A DNA stretch of 64,000 nucleotides, taken from assembly GCF_018531425.1 (NCBI RefSeq), contig NZ_JAHBOI010000004.1, positions 124,001-188,000 on the forward strand, read 5' to 3'. This document shows positions 1 to 64,000 of the stretch, in pieces. The position numbers and the translations under genes were made by a program. Within the stretch, counting starts at the first letter, position 1. The number at the start of each line of letters is the position of its first letter. This stretch comes from Paenarthrobacter sp. DKR-5. Lineage in GTDB: Bacteria; Actinomycetota; Actinomycetes; Actinomycetales; Micrococcaceae. Below the pieces are notes generated by a model. It did not search any database. It was not told where the DNA came from and was given only the letters and a program-made list of their open reading frames with translations.

Positions 1-13
1 AGCCGGCCGGCAC

Positions 14-757
14 GTGCCCTCGCGCCGGAAAGGGCCGCTGGAGCTGCGCCGCGGCCAGGCGAAGCAGGAGACGGCAGACCAGCACCTGCTCGATACGCGC
101 AACCCGTCAGGCTTCACCCACACGGACCCTTGGCGGGTGCTGCGGATCCAAAGCGAATTCGTCGAAGGCTTCGGCGCCCTCGCGGACCTGGGGCCGGCCG
201 TGAGCGTCTTCGGCTCCGCGCGCACGCGCCCGGGATCGGCGTTCTACGACATCGGCGTAGAGGTCGGCCGCAAACTCGCCGAGGCGGGCCTTGCCGTCAT
301 CACCGGCGGGGGACCCGGCGCCATGGAGGCCGTGAACAAAGGCGCAGTGCTGGGCGGCGGGGCGTCCGTTGGCCTGGGCATCGAGCTTCCGTTCGAGCAG
401 GCCATGAACGAGTGGGTGGACCTGGGCGTGAACTTCCGCTACTTCTTCGCCCGAAAGACCATGTTCGTCAAGTACGCGCAGGGCTTCGTTGTGCTGCCCG
501 GCGGCCTGGGGACGCTCGATGAACTGTTCGAGGCGATGGTGCTCGTACAGACCGGCAAAGTCACCTCCTTCCCGATCGTGCTGGTCGGCACCCAGTTCTG
601 GGGTCCGATGGTGGACTGGATCCGGAGCACGCTCGTGGCGGAGGGCATGATCGCCGCCGAGGACGTGGGACTGATCCAGGTGGTCGACGATCCGGCGGAA
701 GCGGTGCACCTGGTGCTTGGTGGCGGCAAGCGTCCCCCCGTGGCCAGCCAGGACTGA
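14..757 (+). CDS. LOG-family protein (TIGR00730, Rossmann fold)
   Basis: A 247-residue protein of the LOG (lysine decarboxylase-like) family, whose characterised members are cytokinin riboside 5'-monophosphate phosphoribohydrolases acting on nucleotide substrates in the cytosol. The two family signatures are visible: GGGPGAM at residues 98-104 and PGGLGTLDE at 162-170, the latter being the PGGxGTxxE catalytic/phosphate-binding motif. The start is a GTG at 14. A start just upstream of the window cannot be excluded, although the N-terminus reads naturally from here. It precedes a DivIVA-like gene and tag, an order I recall from M. tuberculosis Rv1205-Rv1210. The family is sure; the substrate is inferred. 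Confidence 0.88.
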   Translation: MPSRRKGPLELRRGQAKQETADQHLLDTRNPSGFTHTDPWRVLRIQSEFVEGFGALADLGPAVSVFGSARTRPGSAFYDIGVEVGRKLAEAGLAVITGGGPGAMEAVNKGAVLGGGASVGLGIELPFEQAMNEWVDLGVNFRYFFARKTMFVKYAQGFVVLPGGLGTLDELFEAMVLVQTGKVTSFPIVLVGTQFWGPMVDWIRSTLVAEGMIAAEDVGLIQVVDDPAEAVHLVLGGGKRPPVASQD

Positions 758-785
758 AACCGGCAGTGCCCGCGGCCGCTCGTGG

Positions 786-791
786 CACCAT
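786..791 (+). promoter_or_regulatory. Candidate leaderless -10 (CACCAT) for the DivIVA-like gene
   Basis: CACCAT fits xAnnnT and ends 6 nt before the GTG at 798, the spacing seen at many other first genes in this window. It is a weak match, and no -35 is obvious. Confidence 0.3.
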
Positions 792-797
792 GGTGCT

Positions 798-1142
798 GTG
801 AGCTTTTTCCTCGTCTTCCTCGCTGTCGCCCTCGCCGGCCTCACGGCATTCGTCGCAGCCGGCATCCCGCGCCGCGCTGCCCGGAATGCCGCCGGTGATT
901 CGACGCTCGACGGGATGAGCGAGCCGGTTCCCAGTCTGCCGCCGGTGCTGCTCCCGGAGCATGCGGCGCCGCAGGATGTGGACCGGCTGCGGTTCGCCCT
1001 GGGCCTGCGCGGCTACCGGATGGACCAGGTCGATGAAGTCCTGGACCGGCTCCGGGACGAGCTGGCCGCCAAGGACACCCGGATCCGCAGGCTGGAAGAA
1101 GAGCTGGCCGGGCGCACCGCTCCGGCCGGGGACGCGCCGTGA
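798..1142 (+). CDS. DivIVA-domain membrane protein
   Basis: A 114-residue protein with one N-terminal membrane segment (about residues 3-22), a linker, a DivIVA-like turn (DVDRLRFALGLRGYRMDQVDEVLDRL, about residues 60-86) and a short charged coiled coil. DivIVA-type modules recognise curved membrane and organise polar growth or division. This short anchored form is common in actinobacteria and its role is not settled. The GTG at 798 is preferred over an in-frame upstream start at 717, because it puts the hydrophobic helix at the N-terminus and the longer version would run into the preceding gene. Its stop overlaps the tag start (GTGA), so the two are coupled. Confidence 0.75.
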   Translation: MSFFLVFLAVALAGLTAFVAAGIPRRAARNAAGDSTLDGMSEPVPSLPPVLLPEHAAPQDVDRLRFALGLRGYRMDQVDEVLDRLRDELAAKDTRIRRLEEELAGRTAPAGDAP

Positions 1143-1723
1143 CCGGACTGGTAGCCGGATCCGACGGAAGGCTGCGCTGCGGCTGGACGCAGATGTCGGG
1201 CAGCCCCGACTACGAGCGGTACCACGACGAGGAGTGGGGCCGGCCGGTGACCGGGGAACACGCGCTCTTTGAGCGGATCAGCCTGGAGGCTTTCCAATCC
1301 GGGCTGAGCTGGATCACCATCCTGCGCAAGCGTGAAGCCTTCCGCGCCGCCTTCGACGGCTTCGATCCGGCAAAGGTAGCGGCCTACGGCGAGGACGACG
1401 TCGCCCGGCTGATGACGGACGCCGGAATCGTGCGCAACCTCGCCAAGATCAAGGCCACGATCGCCAACGCGCGGGCCGTGCTGGAGTTGCCTGAGGGCGA
1501 AACGCTTGTCTCCCTGCTCGCCGCGCACGCCCCGGCCGAGCCCCGCGTCCCCGCAGGCCTTCACGACGTGCCCGCCACGACCGCGGAGTCGGCAGCGCTG
1601 GCGAAGGCGCTGAAGGCCCGCGGCTTCCGCTTCGTTGGACCGACCACCGCCTACGCGATGATGCAGGCCGTCGGAGTGGTCAACGACCATGTGGCGGGCT
1701 GCTGGATCCGCGGCGATGGCTGA
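1139..1723 (+). CDS. tag: DNA-3-methyladenine glycosylase I
   Basis: A 194-residue Tag-family glycosylase that excises N3-methyladenine from alkylated DNA as the first step of base-excision repair. Family features are present: RCGW near the N-terminus, YHDEEWG, the SLEAFQSGLSW block, FVGPTTAYAMMQAVG, and NDHVAGCW at the C-terminus. The Cys and His in these match the zinc-snap ligands of E. coli Tag. The GTG start at 1139 overlaps the preceding stop by 4 bp. The next gene begins within the last codons of tag, so DivIVA-like, tag and the membrane glycosyltransferase appear to be one operon. Confidence 0.93.
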   Translation: MTGLVAGSDGRLRCGWTQMSGSPDYERYHDEEWGRPVTGEHALFERISLEAFQSGLSWITILRKREAFRAAFDGFDPAKVAAYGEDDVARLMTDAGIVRNLAKIKATIANARAVLELPEGETLVSLLAAHAPAEPRVPAGLHDVPATTAESAALAKALKARGFRFVGPTTAYAMMQAVGVVNDHVAGCWIRGDG

Positions 1724-2978
1724 GCCCCGGCAGCAGGCGCCGACCGCTCCCGCCCCGGCGCGCGGCGGCACGCTGAACGAAAAGCTCTGGGCCGCCGCTG
1801 CTTCCGCGGCGGCCGCCGCACGCCGCTGGCCATGGTGGCTGCAGGTGAGCGTGCTGTACTTCGGGACGCGGATTTACGGTTTCGGCGTCTTTGCCGTGGC
1901 CGCCCTGCACCAGGGGGCAAGCCCGTGGGGAGCCGGGAAGCCGGACTACTGGCACTTCCTGCAGATCTGGGACAGCGAGTGGTACTCGAAGATCTACCAG
2001 GACGGGTACCCCGGAACCCTGCCCCGCGGGGAGTCAGGCCTGGTCCAGGAGAACCAGTGGGCGTTCTACCCGCTCTTCCCGCTGCTCGCCCGCGGCCTCA
2101 CGGCCGCCAGCGGCCTCGGCTGGGCCGGGGCGTCAGTCCTGCTGGCGCCGGCGTTCGGGCTGGCAGCCGCTCTGGTGGCCTACCGGCTGTTCCGCCGGTT
2201 TGCCTCGGTCTCCACGTCCATGTGGTCCATGGCCTTCCTGCTGACGTTTCCCGTGTCGCCCATCCTGCAGGTGCCCTACGCCGAGTCGCTGAACCTGTTC
2301 CTGCTGGCGTCGGCCCTGCTGCTGCTGGTCCGCCGGCGTTACCTGGCGGCCATCCCCGTGGTGCTGCTGATGTGCCTCTCCCGGCCGGTAGGGGTGCCGT
2401 TTGCCGCGCTGGCTGCTTTGTCGGTGCTGCTGCGTTTCCGCGCCCGGGCCCGGGACCCGTTCCCGCCAGCCGAGATGGCGCGGGCCGCGGCCTTCGTGGC
2501 CGCCAGTGCCGCCGGCGCGGTGGCCTGGCCGGTCATTGCCTGGGCTGCCACCGGCGAGCCGAAAGCCTACACGGACACGGAGGCGGCCTGGCGCGGAGGA
2601 CAGCTGGTTCCGCTGCGGCCCTGGCTTGACGCCAGCCTGAACTTCTTCGGGCCAGTGGCGGGATGGTTCTTCCTGGCGCTGCTCGCCGCCGCCGTCGCGC
2701 TCTACCTCAACTCCAAGGCGGTCCGCCGGCTCGGCACGGACCTCCGCCTGTGGTCCGCCTGCTACCTGGGCTACCTGGCGCTGTTCCTCTACCCGCAGAC
2801 CAGCACCTTCAGGCTGCTGCTGCCCTTGTTCCCGCTGGCGCTGGCGGCGGCCTTCGTCTCGCGCTCACGCGCCTACCGGTCCGCCGTCGTCGTGATGTTC
2901 CTGCTGCTGCAGATCGTCTGGGTCGACTGGCTCTGGGTATGGACCCAGCTGCCCGGCGGCGGGGACTGGCCGCCGTGA
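1716..2978 (+). CDS. Membrane glycosyltransferase, PIG-V/mannosyltransferase-like
   Basis: A polytopic membrane protein of 420 residues with roughly nine to ten hydrophobic segments. The first extracytoplasmic loop has WDSEWYSKIYQDGYP followed by NQWAFYPLFPLLARG, a pattern typical of PIG-V-like GT-C mannosyltransferases that use polyprenyl-phosphate sugars. SRPVGVP appears later. The acceptor (glycolipid, lipoglycan or protein) cannot be read from sequence. The start at 1716 lies 8 bp inside the end of tag; an in-frame ATG at 1689 is the alternative and would overlap more. The family call is fairly good; the precise function is open. Confidence 0.7.
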   Translation: MAEPRQQAPTAPAPARGGTLNEKLWAAAASAAAAARRWPWWLQVSVLYFGTRIYGFGVFAVAALHQGASPWGAGKPDYWHFLQIWDSEWYSKIYQDGYPGTLPRGESGLVQENQWAFYPLFPLLARGLTAASGLGWAGASVLLAPAFGLAAALVAYRLFRRFASVSTSMWSMAFLLTFPVSPILQVPYAESLNLFLLASALLLLVRRRYLAAIPVVLLMCLSRPVGVPFAALAALSVLLRFRARARDPFPPAEMARAAAFVAASAAGAVAWPVIAWAATGEPKAYTDTEAAWRGGQLVPLRPWLDASLNFFGPVAGWFFLALLAAAVALYLNSKAVRRLGTDLRLWSACYLGYLALFLYPQTSTFRLLLPLFPLALAAAFVSRSRAYRSAVVVMFLLLQIVWVDWLWVWTQLPGGGDWPP

Positions 2979-3157
2979 GCCGCGGGTCAATTCGCTCCGC
3001 GTTCATATGTACTGGATAATGTATAAAGCGCAAGAACAAGGGCCCGTCCGGGCCCCGGCCATGGCGGCTTGAGCATTTGCCGTCCCTCGGCTGACGTTAC
3101 TGCGGCCGCGCCCTCCGGGGCGCGTTTCGCCGGCAGACAATGAAGGGGATTTTTCTT
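2979..3157 (+). promoter_or_regulatory. Intergenic promoter/leader region upstream of the DUF3117 gene
   Basis: This 179-bp gap contains one of the few AT-rich patches in the window. A TATAAA hexamer at 3022-3027 is preceded by GGATAAT, giving a plausible -10. A GC hairpin follows (GGGCCCG at 3040-3046 with CGGGCCC at 3049-3055) and may form in the leader RNA. A purine-rich ribosome-binding stretch (GAAGGGGA) precedes the ATG at 3158. No convincing -35 was found. Confidence 0.4.
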
Positions 3158-3325
3158 ATGGCGGCCATGAAACCCAGAACCGGTGACGGTCCTATGGAGG
3201 TCACTAAGGAGGGGCGCAGCCTGATCATGCGCGTCCCGCTGGAGGGAGGCGGCCGCCTCGTGGTTGAGCTCAACGCCGACGAGGCGACCGAGCTGAAGAA
3301 GTGCCTCGTCGGGGTCACTGAGTAG
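3158..3325 (+). CDS. DUF3117 small conserved protein
   Basis: A 55-residue soluble protein beginning MAAMKPRTGDGPMEVTKEGR, the invariant opening of the actinobacterial DUF3117 family. The remainder (RVPLEGGGRLVVELNADEATELKKCL) suggests a compact beta-beta-alpha fold. Its biological role is unknown. The ATG at 3158 is preferred to one 18 bp upstream because it matches the conserved family N-terminus and has a GAAGGGGA ribosome-binding site. In M. tuberculosis the family member I recall (Rv1211) is also next to tag. It is probably transcribed from its own promoter around 3022. Confidence 0.85.
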   Translation: MAAMKPRTGDGPMEVTKEGRSLIMRVPLEGGGRLVVELNADEATELKKCLVGVTE

Positions 3326-3342
3326 GCCGGGACCACGCGATC

Positions 3343-4926
3343 ATGAACTCCGCTGCCACCCGGGAAGCCTTCGAAAAGCAACTGCTCGAGCCGGCGCTGA
3401 CCCGGCTGAGCGCCCTCGGCCCGTTCGCCGAGGTTGGAGCGGAAGCCGCGGAACGGCCCGACGTGCTGGCCGTGCCGATCGGCAGTGCCGGAGCGCCTGC
3501 CCCGGGTGCCGGAACGGAACGTCCGACCCCTCAGCCGCGCCGCGGGGCGGTGGAAGCCGCCGTCGCCTATCACGCCGACGTCGCCGCCGCAGCCGAGTTC
3601 CAGTCCGTCACAGGCAAGGCAGGGGAAGTGCTGAGCCTGATGGCGCCGCGGGAGAAGAGCGGCCTCGCGCCGCGGCTGATCCTGCTGGGCGTGGGCGAGG
3701 ATACTGCCGCGCAGCTGCGCAAAGCCGGCGCCGCCCTGGCGAAGGCCACCTTCGGGACTTCCCTGGTGCGCACCACCGTCGTCGACGGCCTCGCGCCGGA
3801 ACTGCAGCGGGCCTTCCTCGAGGGATTCCTGCTGGGCGGCTACCGTGCGCCGCGCGCCGGGACGGCGGAAAGCCCCAAGCCCATCGCCGCCAGGCTGGAG
3901 GTCACCGGCGCCGATGAGGATGCCCTCATCGATGCGCTGAGCACCGCCGAAGCCGTCTGGCTCACCCGCAGCCTGGCAAACACGCCGTCGAACCTGAAGA
4001 ACCCCGAATGGCTGGCCGCGCAGGCGCGCAGGCTGGCGGCGGACGCGGGCCTGGAGTGCACGGTCCGCGACGAAGTGCAGCTGCAGCGCGAAGGCTTCGG
4101 TGGGCTGCTGGCCGTTGGCTCCGGCTCGGCGACCCCGCCGCGGCTGGTGCAGGTCAGCTACACGCCGGAGGGGGTGCGCAACCCGCGCCATGTGGTGCTG
4201 GTCGGCAAGGGCATCACCTTTGACACGGGCGGCATCTCCCTGAAGCCGCGCGAGTCCATGGTCCCGATGAAGACCGACATGGCCGGTGCGGCCGTGGTGC
4301 TCGCCGTGACGCAGGCGGCCGCCAGGCTTGGCCTCGACTGCAAGGTCACCGCCTTGCTGGCGTTGGCCGAGAACGCCGTTTCGGGTTCCGCCTACCGTCC
4401 AGGCGACATTGTGAAGGTGTACGACGGCACCACGGTGGAGATCGGCAACACGGACGCCGAAGGCCGGATGGTGCTCGCGGACGGGATGGGATACGCCGTC
4501 AGCAACCTCGCCCCTGACATCCTGATCGACGTGGCGACGCTGACGGGCGCAGCGTCAATGGGCCTGGGGCGGCGCCACGGCGCGCTGTACGGGACTTCCG
4601 CGGAGCTCGTCAGCGACCTGGAAAGGGCCGCGGAGGCATCCGGTGAGCGCGTGTGGCACATGCCGCTGGAGGAAGTGGCCGGCGAGTACCGCTGGGCACT
4701 GGACTCCGACGTCGCGGATATCGCCCACATCACCGGCGAGCACGCAAAGGTCGGCGCCGGGTCGATCACCGCGGCGCTGTTCCTGCGTGAGTTCGCCGGG
4801 GACGTCCCGTGGGCCCACCTGGACATCGCCGGACCGGGCCGGGCCGCCGCCGACGAGGACGAAGTCATCAAGGGTGCGACAGGCTACGGCACCCGGCTGC
4901 TGGTGAACTACCTGCAGCAGGGCTGA
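3343..4926 (+). CDS. pepA: Leucyl aminopeptidase (M17)
   Basis: A 527-residue cytosolic M17 aminopeptidase that removes N-terminal residues from peptides with two metal ions. The N-terminal third is the variable macro-like domain. The C-terminal catalytic domain has VGKGITFDTGGISLKP (metal-binding Lys and Asp), KTDMAGAA, and the signature NTDAEGRM, which supplies metal-binding Asp and Glu and the catalytic Arg; Met replaces the usual Leu. It lies 17 bp after the DUF3117 stop on the same strand and is convergent with the O-methyltransferase, with only 25 bp between stops. PepA in some bacteria also binds DNA; nothing here tests that. Confidence 0.94.
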   Translation: MNSAATREAFEKQLLEPALTRLSALGPFAEVGAEAAERPDVLAVPIGSAGAPAPGAGTERPTPQPRRGAVEAAVAYHADVAAAAEFQSVTGKAGEVLSLMAPREKSGLAPRLILLGVGEDTAAQLRKAGAALAKATFGTSLVRTTVVDGLAPELQRAFLEGFLLGGYRAPRAGTAESPKPIAARLEVTGADEDALIDALSTAEAVWLTRSLANTPSNLKNPEWLAAQARRLAADAGLECTVRDEVQLQREGFGGLLAVGSGSATPPRLVQVSYTPEGVRNPRHVVLVGKGITFDTGGISLKPRESMVPMKTDMAGAAVVLAVTQAAARLGLDCKVTALLALAENAVSGSAYRPGDIVKVYDGTTVEIGNTDAEGRMVLADGMGYAVSNLAPDILIDVATLTGAASMGLGRRHGALYGTSAELVSDLERAAEASGERVWHMPLEEVAGEYRWALDSDVADIAHITGEHAKVGAGSITAALFLREFAGDVPWAHLDIAGPGRAAADEDEVIKGATGYGTRLLVNYLQQG

Positions 4927-4951
4927 AGGTCCCCGGGAAGGTCCTCGCTGC

Positions 4952-5584
4952 TCAGCGCTTGACGCCGAGCAGCAGGCCGTCCCCGGTGGGGATCAGGGCG
5001 GAGACGAAATCCTCGTGCTCGCGCACGGTCTTCCCGACCCGGCGCAGCACGTTCGTCGTTTCGTCCCGGCTGGCCGGATTGGCTACGCGGTCCTTGTCCA
5101 GCGCGTCGTTGACGATGAGCATGCCGCCGCGCTTGAGCAGCCGCATTGCCTGGTCCACGTAGACCGGGAACGAGGGCTTGTCCGCGTCGATGAAAACCAG
5201 GTCGTAGGCGCCGTCGGTCAGCCGGGGGAGCACGTCCGCAGCGCGGCCCGAGATGGTGCGCGTGCGGTTCGCCGGACTGCCCGATTCCAGATACGCTTCC
5301 CGCGCCGCCCGCAGGTGCTCGACGTCGACGTCAATCGTCGTCAGCACCGCCTGCCGTCCGAGGCCGCGCAGCAGGCACACGCCGGAGACGCCGGCACCGG
5401 AACCGATTTCCACCACAGTCTGGGCCTTCGAGGCGGCCGTCAGGACGGTCAGCGCAGCCCCCACGCCCTGGCTGACGGGCGTCACGCCCAGCTCGTAGGA
5501 CCGCTCGCGGGCGCGGAGCAGGACATCGTCTTCAGCGGGCAGCCCTTCGGTGTAGGACCAGCTTGTCGACTTGTCGGCGCTCAT
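4952..5584 (-). CDS. Class I SAM-dependent O-methyltransferase
   Basis: A 210-residue methyltransferase of the family 3 O-methyltransferase group (catechol-O-methyltransferase-like, cation-dependent). It has the SAM-binding motif VVEIGSGAGVSGVCLLRG, an acidic strand end (TIDVDVEH), and YDLVFIDADKPSFPVYVD followed by LLKRGGMLIVNDAL, which carries the family's metal/substrate acidic residues. The natural substrate is unknown. The ATG at 5584 has a GGAAG ribosome-binding site. It is divergent from sigE across 311 bp, the same arrangement as Rv1220c-sigE in M. tuberculosis as I recall it. Confidence 0.85.
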   Translation of the reverse strand: MSADKSTSWSYTEGLPAEDDVLLRARERSYELGVTPVSQGVGAALTVLTAASKAQTVVEIGSGAGVSGVCLLRGLGRQAVLTTIDVDVEHLRAAREAYLESGSPANRTRTISGRAADVLPRLTDGAYDLVFIDADKPSFPVYVDQAMRLLKRGGMLIVNDALDKDRVANPASRDETTNVLRRVGKTVREHEDFVSALIPTGDGLLLGVKR

Positions 5585-5895
5585 GGTGCTGTTCTTCCTG
5601 ACTGGGATCGCTGGGGGACAGTCCCAAGACTACTGGGTTGGGGCGCCAATCCGGGGTACCTGCGCCGGCCGAGCCACCCGCTGCTGCGCTCTGCCCCGCT
5701 GCTACGCTGTGCCCCTCTGCTACGCTGTGCGCGAAGCGGGCCGAGGCTAACGGCCAACTCACAGGTTTTCCTGAGACCATATTTACTCGGGGCAATCCAG
5801 CCGGCCTGCAGGTTCGAACTACTTTTGTCACGGACCGGCGGCGCGGAAGCCACGAGGGCCTCCGGCTGGATGCGGACATTGAAGGAGGGTGGGAC
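5585..5895. promoter_or_regulatory. Divergent intergenic region, O-methyltransferase / sigE
   Basis: A 311-bp region without a gene. It holds three tandem 18-bp repeats (5679-5732) and a less GC-rich stretch around 5755-5840 that probably carries the sigE promoter(s). I looked for an ECF-type GGAAC...GTT pair on the plus strand and did not find a convincing one. Immediately before the sigE ATG (5896) is a strong ribosome-binding site, GAAGGAGGG, so sigE is translated from a leadered transcript. Confidence 0.5.
5679..5732 (+). repeat. Three tandem 18-bp repeats upstream of sigE
   Basis: Three consecutive 18-bp units at 5679-5696, 5697-5714 and 5715-5732 share the core CTGCTACGCTGTGC, with two differences in the first unit. 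They are non-coding and lie about 165-215 bp upstream of the sigE start. They could be an array of protein-binding sites or a slippage product. Confidence 0.8.
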
Positions 5896-6522
5896 ATGCC
5901 GTCGACAAGCATGGTTCCGTCCCAGGATTCCCTGCAGTCCGGAACGGCTGCGGAGGCGGACTGGGTTGCGCCGACGTGGGAGGAAGTGGTCACGAACCAC
6001 TCCGCCAAGGTATACCGTCTGGCATTCCGCCTGACCGGCAACCGCTACGACGCCGAAGACCTCACGCAGGAAGTCTTCGTGCGCGTCTTCCGCTCGCTGG
6101 AGAACTTCAAGCCGGGCACCCTGGATGGCTGGCTGCACCGGATCACCACCAACCTCTTCCTCGATCAGGCCCGGCGGAAGAACCGGATCCGCTTCGACGG
6201 GTTCACCGACGATGCCGAGGCCCGCCTTCCCGGCCGCGAACCCGGACCCGAGCGCAGCTTCGAGTTCAACAACCTCGACGTCGACGTCCAGCAGGCGCTT
6301 GAGCAGCTCCCCCCGGACTTCAGGGCCGCCGTCGTGCTGTGCGACCTCGAAGGCCTCTCCTACGACGAAGTCGCCGAGGCCCTCGGTGTGAAGCTCGGCA
6401 CCGTCCGCTCCCGGATCCACCGCGGCCGCACCATGCTGCGCGAAAAGCTCGCCCACCGCGACCCGCGCCAGGCGGCAGCCAAACCACGGTTGAAGATGCC
6501 GCGCATCGCAGGTGTCCTGTAG
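5896..6522 (+). CDS. sigE: ECF RNA polymerase sigma factor SigE
   Basis: A 208-residue ECF sigma factor that directs RNA polymerase to envelope-stress promoters. Region 2 is seen from about residue 30 (YRLAFRLTGNRYDAEDLTQEVFVRVFRSLENF, with DAEDLTQE as the 2.1-2.2 core; then GWLHRITTNLFLDQARRK). Region 4 is seen near residues 135-185 (LEQLPPDFRAAVVLCDLEGLSYDEVAEALGVKLGTVRSRIHRGR). The start at 5896 follows GAAGGAGGG. An 86-codon upstream extension is open but has no ribosome-binding site or family similarity. The next genes are a membrane anti-sigma factor and tatB, the sigE-rseA-(htrA)-tatB order of actinobacteria; htrA is missing from this locus. Confidence 0.92.
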   Translation: MPSTSMVPSQDSLQSGTAAEADWVAPTWEEVVTNHSAKVYRLAFRLTGNRYDAEDLTQEVFVRVFRSLENFKPGTLDGWLHRITTNLFLDQARRKNRIRFDGFTDDAEARLPGREPGPERSFEFNNLDVDVQQALEQLPPDFRAAVVLCDLEGLSYDEVAEALGVKLGTVRSRIHRGRTMLREKLAHRDPRQAAAKPRLKMPRIAGVL

Positions 6523-6530
6523 CCCACGCT

Positions 6531-7457
6531 ATGGGACACCTCGGACACGACGCCGCCGACTACCTCAACGAGCGGCTCCCCCCGGAGAGGATGACCAAGG
6601 CGCAGCAACACCTTGCGTCCTGCGGAGAATGCCGGCTGCTGCTTGCCCGCGAACGCCATCTCCAGTCACTGCTCCACGCGGTGAACGATCCCTGCCCGTC
6701 GTCAGCCTTCACAGCCCGGCTGCTGCAGCACACCGGCTCCCTGGCGGCGCGCCCGCCGGAACCGGCTTCGCAGCCCGCACGGCGGTACGGTTCCCGCAAG
6801 GCGGCCGCGGCCGCCGGGGCAGTAGCCGCCGTGGCCGCCGTGCTCGCTGCGGGGGCCTACGCCGCCGGAGCGGCGGCAGGACCGGCAGCAAGGACACAGC
6901 AACTCTCCGCGGTCTCGGCGAGCTGGCCGCGCAGTCCCGGACAGCCACCCGAGGCCATGTCCCAGGCCGCCCTGGACCGCCTGCACGCTGCCGGGTGGGG
7001 GTGCCCCGAACTTTCCTCGCTCGGCTTCCGCCTGGTCGCGGCGCGCGGTTACGAGCAGGCCGGGCTGCCCACCCTGCAGCTGCAGCTGACCGACGCTGCC
7101 TCCGCCTCAGCCGCGCACACCGTGACCATCTTCGAGCAGCACGGCTCCGCCACCCCCGTGCCGGTAAACGCCCTCACGGGCCACCCGGTGACCGCGGACG
7201 GCTTCCTCCCCGACCCGGAGGACGCGGCGGCCGGCGGCCAGCTGTGGCTGCTGCCCGGCAAGACCTGGCAGGCCGTCTACCGCAACGAGCGCGCCACCTA
7301 CACCGTCAAGGCCGATCTGCCGCCCGGGCAGGTCAGGGCCGCCGTCACCAAACTCTCCGCGGCAAACTCCTCAGCGCCGGCCGCCGGCGCCTCCGACGAC
7401 GTGGTGAGCCGTGTGCTCCGCGGGCTGCAGCGGCTCGCGCTGTGGTCCGGCTCCTAG
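6531..7457 (+). CDS. Membrane anti-sigma factor (RseA-like, ZAS domain plus large sensor domain)
   Basis: A 308-residue protein starting 8 bp after sigE. Its N-terminus carries the zinc anti-sigma motif His27-x3-Cys31-x2-Cys34 (HLASCGEC), which typically clamps the ECF sigma factor in the cytosol. An Ala-rich segment at about residues 90-117 looks like a single membrane anchor. About 190 residues then follow outside the membrane, with patterns such as TVTIFEQHG and QLWLLPGKTWQAVYRNERATYTV that are loosely reminiscent of RseB/MucB-type sensor domains. This is much longer than the M. tuberculosis RseA I recall. The cognate partner is inferred to be the adjacent sigE. Release would be by proteolysis or redox; neither is shown by the sequence. 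Confidence 0.85.
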   Translation: MGHLGHDAADYLNERLPPERMTKAQQHLASCGECRLLLARERHLQSLLHAVNDPCPSSAFTARLLQHTGSLAARPPEPASQPARRYGSRKAAAAAGAVAAVAAVLAAGAYAAGAAAGPAARTQQLSAVSASWPRSPGQPPEAMSQAALDRLHAAGWGCPELSSLGFRLVAARGYEQAGLPTLQLQLTDAASASAAHTVTIFEQHGSATPVPVNALTGHPVTADGFLPDPEDAAAGGQLWLLPGKTWQAVYRNERATYTVKADLPPGQVRAAVTKLSAANSSAPAAGASDDVVSRVLRGLQRLALWSGS

Positions 7458-7501
7458 GGCCGGCCCGCACCGCCGAATCGGCCGTTACCGGCCGGAAAGG
7501 G

Positions 7502-7507
7502 TAATCT
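7502..7507 (+). promoter_or_regulatory. Leaderless -10 (TAATCT) for tatB
   Basis: TAATCT ends 6 nt before the GTG at 7514, with no Shine-Dalgarno sequence in between. This implies tatB can be transcribed separately from sigE-rseA as a leaderless mRNA. Confidence 0.5.
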
Positions 7508-7513
7508 TCAAAC

Positions 7514-7894
7514 GTGTTTGGTATCAACGGCTCCGAGGCGATCATCCTGCTGATCATCGCCGTTCTCGTGATCGGGCCGAAAAGGCTGCCGGATTACGCC
7601 CAGAAGCTCGCCAACCTGGTGAAGGAAGTGCGCCGGATGGCCTCCGGGGCGCGCGAACAGATCAAGGAAGAGGTCGGCGTCGACCTCGACGACGTCGACT
7701 GGAAGAAGCTCGACCCGCGGCAGTACGACCCGCGGCGCATCATCCGCGAGGCCCTTCTCGAGGACGACGAGGACCACCGCAAGCCGGTTTCCACGCCGGC
7801 ACCGGCAGCCGTAGCCGCGGCAGCGCCCCCGGCGCCGGAAATCGTCCGGCTCGCCCCCGGCGAGGCCGCTCCGTTCGACAGCGAAGCCACCTAG
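7514..7894 (+). CDS. tatB: Sec-independent translocase protein TatB
   Basis: A 126-residue TatB, the receptor-complex subunit that with TatC binds twin-arginine signal peptides at the membrane. Its short N-terminal helix (about residues 7-20) begins with a Glu in GSEAIILLIIAVLVIGPKRLPDYAQKL, containing the GP hinge and amphipathic helix of the TatA/B family. The tail is charged and then Ala/Pro-rich. The GTG start at 7514 lies 6 nt after a TAATCT hexamer. Its position after the sigE operon matches the usual actinobacterial arrangement and supports TatB over TatA. tatA and tatC are not in this window. Confidence 0.88.
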   Translation: MFGINGSEAIILLIIAVLVIGPKRLPDYAQKLANLVKEVRRMASGAREQIKEEVGVDLDDVDWKKLDPRQYDPRRIIREALLEDDEDHRKPVSTPAPAAVAAAAPPAPEIVRLAPGEAAPFDSEAT

Positions 7895-7908
7895 CAGCGG
7901 CGTGCGGC

Positions 7909-9033
7909 TTAGCGGGGCTGGAGCCCCAGCGAGCGGCCGTTCAGTCCTCGCGGCTTCGCGCCCAGTTCCGCTGCGACGCCGGCCAGGGCCCGGGCGGACT
8001 CAGCCTCCGGATGGGTCAGCACGATCGGCGCCCCCGCATCCCCGCCTTCGCGCAGCGCGACATCGAGCGGGATCTGGCCCAGCAGCGGGACCGTGGCGTC
8101 CAGGGTGGCGCTCAGGCGCCCGGCCAGCGTCCGGCCGCCACCGGCGCCGAACACTTCCATGCGCGTGCCGTCCGGCAGGCTCAGGTAGGACATGTTCTCC
8201 ACGACTCCGGCAATGCGCTGACCGGTCTGGGTGGCGATCGTCCCGGCGCGCTCGGCCACGTCAGCCGCAGCCGACTGCGGGGTGGTCACGACCAGGATTT
8301 CGGCCGACGGCAGCAACTGGGAAACCGAGATGGCGATGTCCCCGGTGCCCGGGGGCAGGTCCAGGAAAAGGACGTCCAGGTCCCCGAAGTAGACGTCCGT
8401 CAGGAACTGCTCCAGCGCACGGTGCAGCATCGGGCCCCGCCAGACCACCGGCTCGTTCTTGCGGACGAACATGCCGATCGAGATGACCTTCACGCCGTGG
8501 GCCACCGGCGGCAGCATCATTTCGTCCACCTGCGTGGGCGCCTGGGTGATGCCCATCAGGCCGGGCACGGAGAACCCGTGCACATCCGCGTCGACAATGC
8601 CCACACGCAGGCCGCGGCGCGCCAGCTCGCAGGCCAGGTTCACGGTGACGCTGGACTTGCCGACGCCGCCCTTGCCGCTGGCCACCGCATACACCTTGGT
8701 CAGCGAGCCCGGCTCGTTGAACGGAATGCGCCGGGCCCCCGGTCCGCGCAGCTTCAGCTTGAGCTCGTCGCGTTGTTCCTTGGTCATCACCTGCAGGTCC
8801 ACAGCCACGCCGCGGACGCCGTCGACCTGTCCGACGGCGCGCTCGACGTCGGCGGTGAGGGTCTGCTTCATCGGGCAGCCCGAAACGGTGAGCAGGACGG
8901 TGACCTGCACGGATCCGTCGGGCCGCACGTCCACCGCGCCGACCATGGCGAGCTCGGTGATGGGCCGGCGGAGTTCCGGGTCGATGACGGTGGCCAGCGC
9001 AGCGCTGACGGCGGCGGGGGAGGGTGCTGTCAT
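7909..9033 (-). CDS. mrp: Mrp/NBP35-family iron-sulfur carrier P-loop ATPase
   Basis: A 374-residue protein that probably carries Fe-S clusters to apo-proteins. Residues 1-90 form a MIP18/DUF59 domain with a conserved Cys in SGCPMKQTL. The ATPase domain starts at about residue 113, with the deviant Walker A SGKGGVGKS at 119-127, VGIVDADVHG, and FLDLPPGTGD. In E. coli ApbC-type proteins a CxxC follows ENMS and binds the bridging cluster. Here the sequence is ENMSYLSLPDGTRMEVFG, with no CxxC, so the cluster would need other ligands. It is convergent with tatB and co-oriented with the DUF1003 and CBS proteins. Confidence 0.88.
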   Translation of the reverse strand: MTAPSPAAVSAALATVIDPELRRPITELAMVGAVDVRPDGSVQVTVLLTVSGCPMKQTLTADVERAVGQVDGVRGVAVDLQVMTKEQRDELKLKLRGPGARRIPFNEPGSLTKVYAVASGKGGVGKSSVTVNLACELARRGLRVGIVDADVHGFSVPGLMGITQAPTQVDEMMLPPVAHGVKVISIGMFVRKNEPVVWRGPMLHRALEQFLTDVYFGDLDVLFLDLPPGTGDIAISVSQLLPSAEILVVTTPQSAAADVAERAGTIATQTGQRIAGVVENMSYLSLPDGTRMEVFGAGGGRTLAGRLSATLDATVPLLGQIPLDVALREGGDAGAPIVLTHPEAESARALAGVAAELGAKPRGLNGRSLGLQPR

Positions 9034-9041
9034 GGGGAGGC

Positions 9042-9680
9042 TCAGTTTCCGGAACGGGAGGGAGGTCCGGCCGGGCCGGTGTCGGCGGCCGGGCGTACCT
9101 TGGGCAGGGACTGGGTGCGGGGCGAGCGCATCTTCTCGCGCAGCCGCTCCCGCTTGTCGTTGGGCTCGGGCTCCTCGCCGGACTGCGCGGAGGCCAGCTC
9201 CTCCAGCAGGCTGCGAAGCTCCGAGCGGACGAAGTCGCGGGTCGCCACGTCACGCAGCGCGATCCGCAGCGACGCAAGTTCACGCGTGAGGTACTCGGTG
9301 TCGGTCAGGTTGCGGGCGGCCTGCTGGCGGTCCTGCTCGATCGCGACCCGGTCCCGGTCATCCTGGCGGTTCTGCGCCAGCAGCAGCAGCGGCGCTGCGT
9401 AGGAGGCCTGCAGCGAGAGCATCAGCGTGAGCAGGGTGAAATTCAGGCTGCGGGGGTCGAACTGGAGGTTCTCCGGCGCCAGGGTGTTCCAGCCAAGCCA
9501 GACCACGCAGAACACTGTCATATAGACCAGGAACTGCGGGGTTCCCATGAACCGCGCGAACTTCTCGGTCATGGTGCCGAACGCGTCCGGGTTTGGCGTC
9601 AGGCGCGGAAACAACCTCGAACGCAGTTCCAGCGGCGTATCGAGGCCCACGCTCTTTCGGGGGGTGGTGTTCTCAGCCAA
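9042..9680 (-). CDS. DUF1003 membrane protein
   Basis: A 212-residue protein of the DUF1003 family. The family core is two adjacent transmembrane helices (about residues 45-95, FLVYMTVFCVVWLGWN and FTLLTLMLSLQASYAAPLLLLAQ) followed by a long charged helix containing QNRQDDRDRVAIEQDRQ, and a disordered basic tail. No biochemical function is established. It overlaps the upstream CBS/MgtE-N protein by 8 bp and is followed 8 bp later by mrp, so the three are probably one transcript. Confidence 0.82.
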   Translation of the reverse strand: MAENTTPRKSVGLDTPLELRSRLFPRLTPNPDAFGTMTEKFARFMGTPQFLVYMTVFCVVWLGWNTLAPENLQFDPRSLNFTLLTLMLSLQASYAAPLLLLAQNRQDDRDRVAIEQDRQQAARNLTDTEYLTRELASLRIALRDVATRDFVRSELRSLLEELASAQSGEEPEPNDKRERLREKMRSPRTQSLPKVRPAADTGPAGPPSRSGN

Positions 9681-10956
9681 TCCGTCCTCCGAACTTCTTC
9701 AGGGGTGCCCCACCTTCGTGGACACGCCAGTCGTCTGGGAGCAGGTGGTCGAGAAGATCGTCAACGGTCACCGCCCCCACCAGGCGCCCGGTGGCATTGA
9801 CTACGGGGAGGGAGTTGAGGTTGTACTGCGCCATGGTCTGGGCCACTTCGCTGACGCTCGCAAGGTCCGACACCGGCTCGAGGTTCTTGTCCACGATGCT
9901 GCCCAGCTGCTCCGGCGGCGCGCTGCGCAGCAGCTGCTGGATGTGGACCACGCCGAGGAATCTCCCGGTCGGCGTCTCCAGGGGCGGCCGGCAGATGAAG
10001 ATGGCCGAAGCCAGGGCGGGGGAGAGATCCTCGCGGCGCACGTGGGCCAGGGCTTCGGCCACGGTGGCTTCCGGCGGAAGGATGACAGGCACGGGCGTCA
10101 TCAGACCGCCGGCGGTGTCCTCGTCGTACTCAAGCAGGCGGCGGACGTCCTTGGCCTCTTCGGGCTCCATCAGCTGCAGCAGCTCTTCGGCCTGCTCCTC
10201 CGGCAGCTCGGCGAGCAGGTCGGCGGCGTCGTCCGGATCCATTTCCTCCAGCACGTCGGCGGCGCGCTCGGCGTCCAGCGAGGAGAGCAACTGGACCTGG
10301 TCCTCTTCCGGCAGTTCCTGCAGCACGTCGGCCAGCCGCTCATCCTGGAGTTCGTTGGCCACCTCGAGCCGGCGCTTGTCGCTCATGTCCTGCATTGCGT
10401 CGGCGAAGTCGGCGGGCTTGAGGTCCTCGTGGCTGGCCAGGAACTGCGTTGCCCCCTGCGGTTCGTGGATTGACCCGGGGTGCGCGTCGGTCCAGTCGAT
10501 CAGCATCGTCTCGCCCCGGCGCAGCCCCCGCAGGCGCGAGGTGGAGCCGCCGCGGCGGACGAAGAGCTTGGAGACGAGCCAGTCGCCGCTGCGCTGCTGG
10601 TCCATGGCAATGTCTTCGATGACGGCGTCGCCGGAGCCGTCCGCCAGCGTCACACGGCGGTCGAAGAGCTCACCCACTACGAGCTGTTCCGCGCCGCGCT
10701 GGTGGAAGCGGCGCAGGTTGACCAGGCCCGTGCAGATGATCTGGGACTGGTCCATGGAAGTGACCCGGGTCATCGGGACGAAGACGCGCTTCTTCCCCGG
10801 AACCTCCACGACGATGCCCACCACGTGGGGAGCGCCCCGGGTGCCGCGCGAGAGCACGACGACATCGCGCAGCCGGCCCAGCCGGTCACCCAGCGGGTCG
10901 AACACGTCGAGTCCGAGAAGGCGCGCCACAAAGACGCGTGAGGGAATGCTGCTCAC
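9673..10956 (-). CDS. MgtE N-terminal/CBS-domain protein without channel domain
   Basis: A 427-residue soluble protein. The first ~150 residues form a PRC-barrel-like beta-rich domain (GKKRVFVPMTRVTSM, VGELFDRRVTLADG). It continues into the MgtE intracellular N domain, made of helical repeats (QDERLADVLQELPEEDQ, ERAADVLEEMDPDDAADLLAELPEEQAEELL), then a CBS pair (about 290-410) ending in VVNATGRLVGAVTVDDLLD. The MgtE Mg2+ channel helices are absent, so it is more likely a Mg2+- or nucleotide-sensing regulator, perhaps acting with the DUF1003 membrane protein encoded directly downstream. The GTG at 10956 lies 6 nt after TAGCCT. Confidence 0.82.
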   Translation of the reverse strand: MSSIPSRVFVARLLGLDVFDPLGDRLGRLRDVVVLSRGTRGAPHVVGIVVEVPGKKRVFVPMTRVTSMDQSQIICTGLVNLRRFHQRGAEQLVVGELFDRRVTLADGSGDAVIEDIAMDQQRSGDWLVSKLFVRRGGSTSRLRGLRRGETMLIDWTDAHPGSIHEPQGATQFLASHEDLKPADFADAMQDMSDKRRLEVANELQDERLADVLQELPEEDQVQLLSSLDAERAADVLEEMDPDDAADLLAELPEEQAEELLQLMEPEEAKDVRRLLEYDEDTAGGLMTPVPVILPPEATVAEALAHVRREDLSPALASAIFICRPPLETPTGRFLGVVHIQQLLRSAPPEQLGSIVDKNLEPVSDLASVSEVAQTMAQYNLNSLPVVNATGRLVGAVTVDDLLDHLLPDDWRVHEGGAPLKKFGGRIG

Positions 10957-10962
10957 ACGACT

Positions 10963-10968
10963 AGGCTA
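10963..10968 (-). promoter_or_regulatory. Leaderless -10 (TAGCCT) for the CBS-mrp operon
   Basis: TAGCCT on the minus strand ends 6 nt before the GTG at 10956, with no ribosome-binding site. It lies in a 135-bp divergent intergenic region shared with the GSP17M-like gene. Confidence 0.5.
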
Positions 10969-11079
10969 CGTCGTCGGCCCTTATTTGGCTCAATTGCGCG
11001 GCGGGGTCCCGGCGCGTGGCCCGGCGGGGACATCCTTTCACTGCCAGCGATAACACTGCGCGATCGGGCCGGCATGGGC

Positions 11080-11085
11080 AACAAT
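11080..11085 (+). promoter_or_regulatory. Candidate leaderless -10 (AACAAT) for the GSP17M-like gene
   Basis: AACAAT fits xAnnnT and ends 6 nt before the ATG at 11092. There is no ribosome-binding site before this ATG. Confidence 0.4.
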
Positions 11086-11091
11086 GGGTGC

Positions 11092-12216
11092 ATGTCCAAC
11101 ATTTGGGGTACCGCCCGGCAGACCGACGAACAGCGAAGCGTCCCGAGAGGCGATGCGATCGGGTCCTACACGTCCTACCTGGACGCGCAGAAAGCCGTCG
11201 ATTACCTGGCGGACCACCAGTTCCCGGTCCAGCATGTCTCCATCGTGGGCAACGACCTGAAAATGGTCGAACAGGTCACGGGCAAGCTCAGCTACCCGCG
11301 CGTCGCGCTCAACGGGGCGCTCACAGGTGTCTGGTTCGGCCTGCTGATCGGCATGCTGCTTTCCTTCTTCGGTTCCGGCTCGGCGCAGGGGCCCTTCTCC
11401 ATCATCACCTCGGTGCTGATGGGCGCCGCCTTCTGGATGCTGTTCGGCGTCGTGACGTATGCGATGCAGCGCGGCAAGCGCGACTTCACCTCCACGAACC
11501 GGGTGCTCGCTTCCAGCTACGACGTCATTGTCGGCTCCGAGTTCGCCGGGGAAGCTCGCAGGCTGCTGCAGCAGCTGCCGATGGAGTCCACCGCGGAGCC
11601 CCGCTCCCAGGCCCAGGAACGGTTCCCGGGCGAATACCAGGGCCAGGCCCCGCAGCGTCCCGCGGGCTGGGAAGACCCCTACGCGAAACCTGCTGCCGGT
11701 GCCCAGGGACCCGCAGCTGAAGCGCCGGCGACCCCGCGCGGACAGTTCCCAGACCTTCCGGACGGGCGCCCGCAGTACGGCGTGCGCGTGGACAAGGACC
11801 ACCAGCGCGGCGGCCAGCAGGAAGCCGGGCCCCGCGGGCCCGAGCAGCCGGCCCGCGAGCAGCCGGCCCGCGAGGACCAGGACCGCGACGGCCAGGACCG
11901 TGGCGACCAGGGCCGCGACGGTGAAGACCGGCCCGGGGGAGGCACCGGAAGCTCGGGAGCCGGGTCGACGCTCCGGCCGCCCGCAAGCGGACCGGCCTCG
12001 GCTGGCATCCCGGTGCCCGAGGAGCCGCAGTCCCCGTGGGGACCGGCGGTTCCGCAGGAACCGCAGGGCATGCCCGGGGCTGGCGTTCCGGAGGAGCCCC
12101 AGGGCATCGGGCAGCCGCAGCCTCCGGTGCAGCCGCCGGCCGTCCCCGGCACGAACCCGGTGCCGCCGGCTCCGCCAACGGGAAGTGGCCGGCCCGGCAA
12201 CGGGACCGACCGCTAA
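11092..12216 (+). CDS. General stress protein 17M-like domain protein with Pro-rich tail
   Basis: A 374-residue protein. Residues ~20-160 resemble the GSP17M/YflT family: an alpha/beta domain (GSYTSYLDAQKAVDYLADHQF, VSIVGNDLKMVEQV) followed by two adjacent hydrophobic segments (GALTGVWFGLLIGMLLSFFG and ITSVLMGAAFWMLFGVVTYAMQ). The last ~200 residues are low complexity, rich in Pro, Gln, Gly and Arg, including a perfect 15-bp tandem repeat (EQPAR twice). The tail may be cytosolic and disordered. The role is unknown; YflT in Bacillus belongs to the general stress regulon. The ATG at 11092 fits the leaderless pattern. Confidence 0.7.
   Translation: MSNIWGTARQTDEQRSVPRGDAIGSYTSYLDAQKAVDYLADHQFPVQHVSIVGNDLKMVEQVTGKLSYPRVALNGALTGVWFGLLIGMLLSFFGSGSAQGPFSIITSVLMGAAFWMLFGVVTYAMQRGKRDFTSTNRVLASSYDVIVGSEFAGEARRLLQQLPMESTAEPRSQAQERFPGEYQGQAPQRPAGWEDPYAKPAAGAQGPAAEAPATPRGQFPDLPDGRPQYGVRVDKDHQRGGQQEAGPRGPEQPAREQPAREDQDRDGQDRGDQGRDGEDRPGGGTGSSGAGSTLRPPASGPASAGIPVPEEPQSPWGPAVPQEPQGMPGAGVPEEPQGIGQPQPPVQPPAVPGTNPVPPAPPTGSGRPGNGTDR
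11842..11871 (+). repeat. 15-bp in-frame tandem repeat (2 copies)
   Basis: GAGCAGCCGGCCCGC occurs twice in a row (11842-11856, 11857-11871), encoding EQPAR-EQPAR in the disordered tail. Its in-frame length means copy-number change would not break the gene. Confidence 0.9.
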
Positions 12217-12219
12217 GAC

Positions 12220-12249
12220 CACCTTCGCGAACTAGTCACCTTCGCGAAC
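12220..12249 (+). repeat. Direct 13-bp repeat next to the hairpin
   Basis: CACCTTCGCGAAC is present at 12220-12232 and again at 12237-12249. Each contains the small palindrome TTCGCGAA. They immediately precede the long hairpin at 12262. Confidence 0.85.
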
Positions 12250-12261
12250 ACACCACCCACA

Positions 12262-12318
12262 CGAACGGCCAGTTGTGGCGGGCTCCCGACGAGGGAGCCC
12301 GCCACAACTGGCCGTTCG
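12262..12318. repeat. 26-bp perfect inverted repeat (intergenic hairpin)
   Basis: Arms at 12262-12287 and 12293-12318 are perfectly complementary with a 5-nt loop (GACGA). It lies between two convergent genes (GSP17M-like and pepP). No T-tract follows on either strand, so it is not a textbook intrinsic terminator, though it may stop or protect both transcripts. The length and perfection, with flanking direct repeats, suggest a dispersed palindromic (REP-like) element. Confidence 0.85.
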
Positions 12319-12343
12319 CGCTAAGGGTCCGAACCCGAGGGTG

Positions 12344-13903
12344 TTACTCGCCGCTCGGGCTGTAGATCCCGGCCATCCAGGATTCGACATCCTCCGGCGT
12401 GCGCGGGAGCGCCGCGCTCAGGTTCACCGGTCCGTCAGCGGTGACGAGCACGTCGTCTTCGATGCGCACGCCAATGCCCCGGTATTCCTCCGGAACCGCC
12501 AGGTCCTCCGCCTTGAAGTACAGGCCGGGTTCGATGGTGAACACCATGCTCTCGGTCAACACGCCGTCGAGGTAGAGGTCCCGCCTGGCTTGCGCGCAGT
12601 CGTGCACGTCCAGGCCCAGGTGGTGGCTGGTGCCGTGCGGCATCCAGCGCCGGTGGTGCTGGCCCTCCTCGGTGAGGGCCACCTCCGCCGCCACGGGCAG
12701 CAGGCCCCACTCCTCCAACCGGGCAGCCAGGACCTTCATCGCTTCGGCGTGCAGCTCCCGGAACCGGCGTCCGGGCACAGCCACCTCGAAGGCCGCGTCC
12801 GCGGCGTCGAGCACCGCCTGGTAGATCTTGCGCTGGATGTCCGTGTAGGTGCCGTCGACCGGCAGGGTCCGGGTGATGTCGGCCGTGTACAGCGAATCGG
12901 CCTCGACGCCGGCGTCCACCAGCAGCAGCTCGCCGGGGTGCACCCGGCCGTTGTTGCGGATCCAGTGCAGCACGGTGGCGTTGTTCCCGGAGGCGGCAAT
13001 CGTGTCGTACCCCAGGTCGTTGCCTTCCTCGCGGGCCCGGGCAGCGAAAGCTCCCTCGACCACACGTTCACCGCGCGGGTGGCTAATCGCCCGAGGCAGT
13101 GCCTTGACGATGTCGTGGAACCCGTTGACGGTCGCCGCCACGGCTGCCTTGAGCTGCTCGACCTCCCAGCTGTCCTTCACCAGGCGCAGCTCCGAGAGGG
13201 CCTCGGTCAGCACCGCGTCCAGCGCGTCCGCCTGTTCCAGGTCCACCCCGGTGTTGATCCGCGAAGTGTCGACGAGGGCGTCCACGTTCAGGTCCACCTC
13301 GCGCACCAGGCGCACGGAGAGGCCGCCGATCGCGGTGACCCCCACATCCTTGGTGAGCGCAACCTCAAGTCCGGCAAGATCGGCCGTCTCCAGGCCCAGC
13401 AGCGCCTCGAACTCGGCCAGGGTGGGCCGGGCCCCGATCCAGAACTCGCCGTAGCGGGCGCTGGCATAGAACTGCTCGGTGTCCCGGCCGGCGAGCGGCC
13501 GGAAGTACAGCGTGGCGTGGTGGTGGCCGCCGTCGTCCCCCAGACCCTGGGCGGTGGGCTCGAGCACGAGAACGGCATCCGGCTCGTGGTCCAGCCCGAG
13601 CCCGGTCAGGTGCGCGAACGCCGAGTGCGGGCGGAACCGGTAGTCCGTGTCATTCGAGCGCACCTTCAACGGCCCCGCCGGGATGACCAGGCGCTCGCCC
13701 TGGAACGCCTCGGAAATGGCACGGCGACGGCGCGCGGCATGGTCCGCCACCTCCGCCCGGCCGGGCAGTTCCGTGTCCGCGGGGGCCCAGCTTGAGGCCA
13801 TGAAGGACTTGAAGGCGTCGGAGGCCGGCCGCTGCGAGCGGTTGTTCACGCGGTCGGTCAGCGGCTGGGCCGAGGACTCTGAGGGATGCTGTTCGTCATT
13901 CAC
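12344..13903 (-). CDS. pepP: Xaa-Pro aminopeptidase (M24B)
   Basis: A 519-residue aminopeptidase P that cleaves N-terminal residues preceding proline. An AMP_N domain (about residues 50-200) is followed by the pita-bread M24 domain. All five metal ligands can be placed: Asp in LLLVDAGVEADSLYTADITR (two Asp), His in HGTSHHLGLDVHD, Glu in VFTIEPGLYF, and Glu in GVRIEDDVLVT. The start is a GTG at 13903, with GACGAT ending 6 nt upstream. It is divergent from the PHP gene by 56 bp. Confidence 0.93.
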   Translation of the reverse strand: MNDEQHPSESSAQPLTDRVNNRSQRPASDAFKSFMASSWAPADTELPGRAEVADHAARRRRAISEAFQGERLVIPAGPLKVRSNDTDYRFRPHSAFAHLTGLGLDHEPDAVLVLEPTAQGLGDDGGHHHATLYFRPLAGRDTEQFYASARYGEFWIGARPTLAEFEALLGLETADLAGLEVALTKDVGVTAIGGLSVRLVREVDLNVDALVDTSRINTGVDLEQADALDAVLTEALSELRLVKDSWEVEQLKAAVAATVNGFHDIVKALPRAISHPRGERVVEGAFAARAREEGNDLGYDTIAASGNNATVLHWIRNNGRVHPGELLLVDAGVEADSLYTADITRTLPVDGTYTDIQRKIYQAVLDAADAAFEVAVPGRRFRELHAEAMKVLAARLEEWGLLPVAAEVALTEEGQHHRRWMPHGTSHHLGLDVHDCAQARRDLYLDGVLTESMVFTIEPGLYFKAEDLAVPEEYRGIGVRIEDDVLVTADGPVNLSAALPRTPEDVESWMAGIYSPSGE

Positions 13904-13947
13904 CGTTCCATCGTCTCACCACGCCGAAGAATAAGGCCACCGACGCG

Positions 13948-13953
13948 TAGGCT
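13948..13953 (+). promoter_or_regulatory. Leaderless -10 (TAGGCT) for the PHP gene
   Basis: TAGGCT ends 6 nt before the GTG at 13960. No ribosome-binding site is present. Confidence 0.5.
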
Positions 13954-13959
13954 GGGTGG

Positions 13960-14820
13960 GTGAGGATCGATCTGCACACCCATTCCAATGTCTCGGACGG
14001 CACGGAAAGTCCCGCCGGCGTCATCGCCTCCGCGCGCGGGGCCGGCCTGGACGCCATCGCCCTCACCGACCACGACTCGACCGCCGGGTGGGCCGAGGCG
14101 GGCAGCGCTGCCGCGGACGCCGGCATCCTCTTCGTGCCGGGCATGGAGATTTCCTGCCGCACCTCCCGCGGCATCAGCGTGCACGTGCTGTCCTACCTGC
14201 ACGATCCCGCCCATCCGGGCCTGCTAGAGGAGATCACCAAGGCCAAGGACGCGCGGCTGAGCCGCGCGGAGCGGATGGTGGAACTGCTCGCGGAGGACTA
14301 CCCGCTGTCCTGGGACGATGTCACGCAGCATGTGGCGCCCGGCGCGACTGTCGGCAGGCCGCACATCGCCGACGCCCTGGTCGCCGCCGGCGTCGTCGCG
14401 GACCGCTCCGAAGCCTTCACCGGCATCCTCACGTCGCACTCGCGCTACTACCTCGGCCACTACGCCCCGGACCCGGCGCTGGCGGTCTCCCTGGTGCGCC
14501 AGGCCGGCGGGGTGCCGGTCTTCGCCCATCCTGTGGCAACCGGCCGCGGCCGCGTGGTGGGGGAGGCTACCTACCGGGAGATGATCGACGCCGGGCTGCT
14601 CGGGGTCGAGGTTTACCACCGGGACAACCCGGAGGAGGGGCGCGACTTCCTGCGCGCTTTGGCGGCGGAGCACGGACTGCTTATGACGGGGTCCTCGGAC
14701 TACCACGGCGCCGGCAAGCCGAACCGGCTGGGTGAGAACGTGACGAGCGCCGAGACCCTGGACCGCATCATTGCGCTGGGTACGGGATCCTCTGTGGTCC
14801 GCCCGGCAGCGAATACCTAG
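13960..14820 (+). CDS. PHP-domain metal-dependent phosphoesterase
   Basis: A 286-residue single-domain PHP protein. Metal-binding motifs are present: IDLHTHSNVSDGT at the N-terminus, LTDHDSTAGW, GMEISCR, FAHPVATGRG, and SSDYHGAGKPNRLG near the C-terminus. This length and motif set match the YciV-like PHP group, whose members act as 3',5'-nucleoside bisphosphate phosphatases or 5'-3' exoribonucleases. Which activity applies here is not visible. The start is GTG at 13960. The stop codon forms part of a hairpin shared with the convergent methyltransferase. Confidence 0.85.
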   Translation: MRIDLHTHSNVSDGTESPAGVIASARGAGLDAIALTDHDSTAGWAEAGSAAADAGILFVPGMEISCRTSRGISVHVLSYLHDPAHPGLLEEITKAKDARLSRAERMVELLAEDYPLSWDDVTQHVAPGATVGRPHIADALVAAGVVADRSEAFTGILTSHSRYYLGHYAPDPALAVSLVRQAGGVPVFAHPVATGRGRVVGEATYREMIDAGLLGVEVYHRDNPEEGRDFLRALAAEHGLLMTGSSDYHGAGKPNRLGENVTSAETLDRIIALGTGSSVVRPAANT

Positions 14821-14839
14821 GCCGGTAGCCCCGGCCTAG
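14817..14839. terminator. Hairpin containing both convergent stop codons
   Basis: CTAGGCCGG (14817-14825) pairs with CCGGCCTAG (14831-14839) around a 5-nt loop. The TAG of the PHP gene lies in the left arm and the TAG of the methyltransferase in the right arm. It may serve as a compact bidirectional terminator, although there is no T-tract. Confidence 0.5.
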
Positions 14840-15726
14840 GTGACAGGGGCCCGTTCCGGCGCCGGGAGCGCGACGACGTCGGCCGAGTCTCCGAGCCGGG
14901 CCGCCATGACCTCGACCGCCTGGGGGTTGCTGTCCACGCAGACGAAACGGCGCCCCAGCATCCGGGCTACCGCGCCAAGCGTGCCGGACCCGGCGAAGAA
15001 GTCCAGGACCCAGTCGCCCTCCCGGGAGCTGGCGCTGACCATCCGTTTGAGCAGGCCTTCAGGCTTCTGCGTCGGGTAGCCGGTCTTCTCCTTGCCGGTG
15101 GGCGAGACAATCGTGTGCCACCAGACGTCCGTCGGGAGTTTGCCCAGGGCCCGCTTTTCCGGCGTGACCAGGCCGGGTGCCATGTACGGCTCGCGGTCCA
15201 CCGCAGCGTTGTCGAAGTGGTACCCGGAAGGGTTCTTCACGTAGACGAGAATGTTGTCGTGCTTGGTGGGCCAGCGGTTCTTCGCCCGGGCGCCGTAGTC
15301 GTACGCCCAGATGATTTCGTTCAGGAAGCACTCGCGGCCGAAGATGGCGTCGAGCATCACCTTGGCGTAGTGCACTTCCCGGTAGTCCAGATGCAGGTAC
15401 AGCGTCCCGTCGTCGGCCAGCAGGCGCCACGCCTCCACCAGCCGGGGTTCCAGGAACGCCCAATAGTCGCTGAACGCGTCGTCGTAGCTGTGCAGCGCGC
15501 CCTTGACCGTGTCGTAGGAACGGCCGCTGAAGCCGATCCGGTCCCCGGTGCCGGTGCTGCTGCGCACCATGGTGGTCTGCTGGCGGCGCTGCACCCTGCC
15601 GGTGTTGAACGGCGGGTCGATGTAGATCAGCGTGAAGGCGCCGTCCGGCAGGGCGGGCAGGAACACCGAGTTCTCAGCGTGCACCACCAGGTTGCTGCCG
15701 TCCGGCGCCCACAGGGTTGGCGCCAT
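14836..15726 (-). CDS. Site-specific DNA methyltransferase, N6-adenine type (orphan)
   Basis: A 296-residue DNA methyltransferase. The catalytic motif IV is DPPFN at residues 37-41 and the SAM-binding motif I (FAGSGT) comes late, near 244-249. This order is that of the beta class, mostly N6-adenine and less often N4-cytosine enzymes. YPTQKPEGLLKRMV precedes motif I, as is usual. There is no separate target-recognition domain of obvious size, and no endonuclease gene lies nearby, so it looks like a regulatory or orphan enzyme. Its ATG overlaps the stop of the DEAD-box helicase (TAATG), so the two are co-translated. The recognition sequence is unknown. Confidence 0.85.
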   Translation of the reverse strand: MAPTLWAPDGSNLVVHAENSVFLPALPDGAFTLIYIDPPFNTGRVQRRQQTTMVRSSTGTGDRIGFSGRSYDTVKGALHSYDDAFSDYWAFLEPRLVEAWRLLADDGTLYLHLDYREVHYAKVMLDAIFGRECFLNEIIWAYDYGARAKNRWPTKHDNILVYVKNPSGYHFDNAAVDREPYMAPGLVTPEKRALGKLPTDVWWHTIVSPTGKEKTGYPTQKPEGLLKRMVSASSREGDWVLDFFAGSGTLGAVARMLGRRFVCVDSNPQAVEVMAARLGDSADVVALPAPERAPVT

Positions 15727-17408
15727 TACTCGGCGTTCGCCGCCGGAGCCGTGCTGCGGGGGCTGGCGCCGTCAACCACCTGGCCGTTGCGGCGGCGGGT
15801 GCGGGTGCGCCGCGAGCGGGCAGGCTTCTCCGCAGAGCCTTCCGCGGCGGGCGCCGCTTCGGCCGGAGGAGCCGTGTGTTCCTCTGACCGGCGGCCGCCA
15901 CGGTTTCCGTCACGGCCACCACGGCTGCGTCCGCGGTCGTTGTCGCGGCCGCCACGGTTTCCGTCCCGGCCACCCTCACGTCCACTGTCGCGGCCGCCCG
16001 AGCGCGGGTTCTTCTTGCCGGTTTCGCCCAGATCCTCAAGCGTCTCGGCGTCGAGGCCGGCGTGCGTGCGGCGGCTCCTGGGCAGCCGGCCCTTGGTCCC
16101 CTCGGGGATGTTCAGGTCCGTGTACAGATGCGCCGAGGAGGAGTAGGTTTCCACCGGTTCGGCGACGTCGAGGCCCAGCGCCTTGTTGATCAGGCCCCAG
16201 CGCGGGACGTCGTCCCAGTCCACGAAAGTCACCGCGGTGCCCTTGTTGCCGGCGCGGCCGGTGCGGCCCACACGGTGCAGGTAGGTCTTCTCGTCTTCCG
16301 GGCACTGGAAGTTGATCACGTGCGTGACGTCGTCGACGTCGATGCCGCGGGCCGCGACGTCGGTGGCCACGAGCACATCCACCTTGTTGTTGCGGAAGGC
16401 GCGCAGGGCCTGCTCGCGGGCGCCCTGGCCGAGGTCGCCGTGAATGGACGCGGCGGCGAAACCGCGGGAGACCAGTTCGTCGGAGAGCTTCGCGGCGGTC
16501 CGCTTGGTCTTGGTGAAGATGATGGTGCGGCCCCGGCCTTCGGCCTGCAGGATCCGGGCCACGACCTCGTCCTTGTCCAGGTTGTGGGCGCGGTAGATGA
16601 CCTGCCGAATGTCCTTTTTGGTGATGCCTTCGTCGTCCGGGTCGGCAGCGCGGATGTGGGTCGGCTGCGTCATGTAGCGCCGGGCCATCGCAATGACCGG
16701 CCCGGGCATGGTGGCCGAGAACAGCATGGTCTGGCGGACGGCCGGCGTGGCAGCCAGCAGGGTCTCGACGTCGGGCAGGAAACCCAGGTCAAGCATCTCG
16801 TCGGCTTCGTCCAGGACGACGATCTTCACGTTCTTCAGCGACAGGTGCTTCTGCTTGAAGAGGTCGATCAGGCGGCCGGGGGTGCCGACAACCACTTCGA
16901 CGCCCTTGTTGAGGGCTTCGATCTGCGGCTCGTAGGCGCGGCCGCCGTAGATGGTGACGATGCGCGCCTGGCGCTTCCGGGCCGCGGTCTGCAGATCGTT
17001 CGCGACCTGGACGGCCAGCTCGCGGGTGGGCACGATGACCAGTGCCTGGGGGGCGCCCGGAGCCGGGAGCTTCTCGTAGCCCGGGTCATTCGGGGCGACG
17101 ACGCGCTGCAGGGCCGGGATGCCGAACCCGAGGGTCTTGCCGGTGCCGGTCTTGGCCTGGCCGATGATGTCGTGGCCGCCGAGGGCAACGGGCAGGGTCA
17201 TCGCCTGGATCGGGAAGGGGTGCACGATCCCGGCGTCGGCCAGGGATTCCACGATGTCCGCACGGACGGCGAAGTCCGCGAAGGTCTCCGGCGCCTGGTG
17301 GTGCGGCTCTTCGGTGATGGTCAGGCTGGCCTCTACGGTCAGCTCCTCTTCGCTGTTGTCAGCGTGGAGGTGGTGGTCGTTCTCGGTGGTCAATTTCTCA
17401 ATGTTCAA
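15726..17408 (-). CDS. DEAD-box ATP-dependent RNA helicase with RGG-like tail
   Basis: A 560-residue RNA helicase that unwinds RNA duplexes in ribosome assembly, cold adaptation or decay. Core motifs: Q motif (HPFPIQAMTLP), motif I AKTGTGKT, motif Ia PTRELAVQV, motif II DEAD, motif III SAT, and HRVGRTGRAG (motif VI). A ~130-residue tail includes many GGR/GNRGGR/GRDN repeats (RGG-like, RNA-binding) and a basic RRTRTRRR patch. The apparent start is TTG at 17408 with no ribosome-binding site. A different upstream start was not found, so the initiation codon is the least certain part. A structured 237-bp leader precedes it. Confidence 0.9.
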   Translation of the reverse strand: MNIEKLTTENDHHLHADNSEEELTVEASLTITEEPHHQAPETFADFAVRADIVESLADAGIVHPFPIQAMTLPVALGGHDIIGQAKTGTGKTLGFGIPALQRVVAPNDPGYEKLPAPGAPQALVIVPTRELAVQVANDLQTAARKRQARIVTIYGGRAYEPQIEALNKGVEVVVGTPGRLIDLFKQKHLSLKNVKIVVLDEADEMLDLGFLPDVETLLAATPAVRQTMLFSATMPGPVIAMARRYMTQPTHIRAADPDDEGITKKDIRQVIYRAHNLDKDEVVARILQAEGRGRTIIFTKTKRTAAKLSDELVSRGFAAASIHGDLGQGAREQALRAFRNNKVDVLVATDVAARGIDVDDVTHVINFQCPEDEKTYLHRVGRTGRAGNKGTAVTFVDWDDVPRWGLINKALGLDVAEPVETYSSSAHLYTDLNIPEGTKGRLPRSRRTHAGLDAETLEDLGETGKKNPRSGGRDSGREGGRDGNRGGRDNDRGRSRGGRDGNRGGRRSEEHTAPPAEAAPAAEGSAEKPARSRRTRTRRRNGQVVDGASPRSTAPAANAE

Positions 17409-17644
17409 TTACGTACCGTTCGAATAGGCACTGCGCGTGTCCAAGGCTCGACGTCGGCGGCGGCCCTGGCGGGCACAAGCCGAACGGAGCGCGGGGGCGC
17501 GGTGCGTCCAGTGGAAGCCGATCGCGGGCTAACAACTGCATGCTTAGGCCCGCTTCTTCAGCGGGCCCGGGCTAACAAAGATCGCGTAGGGGCGGATCCG
17601 TTGAGTGAGGAGAATCTTGACTATCAACGACCGGGCATCCATTA
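17409..17644 (-). promoter_or_regulatory. Structured region upstream of the DEAD-box helicase
   Basis: This 236-bp gap has no gene. On the plus strand GGCCCGCT (17547-17554) and AGCGGGCC (17560-17567) form an 8-bp hairpin. It is flanked by two copies of CGGGCTAACAA (starting at 17525 and near 17569), with GATCGCG also repeated outside them. It could terminate the upstream RNase gene, or form a regulatory leader of the helicase, as occurs for cold-shock helicases. An AACGGT hexamer ends 6 nt before the TTG at 17408. Confidence 0.45.
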
Positions 17645-19204
17645 CTACGCTCCCAGTTTACCTGCTTGGGCCGCGATTGGTGGAGTTTGTGTCAAACCGG
17701 GCGCTGCAACGGCTTCGAAGAGAACTGACCGGGTGGCGATGTCCGCCTTGAGCAGGCGCACCCGGATCCGGGTGCCCGCCTCCAGCGCACCCTCGCACGG
17801 TGCCGTCACGGGCGGTTCGGTCAGCTGGACCGTGCCGCGGGCCGGCCCGCCGTTTCCGTTCCCGTTGTGGTTGCCGTTTCCGTTCCCGTTGTGGCGGGGG
17901 CCGGCGATGACGACGGCGTCGAATTCCCGGCCGATGTGGGTGCTCAGCAGCGCGGCCTCCACCGTGCCGATGGCGGCCCTGTCCACCCGCGCCGCAAGCT
18001 GGTCCGAGGCTGCCATCAGCACCGGCAGCTGGGGCAAGGCCTCCCTGGCCCACGCCGGCACCTCGGTCCCGGCGCACAGCGCCTCGCAGATCACCAGCAC
18101 GAACCGGTCCACCAGCCGGCGCAGCGGGGCGGTGGTGTGCGCGTAGGGCGCAGCGACTGCCGCCTGGAGCCGCTGCTGCGGCAACTCGCCGTCGAAGGGG
18201 GTGTATCCGGCACCACGGAACAGGGACGAGGCCGCGTGCATCAGAGCCAGGTCCCTCGGCGCCCTGGTGTCCAGGCTGCGCAGGTATTCACCGTAGGCGA
18301 CGTCTTCGGACCAGGGCCTGCCCAGGGCCTCGGTCTGCAGCCGGTAGCGTGCCACCGACGCGGGGTCGGGGTCCGGCATGGTGCGCAGGATGCCGACCTT
18401 GCCCTCGAGCATCAGCTGCGCGGCGGCCATCCCCGTCAGCAGCGAGATCTGGGCGTTCCAGCTCTCCACCGGCAGGGGCGGGCGGGCCACCAGGGTGTAG
18501 TCACTGCCGTCGAACTCCACCTGCTGGTCCGGGACATTCAGGCTCGCCCCGCCGCGGGCGCGTTCCAGGGCCGCGCGGCGCCGCCCCACCTCGCGCAGCA
18601 GGCGCAGGGTGGCGAGCACCTCTGCGGGTGCTCCCTGGCCGTCGCCCTGTGCTCCGGCGTCCAGGTAGCGCTGGGACTGGTCGTAGTCCAGCTGGGCGAT
18701 GCTCCGCACCCGCGCCCGCCGCAGGCTGGTCCGGAGCAGCTCGGCCTCGGCGTCGAGCTCGAGCTCCCAGACGAAGGCCGAGCGCTCCTGCCCGGGCAGC
18801 AGGCTCGCCGCGCCCTCGCTGATTTGCTCCGGGTGCATCGGGATCCGGCCATCCGGCACGTAAATCGTCTGGCCCCGGCGCCGCGCCTCGCCGTCGAGTT
18901 CGCCGCCGGCGGGCACGAAGGACGGCACGTCCGCGATCGCGTAGCGGACCAGGTAGCCGCTGCCGCGGGTCTGGAGCTGCATGGCCTGGTCCAGGTCGGT
19001 GGCGCCGGGCGGATCGATCGTGAGGAAGGGAACGTGGGTCAGGTCCAGGGCCGCCGGGCGGTGGCCGGCCAGCACGGTGCGCAGTTCTGCCAGCACAGCC
19101 GGGGGAAAGCCCGAGGGCAGCTCGAACTCGGTGCGGAGGTGGGCGAGCGCCTCCGCCAGTTGCTGCTGCGCGTTTCGGCGCAGTCCAATGTGCGTGTACG
19201 CCAC
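17645..19204 (-). CDS. RNB-domain ribonuclease (RNase II/R-like)
   Basis: A 519-residue exoribonuclease-like protein. The RNB catalytic signature is DPPGATDLDQAMQ (about residues 62-74), with the Asp residues that bind Mg2+. It is followed by YAIADVPSFV, RRRGQTIYVPDGRIPMHP and SEGAASLLPGQ, all typical of RNB. A short S1-like strand set closes the C-terminus. Canonical N-terminal cold-shock domains are missing, so it is the compact actinobacterial form. The GTG at 19204 is preferred because upstream codons are basic low-complexity sequence overlapping the divergent gene, and a TACGCT hexamer ends 7 nt before it. An Asn/Gly/His-rich insert near residue 437-452 comes from a 24-bp tandem duplication. 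Confidence 0.85.
   Translation of the reverse strand: MAYTHIGLRRNAQQQLAEALAHLRTEFELPSGFPPAVLAELRTVLAGHRPAALDLTHVPFLTIDPPGATDLDQAMQLQTRGSGYLVRYAIADVPSFVPAGGELDGEARRRGQTIYVPDGRIPMHPEQISEGAASLLPGQERSAFVWELELDAEAELLRTSLRRARVRSIAQLDYDQSQRYLDAGAQGDGQGAPAEVLATLRLLREVGRRRAALERARGGASLNVPDQQVEFDGSDYTLVARPPLPVESWNAQISLLTGMAAAQLMLEGKVGILRTMPDPDPASVARYRLQTEALGRPWSEDVAYGEYLRSLDTRAPRDLALMHAASSLFRGAGYTPFDGELPQQRLQAAVAAPYAHTTAPLRRLVDRFVLVICEALCAGTEVPAWAREALPQLPVLMAASDQLAARVDRAAIGTVEAALLSTHIGREFDAVVIAGPRHNGNGNGNHNGNGNGGPARGTVQLTEPPVTAPCEGALEAGTRIRVRLLKADIATRSVLFEAVAAPGLTQTPPIAAQAGKLGA
17849..17894. repeat. 22-bp exact repeat (24-bp period) inside the RNB gene
   Basis: The same 22 bases occur at 17849-17870 and 17873-17894, separated by 2 bp. 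The 24-bp period keeps the frame and encodes an alternating Asn-Gly/His-Asn stretch in the ribonuclease. Confidence 0.9.
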
Positions 19205-19211
19205 AAAAGTC

Positions 19212-19241
19212 AGCGTAACCCTTTCGGGGGCCCTATACGCT
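19212..19241. promoter_or_regulatory. Overlapping divergent leaderless promoters (RNB / ferritin-like)
   Basis: TACGCT occurs on the minus strand at 19217-19212, 7 nt before the GTG at 19204. It occurs again on the plus strand at 19236-19241, 7 nt before the ATG at 19249. The -35 zone of each would fall on the -10 of the other, so polymerase could occupy only one promoter at a time. Confidence 0.5.
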
Positions 19242-19248
19242 GGTAGCC

Positions 19249-19959
19249 ATGACCACGCCGTCCTCCGACTCCCAGCCCGCCTTGCCGACCATGGAGGAGA
19301 TGAGCGCCCGCTACGACCGGTTCGTCGTCGACCTGTTCGGAGTGATGGCTTACGGGGAGCTGTCCGCGTTCGAACGGATGTCCTCGGACGCGCGCTACTC
19401 ACCGACCCTGCACGACCGGGCCGTGCTCGGCCGCATGGCGGTCGCCGAGTTCGAGCACTACGAAACGGTCAGCGGCGCGCTCGCCGAGGCCGGCGTCGAC
19501 GCCGAAGCTGCCATGCTGCCGTTCCAGCCGTCCGTGGATTCGTTCCACGACCGCACGCGCCCGGCGGACTGGTACGAGTCGATGATGAAGGCGTACGTGA
19601 TCGACGCGATTTCGAACGACTTCTACCAGGCCATCTCGGAGTACCTGGACCCCGCGAGCCGGTCCGTCATCGCCCGGATCCGTACCAGCGACGAGACCCA
19701 GCGCATCCTGCAGGACCGCATCCGGGTGGCGCTGGCGGACGACCCGCGGCTGGCCTCGCGGCTGGCCCTGTGGGGGCGGCGCCTGGTGGGGGAGGCCCTC
19801 ACCCAGGCGCAGCGGGTGGGAATCGAACGGGCGTTCCTGGGGGGCCTGCTTGGCAGCGGCGAGTCCGCGGAGGAAAGCACCGCGCTGGTGCGGGAGCTGA
19901 TGGCCACTCTGACGAAGGCCCACTCCAAACGGATGAGCCAGCTCGGCCTGACCGCCTAG
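19249..19959 (+). CDS. Ferritin-like fold protein (MiaE-like)
   Basis: A 236-residue, mostly helical protein. Ligand-like residues occur in YGELSAFERM (Glu) and AEFEHYETV (ExxH), with further acidic/His helices (AISNDFYQAISEY), the pattern of the ferritin-like di-iron family that includes the tRNA hydroxylase MiaE. M. tuberculosis Rv3210c, as I recall, is the corresponding gene near rhlE. Substrate and metal are inferred, not shown. It starts at ATG 19249 with a TACGCT hexamer 7 nt before it and no ribosome-binding site. Only 2 bp separate its stop from the convergent thiE stop. Confidence 0.75.
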   Translation: MTTPSSDSQPALPTMEEMSARYDRFVVDLFGVMAYGELSAFERMSSDARYSPTLHDRAVLGRMAVAEFEHYETVSGALAEAGVDAEAAMLPFQPSVDSFHDRTRPADWYESMMKAYVIDAISNDFYQAISEYLDPASRSVIARIRTSDETQRILQDRIRVALADDPRLASRLALWGRRLVGEALTQAQRVGIERAFLGGLLGSGESAEESTALVRELMATLTKAHSKRMSQLGLTA

Positions 19960-19961
19960 CC

Positions 19962-20591
19962 TCAGAGCGCGGGAAGCTCGGCCCGGAGCCTGGCCGCCGC
20001 GTCCGCCGGATCCGCTGCCTCCGTGATGGCTCTGACGACGACGATCCGGGATGCTCCCGCCTGCACGACCTGGCGGACGTTGGAGTGGTCGATGCCGCCG
20101 ATGGCGAACCAGGGCTTGGACGGGTTTGCGGCGGCGGCGTGCTCCACCAGGCCGAGACCGACCGCTGCCCGGCCCGGCTTGGTCGGCGTCGCCCAGAGCG
20201 GGCCCACGCAGAAGTAGTCCGCATCGCCGGCTGCCATCGCCGCATCCGCCTGGTCCGGAGTGTGGCTGGAGAGCCCGAGGACCGTGCCGGCGGCGAGCAG
20301 GGACCGCGCTGCCGGCAGCGGGAGGTCCTTCTGGCCCAGGTGCAGCACGGGCGCCCCGGCGAGCGAGGCCACGTCCGCCCTGTCATTGACCGCCCACAGC
20401 TTGCCGTGCCGCTCGGCCGCCTCGCGCAGGACCGCCAGCAGCTGGAGTTCCTCCGCGGCCTCGATGGACTTGTCCCGCAGCTGGATGACGTCGACGCCGC
20501 CGGCGAACGCCGCATCCACGAAGTCGGCGAAATCGCCGCGGGAGGCGCGGGCATCCGTGCAAAGGTACAGCTGGGCGGCGTCAAAGGTCAT
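19962..20591 (-). CDS. thiE: Thiamine phosphate synthase
   Basis: A 209-residue TIM-barrel enzyme that joins the pyrimidine (HMP-PP) to the thiazole phosphate to give thiamine monophosphate. Motifs: YLCTDA at the first strand, VIQLRDKS (phosphate/pyrimidine binding), [44 protein letters not shown], and PWFAIGGID with the C-terminal phosphate loop. The ATG at 20591 has TACTGT ending 6 nt upstream and no ribosome-binding site. It is divergent from thiO and does not itself sit behind the riboswitch, so it may be regulated differently. Confidence 0.93.
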
Positions 20592-20597
20592 GCTTCA

Positions 20598-20603
20598 ACA
20601 GTA
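20598..20603 (-). promoter_or_regulatory. Leaderless -10 (TACTGT) for thiE
   Basis: TACTGT on the minus strand ends 6 nt before the thiE ATG. It overlaps the candidate thiO promoter on the other strand. Confidence 0.5.
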
Positions 20604-20605
20604 GC

Positions 20606-20611
20606 TAAACT
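20606..20611 (+). promoter_or_regulatory. Candidate -10 (TAAACT) for the thiO-thiS-thiG transcript
   Basis: TAAACT (TAnnnT) would place the transcription start near 20618, just where the TPP riboswitch begins. This is the expected geometry. The -35 would lie inside the thiE start region and is not clear. Confidence 0.45.
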
Positions 20612-20617
20612 GGTCAC

Positions 20618-20709
20618 GGACTGCGGGAGCCTCGGCACAGGGGCTGAGAGGGCCTGGTCGGCCGACCGCTTGACCTGATCCGGTTCGTACCGGCGTAGGG
20701 AAGGATAAT
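20618..20709 (+). promoter_or_regulatory. TPP riboswitch (THI box)
   Basis: The conserved THI-box elements are all present and in order: GGGGCTGAGAGGGC (pyrimidine-sensing helix arm, 20640-20653), GACCGCTTGACCTGATCCGG (20663-20682), and TACCGGCGTAGGGAAGG at the 3' end. The GGGAAGGA at the 3' edge also serves as the thiO ribosome-binding site. TPP binding would therefore most simply block translation initiation of thiO, which is the usual mechanism in high-GC bacteria. It controls thiO-thiS-thiG. Confidence 0.93.
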
Positions 20710-20713
20710 TCGC

Positions 20714-21904
20714 ATGGCCCCGCAAACGGATGCCGCCGCCTGCGACGTCGCAGTGATCGGCGGCGGGATTGTCGGCCTCGGCATCGCCTGGGAACTGCTG
20801 CGCAGCGGACGCAGCGTCACCCTCATCGACCCGGCCCCCGCGGAGGGGGCGACCTTCGCCGCTGCCGGGATGCTGGCCCCGGTCAGCGAACTGCACTACC
20901 AGGAAGAGGACCTGCTGGAGCTGACGCTCGAATCGGCCGGACTCTGGCCCGGGTTCGCTGCAGCGCTCGGCCCCGACGCCGGATACTTGCCCACCCCCAC
21001 CCTCGCGCTCGGCGCCGACGCTGCCGACCGCCGCGCCCTGGCCGACCTGCGCGAGGTCCAGCTGGCCCACGGGCTCGGCGTCGAACCTCTCACGGTGCGC
21101 GAAGCCCGGGCCCAGGAGCCTCTCGTGGGGCCCGGCATTTCCGGGGCGTTCGCGATTGCCGAAGACCACCAGGTGGACCCCCGGCGGGCAGCCCGCGCCA
21201 TCCTGGCGGTCTTGGGTGCCTCCGACGAGGCGTCGGTGGTCCGCCGGTCCGCGGCCGGCCTCGTCCACTCCGACGCCGGCGACCTCGACTCCGCTGTCAC
21301 GGGTGTGCTCCTCGACGACGGGACGGTGCTGGCTGCCGGGGAGGTGGTGGTGGCCAACGGCCTGGCCGCCGCCGCGCTTGAGGGACTGCCCTCCCGGGCA
21401 CGGCTGCCGCTGCGGCCGGTGTACGGGGACATCCTGCGTCTGCGGGTCCCGGCCCATCTCGACCCGCTGCTGACCGCGACCGTGCGCGGCCTGGTCCGGG
21501 GTCTGCCTGTCTACCTCGTGCCCCGCGCCGACGGCACCGTCGTGATCGGGGCCACGCAACGGGAGGACGGATCCTCCGCCGTCTCGGCAGGCGGCGTCTA
21601 CCAGCTGCTGCGCGACGCCCAGGTCCTCGTTCCCGCCGTGGCGGAACTCGAATTGCTCGAGTGCACCGCCCGCGCCCGCCCGGGGACACCGGACAACGCC
21701 CCGCTGCTGGGGCGCGTCGCCACCGCCGGCGGGGAGGCGGATGTGCCTGGCGTCGTCATCGCGACAGGCTTCTTCCGCCACGGCGTCCTGCTGACGCCCG
21801 CCGCCGCCCTGATCTGCCGCCAGCTCATCGACGGGATCGCCGACACCCGCTGGACCCGGTTCCGGCCCGACCGCTTTTCCCCTGCTACTGCAAAGGAGGC
21901 CTGA
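20714..21904 (+). CDS. thiO: Glycine oxidase ThiO
   Basis: A 396-residue FAD-dependent amine oxidase of the DAO fold that converts glycine to iminoglycine (dehydroglycine) for thiazole synthesis under aerobic conditions. The FAD-binding dinucleotide fold is VAVIGGGIVGLGIAWELLRSGRSVTLIDP near residues 13-41. Other family blocks are GATFAAAGMLAPVSE, RPVYGDILRLRVP, YLVPRADGTVVIGATQREDG and GFFRHGVLLTPA. It is the first gene after the TPP riboswitch, with the GGGAAGGA ribosome-binding site. Its TGA is followed directly by the ATG of thiS, so the operon is tightly coupled. Confidence 0.92.
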   Translation: MAPQTDAAACDVAVIGGGIVGLGIAWELLRSGRSVTLIDPAPAEGATFAAAGMLAPVSELHYQEEDLLELTLESAGLWPGFAAALGPDAGYLPTPTLALGADAADRRALADLREVQLAHGLGVEPLTVREARAQEPLVGPGISGAFAIAEDHQVDPRRAARAILAVLGASDEASVVRRSAAGLVHSDAGDLDSAVTGVLLDDGTVLAAGEVVVANGLAAAALEGLPSRARLPLRPVYGDILRLRVPAHLDPLLTATVRGLVRGLPVYLVPRADGTVVIGATQREDGSSAVSAGGVYQLLRDAQVLVPAVAELELLECTARARPGTPDNAPLLGRVATAGGEADVPGVVIATGFFRHGVLLTPAAALICRQLIDGIADTRWTRFRPDRFSPATAKEA

Positions 21905-22922
<1,018 letters not shown>

Positions 22923-22983
22923 GGAAGCCCCCGGACCTGGGGGGTCCTCGCCGGACGTGCGGGGACCTGGCCGGACCTGCGGG

Positions 22984-23286
22984 TTAGCGGCGCAGGAGGG
23001 CGGTGAGCTGCCGGGTGTCGTGGCGCGTGCGCGAACGTCCCAGCACGACGGCAATGGCGATTGAGGCTGCAATGCCGACGGCCAGCGAGGCGATCCACGG
23101 CACCCAGGTCAGGCCCGGGGCGTAGCCCAGACCCGCTGCGACCGTGATGATCCAGGTCAGCAGCGCGGCCGCGGCGCCGGCGCAGGCGGGAAGCAGCAGA
23201 CCGTACTTGTGATGCTTGCGGTCCACGGCCCAGACGATGAAGCCGAAGCCGGCCGCCAACAGCGCGATCAGAGTGAGATCCAGCAT
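22984..23286 (-). CDS. Small membrane protein, function unknown
   Basis: A 100-residue protein with three predicted membrane helices (about residues 3-20, 30-53 and 59-83) and a basic Arg-rich C-terminus (LGRSRTRHDTRQLTALLRR). I do not recognise a named family. It is conserved-looking (regular hydrophobic helices, plausible AGGGA ribosome-binding site) and is encoded downstream of the DUF3107 gene on the same strand, possibly in one transcript. It converges on thiG; a weak GC hairpin near 22928-22943 lies between the stops. Confidence 0.65.
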   Translation of the reverse strand: MLDLTLIALLAAGFGFIVWAVDRKHHKYGLLLPACAGAAAALLTWIITVAAGLGYAPGLTWVPWIASLAVGIAASIAIAVVLGRSRTRHDTRQLTALLRR

Positions 23287-23384
23287 TCCCTGTCCTGCAG
23301 GTTCGGGCCGCCGTCCGGCAACCGTGTCCCTCCTCGGGCACGGCCGCCGGAGCCGACGGCGGGATGGACTTGTCGTCCGGGGGC

Positions 23385-23609
23385 TTAGAGCGCCCCGAAA
23401 CCGACGCGGCGGGACTCCTCGGCCCCGACCTCGACGTACCCGAGCACTCCGGCCGGCACGATCACGAGGCGGCCCTTTTCGTCCGTCAGGCGCAGCTCGG
23501 TGCCCTTGGACACAGCCTCCGCCACCAGCTTGGCGACCTCCTCCGCCGTCGCGGCAGGTTCGATCACAATCTCACGGCCGACATTCTGGATACCGATCTT
23601 AACTTCCAC
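23385..23609 (-). CDS. DUF3107 small conserved protein
   Basis: A 74-residue protein beginning (M/V)EVKIGIQNVGREIVIEP and ending LGYVEVGAEESRRVGFGAL, the pattern of the actinobacterial DUF3107 family (Rv3208A/TB9.4 in M. tuberculosis, as I recall). The function is unknown; the predicted fold is a small alpha/beta domain. The GTG at 23609 is chosen because GAGGAGG lies about 8 nt upstream and it matches the family N-terminus. A longer in-frame start at 23642 is less likely. It lies next to the TetR regulator gene on the same strand, a widely kept pairing in actinobacteria. Confidence 0.85.
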   Translation of the reverse strand: MEVKIGIQNVGREIVIEPAATAEEVAKLVAEAVSKGTELRLTDEKGRLVIVPAGVLGYVEVGAEESRRVGFGAL

Positions 23610-23675
23610 CGCAGGGGCCTCCTCTGGGCAACGTCTCAACAACGGGCAGCAGGTGCTGTCCCAACAAGTTCTAGC

Positions 23676-24299
23676 CTAGGACTCTTTCGGGAAACGACTG
23701 ATTCCGCGCCAAGCTAAACGATAGATCAGCTCACTGGCCACATCGATGTCCAGGACCCCGCCCGTTTCCAGCCAGTACCGGGCGCTGACGTGGGCCATCC
23801 CCGCCAGCGCACGCCCCAGCAGATTGGCCTCCAGCGGCGGCAGCTTGGTGTCTTCGGCGATCACCTTCCCGATGGCCTCGGCGTAGGTCGCGTTGTACGC
23901 CTCAAGGCGCGCGCTGACTTCCGGGTCGTTCGTGAGGTCGGATTCAAAGACCAGCCGGTAGGCCTGGTCGTCCTCGGCGATGAACTGGAAGTACGCCTTC
24001 ATCGTGGCGTGCACGCGCTGCTTGTTGTCCGTCGTGGAGTTCAGGGCGCCGAGCATCAGCTCGGTCAGCGCCGCGAGGTGGCTGTCGAGCAGGGCCAGAT
24101 AGAGTTCGCGCTTGCTGGGGAAGTGCTGGTACAGCACCGGCTTGCTGACCTTCGCCGTTTCGGCGATCTCGTCCATGGCGGCGCCGTGGTAGCCATTGGC
24201 GACGAAGACCTCCTGGGCGGCCGTCAGCAGCTGGGCGCGGCGCTCCTCCCGGGGCAGGCGGGCAGGCCGGCCGTGGGTGCGGCGCGGTTCTTGACTCAC
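23676..24299 (-). CDS. TetR/AcrR-family transcriptional regulator
   Basis: A 207-residue regulator. The N-terminal helix-turn-helix is classic TetR: RREERRAQLLTAAQEVFVANGYHGAAMDEIAETAKVSKPVLYQHFPSKRELYLALL. The C-terminal helical domain would bind an unknown ligand. The start is GTG at 24299. It is divergent from moeZ across 93 bp containing the perfect palindrome TTACCGGCCGGTAA (24342-24355), a likely operator for autoregulation and possibly for moeZ. It corresponds in position to Rv3208 near moeB1/moeZ. Confidence 0.9.
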   Translation of the reverse strand: MSQEPRRTHGRPARLPREERRAQLLTAAQEVFVANGYHGAAMDEIAETAKVSKPVLYQHFPSKRELYLALLDSHLAALTELMLGALNSTTDNKQRVHATMKAYFQFIAEDDQAYRLVFESDLTNDPEVSARLEAYNATYAEAIGKVIAEDTKLPPLEANLLGRALAGMAHVSARYWLETGGVLDIDVASELIYRLAWRGISRFPKES

Positions 24300-24341
24300 G
24301 AGGCGACCTTTCGCAAGAGCTGAAAACTGATTCTTATCATT

Positions 24342-24355
24342 TTACCGGCCGGTAA
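24342..24355. promoter_or_regulatory. Palindromic operator, probable TetR site
   Basis: TTACCGGCCGGTAA is a perfect 14-bp palindrome in the tetR-moeZ intergenic region, the size and symmetry typical of TetR operators. A half-copy, TTACCGGCC, recurs at 24403-24411 inside the first codons of moeZ. It lies just upstream of the predicted moeZ -35 zone. Confidence 0.65.
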
Positions 24356-24380
24356 TATGCCGCGGCACTACGGCGCGGAA

Positions 24381-24386
24381 TAGATT
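24381..24386 (+). promoter_or_regulatory. Leaderless -10 (TAGATT) for moeZ
   Basis: TAGATT ends 6 nt before the ATG at 24393. The intervening TGGAGT is too close to the ATG to act as a good ribosome-binding site. Confidence 0.5.
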
Positions 24387-24392
24387 TGGAGT

Positions 24393-25586
24393 ATGACCTC
24401 CCTTACCGGCCGCCCGACGACGTCGCTCCCTCCCTTGGTGGAACCCGGGGCCGCCCTCACTCCCGCCGAAGCGGAACGCTACTCGCGGCACGTCATCATT
24501 CCCGACATCGGCGCGGTCGGTCAGCGGCGGCTGAAGAACGCCAAGGTCCTCGTGATCGGCGCCGGCGGCCTGGGTTCCCCGGCCCTGCTGTACCTGGCGG
24601 CGGCCGGCGTGGGCACGCTCGGCATCATCGACGACGACACGGTGGACACCACCAACCTCCAACGCCAGATCATCCACGGCGTCAGCGACGTCGGCCGCAG
24701 CAAAGCGCAGTCGGCGCGCGATGCCATCGCTGAGCTGAACCCGCTCGTGCGCGTCCAGCTGCACGAGGTCAGGCTGGATGCTTCCAACGCGCTCGAGATC
24801 TTTGCCGGCTACGACCTCATCCTGGACGGCACCGACAACTTTTCCACCCGCTACCTCGTCAACGACGCCGCGGCTCTGCTAGGCAAGCCCTACGTCTGGG
24901 GGTCCATCTACCGCTTCGACGGGCAAATCAGCGTCTTTTGGGACAAATACGGTCCCAACTACCGGGACCTGTACCCTGAGGCACCCCCTGCCGGCTCGGT
25001 GCCGTCCTGCGCGGAAGGAGGCGTGTTCGGGATGCTCTGCGCCGCCGTCGGCTCCGTGATGGTGACCGAGGCAGTGAAGCTGATTACCGGCATCGGGGAG
25101 TCACTGCTGGGCCGGGTGCTCATTTTCGACGCCCTGCGCAGCAGCTGGCGTGAACTGAAGGTGGGCAAGGATCCGGACGCCGAGCCGATCACTGAACTGA
25201 CTGACTATGACCTCTTCTGCGGGATTGCGCCGGCCACAGAGCCCGCGGACGCAGCATCGGTCGACGTCGCTGAACTGGCCCGGCTGCTGCAGGCTCGGGA
25301 GCGCGGCGAGGCGGACTTCGAACTCATCGATGTGCGCGAGCCGGGGGAGTTCGAGCTGGTGCGCATTCCCGGGTCCCGGTTGATCCCGCAAGGCCGGATA
25401 CTCTCCGGCGAGGCGCTGGAGGAGCTGCCGCGGGGGAAGACACTGCTGCTGCACTGCAAGCTGGGCGGCCGGTCCGCGAATGTGCAGCAGGCACTGCTCA
25501 AGGAAGGCTTCGTCGACGTGGTGAACGTTGAGGGCGGCGTGCTGGCCTGGGTGCGGGAAATCGAACCGGACAAACCGGTGTACTAG
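24393..25586 (+). CDS. moeZ: MoeZ: sulfur-carrier adenylyltransferase/sulfurtransferase (ThiF + rhodanese)
   Basis: A 397-residue two-domain protein. Residues ~25-270 are an E1-like adenylyltransferase with VLVIGAGGLGSPALLYLAAAGVGTLGIIDDDTVDTTNLQRQ (ATP-binding glycine loop and Arg/Gln of the active site) and GTDNFSTRYLVNDA. Residues ~290-397 are a rhodanese domain with the catalytic Cys in LLHCKLGGRSANVQ. It adenylates the Gly-Gly tail of small sulfur carriers (MoaD, CysO, possibly ThiS) and delivers sulfur. No MoaD or CysO gene is in the window, but thiS is 2.2 kb away. The leaderless-type start is at 24393. Confidence 0.92.
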   Translation: MTSLTGRPTTSLPPLVEPGAALTPAEAERYSRHVIIPDIGAVGQRRLKNAKVLVIGAGGLGSPALLYLAAAGVGTLGIIDDDTVDTTNLQRQIIHGVSDVGRSKAQSARDAIAELNPLVRVQLHEVRLDASNALEIFAGYDLILDGTDNFSTRYLVNDAAALLGKPYVWGSIYRFDGQISVFWDKYGPNYRDLYPEAPPAGSVPSCAEGGVFGMLCAAVGSVMVTEAVKLITGIGESLLGRVLIFDALRSSWRELKVGKDPDAEPITELTDYDLFCGIAPATEPADAASVDVAELARLLQARERGEADFELIDVREPGEFELVRIPGSRLIPQGRILSGEALEELPRGKTLLLHCKLGGRSANVQQALLKEGFVDVVNVEGGVLAWVREIEPDKPVY

Positions 25587-25669
25587 GCGGGGACACGGCC
25601 CCGGTCTGCCGGATTCGCCGCCTCGTCCCGCGTCCTCAAACTGTCGGAGCCAGGTGGCAGAGTGAGGCC

Positions 25670-27181
25670 ATGGAGGTCCTCGGGGTCCGGGAGCGTCGCC
25701 CGCCGCGGGTAGCGGTGGGGGATCCGCTGCTGTCCGAACTTGATGTGTTGGAGGGCCGTCTGGCCGGGTTGGTGGCGGACGGCGGCTTGGCGGGTCTGCG
25801 CTCGGACGCGGAGGCGATGGAATTCGCGGCCGGTGTGGAGCGGGTTTCCCGGGTGATCGGGCGGCTGCAGGTGATGGCGGCGGCGGAGCTTGATGCCCGG
25901 CGGTCCGCCGGCTCCGGGGGTTCGGGGGCGGCCGGGCCGCTGGTGCCGGAGGCGCCCGGGGCGGATTCCGGTGCGGGCGCCGGGTCGGTGTTTGAGGGGT
26001 TCCGGAACACGGCGGAGCTGTTGCGGTCGGTGCTGCGGATCAGTGTCGGCGAGGCGCGCCGGCGGCTGGCCCTGGGCGAGGCGGTGCTGCCCTCGGCGGG
26101 TTTGGGCGGCCAGGACGTGCCGGCCCGGTATCCGGTGTTGGGGGAGGCGTTCCGGGACGGGAAGCTCGGCTCGCGGGCCGCGACCCTGGTCGCGGTTTGC
26201 CTGGAGAAGACCCGCCGCCTGTGCACGCCGGAGACGGCGGGGCGGATGGAGCAGGCGCTGACTCTGACGGCGTCGGAGAGTGATGAGGATTTCCTGGTCC
26301 GGATGGCGCAGCGGTGGGTGGCGGCGATTGACCAGGACGGGCCGGAGCCCTCGGAGGAGGAGCTGCGGCACCGGCAGGGGTTGTTTCTGCGCCGCCGGCA
26401 CCGCGGCCTGCACCACCTGGAGATCTTCGCCACCGACGAGCAGTACGAACAGATCACCACCGTCATCCACACCGCCACCAACCCCAGAACCACCACCAGC
26501 GAAAGCAACGACGGCGGCAGCGGCGGAAACGACGACCCTGCGGGTGCGGGTGTGCCGGGGGTGTTTGACCGCCGGTCCCGGGCCCAGCAGCTCCTCGACG
26601 GGCTCATCGCCGGCTGCCAGGCGGCGCTGGCCGCCGGGGGTCTGCCCGCCACCGGGGGCCTGCGCCCGCAGGTGATGGTCACCATCGGCTACCAGGACCT
26701 GCTCCACGACCTCACCACCAACACAACAGACGGCGGAAAAGGGGGCGGGACAGGCGGCGGGGGTGCGGGGAGGTTCGTGTTCACCGGCCCCGTCACCGCC
26801 CGCAGCATCCGCCGGCTCGCGTGCGACGCCGAGCTGCTGCCCATCGTGCTCGGCGGCCAGGGCCAGGTCCTGGACGTCGGACGCTCCGCGAGGGCGTTCC
26901 CGCCGCACCAGCGCAAAGCCCTGGTTGCCCGGGACGGCGGGTGCACCGCCCCCGGCTGCACCGTCCCCGCCCCCTGGTGCGAAGCCCACCACGTCCAGTG
27001 GTGGTCCCGCGGCGGCCCCACCGGAATCCACAACGCGGCCCTGGCCTGCGCCTACCACCACCACCTGCTCCACAAAGAACGCTGGCACATCAGCCTCCGC
27101 AACGGCATCCCCTGGTGGACACCACCACCGGAACTCGACCCCACCCAAACCCCCGGACACAACACCTACTTCCGGATCTGA
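25670..27181 (+). CDS. DUF222/13E12-type protein with C-terminal HNH endonuclease domain
   Basis: A 503-residue protein. The N-terminal ~370 residues match the DUF222 (13E12 repeat) family of actinobacteria, mostly helical and broken by Gly-rich linkers (about residues 75-105, 275-305, 340-370). The C-terminus is an HNH domain: CTAPGCTVPAPWCEAHHVQWWSRGGPTGIHNAALACAYHHHLLH, with zinc-binding cysteines and catalytic His. Such genes are often multicopy and of unknown role; nicking or homing-like activity is presumed but unproven. It sits between core genes (moeZ and DUF2254) and is likely accessory. No flanking repeats mark an insertion. Confidence 0.85.
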   Translation: MEVLGVRERRPPRVAVGDPLLSELDVLEGRLAGLVADGGLAGLRSDAEAMEFAAGVERVSRVIGRLQVMAAAELDARRSAGSGGSGAAGPLVPEAPGADSGAGAGSVFEGFRNTAELLRSVLRISVGEARRRLALGEAVLPSAGLGGQDVPARYPVLGEAFRDGKLGSRAATLVAVCLEKTRRLCTPETAGRMEQALTLTASESDEDFLVRMAQRWVAAIDQDGPEPSEEELRHRQGLFLRRRHRGLHHLEIFATDEQYEQITTVIHTATNPRTTTSESNDGGSGGNDDPAGAGVPGVFDRRSRAQQLLDGLIAGCQAALAAGGLPATGGLRPQVMVTIGYQDLLHDLTTNTTDGGKGGGTGGGGAGRFVFTGPVTARSIRRLACDAELLPIVLGGQGQVLDVGRSARAFPPHQRKALVARDGGCTAPGCTVPAPWCEAHHVQWWSRGGPTGIHNAALACAYHHHLLHKERWHISLRNGIPWWTPPPELDPTQTPGHNTYFRI

Positions 27182-27247
27182 CACACCCGGCATCGAACGC
27201 CCGCGGGCACAGCCGACGCGGGTCATGGAGAGGGTGCGGGCCGGTGT

Positions 27248-28756
27248 TCAGGCCGTGGGCGGGCCGGCCTTGCCACGCTGCAGCCCTGGGGCGGATTCGT
27301 CGCCAAGGTTCTCGGCGGCGGTCCGGACGTCGCGGGCGTCGACCTGCCGTTCCCGGCGGGCGTGCCGTACGCGTTCAAGGGGACGGTCGGCCCCGCAGGA
27401 TTCGAGAGCGGCTTCGACGTCGTCGAGCGCCGTCTCGAGCAGTGCCGAAACGGGCAGCCCGGTAACGAGGGGCAGTGCACGGAGGATGATTGCTTCAAGA
27501 TCGTGTTGGACGGACGGGCGGCTGCGGGCGAAAGTGGCCGCGAGGGCTGAGAGGACCTCGGCACAGACTCTCGGGTTTCTGGCTTCGGCGGCTGCAGCGA
27601 GAATGGATTCGAACGCTGCTGTGAGGATCCCGAGCACGTTGTCGGTGTAGACGACCCTGCTCTCTTTGCTTTGTTCAACGGTGTCCTCAGCCCACCGGGC
27701 GAGAAGGTCGCGCAGGTTGACGATTGCGTTGATGGCCGCGAGGGGAGTGTGCTTGGCGGAGGACGCCGCGGTCCACCCCGCGTCGTAAAGCTGTTCGACG
27801 CCGAAACCGGCATCCACGTGGTCAACGTTGCGCAGTCGTTCCCTCCGGACCGCTAATTCCACGGCCTCAGCGATCCGTTTGCCCTGCTCGTCGGAGTCAC
27901 ACCTCACTTCGGCAATCACGTCGTGGTAGGCGACGTATGCCCCGAGTGCCAGGGAGAGCACCACTTCATCGTTGGGGCCGCCGGTACGCAGGACTTTCTC
28001 CAGGGCGGCCACATCCACATGCATGATGAAGCCGGTCAGTTCGGCATGCACCTGCATCCGGCAGGGCGGGTTGTCGTAGGCAGGGGCGCTCCGCGTTGTC
28101 TTCAACCAGTGCAGCTGGCGGACGCGGGCGTCCGCGGCGTGGTCGTGAATGGCTTCGAGGATGATCGGGCTACGGGTCTGGTTGATCGTCGTGTAGAAGA
28201 GCAGGATGAGGAAGTTGAAGCCGATCACACTCAGGACCAAGGCCGCGGTGGCAGCATAAACGGGGTTCCGGCCCGGGTCGCTGGTGGCGGCCGCCAGCAG
28301 GCAGAAAACGCCGAGTCCAACGAAGAAGCCGGTATAAACCTGGTTGACCCTGCGTCTGAGGAACTGGTCCAGCACCTGTGTGGAGAGGCCGCTGGCCGCT
28401 TGCTGGAGCGCCACCAGCAGGAGCGGGACGGTGATGGACGTGACGGTGATGACTGTGGCCGCCATCGTTTGCAGAACGTTGACCGTGGTCTTAGCGTCGG
28501 GAAAGAGGACCTTCTGGATGGCCGCCCGGGCGGGTTCGAGCATGCCGGGACGTAGGTAGTCGAGCAGGAAGACCAGTACGGCGAGGGCCATGAAAGCCAG
28601 AACAATCAGTACCGGGAGAGTGAGGAACTCAACGAACGCCAGGCGCACCGCCTGCCCGGTCTCTCCTCGATGCACGTTGGCCCGTCTGCTCTTGCCGGCC
28701 TTCATCGTGCGGGCCACAGCCCTCTTTTCAAGCCGCGCCGGCAACGCCTTCCGCAC
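27248..28756 (-). CDS. DUF2254 membrane protein
   Basis: A 502-residue protein with four N-terminal membrane helices: about residues 38-66 (LTLPVLIVLAFMALAVLVFLL), 92-120, 140-160 and 168-188. A large cytosolic C-terminal domain follows. The arrangement and the block TVNVLQTMAATVITVTSITVPLLLVALQQAASGLSTQVLDQFL match the DUF2254 family. The function is unknown. The GTG at 28756 is supported by AGGAAGG 8 nt upstream; an in-frame ATG at 28705 is the alternative. It is convergent with the HNH gene and encoded downstream of hemA on the same strand. Confidence 0.8.
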   Translation of the reverse strand: MRKALPARLEKRAVARTMKAGKSRRANVHRGETGQAVRLAFVEFLTLPVLIVLAFMALAVLVFLLDYLRPGMLEPARAAIQKVLFPDAKTTVNVLQTMAATVITVTSITVPLLLVALQQAASGLSTQVLDQFLRRRVNQVYTGFFVGLGVFCLLAAATSDPGRNPVYAATAALVLSVIGFNFLILLFYTTINQTRSPIILEAIHDHAADARVRQLHWLKTTRSAPAYDNPPCRMQVHAELTGFIMHVDVAALEKVLRTGGPNDEVVLSLALGAYVAYHDVIAEVRCDSDEQGKRIAEAVELAVRRERLRNVDHVDAGFGVEQLYDAGWTAASSAKHTPLAAINAIVNLRDLLARWAEDTVEQSKESRVVYTDNVLGILTAAFESILAAAAEARNPRVCAEVLSALAATFARSRPSVQHDLEAIILRALPLVTGLPVSALLETALDDVEAALESCGADRPLERVRHARRERQVDARDVRTAAENLGDESAPGLQRGKAGPPTA

Positions 28757-28877
28757 CCATGCCGCCTTCCTTCAGTCCTGTCGCCACCCTATAGGCAAGG
28801 CAGGTAAAGGAGTGAAGGGTGTCTGATGTGTTCCGCGCCAGAAAACGCTGGCCGCGGAACGGGGAGAAGCGTGACTC

Positions 28878-30215
28878 TCAGGCGCCGCCGGCAGCGCGGC
28901 GAAGCTCCTCATGGTCAACGGGGCAGGCAGCGGGAGAGGCGTCAGCGGGCTCGTCGAGGGAGATTCCGTAGAGCGCTTCAAGGGCAGCGACGTAACTGTC
29001 CTGCTCGCCTCGGGCTGCGAGTTCGCGGGCCCGGACGGTCGGGATGTGTAGCAGCTGCTTGACCATCCGGCGCAGCGCAAACTCCACTTCTTCGGCCGCC
29101 GCTGTGCAACCGTGCTGGGCGCGCACACGTTCAAGCTCGGTGTCCAGTACGTCGAGCGTGTGCCGGCGCAACGCCACGATGGCGGAATCCACCGAACGTG
29201 CCTGGCGCTGCTGTTCGAAATCCTTCGCGGAGCGGGCCACAATGCGGCTGGCGTGAGTGAGTGATTCCGACTGCTCCTGAGGGGCGGCCAGGCGCACGGA
29301 CTCCAAGGTGAGCAGTTCCACGCCGTCGAGCTGGGCCACCGCGGGGTCGAAGTCACGGGTGAGGGCAAGGTCGATGATGATGAGCGTCCCGGTGGATCCG
29401 GCCCGCACGCGCTCGACCTCGGCCGCGTCGAGGCGGGCATCCGAGCCGCTGCAGCCGATGACGACGTCGGCGGCGGCGAGCGCCCCCGGGAGCTCCTCGG
29501 CGGTCAGTGCGGTGCCGCCACGGGTGGCGACAAAAGCTTCGGCACGGCCCGACGACGAGTACACGCTGATGTCGGTGCAGCCGCGTTCGCGCAACTGGGC
29601 CATGGTGGCACCCGCGTACGCGCCGGTACCGAAAATCACGGCTTTACGGCCGGCCCAGTGCTTCGCCGGCCAGGTTGACTCGGTGAGGTCCGAGGCGAGG
29701 TCAAGCGCGACGGACACGATCGAAAGGCCGCGGCTGCCGAGCGCCGTCTGGGCCCCGACTTCCTTCGCAGTCTTCGAGGCTGCCTGGAACAACTGCACCA
29801 GGCCCGCGCTGGCCGTCCCCGATTCCTGGGCGCCGATCAGGGCGCGCCGGACCTGGCCGGCAATCTCACGTTCGCCGACGACGGCGGAATCCAGGCCGGC
29901 GCTGACGGCGAAAAGATGTTGGCCGACTTCTTCCCCGGTCCGGGTGAGGAAGGACTTCGAGACAAGGGGCTCGTCCAGGCCGCTCCGGCCGGCGATCTCG
30001 GCGATCAGGGCCGAGCGGGCGGCTTCAAGGTCGTTTTCGGAGGGAGCCTCGGCGTAGATCTCATAGCGGTTGCAGGTCGCCAGGACGACTGCGCCCTTCA
30101 CCGCCGACCCGTCGGCGAGTACGGACGGAGCGACCTCGGAGGCACCGGCACTCAGGCGGGCAACCGTCTCCAGGTCAACGTCGGCATGCGTAGCTACAAG
30201 AGAGAAAAGGACCAC
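28878..30215 (-). CDS. hemA: Glutamyl-tRNA reductase
   Basis: A 445-residue GluTR that reduces glutamyl-tRNA(Glu) to glutamate-1-semialdehyde, the committed step of the C5 haem pathway. The catalytic Cys48 lies in [24 protein letters not shown]-type residues ([14 protein letters not shown]) and the NADPH fold ([21 protein letters not shown]) are present. The C-terminal dimerisation helix carries [14 protein letters not shown]. The start is GTG at 30215; a TAGTAT hexamer (minus strand 30230-30225) ends 9 nt upstream, so the leader is very short or absent. It is divergent from the remaining haem genes. Confidence 0.94.
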
Positions 30216-30352
30216 AATGCATCCATACTAGCGATTTCGGCGCGCGGTAGAACAGGAAGTGCCGCCTAAGCTCTGGTGATCCTGATTACTTCATGCTCAT
30301 AATGACAGATTGTCATTATCCAATCCGGACCTTGTTCGGCAGAATCGATCCC
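30216..30352. promoter_or_regulatory. hemA-hemE divergent promoter region
   Basis: This 137-bp region carries candidate -10 hexamers for hemA (TAGTAT, minus strand 30230-30225) and hemE (CAGAAT at 30340-30345, 7 nt before the ATG). A perfect 9-3-9 palindrome lies between them and overlaps the predicted hemE -35 zone. Confidence 0.5.
30299..30319. promoter_or_regulatory. Perfect 9-3-9 palindrome, candidate haem/iron operator
   Basis: ATAATGACA (30299-30307) and TGTCATTAT (30311-30319) are exact reverse complements separated by GAT. It is an AT-rich island in GC-rich DNA and sits 33 bp upstream of the hemE ATG. The half-site ATAATGA resembles the arms of Fur-family boxes (GATAATGAT...). Which regulator binds is inferred. 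Confidence 0.7.
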
Positions 30353-31414
30353 ATGACACTGAGCGCATCGCACCCGCTGCTGGACGGCCGCACCACGGAT
30401 TCACCGCTGATTTCCGCCTACCGGTCGCAGAAGCCGGCGCGCCGTCCGGTCTGGTTCATGCGGCAGGCCGGCCGCTCGCTCCCCGAATACCGCGAGGCGC
30501 GCAAGGGAGTGGCGATGCTGGACTCCTGCCTGCGCCCGGACCTGGCGGCGGAGATTACCCTGCAGCCGGTGCGGCGGCACGACGTCGACGCGGCCATCTT
30601 TTTCTCGGACATCGTGATTCCGCTCAAGCTTGCCGGAGTCGGCGTGGACATCGTCCCCGGCGTCGGCCCGGTGCTGGAGAGCCCGGTGCGCACCGCGGCG
30701 GATGTCGCGCGGCTGCCGCGGCTCACGGAGGAAGCCCTCGAACCGATCCGCGAAGCGGTGCGACTGACTGTCGCCGAGCTGGGCTCGACGCCGCTGATCG
30801 GGTTCGCCGGCGCCCCGTTCACGCTCGCCGCCTACATGGTCGAGGGCCGGCCGTCCCGCGACCACTTGGGCCCGCGGACGATGATGCACGCGGATCCTGA
30901 CGCCTGGCGTGCCCTGAGTGAATGGGCCGCCGACGCGTCGGGCCTGTTCCTGAAGGCCCAGTTGGAGGCCGGGGCGAGCGCCGGTCAGCTCTTTGACTCC
31001 TGGGCCGGTTCGCTCGGCCTGCGCGACTACACCACCCACGTGGCCGCCGCCTCGGCCCGGTCTCTGGACCATGTGCGCGGCCTCGGTGCGCCCCTGGTTC
31101 ACTTCGGCACCGGCACTTCCGAACTGCTCGTGGCCATGCGCGATGTCGGCGTCGACGTCGTTGGCGTGGACTACCGGCTTCCACTCGACGAGGCAAACCG
31201 CCGGCTGGGCGGAACTGTCGCCCTGCAGGGCAACATTGATCCGGCGCTGCTCGCGGCGCCCTGGCCGGTGCTGGAGGCCCATGTCCGCGAGGTCCTTGCG
31301 GCGGGGCAGTCGGCGCCCGGGCACGTGGTGAACCTGGGGCACGGGGTGCCCCCGGAGACCGACCCGGATGTGCTGACCGCCGTCGTCAAGCTGGTTCATT
31401 CGGTGGCTCCCTGA
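30353..31414 (+). CDS. hemE: Uroporphyrinogen decarboxylase
   Basis: A 353-residue enzyme that removes four carboxyl groups to yield coproporphyrinogen III. Signatures: RRPVWFMRQAGRSLPEYRE (N-terminal UroD motif with substrate Arg residues), AAIFFSDIVIPLKLAGVGVDI, GFAGAPFTLAAYMVEG (second motif), and VVNLGHGVPPETDPD (His near the C-terminus). The ATG at 30353 is used; an in-frame ATG 60 bp upstream would put the palindrome inside the gene. It starts the long plus-strand haem operon, and its stop overlaps the cgoX start (TGATG). Confidence 0.93.
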   Translation: MTLSASHPLLDGRTTDSPLISAYRSQKPARRPVWFMRQAGRSLPEYREARKGVAMLDSCLRPDLAAEITLQPVRRHDVDAAIFFSDIVIPLKLAGVGVDIVPGVGPVLESPVRTAADVARLPRLTEEALEPIREAVRLTVAELGSTPLIGFAGAPFTLAAYMVEGRPSRDHLGPRTMMHADPDAWRALSEWAADASGLFLKAQLEAGASAGQLFDSWAGSLGLRDYTTHVAAASARSLDHVRGLGAPLVHFGTGTSELLVAMRDVGVDVVGVDYRLPLDEANRRLGGTVALQGNIDPALLAAPWPVLEAHVREVLAAGQSAPGHVVNLGHGVPPETDPDVLTAVVKLVHSVAP

Positions 31415-32850
31415 TGCGCAGCCCCGCGGGACCGGGCCGCCGGGGCAGGCCCGGGAAGCGCACAGCCATCGTTGTTGGCGGCGGCGTGGCCGGCCTGGTG
31501 GCCGCGCGGGACCTGGCGGCAGCGGGCCGGGAAGTGACCCTGGTGGAGGCCACGCACCGGCTCGGCGGCATGGTGGGCCGCCACGAAGTCGCAGGGCTGA
31601 CGCTGGACAGCGGAGCGGAATCCTTCGCCACGCGGTCCCCGGCGGTGTCGGAGCTGGCGGCGGAACTGGGCCTGGCAGACGCGATCGTCGCACCGGATCC
31701 GTCCGGGGCGTGGGTGCAGCTGCCGTGGGGCGCCGAACAGCTGCCCAAGACCGGCGTGCTGGGCATCCCGGCGGATGTCTGGGCTCCGGAAGTGCGGCGC
31801 ACCTTGGGGGTGGCTGGCGCGCTGCGCGCCTCCCTCGACCGTTACCTCCCCGCCGGTTTCGGCCCCCGGGGCGATGTCGCCAGCGTCGCCGCGCTCGTCC
31901 GGGCGCGGATGGGCAAGCGGGTGCTGAAGCGGCTGGTCGAGCCCGTGGTGGGCGGAGTGCACTCGGCGGATCCCGCGATGCTCGACGTCGACATGGTGGC
32001 GCCGGGCCTGCGTGCCGGTGTGGCCACCCACGGTTCCCTGGCAGGGGCAGTCGCCGCGCAGCGCCGGGCAGCGAAGGCTGGTTCCGCCGTTGCGGGAATC
32101 GCCGGCGGGATGAACCGCCTCGTCGCCGCGCTGGAGGCGGACCTGCGCTCCCGGGGCGTGACGGTCCTGACGGGCCGGAGCGCGGACCGGCTGACCCGTG
32201 TGGACGGGCGCTGGCTGGTGGGCGCCGGTCCCTGGACGGGTGAGGCGGACGAGTTGGTGGTCGCCATCGACGGCCCCGCGGCCGCGGATCTGCTCGGCGA
32301 CGCCGTGCCCGGCCTCGGAGAACTCGCACCGGCTCCCGGGCCCGACGTCAGCCTGGTGACGCTGGTGGTTGACATGCCCGAACTCGACCACGCGCCCCGC
32401 GGCACCGGAATTCTCGTCGCGCCGCAGGTGGACGGGGTCACCGCCAAGGCGCTCACCCACGCGACCGCGAAATGGGGTTGGCTGGCGGACGCCGCCGGGC
32501 CGGGGACGCACGTTCTTCGGCTTTCCTACGGCCGCGCCGGCGACGACCTGTCAGGCTACTCCGATTCGGACCTGTTCGATGCCGCCCTCGCCGATGCAAC
32601 GACCCTGCTCGGCACCGGGGTGACTCCCGCCGACGTGCTCGGCTGGGACGTGGTGGCGTGGCCCGGGGCGCTGCCGTTCGCCGCCGTCGGGCACAAGCAG
32701 CGGGTGGCTCGCGTCCGGGCGCTCGTGGCCGCCCATCCCGGCCTGGCGATGGCCGGCGGATGGCTGGCTGGAAACGGCCTGGTGGCGGTGGTGGCTGATG
32801 CCCGGCGACAGGTGCGGACGCTGCTCGGCGGCGAGGCGCCGACTTTATAA
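31414..32850 (+). CDS. cgoX: Coproporphyrinogen III oxidase (HemY-type, CgoX)
   Basis: A 478-residue FAD flavoprotein. The N-terminus has TAIVVGGGVAGLVAARDLAAAGREVTLVEATHRLGGMVGRHEVAGLTLDSGAESFATR (dinucleotide fold and GG doublet of the protoporphyrinogen-oxidase family), and the C-terminus has GLAMAGGWLAGNGLVAVVADAR. In actinobacteria, HemY-type enzymes oxidise coproporphyrinogen III to coproporphyrin III. The presence of chdC and cpfC in this cluster supports this and the name cgoX over protoporphyrinogen oxidase (hemY/hemG). It overlaps hemE by 1 bp. Confidence 0.92.
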   Translation: MRSPAGPGRRGRPGKRTAIVVGGGVAGLVAARDLAAAGREVTLVEATHRLGGMVGRHEVAGLTLDSGAESFATRSPAVSELAAELGLADAIVAPDPSGAWVQLPWGAEQLPKTGVLGIPADVWAPEVRRTLGVAGALRASLDRYLPAGFGPRGDVASVAALVRARMGKRVLKRLVEPVVGGVHSADPAMLDVDMVAPGLRAGVATHGSLAGAVAAQRRAAKAGSAVAGIAGGMNRLVAALEADLRSRGVTVLTGRSADRLTRVDGRWLVGAGPWTGEADELVVAIDGPAAADLLGDAVPGLGELAPAPGPDVSLVTLVVDMPELDHAPRGTGILVAPQVDGVTAKALTHATAKWGWLADAAGPGTHVLRLSYGRAGDDLSGYSDSDLFDAALADATTLLGTGVTPADVLGWDVVAWPGALPFAAVGHKQRVARVRALVAAHPGLAMAGGWLAGNGLVAVVADARRQVRTLLGGEAPTL

Positions 32851-32867
32851 AACCGTTACTTTTCGCC

Positions 32868-32873
32868 TAGGCT
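32868..32873 (+). promoter_or_regulatory. Candidate -10 (TAGGCT) for the CAP-domain gene
   Basis: TAGGCT ends 8 nt before the ATG at 32882 and 2 nt before an ATG at 32876. It suggests a separate, possibly leaderless, transcript for the CAP protein inside the haem cluster. Confidence 0.4.
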
Positions 32874-32881
32874 GGATGACC

Positions 32882-33997
32882 ATGGTTGATCAAGAGCCCA
32901 GGAATGTTCGTGCCCGGACCGGATCCCAAGCCCCCGTTTTCCGTCGTGTTTCCGCTGTCGCTGCCGGTGCCGCCCTGGCTTTCGGAGCCGGGCTGCCCGC
33001 CGCTTCGGCGGCCGATTCAGGCGGCCTCAGCGGCGCCGCCCAGATCTCGGTCCTTCCCGCCCAGGGCGACCCGGATTCGTTCGATGAGACCCTGCTGTCC
33101 CTGGTGAACGACTACCGCAGCCGCCAGGGCCTCCGGCCGCTGACCTGGCATGCGGGCCTGGCCTCCACCGCGCAAAGCTGGTCCTCCACGATGGCCGCGA
33201 GCCGCACCCTCTCGGAGCGGCCGGACCTCGACACGCAGCTGGCGGGGGCCTGGTCGGACCTGGCCGAGAACATCGCGCTGGATGACACCGCGGAGGAAAC
33301 CTTCGCTGACTGGACGGCGTCCCCGTCGTACCGCGCGAACCTGCTGAACCCGTCGTTCACCTCTGTCGGAATCGGCCACGCACCGTCCGCGTCGGGCCAA
33401 TACGTCACCGAGGACTTCGGAGCATCGGCGGAGGCATCGCCGGCCACAAGCGCTCCCGCGCCTGCTCCGACTCCGACACCGACTGCGGCGCCCGGCTCGC
33501 CCTCCCCGGCGCCCGTGCCGACGGCGACGCAGCCAGCGGCGGCGCCGTCCCGGAAGCCGGCGGTCCAGGGCAGCGCGGGCACCACTGCGGCACCGAAGCC
33601 CTCCGCCGGTTTAGCCTCGACCGGTGGCTCCGCACCCGGCGCCCCGGCAACCACAGACCCGTCCAGTGCCGGCTCACCGCAGCGTCCGGCCACCGGCGCA
33701 ACGCCCCCGCAGCCGTCCTCGGCTGCGGCCGTCCCTTCCCCGACGCCGTCGTCGTCCTCACCAAGCGCAACGGCGTCGGCCGCCCCGTGGACGTCCGGGT
33801 CCGGCCCGGCAGCGCTGAATGGCTCGGCGGTCCCCGGGCACCGGCCGACGCCGGGCTTCGTCGCCGACCTGTCCCGCTTCGGCAGCATCCCCAACACGGT
33901 GCTGCTGGGAATCGGGCTGCTGGGAGTTGCGGGGGCTTCGTTCGCAGCCTGGGGCATGCTGCGGCGCAAGGCCGCCGAACAGCGGATGCTGCTGTGA
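32882..33997 (+). CDS. Secreted/anchored CAP-domain (SCP-like) protein
   Basis: A 371-residue exported protein. An N-terminal signal peptide (Arg-rich, then VSAVAAGAALAFGAGLPAASAADSGG) is followed by a CAP domain (about residues 65-180): LLSLVNDYRSRQGLRPLTWHAGLASTAQSWS, LAENIALDDTAEETFADW (conserved Glu-Asn), and NPSFTSVGIGHA. About 150 residues of Pro/Ala/Ser/Thr follow, probably wall-spanning. A C-terminal membrane helix (TVLLGIGLLGVAGASFAAWGML) with a short basic tail closes it. It is not a haem enzyme. It has its own -10-like hexamer and two hairpins after it, so it looks like a separate unit inside the haem operon. Confidence 0.8.
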   Translation: MVDQEPRNVRARTGSQAPVFRRVSAVAAGAALAFGAGLPAASAADSGGLSGAAQISVLPAQGDPDSFDETLLSLVNDYRSRQGLRPLTWHAGLASTAQSWSSTMAASRTLSERPDLDTQLAGAWSDLAENIALDDTAEETFADWTASPSYRANLLNPSFTSVGIGHAPSASGQYVTEDFGASAEASPATSAPAPAPTPTPTAAPGSPSPAPVPTATQPAAAPSRKPAVQGSAGTTAAPKPSAGLASTGGSAPGAPATTDPSSAGSPQRPATGATPPQPSSAAAVPSPTPSSSSPSATASAAPWTSGSGPAALNGSAVPGHRPTPGFVADLSRFGSIPNTVLLGIGLLGVAGASFAAWGMLRRKAAEQRMLL

Positions 33998-34006
33998 GAT
34001 TGGCCA

Positions 34007-34031
34007 CTTCTACGTGCTGTAGAAGGATTTT
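34007..34031 (+). terminator. Terminator hairpin after the CAP-domain gene
   Basis: CTTCTAC (34007-34013) pairs with GTAGAAG (34019-34025) around a 5-nt loop and is followed by GATTTT. A second hairpin, GGCCGG/CCGGCC (34035-34040 and 34047-34052), follows with GTTT after it. Confidence 0.6.
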
Positions 34032-34078
34032 CGGGGCCGGGGGCCTCCGGCCGTTTCGACTTAGGGCGCGCCAAGGGG

Positions 34079-34084
34079 CAGACT
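34079..34084 (+). promoter_or_regulatory. Candidate leaderless -10 (CAGACT) for chdC
   Basis: CAGACT fits xAnnnT and ends 6 nt before the chdC ATG at 34091. With the terminator just upstream, chdC-hemL probably has its own promoter. Confidence 0.4.
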
Positions 34085-34090
34085 GTAACC

Positions 34091-34792
34091 ATGAGCCACA
34101 CTTCTGCGGAATCTGTCACTAAAACCGCGTCGCAAGCACAGGCCTTCACGCTGTGGACCGTGTTCAAGCGCGACGCCGACGCCTCAGCCCCCGACGCCTC
34201 AGCTGCTGCCGCTTTCGACGAGCTGGCAGCCGGCTTTGCGGAGCAGAACATCACGCTCCGCGGCGCCTACGACGTCTCGGCCATGCGCGCCGACGCCGAC
34301 GTCATGATGTGGCTCGTAGGTCCGTCGGCGGAAGGCCTCCAGGCAGCGGTGCGCCACATCCGCCGCAGCGCCCTGTTCACGGGAACCTCGATCGCCTGGT
34401 CGGCCATGGGCGTGCACCGCGAGGCCGAGTTCGCCAAGGACCACTCGCCGTCCTACTACCGGGGCGTGGCTCCGAAGGGCTGGGTCTGCGTGTACCCGTT
34501 CGTGCGCTCCTACGAGTGGTATGTGCTGCCCCCGGAGGAGCGCGGCAGGATGCTGCGCCACCACGGCCTGCTGGGCCGCGACTTCCCGCAGGTGCTCTCG
34601 AACACCGTTTCCTCGTTTGCCCTTGGCGACTGGGAGTGGATCCTGGGCCTGGAGTCCGACGACGTCGTCGACCTCGTGGACCTGATGCGCCACCTGCGCG
34701 CCACGGATGCCCGGATGCACGTGCGCGAGGAGATCCCGTTCTACACCGGCCGTCGCATCGAGGCCGCGGAGATCGCCGAGGTACTGGCGTGA
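34091..34792 (+). CDS. chdC: Coproheme decarboxylase (HemQ/ChdC)
   Basis: A 233-residue chlorite-dismutase-family protein that converts coproheme to haem b by peroxide-dependent oxidative decarboxylation of two propionates, the last step of the coproporphyrin-dependent route. Signatures: FTLWTVFKRD, YYRGVAPKGWVCVYPFVRSYEWYVLPPEERGRMLRHHGLLGRDFP (Tyr for radical chemistry and the proximal His in RHHG), SSFALGDWEWILGLESD, and LRATDARMHVREEIPFYTG. The ATG at 34091 fits the leaderless pattern. Its stop overlaps the cpfC start by 4 bp (GTGA). Confidence 0.94.
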   Translation: MSHTSAESVTKTASQAQAFTLWTVFKRDADASAPDASAAAAFDELAAGFAEQNITLRGAYDVSAMRADADVMMWLVGPSAEGLQAAVRHIRRSALFTGTSIAWSAMGVHREAEFAKDHSPSYYRGVAPKGWVCVYPFVRSYEWYVLPPEERGRMLRHHGLLGRDFPQVLSNTVSSFALGDWEWILGLESDDVVDLVDLMRHLRATDARMHVREEIPFYTGRRIEAAEIAEVLA

Positions 34793-36024
34793 GCGCGCCC
34801 TCCGGGACCGGCGAAGCGTCCACCGCTGTGAATCCGCAGACCGAGAAGGGCCGGATGGAGCCCAAGCCCTATGACGCCGTCCTGCTGGCCTCCTTCGGCG
34901 GCCCGGAAGGCCAGGACGACGTCATCCCCTTCCTGCGCAATGTCACCCGCGGCCGCGGCATCCCCGACGAACGGCTTGAGGAGGTTTCGCACCACTACCG
35001 TGCCTTCGGCGGCATCAGCCCCATCAACGCCCAGAACCGGGCCCTCAAGGCAGCTTTGGAAGCCGAACTGGAACGCCGCGGCATTGACCTGCCGGTACTC
35101 TGGGGCAACCGGAACTGGGACCCGTACATCCCGCAGGTGCTGCAGGATGCCTACGACGCCGGCCACCGCCGCCTGCTCACGATCACCACGAGCGCCTATT
35201 CCTGCTACTCGAGCTGCCGCCAGTACCGCGAGGATCTCGGCATGGCGCTGACCGAGACCGGTCTGGACGGCAAGCTGGAAGTGGACAAGGTCCGCCAGTA
35301 CTTCGACCACCCCGGTTTTGTGGAGCCCTTCGTCGAAGGCACCGCGAAGGGGCTGGCCGACGTGCGCGCCCAGCTGGCCGCTGCCGGAACCCCGGATGCG
35401 CCGCTGCACATCCTCTTCAGCACCCACTCCATCCCGATGAAGGACGCGCATGCCTCCGGGAATTCCCCGGAGGAACCGCGCGAGTTCGAAGAGCACAGCG
35501 CTTATGTTGCCCAGCACCTTGCCGGCGCCCGCGCCATTATCGAACGTGTCGCCCCCGGAACCGAGTGGTCCCTGGTCTACCAGTCCCGTTCCGGGGCCCC
35601 GCATGTGCCGTGGCTGGAGCCGGACATCAACGACGCGCTCGAAGAACTTGCGGGCAAGGGCGTCAAGGGTGCGGTGATCGTGCCGCTGGGCTTCGTGAGC
35701 GACCACATGGAGGTCGCCTGGGACCTGGACACCGAGGCGCTGGAGACCTGCCGCGAGCTGGGGATTGCCGCGACCCGCGTGCCGACGCCCGGGGTGCACG
35801 AGAAGTTCGTGGCCGGCATGGTCGACCTGATCCTCGAACGCACCGTAGTGCCCGGCCGGCCCGAACTGACCGTCGCCGACCGGCCGGCGATGACCCGCCT
35901 CGGGCCCTGGTACGACGTTTGCCGTCCCGGCTGCTGCGCCAACCAGCGCGGCGAAAAGCCGACCATCGCCGGGGCCGACACCCGCATCGGCACCGGCTTT
36001 GAACCGGCGGGCACTGCTTCATGA
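34789..36024 (+). CDS. cpfC: Coproporphyrin ferrochelatase
   Basis: A 411-residue ferrochelatase that inserts Fe2+ into coproporphyrin III. Motifs: YDAVLLASFGGPEGQDDVIPFLRNV at the N-terminus, LFSTHSIPM (catalytic His), and VPLGFVSDHMEVAWDLDTEA (metal-entry His/Glu). The C-terminal VCRPGCCANQRG, together with CYSSCRQY mid-protein, offers Cys ligands for the [2Fe-2S] cluster found in actinobacterial ferrochelatases. The GTG at 34789 overlaps the chdC stop; an ATG at 34855 (MEPKPYDA) is a credible alternative start. Confidence 0.93.
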   Translation: MSAPSGTGEASTAVNPQTEKGRMEPKPYDAVLLASFGGPEGQDDVIPFLRNVTRGRGIPDERLEEVSHHYRAFGGISPINAQNRALKAALEAELERRGIDLPVLWGNRNWDPYIPQVLQDAYDAGHRRLLTITTSAYSCYSSCRQYREDLGMALTETGLDGKLEVDKVRQYFDHPGFVEPFVEGTAKGLADVRAQLAAAGTPDAPLHILFSTHSIPMKDAHASGNSPEEPREFEEHSAYVAQHLAGARAIIERVAPGTEWSLVYQSRSGAPHVPWLEPDINDALEELAGKGVKGAVIVPLGFVSDHMEVAWDLDTEALETCRELGIAATRVPTPGVHEKFVAGMVDLILERTVVPGRPELTVADRPAMTRLGPWYDVCRPGCCANQRGEKPTIAGADTRIGTGFEPAGTAS

Positions 36025-36998
36025 TCAGCGCCCGGATCGGAACCAGGGCCAGCGCGCTGGCCCTGACCCAGACCCAGCAGACCGCGGACCGGCTGGCAGC
36101 CGTCGGCGGGTTCAGCGTGGACCTGGTGCATGTGCGCACCGAGGGCGACGTGAACAAAGCGTCGCTCGCACAGATCGGTGGGACCGGCGTGTTCGTTGCT
36201 GCGCTGCGGGAGGCCCTGCTCGAGAACCGCTGCGACGTGGCGGTGCATTCGCTCAAGGACCTGCCGACCGGGGCCGCGCCGGGACTGACCATTGCATCCG
36301 TTCCGGCCCGTGCCGACGTCCGGGACGCGCTGTGCGCCCGGGACGGACTGCCCCTGTCCGGGCTGCCGGCTGGCGCCAAGGTGGGCACCGGGTCGCCGCG
36401 CCGCGCGGCCCAGCTGCGCGCCGTGCGGCCTGACCTGGAGATTGTGGACATCCGCGGCAACGTCGACACCCGGCTGGGACGGGTCGCCGGGCTCGTCGAG
36501 GGCGGCCGGGGCGACCTGGACGCCGTCGTGCTGGCCGCTGCCGGCCTGACCCGGCTGGGCAGGCTCGGCGCCGTGACCGAGTTCTTCGAACCGTCCGTGA
36601 TGCTCCCGGCCCCGGGCCAAGGTGCCCTGGCGATCGAATGCCGCTCCGACGACGCCCCGCGGAAGGCCGGATCCACCACCGGGTCCCAAGGGGCGCTCGC
36701 GCAGGCGCTGGCCGCCATCGAGGACCCCGGAGCGCGCCATGAAGTCACCGCCGAGCGGGCCCTGCTGGCACGTCTCGAAGCCGGCTGCACCGCCCCGATC
36801 GGAGCCCTGGCATCCTTCACCGGGGAAGCCCTGAGCCTGGATGCCGTGGTGTGTTCGGACGACGGAACCCGGATCCTGCGCCGGTCCCGGCGGACCGAGG
36901 TGCTGACCGAAGTCGGAGCCACGCTCCTGGGCATCGAACTCGCCGAAGAACTGCTGGCCGACGGCGCCGCCGAACTGGCGGACCTGGCGGGACACTGA
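36021..36998 (+). CDS. hemC: Hydroxymethylbilane synthase (porphobilinogen deaminase)
   Basis: A 325-residue enzyme that polymerises four porphobilinogens into hydroxymethylbilane. RIGTRASALALTQTQQTADRL opens the protein. DVAVHSLKDLPT (catalytic Asp region), VGTGSPRRAAQLRAVRPDLEIVDIRGNVDTRLGR (substrate Arg residues) and LPAPGQGALAIECR follow. The dipyrromethane cofactor Cys lies in EAGCTAPIGALA at about residue 256. It overlaps cpfC by 4 bp (ATGA). Confidence 0.95.
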   Translation: MISARIGTRASALALTQTQQTADRLAAVGGFSVDLVHVRTEGDVNKASLAQIGGTGVFVAALREALLENRCDVAVHSLKDLPTGAAPGLTIASVPARADVRDALCARDGLPLSGLPAGAKVGTGSPRRAAQLRAVRPDLEIVDIRGNVDTRLGRVAGLVEGGRGDLDAVVLAAAGLTRLGRLGAVTEFFEPSVMLPAPGQGALAIECRSDDAPRKAGSTTGSQGALAQALAAIEDPGARHEVTAERALLARLEAGCTAPIGALASFTGEALSLDAVVCSDDGTRILRRSRRTEVLTEVGATLLGIELAEELLADGAAELADLAGH

Positions 36999-37000
36999 CG

Positions 37001-37891
37001 GTGGCCCAAGCGGCGACACTGGCCGGCCGGAGAGTCGTCATCACGCGCAGCCCGGAGCGGGCGGCGGTGCTGGCGGACGCCGTGGCCGACGCCGGCGGGC
37101 GGCCGCTGCTGATGCCGCTGATCGACTTCGAAACCGCACCCGAGCCGGCACTGCTGGACCGGGCCCTCCGTTCCCTGGCCGGCGGCGCCTACCGCTGGCT
37201 CGTGGTCAGCAGCGCCACCACTGTCCTGGCCTTGCGGCGCGCCGCCGAGGCCCGCGGGATGCCGCTGGCGTCCGTGGTCCCGGGCACCGTGCGGATCGCC
37301 GCCGTCGGGGCCGCCACCCGCCGTGCGCTCGAGGCCCAGGGGCTCAAGGTCGACCTCGTGCCGGCGGAGCCCCAGTCCGCGGCCGGGCTGCTCTCGGTCT
37401 GGCCCGCCGGGGCTGGCACGGTGCTCCTGCCGCAGGCCGACATCGCGGCCCCCCTGCTGCGCGACGGGCTGGTTGGCACCGGCGCCGACGTGACCGCCGT
37501 AGCGGCCTACCAGACCGTGAACTTCCCGGCGCGGCCGGAGCACAGGCTCAGTGACGCCGCGGAAGAGAGCGGGTCCGGCGGCGGGCGCCCGCTGCACACA
37601 CCGGCGGAGGTCCGCGCGCTGCTCGACGACGCCGTACCCTCCGCCGTCGTCGCAGCATCAGCCAGCGCCGCCCGCAGGATCGTCTCGTTGCTCGGCCCGC
37701 TGCCGGCCTCGGCCCGGTTCGTGGCCATCGGAGCCGCGACCGCCGCAGAGGCAGCACGCCTGGGCCAGCCGGTCGCCGCCGTCGCCCCCGCACCGACGCC
37801 GGAAGGCGTCCTGTCCGCACTTGCGGAGGCCTTCGGACCCTCCGCCCCGCCGAACCAACCATCCGCCTCGACAGCGAAGGAAACACTGTGA
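37001..37891 (+). CDS. hemD: Uroporphyrinogen-III synthase
   Basis: A 296-residue two-domain enzyme that cyclises hydroxymethylbilane with inversion of ring D. The family is weakly conserved. Recognisable parts are [36 protein letters not shown] at the N-terminus, [64 protein letters not shown], and [35 protein letters not shown]. The GTG at 37001 is 2 nt after the hemC stop. A gene in this position between hemC and hemB is expected to be hemD. Confidence 0.9.
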
Positions 37892-38865
37892 GCTTCCCGC
37901 ACCACCGCCCCCGCCGGCTCCGCACCACGCCCGCCATGCGCCGGCTGACCGCCGAATACCGCCTCGATCCGGCCGAGCTGATCCTGCCCGCCTTCATCCG
38001 CGAAGGCCTCACCGAGCCGTCCCCCATCACCTCCATGCCCGGCGTCGTGCAGCACAACACCGACTCACTCAAGCGCGCCGCGGCCGAAGCCGTCCGGCTC
38101 GGGGTGGGCGGCATCATGCTTTTCGGCGTGCCGGAAACCCGCGACGCCGCCGGCAGCGCCTCCCTGGACCCGGTCGGAGTGCTGAACCAGGCGATCCGCG
38201 ACGTGCGCGCGGAAGTGGGCGATGACCTGGTGGTGATGAGCGACGTCTGCCTGGACGAGTTCACCGACCACGGGCACTGCGGCGTGCTCGCCGCCGACGG
38301 CACGGTCGACAACGACGCCACGCTGGAAATCTACGGCCGGATGGCGGTGGCCCAGGCTGAGGCAGGGGCCCACGTGCTGGGGCCGTCCGGCATGATGGAC
38401 GGACAGGTCGCGGTGATCCGCCAGGCTCTTGACGACGCCGGCCACCAAGGCACCTCCATCGTCGCCTACGCCGCCAAGTACGCCTCCGCCTTCTACGGAC
38501 CGTTCCGCGAAGCCGTCGATTCCCAGCTGCAGGGGGACCGGCGGACCTACCAGATGGATCCCGCCAACCGGCGCGAAGCGATGCTGGAAGTCGAGCTGGA
38601 CCTCGAGGAAGGCGCGGACATGATCATGGTCAAGCCGGCCATGAGCTACCTCGACATCCTCGCCGACGTCGCCGCCGCCTCCCCGGTACCCGTCGCCGCC
38701 TACCAGATCTCCGGCGAATACGCGATGATCGAAGCAGCGGCTGCCAACGGCTGGATCGACCGCCGCCGCTCGATCGAGGAATCCGTCCTCAGCATCAAGC
38801 GGGCCGGCGCCAACATGATCCTGACCTACTGGGCTTCCGAGCTCGCCGGCTGGCTGCGGGCCTGA
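37888..38865 (+). CDS. hemB: Delta-aminolevulinic acid dehydratase (porphobilinogen synthase)
   Basis: A 325-residue TIM-barrel enzyme that condenses two 5-aminolevulinates. The two active-site lysines lie in [16 protein letters not shown] and in [15 protein letters not shown] (Lys249). The metal-site loop reads [14 protein letters not shown]: the first and third zinc cysteines of the E. coli enzyme are present, but the second is Asp, a mixed Zn/Mg-type site I believe is common in actinobacteria. The GTG at 37888 overlaps the hemD stop by 4 bp. Confidence 0.95.
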
Positions 38866-38910
38866 TCCAGGGCCCCGGCCGCCGCTTACTTTCCGAAAGG
38901 TGAACCCTTC

Positions 38911-40230
38911 ATGACCTCCTCCCTGGACCTGTTCGAGCGGGCGCGCCGGCTGATGCCCGGCGGTGTGAACTCTCCGGTGCGCGCGTTCGGCTCCGTCGGC
39001 GGCACGCCGCGCTTCATGGTGTCCGCGAACGGCCCCTACCTGCACGACGCCGACGGCAACGAGTATGTGGACCTGGTCTGCTCCTGGGGGCCGGCCCTGC
39101 TCGGCCACGCCCACCCGGACGTGCTGGCCGCTGTCCACGCGGCCGTCGACCGCGGCCTCTCCTTCGGCGCTTCGACCCCTGCCGAAGCGGAACTGGCCGA
39201 GCTGGTGCTGGGACGGGTGGCTGCCGTCGAGCGCTTGCGCATGGTCTCCACCGGCACCGAAGCGACGATGACGGCGGTCCGCCTCGCCCGCGGCTTCACC
39301 GGCCGCAACCTGGTGATCAAGTTCGCCGGCTGCTACCACGGGCACCTGGACGGCCTGCTGGCCTCTGCCGGTTCCGGCGTCGCCACGCTCGCCCTGCCCG
39401 GCTCTGCCGGCGTCACCGAGGCCACCGCGGCCGAGACGCTGGTGCTGCCGTACAACGACCTGGAGGCCGTGCGCGAGGCGTTCGCCGCCCACGGCAGCAA
39501 CATCGCTGCCGTCATCACCGAGGCGGCGCCGGCCAACATGGGCGTCGTCACGCCGGGGGAGGGCTTCAACGCCGGACTGGCCGAGATCACCGCCGCGCAC
39601 GGGGCGCTGCTGATCCTGGACGAGGTGCTCACCGGCTTCCGTACCGGCCCCGGCGGCTTCTGGGGCCTGACGTCCCCGCTGGAGGGCCACTGGCGCCCTG
39701 ACCTGTTCACCTTCGGAAAGGTCATCGGCGGCGGCATGCCTGTTGCTGCGCTCGGTGGCCGCGCGGACGTAATGGACTACCTCGCGCCGCTGGGGCCGGT
39801 GTACCAGGCCGGCACGCTCTCCGGCAACCCGATCGCGATGGCGGCAGGCGTCGCGACGCTCAAGGCTGCCACCACCGAGGTGTACGAGACCGTGGACGCG
39901 CGTTCGCTCGAGCTGTCCTCCGCCCTCTCCGCCGCACTCACCGCAGCGGGAGTGGACCACTCGGTGCAGAGGGCCGGGAACCTCTTCAGCGTCGCGTTCG
40001 GCACCTCCGCGAACGGCGTGCACAACTACGCCGACGCCCAGGCGCAGGAAGCGTTCCGTTATGCGCCGTTCTTCCACTCGATGCTCAACGCAGGGGTCTA
40101 TCTGCCGCCGTCGGTGTTCGAGGCGTGGTTCCTCTCCGCTGCGCACGACGACAAGGCCATGGAGCGCATCCTGGCCGCGCTGCCGGGGGCGGCGCAGGCC
40201 GCGGCCGCCGCGAAGCCCGCCGAAGCGTAA
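38911..40230 (+). CDS. hemL: Glutamate-1-semialdehyde 2,1-aminomutase
   Basis: A 439-residue PLP enzyme that converts glutamate-1-semialdehyde to 5-aminolevulinate, acting right after HemA. Features: [46 protein letters not shown], and [11 protein letters not shown] (PLP-binding Asp). The PLP Lys270 lies in [28 protein letters not shown] is also present. The 45-bp gap after hemB contains an AAAGGTGA ribosome-binding stretch. It is the last gene of the haem operon and is followed by a strong terminator. Confidence 0.95.
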
Positions 40231-40254
40231 AGTTTCCGGAGACCTTCGCGCAGG

Positions 40255-40298
40255 AAAAAGCCCGCCGGACCGCATGCGGTCCGGCGGGCTCTTCGCTT
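40255..40298. terminator. Bidirectional intrinsic terminator after hemL
   Basis: A perfect 30-nt palindrome (40260-40289; arms GCCCGCCGGACCG / CGGTCCGGCGGGC, loop CATG after fraying) is flanked by AAAAA on the left and TCTTCGCTT on the right. It lies between the convergent hemL and glnQ-like genes and can serve both. Confidence 0.88.
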
Positions 40299-40306
40299 CG
40301 GGACAG

Positions 40307-41044
40307 TCAGAGAACGTCGGAGAGGAAGCTCTTCAGGCGCTCGGTGCTCGGGGCCGTGAACAGCTGCTCCGGCGCCCCGCTCTCGACCACAACGCCGCCA
40401 TCCATGAACGTCACCGTGTCCGAGACGTTCCGCGAGAAGCCCATCTCGTGCGTGACGACGACCATGGTCATACCGCCCTTGGCGAGGTCCGCCATGAGCG
40501 CCAGCACGCCCTTGACCAGCTCGGGGTCCAAGGCGGAGGTCGCCTCGTCGAAGAACATGACTTCGGGCTTCATGGCCAGTGCCCGGGCGATGGCCACGCG
40601 TTGCTGCTGGCCTCCGGAAAGGTTGCCCGGCCGCGCGTCGGCCCTGTGCTTCAGCCCGACGAGGTCCAGCTGTTCCAGTGCCTCGGCCCGGGCCTGCTCC
40701 TTCGGGAGCTTGCGCAGCTTCCGCAGGGCCAGCGAGACGTTCTCGACGACGGTCTTGTGCGGGAACAGGTTGAACTGCTGGAAGACCATGCCGATCCGCT
40801 GTCGCAGCTCATCCGGGTTGTCCTTGAGCACGGACCGGCCGTCGAGCAGGATGTCGCCCTGGTCCGGTTCGATCAGGCGGTTCATCACGCGCAGCAGCGT
40901 CGACTTGCCGGAGCCGGAAGGGCCGATCACCGACGCCGTGGTGCCCTTTTCGACCTGCAAGTCGATGCCGCGGAGCACGTGGTTGGAGCCGAAGGACAGG
41001 TGCAGGTTGCGGGCCGTGAGGCTCCCGGAGGTGAACGCGCTCAT
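40307..41044 (-). CDS. Amino-acid ABC transporter ATP-binding protein
   Basis: A 245-residue ATPase of the GlnQ/HisP type. Walker A is GPSGSGKST; the Q-loop region is [12 protein letters not shown]; the signature is [16 protein letters not shown]; Walker B and catalytic Glu are [14 protein letters not shown]; the H-loop is VVVTHEMGF. It couples ATP hydrolysis to uptake through the adjacent permease. The start overlaps the permease stop by 4 bp. The polar amino-acid class is clear; the actual substrate is not. Confidence 0.93.
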
Positions 41045-41802
41045 GCCTGGGCTCCCTTCCCGACCACCGCGGCGGCGTCGTCCGGCTGTCGCTTCTCCGG
41101 GCGGCCGGTGCGCAGCCGGTGATCAATGAAGTTGACGAAGTGCGTCAACGGGATGGTCAGCACGAGGTACAGGATGGCAGCCGCGATCAGCGGGGAAAGG
41201 TTCCCCGAATTCGCGGTCGCATCGTTGCCCACCCGGAAGATCTCCCGCTGGCTGGCCAGCACGCCGATGAAGTACACCAGCGACGAGTCCTTGATCAACG
41301 CAATGAACTGGTTCACCAGCGCCGGCAGGACGCGGCGGATCCCCTGCGGGACCACCACGAGCCGCATTGACGCGTTGTACCCGAACCCCAGCGCCCGGGA
41401 AGCCTCCAACTGGCCCTTCTCCACGCTCTGGATGCCGGACCGGAAAATCTCGCCGATGTAGGCAGCGGCCATCAGGGACAGGGCCATGATGCCCAGCGGG
41501 AACGGATTGGAGCTGCCGGTCAGCTCACGCACGACCGGCCCGAGGCCAATGCTGATGATCAGGATGACCACCGCCGCCGGCAGACCGCGGAAGATGTCCG
41601 TGTAGACCCGGGCGATCCAGCGCAGCGGCCCGGTGCGGGAAACGCCCATGACCGCCAGGAGCATGCCCGCGACGGAACCGATGATGGCGGAAGAGACGGC
41701 CAGGATGAGGGTGTTGGGGAGGCCCACCGTCAACAGGGAGGGGATGACTTCCGCCATCGCCTCCCAGTTGAAGAAGGTGTTGAGGAACTGGGAAAAATCC
41801 AT
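41041..41802 (-). CDS. Amino-acid ABC transporter permease (HisMQ type)
   Basis: A 253-residue membrane protein with about five helices. It begins with a pre-TM region ([40 protein letters not shown]) typical of His/Glu/Gln permeases. The EAA loop contacting the ATPase is [44 protein letters not shown] single permease gene suggests a homodimeric channel. It lies 3 nt after the binding-protein gene. Confidence 0.92.
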
Positions 41803-41805
41803 AGG

Positions 41806-42738
41806 CTAGCTCTTCGGCAGGACCGAGGCCTTGCTGCCCGGCTTCCAGTTCTTCGGGGTTTCGCGCTCCGGGTACCACTGCTTGGCCAGCTTGGACCAGG
41901 TGCCGTCCTTGACCACGGCGTCCAGCGCCGAGTTGAGGGCATCGATCAGCGGCTGGTTCTTGCTGTTCACCGCGAAGGCCGTGAAGTTCTGCGTGTTGAT
42001 GGTCTTCTCGACGATGGCGGTGCCGTCGCCGGCCTTCACCTGCCCGGTGGCCTGCTGCGACGGGGCGACCCAGGCGTCCACCTGGCCGTTCTTCACGTTC
42101 GCGTAGGCGGTGTTGTAATCCGGGAAGCGGACCGGCTCAATCTTGAGCGTGTTGGTCACGTAATCGTCCTGCACGGTGCCCTGCACCACGGCGATGCGGG
42201 TGTCCTTCGTCAGGTCCTTGAAGCCCTTGATCTTCCCGTCGGTCTTCGCGACGACGGCCATGTAGCCGAAGTCGTAGCCGTTGGTGAAGCCCACTGACTG
42301 GCGGCGCTTGTCCGTGGTGGAGATGGAGGAGGAGCCGACGTCGAACTTCTTGTTCTGCACCTGGGCGAGCAGGGCGGAGAAGTCGGTGGCCGCGAACTGG
42401 ACCTTCAGCCCGAGCTTGGCAGCCATCGCCTTGAGCAGCTCATTGTCGAAGCCGGTGAAGTTGCCGCTCTTGTCGATGAAGATGTTCGGCGGCGCATCCG
42501 AGAGGGTGCCCACGTTGAGTGTGCCGTCGCTGATCAGGCCGAGCTTGGTCTTATCGATCTTGTCGAGGGCGGTGACGTCCTTGGTGGTGTACTTGTCCAA
42601 GGTCTGCTGGTCGCTGCCCGCGAGGGCATTCGTGGGGGAGGAGTTGGAGGTGCTGCTGCCGCCGCACGCGGCCAGCGAAACAGCCAGGGCGACTGCCACG
42701 GGAACAGTGGACAGCCACTTCAGGGCTTTGGTCTTCAT
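41806..42738 (-). CDS. Amino-acid ABC transporter substrate-binding lipoprotein
   Basis: A 310-residue family 3 solute-binding protein. The N-terminus is a lipoprotein signal: MKTKALKWLSTVPVAVALAVSLAACGG, with lipobox LAAC. The SBP_bac_3 pattern follows: LNVGTLSDAPPNIFIDKSGNFTGFDNELLKAMAAKLGLKVQF and FDVGSSSISTTDKRRQSVGFTNGYDFGYMAVV. The ATG at 42738 is chosen so that the signal peptide is N-terminal; a start 42 bp upstream would add charged residues before it. It is the first gene of the three-gene transporter operon. Confidence 0.92.
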   Translation of the reverse strand: MKTKALKWLSTVPVAVALAVSLAACGGSSTSNSSPTNALAGSDQQTLDKYTTKDVTALDKIDKTKLGLISDGTLNVGTLSDAPPNIFIDKSGNFTGFDNELLKAMAAKLGLKVQFAATDFSALLAQVQNKKFDVGSSSISTTDKRRQSVGFTNGYDFGYMAVVAKTDGKIKGFKDLTKDTRIAVVQGTVQDDYVTNTLKIEPVRFPDYNTAYANVKNGQVDAWVAPSQQATGQVKAGDGTAIVEKTINTQNFTAFAVNSKNQPLIDALNSALDAVVKDGTWSKLAKQWYPERETPKNWKPGSKASVLPKS

Positions 42739-43041
42739 CAGGCAATCACTTTCGTAGAGCTGCATAACTGAGCGGTCCACTCTCTGGCGGACGGGCCCGG
42801 GGGGAGCCGCGGGGCGACGGGCCGGGGCGTAACCGGCCGAACTAAATTATGTCAGCAGCGTCCACGATGCGGCCGCGGTGAACTTTTGGCGTCACAAACG
42901 CCCTTCAGCCGAACAAATGCGCATCCACGCGGAGGCTTGGGCGGCAAGCACTCCGCCGCGGCCCGAATCACTGGAATCCTCGACGCCCGGCGGGCCGAGG
43001 TGGGGACAGCCGGCTCCCGTGTGAGATTTGTCCCACCAAGG
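42739..43041 (-). promoter_or_regulatory. Intergenic region upstream of the ABC transporter operon
   Basis: A 303-bp region without a gene. The only clear AT-rich patch is around 42840-42852, reading CATAAT on the minus strand (42851-42846), a plausible -10 with a leader of about 100 nt before the binding-protein ATG. I found no convincing -35, operator palindrome or small gene in the rest. Confidence 0.4.
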
Positions 43042-43725
43042 TCAGCTCAGCACGGGCCAGGACCCCTCCACGACGGCGTCCGGGCGGTGCCGCCGCAGAT
43101 AGTCCTGGAAGTCGGCCGCCTGCTCGGCGGCCCAGAGGACCTGCGAGTCATGCAGCTGGCTGGCCTCGGCTCGCAGCTGGGGGTACTGGCGGGCCATCGC
43201 GTCCGCGAGCTGGATGGTGGCCAACGCATCAGCGGCGGAGGTATGGGCGTGGTCCAAGGCGATGCCGTACGCGTCGCACAGGGCACCCAGAGTGCGCCGC
43301 CCGCGCCGGTACCGGTTCACCGCCTTGTCCAGCACGAAAGGATCGAGCACGGGCCGGGGCAGCGGGAAGACGGCACCGTGCCGCCGGCATTCGGCCCCCA
43401 GCACGGTGAAGTCGTACGGGGCGTTGAATGCGAAGACCGGCACGCCGCGCCGGAACAGCCCGGCAAGCGTCGACGCCACCTCGGCCGTGACCTGCGCCGC
43501 CGGCCTGCCGTCGGCGCGGGCCCGCGCGTCCCAAACGCCGTGGATCGCGGAAACCTCGGGTGGAATCGGCACCCCGGGGTCGGCGAGCCACTCGTGGTGT
43601 TCCAGCACTCCGCCGTCCGCGCCGACCACGACAATGGACGCCGTCACGAGGCGGGCGGTCCGCGGGTCCCGGCCGGTGGTCTCGACGTCGAATGCGGCCC
43701 GGGGGAGAAGGGTCCAGAAGTCCAT
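43042..43725 (-). CDS. DEDDh 3'-5' exonuclease (DnaQ-like)
   Basis: A 227-residue exonuclease with the three canonical motifs. Exo I is AAFDVETTG near residue 10. Exo II is FAFNAPYDFTVLG. Exo III has the form HTSAADALAT, which is the His-based DEDDh type. The protein resembles stand-alone epsilon/oligoribonuclease-related exonucleases that trim DNA or RNA 3' ends. No other domain is present. The ATG at 43725 has TAACGT ending 6 nt upstream and is divergent from the alkyltransferase-like gene, suggesting a DNA-repair neighbourhood. Confidence 0.88.
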   Translation of the reverse strand: MDFWTLLPRAAFDVETTGRDPRTARLVTASIVVVGADGGVLEHHEWLADPGVPIPPEVSAIHGVWDARARADGRPAAQVTAEVASTLAGLFRRGVPVFAFNAPYDFTVLGAECRRHGAVFPLPRPVLDPFVLDKAVNRYRRGRRTLGALCDAYGIALDHAHTSAADALATIQLADAMARQYPQLRAEASQLHDSQVLWAAEQAADFQDYLRRHRPDAVVEGSWPVLS

Positions 43726-43731
43726 GGGCTC

Positions 43732-43737
43732 ACGTTA
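43732..43737 (-). promoter_or_regulatory. Leaderless -10 (TAACGT) for the exonuclease gene
   Basis: TAACGT on the minus strand ends 6 nt before the ATG at 43725. There is no ribosome-binding site. Confidence 0.5.
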
Positions 43738-43789
43738 TGGGCCGCCACCGACAGTGTGGCGCTGACACGGCCGGCGGCCGGTCCGGCGA

Positions 43790-43795
43790 TAAGGT
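43790..43795 (+). promoter_or_regulatory. Leaderless -10 (TAAGGT) for the ATL-adnA-adnB operon
   Basis: TAAGGT ends 7 nt before the ATG at 43803. GGAAG between them could also act weakly as a ribosome-binding site, so a short leader is possible. Confidence 0.4.
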
Positions 43796-43802
43796 GGAAG
43801 CC

Positions 43803-44249
43803 ATGCGCGCTGACTTCACCGAGGCTGTTTTGGAGGTGGCAGCGCTGATCCCGGAAGGCGCGGCGCTGGCGTACGGGGACATCGCCGAACTGCTCGGTTC
43901 CGGAGGCCCGCGGCAGGTCGGCTCGGTCATGTCGCATTCCGGCCCCGATTCGGGCCCTGACTCGGGCCCTGAAGGACGCTTCCGGCCCCTGCCGTGGTGG
44001 CGGGTGATCAGGGCCAGCGGCCACCCGCCCGACGACTTGGCGTCCGAGGCCCTGGACCATTACCTCGCCGAGGGCACCCCGCTGCGGGGCACGCCCGGAC
44101 ACGGAAGCTGGAGGGTCGATTTGGACCGCGCGCGGTGGCAGCCCGATGCGCTCGCCTTCGATCGGATCGACGAACTCGCGCTGGGGCTTTCCGCCGCGAA
44201 ACTGTCGGCCGCGAAACTGTCGGTGCCCGGTGATGAGGTGGACGCATGA
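43803..44249 (+). CDS. Alkyltransferase-like protein (ATL; MGMT fold lacking the acceptor Cys)
   Basis: A 148-residue protein with the DNA-binding domain of O6-alkylguanine-DNA alkyltransferase: ALIPEGAALAYGDIAELLGSGGPRQVGSVMS and PLPWWRVIRASG. The active-site PCHRV is replaced by PWWRV. Loss of Cys with Trp in its place defines ATL proteins, which bind O6-alkylguanine without repairing it and flag it for nucleotide-excision repair. It carries two in-frame tandem repeats (residues around 48-57 and near the C-terminus). The stop overlaps adnA by 4 bp, so it is translated with the AdnAB machine. Confidence 0.85.
   Translation: MRADFTEAVLEVAALIPEGAALAYGDIAELLGSGGPRQVGSVMSHSGPDSGPDSGPEGRFRPLPWWRVIRASGHPPDDLASEALDHYLAEGTPLRGTPGHGSWRVDLDRARWQPDALAFDRIDELALGLSAAKLSAAKLSVPGDEVDA
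43947..43970 (+). repeat. 12-bp in-frame tandem repeat in the ATL gene
   Basis: GATTCGGGCCCT is followed directly by GACTCGGGCCCT, encoding DSGP-DSGP just before the PWWRV active-site region. It makes an insertion in the loop of the MGMT fold. Confidence 0.75.
44193..44222 (+). repeat. 15-bp in-frame tandem repeat at the ATL C-terminus
   Basis: GCCGCGAAACTGTCG occurs twice in a row (44193-44207, 44208-44222), encoding AKLS-AAKLS immediately before the stop. Confidence 0.9.
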
Positions 44250-47200
44250 AGGATCTTCCCCCGCTTCGCCTGCTGGCGTCCCAGGAACCGGAGGCTGCGG
44301 CGCCCGTGCTCGACGCCGGCCAGCAGGGCATCGTCGCCCTGGAGCACGGCAGCGGTCCGGTGCTCGTATGGGGAGCACCGGGGACCGGCAAATCGACGGT
44401 GCTCGTGGAAACAGCTGTCCGGCGCATCGTCGAGGACGGCGTGGACCCGTCCGGCGTGCTGCTGTTGGCCCCGAACCGCCTCGCAGCGGACCGGTTGCGG
44501 AACCGGCTCACCTCGCGGCTGCAGCGTTCGCTCAGCACGGCGCCGGCCCGGACGTGGGCGTCCTACGCGTTCGACGTCCTGCGCCGCGCCAAAGTCGAGG
44601 GCCGGCTGCCGTACGTGGAGCGTGCCCCGAAGCTGCTCTCGGGCCCGGAGCAGGACCTGATCATCCGCGAGCTGCTCGAAGGCCACCGGCACGGACTGGG
44701 CGCGGCGGTGCCGTGGCCGGAGGGCCTGGCTGCTGCGCTGGGCACGAGGGGCTTCCGGCAGGAAATCCGGCAGCTCTTTGACCGGGTCATCGAATACGGA
44801 ATTTCCGCCGCAGAGCTCGCGGAGCTGGGACGGTCCGGCGGCCGGCAGGACTGGGTGGCCGCGGCGCAGCTCTACAGCGAGTACCGGGACGTGATCGACC
44901 TGCGGATGCCGGAGGCGTTCGACCCGGCCGGAGTCATCACCTCGGTGGTCCAGCTCTTCCAGGACCAGCCGGACTTCCTGGTCGAGGAACACGCCCGCCT
45001 GGCCCTGATCCTCGTGGACGATATCCAGGAAGCCAACCGGTCCGTGCACAGCCTGCTGACCCTGCTTGGCCGCGGCCGCGACGTCGTCGTCACGGCCTCG
45101 CCCGACACGGTAGTGCAGGGCTTCCGCGGTGCGCGGCCGGATCTGGCCGGCGGCCTGCGCAGCAGCCTGGACGACGGCTGCGGCGTCACCGAGGCCGTGT
45201 TGTCGGCGTCGCACCGCATGGATGAGCGGATCAGTGAGGTGTGGAAGGGCCTCGCCCAGCGCATCTCGCAGAGCCAGGGCGGCCACAAGGCCCGCCGGCT
45301 CGAACCTCTGCCCGCAACGGATCAGGACCAGGGCGGCTCCCCGGCCGTCAGTGCGCATCTGGTCGCGTCCCCGGTCCATGAGATGCGCTTCGTGGCGGAA
45401 CGCCTGCTGTACCTGCAACTGCACGAAGGCCGGCGGCTGGCGGACATGGCCGTCATCGTCCGCACCGGCGGCCAGCTGGCCCAGCTGCAGCGCTTCCTCA
45501 GCGGCGAGGGCATCCCGGTGAAGGTGCCGGTCGCCGAGAATGCCGTCAGGGATGAAGCCGCCGTACGCCCCCTGCTGGAGGCCTTCCGGGTGGTCCTGGA
45601 TCCGTCCGCCCTCGACGCCGAGACCGCCGTGGCGCTGCTGACGTCCCGCATCGGGCGCACCTCGGCGGTCGCCCTGCGCCGGCTCCGGCAGGCACTGCGC
45701 CGCGAGGAGCGGCTGGGCGGCGGGGGACGCGGAAGCGACACGCTGCTGGTGGAGGCGCTGCAGGATCCTGCGCATCTGGCGTCCCTGGGCTGGGAGGCGC
45801 GGCAGGCGGTGCGGATCGCGACGATGCTGGCAGCCGGACGGCAGGCAGCCGCCCAACCGGGGGCAAACGCCGAAACGGTGCTGTGGGCACTGTGGTCCGA
45901 GTCCGGCTGTTCGGATTACTGGGCGCGGCTGGCGCTGCAGGGCGGTCCCGCCGGCGTCCGGGCCGACCGTGACCTCGATGCCATGATGGCGCTGTTCCAG
46001 ACCGCGGAGCGCTACGTGGACCAGCTGCCGGGGTCGACGCCGGGGCAGTTCCTGGAGTACCTGCTGAACCAGGAGCTCCCCATGGACACTCTGGCCGCGC
46101 GCGCCCAGCGCCGGGACGCCGTCGAACTGCTCACCCCTGCCAGCGCGGCGGGCCGCGAGTGGGCGGTGGTGGTCGTGCCGGGGCTGCAGGACGGCGTGTG
46201 GCCGAACACGAAGCTGCGTGGGGAGCTGCTGGGCAGCACCGAACTCGTCGAGGTGCTCGAGCGCGGTCCGGCAGCGGCCCGGCTCGGCGCGGCCGCCCGG
46301 CTGCGGGAGATCCGCTATGACGAGCTGCGCAGCTTTTCCGCCGCCGTCTCCCGTGCCCGGGAACGGCTGATCTGCACCGCCGTCAGTTCCGAGGACCAGC
46401 AGCCCTCACCGTTCCTGGACTACGTGGACCCGTGGGAGCCCGGGGACGATCCGGGCGGCCAGCGTCCCGTGGAGGAGGTCGGCCGGCCGATGACGCTGCG
46501 CTCGCTGGTGGCAGAGCTGCGCTGCGTGCTCGCCGACCCGTCGGCCCGGGACCGCCATGAGGAAGCGGCGCGCGTGCTGGGCCGGCTGGCAGCCGAGGAG
46601 GTCCCCGGCGCCGCGCCCGGCCAGTGGTGGGGTTTGCTGCCGCTCAGTTCGACCGAGCCGCTCGTCCCCGCCGGAGGCCGTGTTCCGGTCTCGCCGTCGA
46701 AGGTGGACGCGGTGCACAAGTCGCCGTTGAACTGGTTCATCCAGGCGGCCGGCGGGGAGGCTGCCACGGACTTCGCCCGCAGCCTCGGAACCTTGGTGCA
46801 CGCCATCGCCCAGGACCTGCCGGACGCCAGCGGCAGCGAGTACGCCGCGGAACTGGCCAAGCGCTGGCCGTCGCTGGGCATGAAGGAGAACTGGGAGGGC
46901 CAGCTCGACTACCGTCGCGCCGAAAAGATGGTACGCAAGCTGGCCGAGTACGTCATCCGGATGCGCCAGGAGGGGCGCGGCCTGCTCGCGACCGAACAGG
47001 ACTTCGGGGTGGAGCTGGAAGGCTCCGGGCACACCGTGCTGCTTCGCGGCCAGGTCGACCGGCTGGAGACCGATGCCGAAGGCCGCCTGGTCATCGTGGA
47101 CCTCAAGACAGGGCGGAGCAAGCCGACGGCGGACGAGCTGGCGCTGCACCCGCAGCTGGGGGCCTACCAGGCGGCAGTGCTGGCCGGGGCCTTCGACGCT

Positions 47201-47467
47201 TTGGCCCGGCAGGGGGACGTCCCGGCTCCGGGAGGTGCGATTCTGGCGCAGCTGGGCACGGACACCAAGGACGTCGGCATCCAGCACCAGGACGCGCTGG
47301 CCCAAGACGGGGACTGGGCGACGCCGCTGGTGCTCGAAGCGGCTTCCCTGATGGCGTCCGCGACGTTCCTGGCCCGGCACGACCCGAAGAAGTACGGGTT
47401 CGGCAGCCGGTGCGCGGTGCCGGAAGTATGCCCGCTGTGCAGCGACGGAAAGCAGGTCACCGAATGA
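44246..47467 (+). CDS. adnA: AdnA: helicase-nuclease subunit of AdnAB
   Basis: A 1073-residue UvrD-like motor with a C-terminal PD-(D/E)xK nuclease, partner of AdnB in the heterodimer that resects double-strand breaks in actinobacteria. Walker A is WGAPGTGKST (43-51). Motif II reads LVDDIQEAN rather than DExQD, so this motor is probably the weaker one. Motif III has QGFRGARPDL. The nuclease core has RGQVDRLETD and RLVIVDLKTGRSKPT (about 940-958). The C-terminus has CAVPEVCPLC; the upstream cysteine of Fe-S nucleases appears to be Ser (KSPLNWF). Order and overlap with adnB match Rv3202c-Rv3201c. Confidence 0.9.
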   Translation: MKDLPPLRLLASQEPEAAAPVLDAGQQGIVALEHGSGPVLVWGAPGTGKSTVLVETAVRRIVEDGVDPSGVLLLAPNRLAADRLRNRLTSRLQRSLSTAPARTWASYAFDVLRRAKVEGRLPYVERAPKLLSGPEQDLIIRELLEGHRHGLGAAVPWPEGLAAALGTRGFRQEIRQLFDRVIEYGISAAELAELGRSGGRQDWVAAAQLYSEYRDVIDLRMPEAFDPAGVITSVVQLFQDQPDFLVEEHARLALILVDDIQEANRSVHSLLTLLGRGRDVVVTASPDTVVQGFRGARPDLAGGLRSSLDDGCGVTEAVLSASHRMDERISEVWKGLAQRISQSQGGHKARRLEPLPATDQDQGGSPAVSAHLVASPVHEMRFVAERLLYLQLHEGRRLADMAVIVRTGGQLAQLQRFLSGEGIPVKVPVAENAVRDEAAVRPLLEAFRVVLDPSALDAETAVALLTSRIGRTSAVALRRLRQALRREERLGGGGRGSDTLLVEALQDPAHLASLGWEARQAVRIATMLAAGRQAAAQPGANAETVLWALWSESGCSDYWARLALQGGPAGVRADRDLDAMMALFQTAERYVDQLPGSTPGQFLEYLLNQELPMDTLAARAQRRDAVELLTPASAAGREWAVVVVPGLQDGVWPNTKLRGELLGSTELVEVLERGPAAARLGAAARLREIRYDELRSFSAAVSRARERLICTAVSSEDQQPSPFLDYVDPWEPGDDPGGQRPVEEVGRPMTLRSLVAELRCVLADPSARDRHEEAARVLGRLAAEEVPGAAPGQWWGLLPLSSTEPLVPAGGRVPVSPSKVDAVHKSPLNWFIQAAGGEAATDFARSLGTLVHAIAQDLPDASGSEYAAELAKRWPSLGMKENWEGQLDYRRAEKMVRKLAEYVIRMRQEGRGLLATEQDFGVELEGSGHTVLLRGQVDRLETDAEGRLVIVDLKTGRSKPTADELALHPQLGAYQAAVLAGAFDALARQGDVPAPGGAILAQLGTDTKDVGIQHQDALAQDGDWATPLVLEAASLMASATFLARHDPKKYGFGSRCAVPEVCPLCSDGKQVTE

Positions 47468-50400
47468 ACGCCCGGATCACGCCGGAGGAGCTCGCCGGGC
47501 TGCTCGGACAGAACCCACCCACCGCCGAACAGTCGGCGATCATCAGCGCCCCGCTCGAGCCGATGCTCGTCGTCGCCGGGGCCGGTTCGGGCAAGACCAC
47601 GACCATGGCGGACCGGGTGGTCTGGCTCGTCGCCAACGGACTGGTGCTGCCCGAGGAGATCCTGGGCGTCACCTTCACCCGCAAGGCCGCCGGGGAGCTC
47701 GCCGCGCGCATCCGGCGCCAGCTGGCCAAGCTTTCGCGGCTGGCGCGCAGCGGCACAGTGGAGCTCGCAGCAGCAGCCGGCGCGGAGGACGCGCTTGAAC
47801 CGAAGGTGTCCACCTACCACTCCTACGCCAGCGGCATCGTGGCCGACCACGGGCTGCGGCTGGGCATCGAGCGGGACGCGGTCGTCCTCGGCGGCGCACA
47901 GTCCTGGCAGCTTGCTGCAGAGGTCGTGGAAGCCTACGACGGCGAGTTCAGCCACTTCGCCTACGCCAAGTCCACCCTCGTCAGCTCGGTGATCCGGCTC
48001 GCAGGTGAATGCGCCGAGCACCTTCAGGACCCGTCGGACGTCCGGTCCGTCCTGGACGGCTACGCCGCGTCCCTGGATGCGCTGCCGTACATCGAGGGGA
48101 AGAAGAACGCCCCCACGCAAAAGGTGCGGGACCTGCTCGACGTGCTGCGCACCCGGGCGAGCGTGGCAGCGATGGTCGCCGAATACGGCAGGGCGAAGCG
48201 GGTGCGCAATGCCATGGACTACGGGGACCTGGTCGCGCTGGCGGCCCGCATTGCGGTGGAGGTGCCGCAGGCCGGGGATGCAGAGCGCGAACGTTACAAG
48301 GTCGTCCTGCTGGATGAGTTCCAGGACACCTCCCATGCCCAGCTGCAGCTTTTCTCCCACCTCTACGGCGGCGGCCACCCGGTCACGGCGGTGGGGGACC
48401 CCAACCAGTCCATCTACGGCTTCCGGGGCGCGTCCGCGGGCCAGCTGTTCCGCTTCCCCGAGTTGTTTCCCCGGGCGGACGGCACACGGGCCCGAACCGC
48501 CGAGCTCACCATTGCCTGGCGCAACGCCGTGAACGTGCTCGAGGCGGCCAACGCCATGTCCACCGTGCTCAACGGGTCCGCCGCGCGCCGGCACGCCGGG
48601 TCGGCCGTGCGGGTTTCCCCGCTGCGTACCCGGCCGGCTCCCGATACCGGCGAGGTCGTGCTGGCCCGGTTCGGGACCGCGGAAGAGGAAGCCGAAGCGA
48701 TCGGCGACGAAATCCTGCGGCGCAGGCCCTCCTTCGGCGGCGGACCTCACGACGGCGGAACAGCGCTGACGGTCGCCGTGCTCTGCCGCCGCCGGGCGCA
48801 GTTCGAGCAGGTCCGGTCCAGCCTGGAGCTCCGGAACATCCCCTACGAAATCGTCGGCCTGGGCGGCCTGCTGAGCACCCCGGAGATCGTGGACCTTGTC
48901 TCCATGCTGCGGGTGCTCGCGGACCCGGGCCGCTCGGATGCGCTGATGCGGCTGATCAGCGGCGCGCGCTGGCGGCTCGGCGCCGCGGACCTGATGGCCT
49001 TTGCCGAATGGTCCCGTTTCCTGGCCCGCCAGCGTGAGTTCGCGGCGTCGGGGCCGGCCGACGACGACCTTGCCGCCCAGCAGGACGGGGCACCGGAGGA
49101 CCAGGTGCTGGAACAGGACCTGGTGGACGACTCCAGCCTCGTGGAGGCCCTGGACCGGCTGGAGGCCGGGTACTGGCCCCGGCAGCTGCACCGCACACTC
49201 AGCGAGGCTGCACGGGAAAGGCTGCTGTGCCTGCGCGACGAGCTGCGGCACCTGCGCTCCTTCGTCAGCGACGACCTCACCACGCTGCTCGGCGAAGTGG
49301 AGCGCACCATGCTGCTCGACATCGAGGTCGCTGCCAAGCCCGGACCCGGACTGCACCACGCCCGGCGGAACCTCGACGCGTTCCAGGACGCTGCCTCCGG
49401 TTTCGTCCAGTCCGCGGACCGGGTGGACCTGCTCGCCTTCCTGTCCTGGCTCGAGGCGGCCGCGGCGGAGGAAGGAGGCCTGGAGATCACCCAGGCCGAT
49501 GTCAACGAGCACGCGGTCCAGCTGCTGACCGTCCACGCCTCCAAGGGACTCGAATGGGACCTGGTCTTCGTCCCCGGCCTGAACGACGGAGCGTTTCCGT
49601 CCAAGAGCGTCGACCGCTGGTCCACGGGCGCGGCGGCCCTGCCCTGGCCGCTGCGCGGGGACAGCGGGGACCTGCCCGAGTGGGACCTGACAGCGCCGGA
49701 CCAGAAGGGCTGGCTGGAGAACGAGAAGCGCTACGCGGCGGACGTGGCTGTCCACGGCGAGGAGGAGGAACGCCGGCTCGCCTACGTTGCCTTCACCCGC
49801 GCCCGCAGCACGCTGGTCTGCAGTTCCTCGGCGTGGATCGGCGGCCGGGTCAAGCCCGCGGCCCCGTCCCGGTTCCTGGCCGAACTGCATGAGCTCGCCG
49901 CGGAGAGGCCCGAGTGCGTGCGGGTGGCCGCCTGGGTAGCGGACGAGGACCTCGGGGAGCAGAACCCGCTGGTCCAGGAGGCACTGACGGCAGCCTGGCC
50001 CTACGACCCGCTCGAAGGACCGGTGGACGCGGACGGGGAGCCGCTCCGGCCGTTGCGCGGCCGACGCGCGGTCCTGGAGGCAGCCGCTGCCCGGGTCCTG
50101 CAGGAAGAAGCACGGTGGCGGGACGAAGCGGCAGCCGGCGCTCCCGACGGGGAGCAGACAGGATGGGCGCGGGAAGCGGATCTGCTGCTGGCACGCCGGC
50201 TCATCGACGAGGACCGGTTCACCGTCGAGCTCCCGCAGCACATATCGGCTTCCCTGCTGGTGGAACTCGGCCGCGATCCCGGGAAGGTCACCCGGCAGTT
50301 GCGGCGGCCGGTGCCGCGCCGGCCCGGCATGGCGGCCCGGAAGGGCACGGCGTTCCACAGCTGGGTGGAGGAGTACTACGGCACCACCGGCCAGCTGGAG

Positions 50401-50853
50401 CTGGACGAGGCGCCGGGCGCCGACGCCTACGTGGACGAAGCCTACGGCCTGCAGGAAATGGTCGAGGCCTTCAAGGCGTCCCCGTGGGCCCAGCGCGCGC
50501 CGGCGCACGTCGAGGTCCCGATCGAGACCCAGGTCGGGGGTGTCGTCGTGCGCGGCCGGATCGATGCGGTGTTCCGGGACAGCGACGGTTCCTGGGACCT
50601 GATCGACTGGAAGACCGGAGTGGTGCCGACCGGCCGGGACCTGGCCGAGAAGGCCGTACAGCTGGCGGTGTACCGGCTCGCCTGGGCGCGGTTGCGGGAC
50701 ATCCCGTTGGAGCAGGTCAAGGCTGCGTTCTACTACGCCGGCCCAGGCGAGCTCGTGCGCCCGCTTGACCTCGCCGGCGAAGCGGAGCTCGAAGACATCA
50801 TTGCCCGGTCGCTCAGCCGGTCCGCGGCCGCCGAAACGGTCAGCCGCGGCTGA
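47464..50853 (+). CDS. adnB: AdnB: helicase-nuclease subunit of AdnAB
   Basis: A 1129-residue SF1A helicase with a C-terminal RecB-like nuclease. All motor motifs are canonical: Q-motif (PPTAEQSAIISAP), Walker A AGAGSGKTT (39-46), motif Ia TFTRKAAGELAARI, motif II LLDEFQDTSHAQ, motif III VGDPNQSIYGFRGA, motif V TVHASKGLEWDLVFVPG, and motif VI YVAFTRARSTL. The nuclease domain (about 960-1129) has RKGTAFHSWVEEYYG, VVRGRIDAVF and WDLIDWKTGVVP (catalytic Asp and Lys). It starts in a 4-bp ATGA overlap with adnA, fitting a 1:1 heterodimer. It is presumably the lead motor. Confidence 0.92.
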   Translation: MNARITPEELAGLLGQNPPTAEQSAIISAPLEPMLVVAGAGSGKTTTMADRVVWLVANGLVLPEEILGVTFTRKAAGELAARIRRQLAKLSRLARSGTVELAAAAGAEDALEPKVSTYHSYASGIVADHGLRLGIERDAVVLGGAQSWQLAAEVVEAYDGEFSHFAYAKSTLVSSVIRLAGECAEHLQDPSDVRSVLDGYAASLDALPYIEGKKNAPTQKVRDLLDVLRTRASVAAMVAEYGRAKRVRNAMDYGDLVALAARIAVEVPQAGDAERERYKVVLLDEFQDTSHAQLQLFSHLYGGGHPVTAVGDPNQSIYGFRGASAGQLFRFPELFPRADGTRARTAELTIAWRNAVNVLEAANAMSTVLNGSAARRHAGSAVRVSPLRTRPAPDTGEVVLARFGTAEEEAEAIGDEILRRRPSFGGGPHDGGTALTVAVLCRRRAQFEQVRSSLELRNIPYEIVGLGGLLSTPEIVDLVSMLRVLADPGRSDALMRLISGARWRLGAADLMAFAEWSRFLARQREFAASGPADDDLAAQQDGAPEDQVLEQDLVDDSSLVEALDRLEAGYWPRQLHRTLSEAARERLLCLRDELRHLRSFVSDDLTTLLGEVERTMLLDIEVAAKPGPGLHHARRNLDAFQDAASGFVQSADRVDLLAFLSWLEAAAAEEGGLEITQADVNEHAVQLLTVHASKGLEWDLVFVPGLNDGAFPSKSVDRWSTGAAALPWPLRGDSGDLPEWDLTAPDQKGWLENEKRYAADVAVHGEEEERRLAYVAFTRARSTLVCSSSAWIGGRVKPAAPSRFLAELHELAAERPECVRVAAWVADEDLGEQNPLVQEALTAAWPYDPLEGPVDADGEPLRPLRGRRAVLEAAAARVLQEEARWRDEAAAGAPDGEQTGWAREADLLLARRLIDEDRFTVELPQHISASLLVELGRDPGKVTRQLRRPVPRRPGMAARKGTAFHSWVEEYYGTTGQLELDEAPGADAYVDEAYGLQEMVEAFKASPWAQRAPAHVEVPIETQVGGVVVRGRIDAVFRDSDGSWDLIDWKTGVVPTGRDLAEKAVQLAVYRLAWARLRDIPLEQVKAAFYYAGPGELVRPLDLAGEAELEDIIARSLSRSAAAETVSRG

Positions 50854-50865
50854 GCATGAGCTGAT

Positions 50866-50885
50866 CCGGGGGCGAGCCCCGGTTT
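50866..50885. terminator. Hairpin terminator between adnB and the phosphotransferase gene
   Basis: CCGGGG (50866-50871) pairs with CCCCGG (50877-50882) around GCGAG and is followed by TTT. It lies between two convergent genes. Confidence 0.6.
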
Positions 50886-50894
50886 ACTAGCGCG

Positions 50895-52133
50895 TCACGG
50901 ACGGGAAACGGTGCCGTTCGCGGGCGATTCAGGACCCGCGGCGTCGTCAGTGTGCGTGTCGTCGTCTGCGGGGATCGGGGCAACGGAGAACTTCGCCGGC
51001 GCTTGCCGGGCCGGTGCGGGCTCCTTGGCCTGCGACACGTCCCGGGCATCTTTGGCTTCCCCCGCATCAGCCGGTTCCGCCGGTTGGGCCTGAGGCGCCG
51101 CGTCCGCCGGATCGGCGGGAGCCGCAGCATTGGCGGGAGCCGCCGCGGCGGAGGGCGGCGAGGACGGGGCCGGCGGGGCGGAGGGTGCGGGCGGGGGCTC
51201 GACGCTGATCGGCTGACCGCCGTACTGGGCGATGTCCGACTCCAGGGCCGCGAGCATCTCCTTGGCTTCGGCCACCATCCGGCCGTCCTCGGCCGCGATG
51301 CCCTTCACCAGCCACTGCGCCAAGGCGAACTCGGCGGACAGCGCGGCGCGCCGGATCAAATGCCGGTCAGGAGCATCCTTGCGGCTGGCGGAGTAGGACT
51401 CGAGGATCGCGTCCACGAACTTCTGGTTGTTCGCGGCAACCAGCCACGCGAAGTCATCGGCCGGGTCTCCGACGCGCAGATCGGTCCAGCCCGTGACGGC
51501 TATGACCCGCTCGCCTTCGACGAGAATGTTGTCCTCGTGCAGATCCCCGTGCACCACGCACGGCTTGAACCGCCACAGCGCCACGTCCTCGAGGGCATGC
51601 TCCCAACGCCGCAGCAGGGCCGCCGGAATCTGGCCGGTCGTGGCGGCCTGGTCCAGTTCGTTGAGCTTGCGCTGGCGGAATTCGTTCGCGGTATAGCTGG
51701 GCAGGTCCGCATCCTGCACGATGGAGGGCGGCAGGTCGTGGATGGCGGCCATGGCGGCGCCGAGTTCGCGGGACATCCGGGCCGAACCCCGGGTGAGGTC
51801 CTCGATGCTGCGGGTCCTGCCGCTGAGGTGCGAATAGACGAAGGTCGTGAGCTCGCCCTGCCGGACGGTGCCGGCGACGGTGGGCATGAGAAACGGCAGC
51901 TCCGCGCGGATGGCCGGGCTGAAGACGCGCAGCACCAGCAGCTCCGTCTCCAGCCGGGTGCTGGCCTCGATGTGCCGGGGGGACCGTACCCGCCACCGTT
52001 TGCCCGCCGAGTCGAGCAGCAGCGCGGCATCGAAGTCCGCCGCATCGTCGGGGGCCGAACTGACGGCGGTCGGCGCCAGGCCGGGCACGGCTGCGCTGGC
52101 CACAGCTGCCAATTCGATAGGTGTTCGTCTCAC
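50895..52133 (-). CDS. Aminoglycoside/macrolide-type phosphotransferase-fold protein
   Basis: A 412-residue protein. Residues ~1-290 have the APH kinase-like fold: LLLDSAGKRWRVRSP (nucleotide-binding lobe), CVVHGDLHEDNILVEGERV (catalytic HGDxxxxN Brenner motif), and WTDLRVGDPADDFAWL (Mg-binding Asp). About 120 residues of Pro/Ala/Asp-rich, probably disordered tail follow. Related proteins include macrolide 2'-phosphotransferases, but its place among repair genes argues for a housekeeping substrate. I would not call resistance. The GTG at 52133 has TACGGT ending 6 nt upstream. It is divergent from nudC. Confidence 0.75.
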   Translation of the reverse strand: MRRTPIELAAVASAAVPGLAPTAVSSAPDDAADFDAALLLDSAGKRWRVRSPRHIEASTRLETELLVLRVFSPAIRAELPFLMPTVAGTVRQGELTTFVYSHLSGRTRSIEDLTRGSARMSRELGAAMAAIHDLPPSIVQDADLPSYTANEFRQRKLNELDQAATTGQIPAALLRRWEHALEDVALWRFKPCVVHGDLHEDNILVEGERVIAVTGWTDLRVGDPADDFAWLVAANNQKFVDAILESYSASRKDAPDRHLIRRAALSAEFALAQWLVKGIAAEDGRMVAEAKEMLAALESDIAQYGGQPISVEPPPAPSAPPAPSSPPSAAAAPANAAAPADPADAAPQAQPAEPADAGEAKDARDVSQAKEPAPARQAPAKFSVAPIPADDDTHTDDAAGPESPANGTVSRP

Positions 52134-52139
52134 TCTTCC

Positions 52140-52145
52140 ACCGTA
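52140..52145 (-). promoter_or_regulatory. Leaderless -10 (TACGGT) for the phosphotransferase gene
   Basis: TACGGT on the minus strand ends 6 nt before the GTG at 52133. The intervening GGAAGA is adjacent to the start, so SD-led initiation is unlikely but not excluded. Confidence 0.45.
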
Positions 52146-52209
52146 GAGCGCCCCGCCCGCATCACCGCGGATGGGTCTGCGGCGAGTCGCCCGACGGTGC
52201 CGCAGACAG

Positions 52210-52215
52210 TACGGT
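52210..52215 (+). promoter_or_regulatory. Leaderless -10 (TACGGT) for nudC
   Basis: TACGGT ends 6 nt before the nudC ATG at 52222. The same hexamer and spacing serve the divergent phosphotransferase gene 65 bp away. Confidence 0.5.
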
Positions 52216-52221
52216 AGAACC

Positions 52222-53229
52222 ATGACCCCTTTGGACCCCGCCACCCGCTCCCTTCCCGGAGAATTCCAGGTCCACGAACCGCCGGAACAGCTGCTGCCCT
52301 GGCGAACTGCGGTGCTGGACCGGGGATCGGCCCGCCGGGCGGACCCCGGTCACCTCGAGTCGGTCCTCTCCCGCCCGTCCACACGGGTGATGGTGATGGG
52401 ACGGAGGGAGACCCTCATCCACGAGGGCCGGATCGTGTTCCTGGCGTCCGGCGAGATTGAGACCGTGAGCGAGCCGTCCGGCCCGGTCATCTACCTCGGA
52501 TCGGCCCTGGCCGGTTCCGGCTTGCCGGATGGCACCGACGTGGTCCTGGTCGGTCTGGCCGACCGTCCGGACCCTTCTACGATCCCCGGTGTCCCTGACG
52601 GGACGGCGTGGGCCGGCTTCCGCGAGGTGGCGACGGAGCTGCCCGCGACCGACGCGGGCATCTTCATTGAGGCCAGCGCCATTTCCAACTGGCACGACAC
52701 GCACCGGCACTGCCCGCGCTGCGGGGCCGCGACCGACGTCGAACAGGGCGGCTGGGTCCGGCGCTGCCCGGAGGACAAGAGCGAACACTTCCCGCGCACG
52801 GACCCCGCCATCATCGTCACGGTCATAGGCCCCGACGACCGTGTGCTGCTGGGCGGCAGCGGCGCCTGGGACGCCAAGCGCTACTCGACGCTGGCTGGCT
52901 TCGTTGAACCCGGCGAGTCCCTCGAGCAGGCCGTGATCCGGGAGGTCGGCGAGGAGGTCGGTGTGACGGTGCACAGCCCGCAGTACCTCGGTTCGCAGTC
53001 CTGGCCCTTCCCGGCATCGCTGATGCTCGGGTTCACGGCACGCACCGAAGACCGCGAGGCGACGCCCGACGGCGTCGAGGTGACCCGGGCGCGCTGGTTC
53101 AGCCGGGAGGAACTGCAGGCCGCCGTCAGCAGCGGGGAAATCCTGATCTCCACCCCCGCGTCGATCGCGCGGGCGCTGATCGAGCAGTGGTACGGCGGAC
53201 CCATCGTGGACCGGCCGGTGGAGGACTAG
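52222..53229 (+). CDS. nudC: NAD(+) diphosphatase / RNA de-NADding Nudix hydrolase
   Basis: A 335-residue NudC. The zinc ribbon has HCPRCGAATD followed by the second knuckle RRCPEDKSEHFPRTDPAIIV, in which one Cys seems to be replaced (C-P-E-D). The Nudix box is GFVEPGESLEQAVIREVGEEVGV. The NudC-specific motif following it is SQSWPFPASLM (SQPWPFPxS in most members). It hydrolyses NAD(H) to NMN and AMP and can remove NAD caps from RNA. It is followed 7 bp later by uvrD2, matching Rv3199c-Rv3198c. Confidence 0.92.
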   Translation: MTPLDPATRSLPGEFQVHEPPEQLLPWRTAVLDRGSARRADPGHLESVLSRPSTRVMVMGRRETLIHEGRIVFLASGEIETVSEPSGPVIYLGSALAGSGLPDGTDVVLVGLADRPDPSTIPGVPDGTAWAGFREVATELPATDAGIFIEASAISNWHDTHRHCPRCGAATDVEQGGWVRRCPEDKSEHFPRTDPAIIVTVIGPDDRVLLGGSGAWDAKRYSTLAGFVEPGESLEQAVIREVGEEVGVTVHSPQYLGSQSWPFPASLMLGFTARTEDREATPDGVEVTRARWFSREELQAAVSSGEILISTPASIARALIEQWYGGPIVDRPVED

Positions 53230-53236
53230 CCGCTCC

Positions 53237-55387
53237 ATGCCATTCCAGCACGATCACGGGGGAGCGGAGACCGACGACGGGTCCTCGCCCGAAGAACGCA
53301 TCCTCGGCGCCCTGGACGAGGACCAGCGGGCTGTCGCGAGCACCCTCGCCGGCCCGCTCTGCGTCCTTGCGGGCGCGGGCACCGGCAAGACCCGGGCCAT
53401 CACCCACCGCATTGCCTACGGGGTGCAGACCGGCGTCTACAACCCGCAGCGGCTGCTCGCCGTCACCTTCACCGCCCGCGCGGCGGCCGAAATGCGCAGC
53501 CGGCTCCGAGACCTGGGCACCGGCGCTGTGCAGGCCCGCACTTTCCACGCCGCGGCCCTCCGGCAGCTGCAGTTCTTCTGGCCGCAGGCTGTCGGCGGTC
53601 CGCTGCCGGGCCTGCTGGACCACAAGGCCAACGTCATTGCCGAGGCCGCCCGGCGGCTGCGGCTGAGCACCGACCGCGCAGCCATCCGGGACCTCGCCGC
53701 TGAACTGGAGTGGGCCAAGGTCTCCATGCTGACGCCGGCGAACTACTTGGAAGGATCCGAGGGCCGCGGCGAACCCGGCGGTTTCGACCGCACCACCGTT
53801 TCCCGGCTCTTCCAGGCCTACGAGGACCTGAAGACTGACCGCAATGTCATCGACTTCGAGGACGTCCTGCTGATCACCGTCGGCATTCTGCAGGAGGATC
53901 CGAAAGTCGCCGCGACGGTGCGGGACCAGTACAGGCATTTCGTCGTGGACGAATACCAGGACGTTTCCCCCCTGCAGCAGCGCCTCCTGGATCTCTGGCT
54001 CGGCGGCCGCGACGAACTGTGCGTCGTCGGCGACGCGAGCCAGACAATCTACTCCTTCACCGGCGCGACCTCCGCGCACCTGCTCCAGTTCACTGCCCGC
54101 TACCCGGGGGCGCAGGTGGTCAAGCTGGTGCGCGACTACCGCTCGACGCCCGAGGTGGTCCAGCTGGCGAACTCGCTGCTCGCGGGACGGCGCAGCGCCG
54201 GCCCGCGGGCGGACGCCGGCTGGTCCGCTCCGCTGGAACTCATCGCACAGCGCCCGCACGGGCCGGCGCCGAGCTACACCGAGTGCAGCGATGACGAGGC
54301 CGAGGCCGCCGACGTGGCGCGCCGGATCAAGGCCCTGCTCGACGACGGCGTGAAGGCCAGCGAGATCGCCGTACTCTTCCGCACCAACGGCCAGTCCGAG
54401 GCGTACGAACAGGCGCTTGCCTCCGCCGGCATCGGCTACCAGCTCCGCGGCGGGGAGCGTTTCTTCGCCCGGCGGGAAGTGCGCGACGCACTGCTGCAGC
54501 TGCGGGCCGCCGCCCGTTCCGCGGGAAGCGAACCCGTAGGCCAGGTGGTTCGCGACGTGCTCGCCACCCTCGGCTACACGCCGGAAGCACCTCAAAGCGG
54601 CGGCGCCCTCCGCGAACGCTGGGAGTCGCTCGCGGCGCTGGTGTCGCTGGCGGACGAGCTCGTCGCCACCCGCGGGGACGACCCGGCGCACTTCAGCCTG
54701 GCCGAATTCGTGGCCGAACTGCAGGAACGGTCCGTGGCCCAGCACGCGCCCGCCGTGCAGGGGGTGACGCTTGCCTCGCTGCACTCGGCCAAGGGCCTGG
54801 AATGGGATGCGGTGTTCCTGGTCGGCCTGAGCGAAGGCCTGATGCCGATCTCCTTCGCGGACACACCCGAGGCGGTCGACGAGGAGCGACGGCTGCTCTA
54901 TGTGGGCATCACGCGTGCCCGCGAACACCTGGCGCTGAGCTGGTCCACGTCCCGCACCCCGGGCGGCCGCGCCAACCGCAAGCCGTCCCGGTTCCTGGAC
55001 GGACTGCGGCCCAATTCGTCGGCCTCCGTGAGCGGCGGCGCGGCAGCACCCCGGCAGCGCCGCCGGAGCACGGCGCCGGCACAGTGCCGGGTCTGCGGCA
55101 CCATGCTCTCCAGCGGCGCCGAGCGCAAGACGGGCCGCTGCAGCAACTGCCCGCCGACCTACGACGAGCAGACCTTCGAGGCATTGCGCCAGTGGCGGCT
55201 TGAGGAAGCGCAGAAAGCGTCCATGCCGGCGTTCGTGGTTTTCACCGACGCAACGCTGGTGGCGATCGCCGAGGCACGGCCGGCGTCGCTGCAGGACCTG
55301 GGCCGTCTGGCCGGCGTCGGGCCCGCGAAGCTCGAGCGCTACGGCGAAGCAGTGCTGGAGATCCTCGGAACCGACGCCGCCAGCTGA
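53237..55387 (+). CDS. uvrD2: ATP-dependent DNA helicase UvrD2
   Basis: A 716-residue SF1A helicase. Motifs: LDEDQRAVA (Q), LAGAGTGKT (45-52), TFTARAAAEMRSRL, VVDEYQDVSPLQQ, VVGDASQTIYSFTGA, LHSAKGLEWDAVFLVGLSEGLMP and YVGITRAREHLALS. Two appended elements identify UvrD2: a tetracysteine motif (CRVCG...CSNCP, about 616-637) and a C-terminal HRDC domain (about 640-710, VFTDATLVAIAEARPASLQDLGRLAGVGPAKLERYG). It acts in DNA repair. Its last 49 bp overlap the convergent ThiF-like gene. Confidence 0.93.
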   Translation: MPFQHDHGGAETDDGSSPEERILGALDEDQRAVASTLAGPLCVLAGAGTGKTRAITHRIAYGVQTGVYNPQRLLAVTFTARAAAEMRSRLRDLGTGAVQARTFHAAALRQLQFFWPQAVGGPLPGLLDHKANVIAEAARRLRLSTDRAAIRDLAAELEWAKVSMLTPANYLEGSEGRGEPGGFDRTTVSRLFQAYEDLKTDRNVIDFEDVLLITVGILQEDPKVAATVRDQYRHFVVDEYQDVSPLQQRLLDLWLGGRDELCVVGDASQTIYSFTGATSAHLLQFTARYPGAQVVKLVRDYRSTPEVVQLANSLLAGRRSAGPRADAGWSAPLELIAQRPHGPAPSYTECSDDEAEAADVARRIKALLDDGVKASEIAVLFRTNGQSEAYEQALASAGIGYQLRGGERFFARREVRDALLQLRAAARSAGSEPVGQVVRDVLATLGYTPEAPQSGGALRERWESLAALVSLADELVATRGDDPAHFSLAEFVAELQERSVAQHAPAVQGVTLASLHSAKGLEWDAVFLVGLSEGLMPISFADTPEAVDEERRLLYVGITRAREHLALSWSTSRTPGGRANRKPSRFLDGLRPNSSASVSGGAAAPRQRRRSTAPAQCRVCGTMLSSGAERKTGRCSNCPPTYDEQTFEALRQWRLEEAQKASMPAFVVFTDATLVAIAEARPASLQDLGRLAGVGPAKLERYGEAVLEILGTDAAS

Positions 55388-56406
55388 AACCGGCACCAGC
55401 AGCGCGGGTGCGGCGCGCACGGTTCCAGCGACGGCGCGCCGTCCGCGGAGCGCAGGCGCAGCACCGCGGACCAGGTGGCGGGACGGTGCAAACCGTCCAG
55501 GTGCAGCAGAACCTGCAGGGCCGCCAGGCCGGCGGTGGCCGCGGCAAGCGCTGACTCCTCCCCGCTGCCGGCGTCCCGTGCCAGCTGTTCCGCGACCGCG
55601 GGCCACGCCTCGTCGGCGTCGGCCCGCTGCCGCTCGATGCAGTCCAGGCAGGCTGTGGCCCCGGGCACCACCAGCGGGCCGACGATACTGTCCTGTTCGC
55701 GCAGCAGCACCGCCAAATGCGGCCGACCGGAGGCCAGCAGCCGCTCCCTCTCCGCGGCCGGCACCACCTCCGAACCGACGATGACTTCCAAGCCGGGTGC
55801 CGCTCTGGACGGCAGAGGAGCGCCGGGGTGCCGGATACGGGCGGACACTGCCGGGGCGAGCTGGGCAAGCCGCCGGCGAACGGCAGCCGCGCGCGGCATG
55901 CCCAGCTCGGCCGGCCCAAACGAGGCAGCACCCAGATCCTTCGGAAGGACCGGGCGTGGATCGTCGAGGAGGATTGTGCCCACTCCGGCGGAGGCGAGGT
56001 GCTGGGCCAGCGCGGCGCCCGTGCGTCCCAGTCCGGTGACGCACACCGACGCGGCCGCGCGGCGCCGCAGCACCGCGGCTCCGTCGCGCCGGTAGACGGC
56101 AGACCAGTGCGCGGCGTCGGCCCTGGCGCGTTCGGCGGCTGGACCCACGGGCTGCGCCGGATTTGTTCCTGAGGGGAAGACCGCATCGCCGAGCGCGGCC
56201 AGCAGTTCTTCCGCCTCCGGCTCCTCCAGCCCGCAGCCGGCCGCGACCTCCGCGAGCTCGGTGTCAGGGAAACCGTCCCGGAGCCTGTCGATGAAGGCAC
56301 GGGCCGGCGCCGACAGTCCCTCAACGACGATGCCGCCGGAGGTGGATCCGAGCTGCAGGCTGTCCGGCCGCCTGAGCACTGTCCGCAGTCCCGGATTCAG
56401 CCTCAC
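55339..56406 (-). CDS. Orphan E1/ThiF-like protein with TOMM-type Cys motif
   Basis: A 355-residue protein I assign to the ThiF/E1-like superfamily, in the branch seen as leader-binding 'Ocin-ThiF-like' proteins of TOMM (azole RiPP) pathways. Residues 1-80 form a winged-helix-like region (RLNPGLRTVLRRPDSLQLGS...VVEGL) comparable with RRE domains. Residues ~118-150 are a Rossmann loop (VCVTGLGRTGAALAQHLASAGVGTILLDDP). PGATACLDCIERQRADADEAWP (Cys253/256) and APHPRCWC (Cys336/338) form a zinc-type Cys pair. No YcaO, dehydrogenase or precursor gene is near. The GTG at 56406 has AGGAGG upstream. Its 3' end overlaps uvrD2 by 49 bp. Confidence 0.7.
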   Translation of the reverse strand: MRLNPGLRTVLRRPDSLQLGSTSGGIVVEGLSAPARAFIDRLRDGFPDTELAEVAAGCGLEEPEAEELLAALGDAVFPSGTNPAQPVGPAAERARADAAHWSAVYRRDGAAVLRRRAAASVCVTGLGRTGAALAQHLASAGVGTILLDDPRPVLPKDLGAASFGPAELGMPRAAAVRRRLAQLAPAVSARIRHPGAPLPSRAAPGLEVIVGSEVVPAAERERLLASGRPHLAVLLREQDSIVGPLVVPGATACLDCIERQRADADEAWPAVAEQLARDAGSGEESALAAATAGLAALQVLLHLDGLHRPATWSAVLRLRSADGAPSLEPCAPHPRCWCRFQLAASVPRISSTASP

Positions 56407-56569
56407 GATGTGCTCCCTCCTGCCGTCGGCCGCGCTCCTGCCCGGCCCGTGCCTGACATGCTCGCAGAGCCCGCGACGCCGAGGCGGGTTGTCCACAGCA
56501 CCGGCCGCCCATAGGGCGAGGCCATCCACAAAGGGCACCGTGCGGCCGGGGACGGGGAGCGGTTCGGGG

Positions 56570-56575
56570 TAACGT
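56570..56575 (+). promoter_or_regulatory. Leaderless -10 (TAACGT) for the YgjP-type peptidase gene
   Basis: TAACGT ends 6 nt before the ATG at 56582, with no ribosome-binding site. It lies in a 175-bp region divergent from the E1-like gene. Confidence 0.5.
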
Positions 56576-56581
56576 CGAAGC

Positions 56582-57145
56582 ATGCAGGAACAGCAGACCA
56601 CCGGCGACGGCGCACCCGTCGTCGTGCGCAGATCGGCCCGGCGCCGCCGGACGGTAGCGGCCTTCTGGGAGGAGGGGACCGCTGTCGTCGCCATCCCCGC
56701 GCATTTCAGCGCGGCACAGGAGCGCGAGTGGGTCGGCAAAATGCTGGCCAAGCTGGAGGCGCCGCGGCGCGGCGCCGGAGCCGCGAGGCATCCGCGCTCG
56801 GATGCGGACCTGGTGCAGCGTGCCGCCGAGCTCTCGGCGCAATACCTGGGCGGGCGGCCGCAGCCCCGCAGCGTCAGGTGGGTCACGAACCAGAACTCGC
56901 GCTGGGGCTCGGCCACCCCTGCCGAGAAGACCATCCGGATCAGTGCCAAGCTCAGGACCATGCCGGGCTGGGTGGTCGACTACGTGCTGCTGCACGAGCT
57001 CGCCCATCTGCTCGTCAGCGGCCACGGCCCCCGGTTCTGGGAGCTTCTGACCGCCTACCCTCACACGGAACGGGCCAAGGCGTTCCTCGAAGGCGTCGCT
57101 TTCGCCACCTCCCGCGGGTTGCCGGCGGACCCGGAGGACATCTAG
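56582..57145 (+). CDS. YgjP-like zinc metallopeptidase (M48/SprT-like)
   Basis: A 187-residue soluble protein with the zinc-peptidase motif LLHELAHLLVSGHGPRFWELL: His138, Glu139 and His142, with a third ligand probably His148. The family block NSRWGSATPAEKTIRISAKLRTMPGWVVDYVLLHELAH is typical of YgjP/DUF45 (WpsS-like) hydrolases. There are no membrane segments, unlike HtpX. The substrate is unknown; it stands beside and divergent from the E1-like protein gene. Its TAG overlaps the stop of the convergent DUF2342 gene by 4 bp. Confidence 0.85.
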   Translation: MQEQQTTGDGAPVVVRRSARRRRTVAAFWEEGTAVVAIPAHFSAAQEREWVGKMLAKLEAPRRGAGAARHPRSDADLVQRAAELSAQYLGGRPQPRSVRWVTNQNSRWGSATPAEKTIRISAKLRTMPGWVVDYVLLHELAHLLVSGHGPRFWELLTAYPHTERAKAFLEGVAFATSRGLPADPEDI

Positions 57146-58596
57146 GCCTCCGGCGACGTGCCGCCGTCCCCGGGATTCCTGCCGCCGTCATCATGGCCGC
57201 CGTCTTCGGACCCGCTGTCTTCGGATCTGCCGGGCTCGGTGTCGCCGGGCTTCTGGTCGAAGTCGCCGCTGAGCAGCTTCTGCAACGCGGCGTCCACCTC
57301 GGAGTCCGAGGCGTCCAGCAGTTCGCGCCGCTTGCCGAAACCGGCCGGATCGTCCAGGTCCTCCGGGGTCGGAAGCAGATCCGGGTGCTGCCACAGTGCG
57401 TCGCGGCCGGAGATGCCGCGGTCCTGCAGCAGGTGAGCCCAGAGCGCTGCCGCGTCGCGCAGCCGGCGCGGACGCAGTTCCAGGCCGACCAGCGAGGCGA
57501 AGGCGTGCTCGGCGGGGCCTCCCGTGGCCCGGCGACGCCGGACGGTCTCCCGCAGGGCCGCGCTCGAGGGCAGGTTCGCCGTGGCGGCGGCCGTCAATTC
57601 GTCCACCCAGCCCTCGACCAGGGCCAGCGCCGTTTCCAGTTTGGCCAGGGCGGCGTCCTGCTCGGGGGTGCGCTGGGGCATGAAGACGCCCTCGGACAGC
57701 GCCGCCTGGATCCCCTCCGGGTTCGAAGGGTCAAGGTCACGTGCGAGGTCCTCGATCCGGGACATGTCGATGTGGATGCCCCGTGCGTAGCTTTCAATGG
57801 TGCCCAGCAGGTAGCCGCGCAACCACGGCACATGCACGAAGAGCCGCGCGTGCGCCGCCTCCCGGACCGCCAGGAAGAGCCGGACTTCCTGCTCCGGCAG
57901 GTCCAGGCCCTCGCCGAATTTCGCCACGTTCGCGGGCAGTAGGGCCATTTGCAGGTCCGCCAGCGGGATGCCGATGTCGGTGGAGCTGACGACTTCGCCG
58001 GCCAGCGCGCCGATCGCCTGGCCAAGCTGCATGCCGAACAATGCGCCGCCCATGTTCTGCAGCATGGACGCGGCGGAGCCCATCATCGCCTTCATTTCCT
58101 CGGGCATCTGCTCGGTGAGCGCACTGGAAAGGGCGAACGCGACCGAGTTTGCCACCGGTTCCGTCAGCCGCTTCCAGGTGCCGAGGGTCTCTTCCACCCA
58201 CTCGGCGCGGGACCAGGCGCGGCCGATCAGGCCGGCCGACGGCAGGTCGGTGACCGGATCAAGCCACAGATCCGCCAGCCGCAGGGCCTCGTCCACCTCA
58301 CGGCTTTGGGACGCCGTCACTGACGGGTCCGCCGAAGACGCCGCGACGCGCCGGGCATTCTCATGCGCCAGCTGCCAGTTCACGGGCCCCTCACTGGAAG
58401 CGCTCATCATCGCCTGCACCTGCTGGAACATCTGGGCCAGCAGGTTCGGGTCGTTGGGCAGCCCCGCGGCCTTCGCCAGTTCGGCAGGATCGACGCCTGC
58501 ACCGGCCTGGCCGCCCATCAGCTTGGCCAGCAGTTCCGCCAGCGGGTCCTTCGGTGCCTCGTCGTCGTTCGGGGAATTGGAAGGGTTGGAAGTCAT
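57142..58596 (-). CDS. DUF2342 zincin-like protein
   Basis: A 484-residue protein of the actinobacterial DUF2342 family (zinc-dependent metalloprotease-like; Rv3195 in M. tuberculosis as I recall). The zincin-like signature is VREAAHARLFVHVPWLRGYL at residues 244-263, an E-x-x-H rather than a full HExxH (His249, His255). GGALFGMQLGQAIGALAGEVVSSTDIGIPL and the start DPLAELLAKLMGG also fit. The tail is acidic and disordered. The ATG at 58596 is preceded by GAGGA. Proteolytic activity is inferred from the fold only. Confidence 0.85.
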   Translation of the reverse strand: MTSNPSNSPNDDEAPKDPLAELLAKLMGGQAGAGVDPAELAKAAGLPNDPNLLAQMFQQVQAMMSASSEGPVNWQLAHENARRVAASSADPSVTASQSREVDEALRLADLWLDPVTDLPSAGLIGRAWSRAEWVEETLGTWKRLTEPVANSVAFALSSALTEQMPEEMKAMMGSAASMLQNMGGALFGMQLGQAIGALAGEVVSSTDIGIPLADLQMALLPANVAKFGEGLDLPEQEVRLFLAVREAAHARLFVHVPWLRGYLLGTIESYARGIHIDMSRIEDLARDLDPSNPEGIQAALSEGVFMPQRTPEQDAALAKLETALALVEGWVDELTAAATANLPSSAALRETVRRRRATGGPAEHAFASLVGLELRPRRLRDAAALWAHLLQDRGISGRDALWQHPDLLPTPEDLDDPAGFGKRRELLDASDSEVDAALQKLLSGDFDQKPGDTEPGRSEDSGSEDGGHDDGGRNPGDGGTSPEA

Positions 58597-58793
58597 GGCA
58601 ACCGGTCCTCGCTCGTCGTACACGTTTTGCCTCACGTTACCGCCGCTCCTGCCGCCTGTCTGCCCGGCCGGAGGACCGTTCGCTGTAGGCACAGCCGCGG
58701 CCCGGGGACCATGGCGTCGGCCCCGCCGGGGCCGATAAGCTCGCGGTGCCGGGGCCGCGTACGGCGGCCCCCGGAGGGCACAGGAGCACGCGC

Positions 58794-59321
58794 ATGAACA
58801 GGCCTGACGCCGCGGAACCGGCGACCGCTTCGCCGCACCGGATAACAGGTCCGGTCGTGCTTGGAGTGGTGCCGGGCCAGCCGCTCGCCGCGCTGCACCG
58901 GGCGGCCGAACTCGCCGGAAGCCTCGGCGTCCGCCTCGTCTGCGCCTACGTCGACATAGCCACCTACCTCGTGGACGAAGGGCCGGACGGGTCGGTGGCC
59001 TCCCGGCCGATCGACCCGGACACGGCGGACGACGACGTCGAGGGAACCTCAGCCCGGCTGAAGGACGGAATCGGCAGCGCCCTGGACGGGTACGCAGTTT
59101 CATGGTCCTTCATCACGCTCGCGGGGGAGCCCGCCAAGGCACTGGGACGGCTCGCAACCACCGTGGACGCGTGCATGATCGTCGTCGGTACCCGCGAACG
59201 CGGGGTGGCGACGCGCCTGGAGCACCTGCTCACCGGGTCGGTGGCCGTGCACCTGACGCACCGGCAGCACCGGCCCGTGCTCGTCGTGCCGCTCGGGCCC
59301 GGGGACGGCGCGCGGGATTGA
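58794..59321 (+). CDS. Universal stress protein (UspA family)
   Basis: A 175-residue single UspA domain. The ATP-binding signature G-2x-G-9x-G-S is seen in VVGTRERGVATRLEHLLTGSVAVHLTHRQHRPVLVVPLG near residues 128-166. LGVVPGQPLAALHRAAELAGSLGVRLVCAYVDIATYL starts the alpha/beta fold. The ATG at 58794 has AGGAGC upstream. It probably responds to stress or growth arrest; the binding partner is unknown. It is on the plus strand between the DUF2342 gene and the Lon-like protease. Confidence 0.88.
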   Translation: MNRPDAAEPATASPHRITGPVVLGVVPGQPLAALHRAAELAGSLGVRLVCAYVDIATYLVDEGPDGSVASRPIDPDTADDDVEGTSARLKDGIGSALDGYAVSWSFITLAGEPAKALGRLATTVDACMIVVGTRERGVATRLEHLLTGSVAVHLTHRQHRPVLVVPLGPGDGARD

Positions 59322-59436
59322 GGATGCCAAGCAGGCTGGCAGCGGGCCCGGAGGTGCAGCGCGTATTCTATGGTCGAAGGCAGTGCCGGGCGCCGTCCCG
59401 CCTGCGATCACCACCCGCCACCGGAGAGGCCCGAGC

Positions 59437-60537
59437 TTGAGTTCCCCCCACGATCCTGCCCCGACCGAGCCGGCTGCACCGCAGCGACCCCGGGACGGCA
59501 GGTTCGCCGCCATGGTGAGTTCGGGAATCCTGGCGGCCGGGCTCATCGTGGTCGCCGCCCTGATGCCGGTGCCCTACGTGGTGGAGGCGCCCGGGCCGAC
59601 CTTCAACACCCTGGGCAAGGACCAGGGCACGCCGGTGATCCAGGTCAACGGCCACCAAAGCTACCCGGCGTCCGGGAGCCTGGACCTGACCACCGTCTAC
59701 GTCAACGGCGGCCCGAACGGGGCCATCAACATCTTTGAGGCGTACAGATCCTGGCTGGACCGGAACCGGTCGGTGGTGCCCGAGGAAGAGCTCTACCCGG
59801 CGGGCACGAGCCAGCAGGAGGTGCAGCAGCAGAACACCGTTGCCATGTCCACCTCGCAGGAGAATGCGACGGCGGCCGCCCTGGGCCTGGAGAACATTCC
59901 GTTCAAGGAACACCTGCTCGTCGCGGACTTCGCCAAGGGCTCGCCGTCGAAGGGCAAGCTGCAGGCCGGCGATGAACTCACCGCCGTCAACGGCAAGAAG
60001 ATCAAGGGCCTGGAAACCATCCAGCAGGAACTGGCCTCCGGCGCCGGCGCGCCCATCCGGGTGGACGTGCTGCGCGGCGGCCGCACGGTCAGCGAGACCA
60101 TCACCCCGATGAAGGCCGACGGCCGCTACCTGCTGGGTGTGGTGCTGCAGTACAAGTACGACTTCCCGTTCTCGGTGAAGATTTCGCTGGCCCAGGTCGG
60201 CGGCCCGAGTGCCGGGATGATGTTCGCGCTGGGCATCGTGGACACCCTCACCCCCGGGGACCTCACCGGCGGCAAGCACTTCGCCGGCACCGGAACCATC
60301 GACGCCGACGGCAAGGTCGGCCCCATCGGCGGCATCGCCCAGAAGCTGGTCGGCGCCCGCAACTCGGGCGCCACGGTGTTCCTGGCGCCGGGGTCGAACT
60401 GCGACGAGGTCGTCGGCCATGTCCCCGACGGTCTCAGCGTCGTCAAGGTCGAAACCCTGCAGCAGGCCTACGACGCGGTCAAGTCCATTGGCTCGGGCAC
60501 GGATCCGTCCACGCTCGCCACCTGCACGGCCAAGTGA
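59437..60537 (+). CDS. PDZ-domain Lon-like (S16) membrane-anchored protease
   Basis: A 366-residue protein with one N-terminal membrane helix (about residues 27-46), a PDZ domain (about 150-220: GSPSKGKLQAGDELTAVNGKKIKGLETIQQEL) and a Lon S16 proteolytic domain. The catalytic Ser258 is in GGPSAGMMFALGIVDTL and Lys303 in IGGIAQKLVGARNSGA, the Ser-Lys dyad of Lon. No AAA module is present, so it would degrade or cleave exported, accessible substrates. The TTG at 59437, 7 bp after GGAGAGG, is chosen over a GTG at 59383. It is Rv3194c-like and precedes the UPF0182 gene. Confidence 0.88.
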   Translation: MSSPHDPAPTEPAAPQRPRDGRFAAMVSSGILAAGLIVVAALMPVPYVVEAPGPTFNTLGKDQGTPVIQVNGHQSYPASGSLDLTTVYVNGGPNGAINIFEAYRSWLDRNRSVVPEEELYPAGTSQQEVQQQNTVAMSTSQENATAAALGLENIPFKEHLLVADFAKGSPSKGKLQAGDELTAVNGKKIKGLETIQQELASGAGAPIRVDVLRGGRTVSETITPMKADGRYLLGVVLQYKYDFPFSVKISLAQVGGPSAGMMFALGIVDTLTPGDLTGGKHFAGTGTIDADGKVGPIGGIAQKLVGARNSGATVFLAPGSNCDEVVGHVPDGLSVVKVETLQQAYDAVKSIGSGTDPSTLATCTAK

Positions 60538-60732
60538 ACAGAACATCACGATGTCGAAACACTACGCGGGCAGGTAAGGCCTAACGGCCCACGGGACGCG
60601 CGTTCCGGGCACAATGAGCAGAGACAGGAACTTCACTGTGCCACCGTACGTGGCATAGACAACGGCCGGGCGCCGCTTCACCGGTCCGCCGTGCTGTTCC
60701 GTCGCCCGTTCCGAAGCAAATAGAGGTTTTGA
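60538..60732 (+). other. Intergenic region between the Lon-like protease and UPF0182 genes
   Basis: A 195-bp spacer with no recognisable gene. I see no strong hairpin or palindrome. An AGAGG stretch lies 8-12 nt before the GTG at 60733 as a possible ribosome-binding site, so the UPF0182 gene is probably leadered. Confidence 0.35.
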
Positions 60733-63700
60733 GTGACTTCCCGTCCTGCCAGCCCGAACAGACCCGTCAACCGGCGGCGCCGCGGCGCGCTGATCCCCAC
60801 GTTGATCATCGTCGGCGTGCTCGTCATTGGCTTCGTGTTCTTCGCCAACATCTACACCGATGTGCTGTGGTTCGACCAGCTCGGGTTCCTGAGCGTCTTC
60901 ATCACGGAGAACCTGGCGCGCTCGCTGGTCTTCCTCGCCGGGTTCCTGCTCATGGGCGGAGCGGTCTACGCCTCGATCCACTTCGCCTACCGGGCCCGGC
61001 CCGTCTATGCCCCGGATGCAACGGTGCGCGATAACCTCAACCGCTACCAGGCGCAGCTCGAGCCGGTGCGCCGGCTGGTGATGATCGGGGTGCCCGCGGT
61101 GTTCGGCCTCTTCGCCGGGACTGCCGCCGCAAGCCAGTGGCAGCGCATCCTGTTGTTCTTCAACCAGGTCCCCTTCGGCCGCACGGATCCTCAGTTCAAC
61201 CTGGACATCAGCTTCTACATGTTCACGCTGCCCTTCCTGGGCTTCCTGGTGGGGCTGCTGATCAGCATCGTCGTCGTCGCCGGCGTGGCGGGCATCCTGA
61301 CCCAGTACCTGTACGGGGCCATCCGGATCCAGGAACGGGGGATCTTCACCAGCCGGGCCGCCCAGATCCACCTCGCCGTCGTCGGCGCGAGCTTCCTGGT
61401 GCTGCTCGCGGCCAACTTCTGGCTTGACCGGTACACCTCGGTGCAGAACGCGAATCCGGGCAAGTGGGCAGGCGCGCTCTACACCGACGTCAACGCCGTG
61501 ATCCCCACCAAGGCGATCCTCGCCGTCGCCGCCGCCATCGTGGCGGTCCTGTTCATCGTGGCAGCCTTCATCGGCCGCTGGCGCCTGCCCGTCATCGGGA
61601 CCGCGATGCTCATCATCACCGCCATCCTCGCCGGCGGGGTCTACCCGTGGGTGATCCAGCAGTTCCAGGTCCGGCCGTCCGAGCAGACCCTGGAGAAGCA
61701 GTACATCCAGCGCAACATCGACATGACGCGGGCGGCCTACGGCCTGGACAACATCGACGTCATTCCCTACAACGCCACCACCAACGCCACCCCCGGCGCC
61801 CTGCGCCAGGATGCGCAGACGACAGCGAACATCCGCCTGCTGGACCCGAACCTCGTGTCCTCGGCCTTCGCCCAGCTGCAGCAGTACCGCCCGTACTACC
61901 AGTTCCCGAAGTCCCTGAACGTGGACCGCTACACCGTCAACGGCAAGAGCCAGGACACCGTGATCGCCGTGCGTGAGCTGAACCAGGACGGGCTCTCGGC
62001 GAGCCAGCAGACCTGGTACAACAACCACATCGTCTACACCCACGGCTACGGCGTCGTGGCGGCGTACGGCAACAAGGCCAGCGTCGACGGCAAACCGGTG
62101 TTCATGCAGTCCGGTATTCCCTCCACGGGCGACCTGGGCAATGACACCAGCTACCAGCCGCGCATCTACTTCGGTGAGAACTCGCCGGACTACTCGGTCG
62201 TCGGTGCGCCGGCCGGCTCCCCGCACCGCGAGCAGGACCGGCCGCTGACCGAGGGCGGCGACGGCGAGACGCAGACCACGTTCAACGGCAACGGCGGCCC
62301 CGTGGTCGGGAACTGGTTCAACCGGCTGGTGTACTCCATCAAGTTCCAGTCCAGTGACCTGCTGCTCTCTGACGGCGTCAACGAAAAGTCGCAGATCCTC
62401 TACGACCGCAACCCGCAGGACCGTGTGCAGAAGGTGGCCCCCTACCTGACCATCGACGGAAACGCCTACCCCGCGGTGGTGGACGGGCGGGTCAAGTGGA
62501 TTGTGGACGGCTACACGACCAGCCCCTACTACCCGTACTCGCAGCAGCAGCAGCTCGACTCCGCCACCAGGGACTCGCAGACGGCCGGGGGTGCCGCATC
62601 GGCGCTTCCGGCGAACTCGGTCAACTACCTGCGCAACGCCGTCAAGGCCACCGTGGACGCCTACGACGGCTCCGTCACCCTGTACGCCTGGGATGACCAG
62701 GACCCGCTGCTGAAGGCCTGGCAGAAGATCTTCCCCAGCACCGTGAAGCCTTATTCGGAGATGTCGGCGGCGCTGATGAGCCACGTGCGCTACCCGGAGG
62801 ACATGTTCAAGGTGCAGCGTGAACTCCTTGGCCGTTACCACGTGACGAACCCGGACAGCTTCTACCAGAACAACGATGCCTGGAGCGTCCCGAACGATCC
62901 GACCAGCAAGGACACGATCAAGCAGCCGCCGTTCTACCTGTCGCTGCAGATGCCCGGCCAGTCCAAGCCCGCGTTCTCGCTCACATCCTCCTTCATCCCG
63001 CAGGTGGTGGGAGGCAACGAGCGCAACGTGCTGTACGGCTTCCTCGCCGCTGACGGCGATGCCGGCAGCACGAAGGGGGTGAAGTCGCCCGGCTACGGCA
63101 AGCTCCGCCTGCTCTCCCTGCCCACGGACACGCAGGTGCCTGGCCCCGGCCAGGCGCAGGCCAAGTTCGACTCGGACCCGTCCGTCTCCCAGGCCCTGAA
63201 CCTGCTGCGCCAGGGCGCCTCGGAGGTGGACAACGGCAACCTGCTGACACTGCCGGTCGGCGGCGGCCTGCTGTACATCCAGCCCGTGTACGTCCGTTCC
63301 ACCGGTGGCACCTCCTACCCGACGCTGCAGCGGGTGCTCGTCGGCTTCGGTGACAAGATCGGGTTCGCGCCCACCTTGGATGCAGCCCTGGACCAGCTCT
63401 TCGGCGGCAACTCGGGGGCCTCGGCCGGGGATGCAGGGAACACGGGCAAGACGCCGGCCACGCCGTCGCCCGCGCCCAGCGGGGGAGCGGAGAACCCGGA
63501 CGCGCGCTCGGCGCTGAACGCGGCCCTAAACGACGCGAATGCGGCGGTGAAGGACGGCCAGGCCGCGCTGGCGAAGGGTGATTTCGCAGCGTACGGGGTG
63601 GCGCAGAAGAAGCTCTCCGATGCCATCGCCCGCGCTCTGGACGCCGAGTCCAAGCTCGGCGGCTCGGGCGGCTCCTCAGCGACAGCCTCCCCGTCCGCCA

Positions 63701-63738
63701 CAGCGAAGGCGACGCCGTCTCCTACCGCAGGCAAGTAG
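60733..63738 (+). CDS. UPF0182 family large membrane protein
   Basis: A 1001-residue protein of the UPF0182 family, conserved across actinobacteria (Rv3193c in M. tuberculosis as I recall). About seven membrane helices occupy residues 18-310 ([41 protein letters not shown], then further segments to VIQQFQV). A ~600-residue globular extracytoplasmic domain follows ([73 protein letters not shown]). The tail is Ala/Pro/Ser-rich with a coiled-coil-like Ala/Lys segment. The function is unknown. The start is GTG at 60733. Confidence 0.92.
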
Positions 63739-63746
63739 GGCGGCCC

Positions 63747-63786
63747 GGGGCGGGAGGGCGGTCCCAACAGGGCCGCCTCCCGCCCC
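63747..63786 (+). terminator. Terminator-like hairpin after the UPF0182 gene
   Basis: GGGGCGGGAG...GCGG pairs with CCGC...CTCCCGCCCC over about 15 bp with one bulge and a short loop, followed by GATTT. It is GC-rich with a weak T-tract and precedes the tRNA promoter. Confidence 0.6.
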
Positions 63787-63789
63787 GAT

Positions 63790-63818
63790 TTGCGCCAGCA
63801 GGCCCCGGCCCGTAAAGT
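63790..63818 (+). promoter_or_regulatory. Promoter of tRNA-fMet
   Basis: TTGCGC (63790-63795) and TAAAGT (63813-63818) are separated by exactly 17 bp and lie 11 bp before the first base of the tRNA, giving a vegetative-type promoter. Confidence 0.6.
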
Positions 63819-63829
63819 AATAAGTGCGC

Positions 63830-63903
63830 CGCGGGGTGGAGCAGTTCGGTAGCTCGCTGGGCTCATAACCCAGAGGTCACAGGTTCAAATCCTGTCCCCG
63901 CAA
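63830..63903 (+). tRNA. Initiator tRNA-fMet (CAT)
   Basis: A 74-nt cloverleaf with anticodon CAT (CTCATAA loop). Initiator hallmarks are all present. The first base pair C1:A72 is mismatched, so it can be formylated and is rejected by EF-Tu. The anticodon stem has three consecutive G:C pairs (CTGGG/CCCAG). The D-stem pair 11:24 is A:T. The D-stem is GAGC/GCTC, the T-stem ACAGG/CCTGT with loop TTCAAAT. CCA is not encoded after the discriminator A. It has its own promoter and terminator. Confidence 0.96.
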
Positions 63904-63913
63904 CGAAGGAAGG

Positions 63914-63947
63914 TCCCGGCCAGCAGAAATGCTGGCCGGGATCTTTT
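63914..63947 (+). terminator. Intrinsic terminator of tRNA-fMet
   Basis: TCCCGGCCAGCA (63914-63925) pairs perfectly with TGCTGGCCGGGA (63930-63941) around a GAAA tetraloop and is followed by TCTTTT. This is a textbook Rho-independent terminator. Confidence 0.93.
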
Positions 63948-64000
63948 GCTTTAAGCCGCGGCCGCGGTCCGTGCGCGGGCGGGATAGGGCGGCCGGCCCC

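Follow-up and report, generated by a model that had tools for sequence, protein, structure and literature searches.

The palindrome upstream of hemE in the DNA of Paenarthrobacter sp. DKR-5 analyzed here (a stretch of 64,000 nucleotides, hereafter the window) is very probably a functional operator of this gene. Its core is conserved at a fixed distance from the predicted hemE promoter in several genera of the Micrococcaceae, and identical sequences mark haem and haemoprotein genes in relatives. As the best explanation of these sequence data, we think it rather probable that the site is the operator at which a dimeric regulator acts on the hemE operon and that it represents a haem regulon box of the Micrococcaceae, a TetR protein being the most likely binder. 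The features discussed are listed in table 1.

The Palindrome and the hemE Promoter

The 9-3-9 inverted repeat reported in the earlier note reads exactly as described there. The genome-wide search that the note called for found it in a single copy: allowing up to three mismatches, there is no second match in the window or in the 3.78-Mb genome. The intergenic region has no match in plasmids, and the exact box string did not occur in the literature searched. In the window, we counted 28 perfect inverted repeats with arms of at least 9 and spacers of 0–10 (nested ones counted), and first-order simulations yielded 0–4 inverted repeats of the 9-3-9 type per 64 kb. Among the 28, the repeat between hemA and hemE is the only AT-rich one, in DNA of 70% GC, and none of eight simulations produced an AT-rich inverted repeat. 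Rarity by itself was nevertheless dropped as an argument. Because inverted repeats of this size arise by chance in 64 kb, the case for function rests on conservation.

The palindrome is not central between the two genes, as had been supposed, since the hemE start is 44 nt away and the hemA start 94 nt. Its predicted overlap with the hemE −35 is borne out: the first four bases of the putative hexamer are covered, and the TTAT of the right arm is part of the −35. For the most part, the outer arms (ATAA/TTAT) are private to the window's genome. Relatives share a common hemE promoter, with a weak −35 close to TTATC, a spacer of about 18 bp, and a −10 of the form [CG]A[CG]AAT. As this −10 usually lies only 6–7 nt before the start codon, the hemE mRNA is probably leaderless. 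An upstream in-frame start of hemE across the palindrome was ruled out, as the phase to the ATG shifts by single bases and the left arm varies. A role as RNA hairpin or terminator was discarded as well, both predicted transcription starts being located outside the palindrome and running away from it.

According to Pfam, the gene run from hemE to hemL contains no regulator gene. The CAP-domain (SCP-like) gene located between hemY and chdC (window positions 32798–33997) encodes a secreted protein. Directly after hemL, a GC-rich perfect inverted repeat (window positions 40261–40288) probably serves as the terminator of these genes.

Table 1. Features of the hemA–hemE Region and of the Candidate Regulator Gene (Window Positions Unless Stated Otherwise)
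Feature	Position	Strand	Remarks
hemA, glutamyl-tRNA reductase	28878..30215	−	Start GTG 30215; Pfam GlutR domains
Putative hemA promoter TTCTAC-N16-TAGTAT	30225..30252	−	Conserved in relatives
CRP/Rex-like element GGTGATCCTGATTACT, assigned to hemA	30275..30290		Homologous TGTGA-N6-yCAC phase-locked to hemA in g10
Palindrome ATAATGACA-GAT-TGTCATTAT, proposed operator	30299..30319		Read directly; unique in genome
Conserved core GAC-N5-GTC	30304..30314		Centre 30309, 44 nt upstream of hemE start
Putative hemE −35 TTATCC	30316..30321	+	18-bp spacer; overlapped by right arm; TTATC/TTAAC kept in relatives with and without box
Putative hemE −10 CAGAAT	30340..30345	+	[CG]A[CG]AAT conserved 6–7 nt before start codon
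hemE, uroporphyrinogen decarboxylase	30353..31414	+	ATG 30353; homology over 353 residues; start context conserved
hemY, CAP-domain gene, chdC, hemH, hemC, hemD, hemB, hemL	31414..40230	+	Pfam
Candidate tetR	G000 contig C11; L339 17341–17991	−	Protein begins MPRI[ST]A

Conservation of the Box at hemE

The hemE upstream regions compared comprise 80 loci identified by HemE homology, one genome per genus, and pattern matches in 295 genomes of the family. Named loci of identical sequence served to infer the genus names of the g-numbered genomes, and one genome represents the genus of the window. The core GAC-N5-GTC is found 30–31 nt before the hemE −10 in seven genera: the window's lineage, g10 (Arthrobacter/Pseudarthrobacter), g26, g7 (Sinomonas), g19, Kocuria, and Rothia. 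At two fixed offsets, it would be expected by chance in about 1 of 2000 genomes. The box was also recovered at loci picked by HemE homology alone, independently of the pattern. Among 32 distinct g10 sequences, part of them selected by pattern, GACA and TGTC are invariant and the centre and left flank are variable. Seven genomes contain the combination of palindrome, fixed gap, and −10; six of them have a single copy and the seventh has two. Conservation in close relatives, whose lack the earlier note would have counted against itself, is therefore found in these seven genera and not in many others, the box at hemE being absent from about two dozen genera.

Separate Elements for hemE and hemA

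The earlier note saw in the palindrome a single site steering both hemA and hemE. Wherever measured, the centre of the box lies 42–46 nt, usually 44 nt, from the hemE start, whereas its distance to the hemA start drifts from 69 to 161 nt. Conversely, in g10 the hemA start and TGTGA-N6-yCAC are separated by 77.5–79.5 nt (67.5 nt in the window), and the distance of this element to hemE in g10 varies from 70 to 127 nt. Because the spacing to hemE is fixed, the spacing to hemA varies, and hemA has an element of its own, we assign the palindrome to the hemE operon. On this sequence comparison, the two genes have separate, independent elements, and the palindrome is not a two-way switch.

Rex is a redox regulator that controls hemACD in Streptomyces. 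The TGTGA-N6-yCAC element on the hemA side recalls a Rex site, but it differs from the palindrome in sequence and is located on the opposite side of the intergenic region. The window's genome has a Rex gene. Rex was set aside as binder of the box, since it (PF06971) has no match in G002 and G005, although the box is present in these g3 and g6 genomes.

Other sequences were observed on the hemA side. An IdeR/DtxR-like TWAGG-N4-CCTWW is located upstream of the hemA promoter at seven loci (L005, L022, L025, L124, L125, L127, and L135), from which the palindrome is absent. The window has only half of such a sequence, TTAGGC, on the minus strand near positions 30264–30269. The TTCTAC hexamer is conserved in hemA promoters; L018 carries TTCTAC-N5-GTAGAA dyads, and the FasR operator contains GTTCTACG.

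Perfect Boxes Elsewhere Mark Haem and Haemoprotein Genes

Perfect TGACA-N3-TGTCA boxes are few but overrepresented: 18 genomes (g3, g6, and g26) contain 45 of them, about a dozen being intragenic or unexplained, versus 6 for the reversed pattern. According to Pfam, the genes beside perfect boxes in the Rothia-, Kocuria-, and g26/Glutamicibacter-like genomes are ctaC-ctaD (Kocuria- and Rothia-like genomes), hmuO/htaA, hemE/hemA, sdhC, cydA, furA-katA, and lpdA. Two of the haem oxygenase/HtaA sites consist of two boxes, 25–26 bp apart. Of the 12 ctaC and sdhC loci measured, 11 have the centre of the box 28 nt before the −10, and the remaining one has it 29 nt before. At furA, the box covers the start codon of the FUR-family gene, which is followed by a catalase gene. 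At the Rothia-like loci L248 and L261, a gene for a conserved protein carries a promoter box beside an IdeR-like box. The L248 protein has no Pfam match, and the gene is possibly a new iron or haem gene.

Since relatives carry identical boxes at haem and haemoprotein genes, the signal read at the box is probably linked to haem, either haem itself or a porphyrin. The hemE site of the window is likely a member of this haem regulon. It would be the local copy of a box marking genes for haem synthesis, haem oxygenase and uptake, cytochrome oxidases, succinate dehydrogenase, and catalase. The window's genome contains a single perfect TGACA-N3-TGTCA box, and no box was found at its sdhC and katA promoters in the stretches read (about 1.6 Mb), so that the regulon of this species may consist of hemE alone.

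We propose that a dimeric DNA-binding protein would occupy GAC-N5-GTC about 44 bp upstream of the putatively leaderless hemE start and thereby control the genes from hemE to hemL. Bound at about −44 against a weak −35, the dimer would either contact RNA polymerase, in a class II-like activation of the weak −35, or block it by steric repression. We lean slightly toward activation at hemE, ctaC, and sdhC, because the spacing is narrow and target-specific and the −35 is weak. For furA, conversely, repression is suggested, since the box covers the start codon.

Alternative Readings of the Palindrome

Could the conserved block be an extended core promoter or an alternative sigma-factor site, with an incidental symmetry and no separate protein? 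The g10 block does continue into the −35 (GTCGTTATCTTTT), chance alone provides palindromes of this size, and many genera keep the hemE −35 and −10 without the box. This reading is nevertheless very unlikely. Kocuria shows paired substitutions in the two arms (GACG...CGTC), the bases at the centre are free to vary, in g19 another box is present at hemE 14 bp upstream of the first, and elsewhere perfect boxes cluster at haem genes. Still less credence is due to the proposal of the earlier note that a Fur-family protein binds the palindrome and controls hemA and hemE jointly in response to iron, haem, or peroxide. Haem genes as targets and the box at the start codon of the FUR-family gene accompanying katA in Rothia-like genomes speak for it. 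Yet the arms do not resemble Fur-family half-sites: the core, GAC-N5-GTC or TGACA-N3-TGTCA in full, differs from the boxes of Fur, PerR, Zur, and DtxR, conservation does not extend to the AT-rich outer arms, and there is no 7-1-7 AT-rich repeat such as TGATAATNATTATCA, typical of Fur, PerR, and Zur. The variable distance to hemA, with its own element, also argues against joint control. What is retained of that interpretation is a conserved regulatory site over the hemE −35 and a likely link of its signal to haem. Similarly, the box shares with DtxR/IdeR sites an association with iron and haem genes, and IdeR-like boxes are found close to it at the Rothia-like loci L164 and L248 and near hemA in several relatives, but the palindrome does not match the iron box of the TTAGGTTAGSCTAACCTAA type.

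The window itself encodes (positions 23676–24299, minus strand) a TetR protein orthologous to FasR of Mycobacterium tuberculosis, with the same VSKPVLYQHF helix. Its gene is close to the hem genes in the window, and the Kocuria counterpart directly follows hemA. That this FasR-like protein binds the box is nonetheless highly improbable: M. tuberculosis FasR was crystallised on TACCCGTACGTAGAACTCGCCAGTA (PMC7382501), an operator without such a box, and no orthologue was found among the TetR proteins of the box-bearing Rothia-like genome (G002). The same low probability applies to a response regulator of the NarL type, such as HrrA or ChrA. HrrA of Corynebacterium glutamicum targets hemE, hemA, hmuO, hta genes, cta, sdhCD, cydA, and katA (PMC7337898, PMC12327846). 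The target list of the box is nearly the same, since in the Rothia-, Kocuria-, and g26-like relatives it also marks haem synthesis, hmuO, cta, sdh, cyd, and catalase genes. However, the HrrA operator CMAMCDAAAGKTKGA does not match TGACA-N3-TGTCA, and HrrA is a two-component response regulator for which we found no NarL counterpart common to the genome of the window and that of the Rothia-like relative. In the former, a DevR/DosR-like protein (L207) was the sole stand-alone regulator of the NarL type found, and it is without counterpart among the two of the latter. Its gene (G000 C1:656078) is accompanied by that of a GAF-type sensor kinase and adjoins a universal stress protein gene.

A Candidate TetR Regulator

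A comparison of TetR proteins between Rothia- and Kocuria-like genomes yielded one strong orthologue pair, with 60% identity, and an orthologue is present in the window's genome. The helix-turn-helix is almost identical across the orthologues, with the recognition helix [VI]GRTAVYNY[FY]ADM, and residues H107, H129, and H163 are invariant. No NCBIfam equivalog matched the protein above its cut-off, and it has no close PDB entry, HrtR not being among the matches. All four tetR promoters carry TGAC-N15-GTC around the −10, that is, the half-sites of the box one helical turn further apart than in the operator. The Kocuria promoter has in addition a complete TGACAGAACGTCA and that of G117 GACAACCGGTC, and the protein probably regulates its own gene. 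In G117, tetR is located 0.75 kb from hmuO, which has two perfect boxes. Like a TetR-family operator, the box is an inverted repeat overlapping its target promoter.

HrtR of Lactococcus lactis is a TetR haem sensor that controls the haem efflux genes hrtBA, and its operator ATGACACAGTGTCAT presumably contains the same TGACA-N3-TGTCA box. The recognition helix of HrtR (RGSFYQYFED, PDB 3vok) is similar to that of the candidate (RTAVYNYFAD) in that both are devoid of the usual FPSK. No HrtR orthologue was found, and the TetR proteins surveyed match HrtR weakly.

The candidate was chosen from partial surveys of the TetR and NarL families, and we propose tentatively that it may bind the hemE box. 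It is also possible, if somewhat doubtful, that the operator and the regulon are right and that the binder is another regulator conserved in the family, for example of the XRE, MarR, or LysR type. Only TetR and NarL proteins were covered by the survey, and a T-N11-A or TGAC-N5-GTCA geometry also suits LysR- or XRE-type proteins. Against such a binder stand the half-sites that the TetR candidate has in its own promoter and its position beside hmuO in one genome. BldD, whose consensus TnAC-N5-GTnA requires the outer T and A, was rejected or at least down-weighted, as these two bases vary at the hemE genes of g10 while the G is invariant.

Proposed Haem Regulation in the Micrococcaceae

A 2024 review names C. 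glutamicum and Corynebacterium diphtheriae as the Actinomycetota in which regulation of the haem pathway is known (PMC10991733). Compared with the two-component systems HrrSA and ChrSA of corynebacteria, the control proposed here for the Micrococcaceae would be of the one-component type. We put forward, as a conjecture, that in this family a single TetR-type regulator acts through TGACA-N3-TGTCA to place the synthesis and breakdown of haem, respiration, and catalase under one haem-related signal, the window carrying the hemE operator. If this is true, a large family of environmental and oral bacteria would have a defined operator, together with a list of its targets and a candidate protein identified by name, and the regulation of actinobacterial haem synthesis beyond Corynebacterium would become directly testable.
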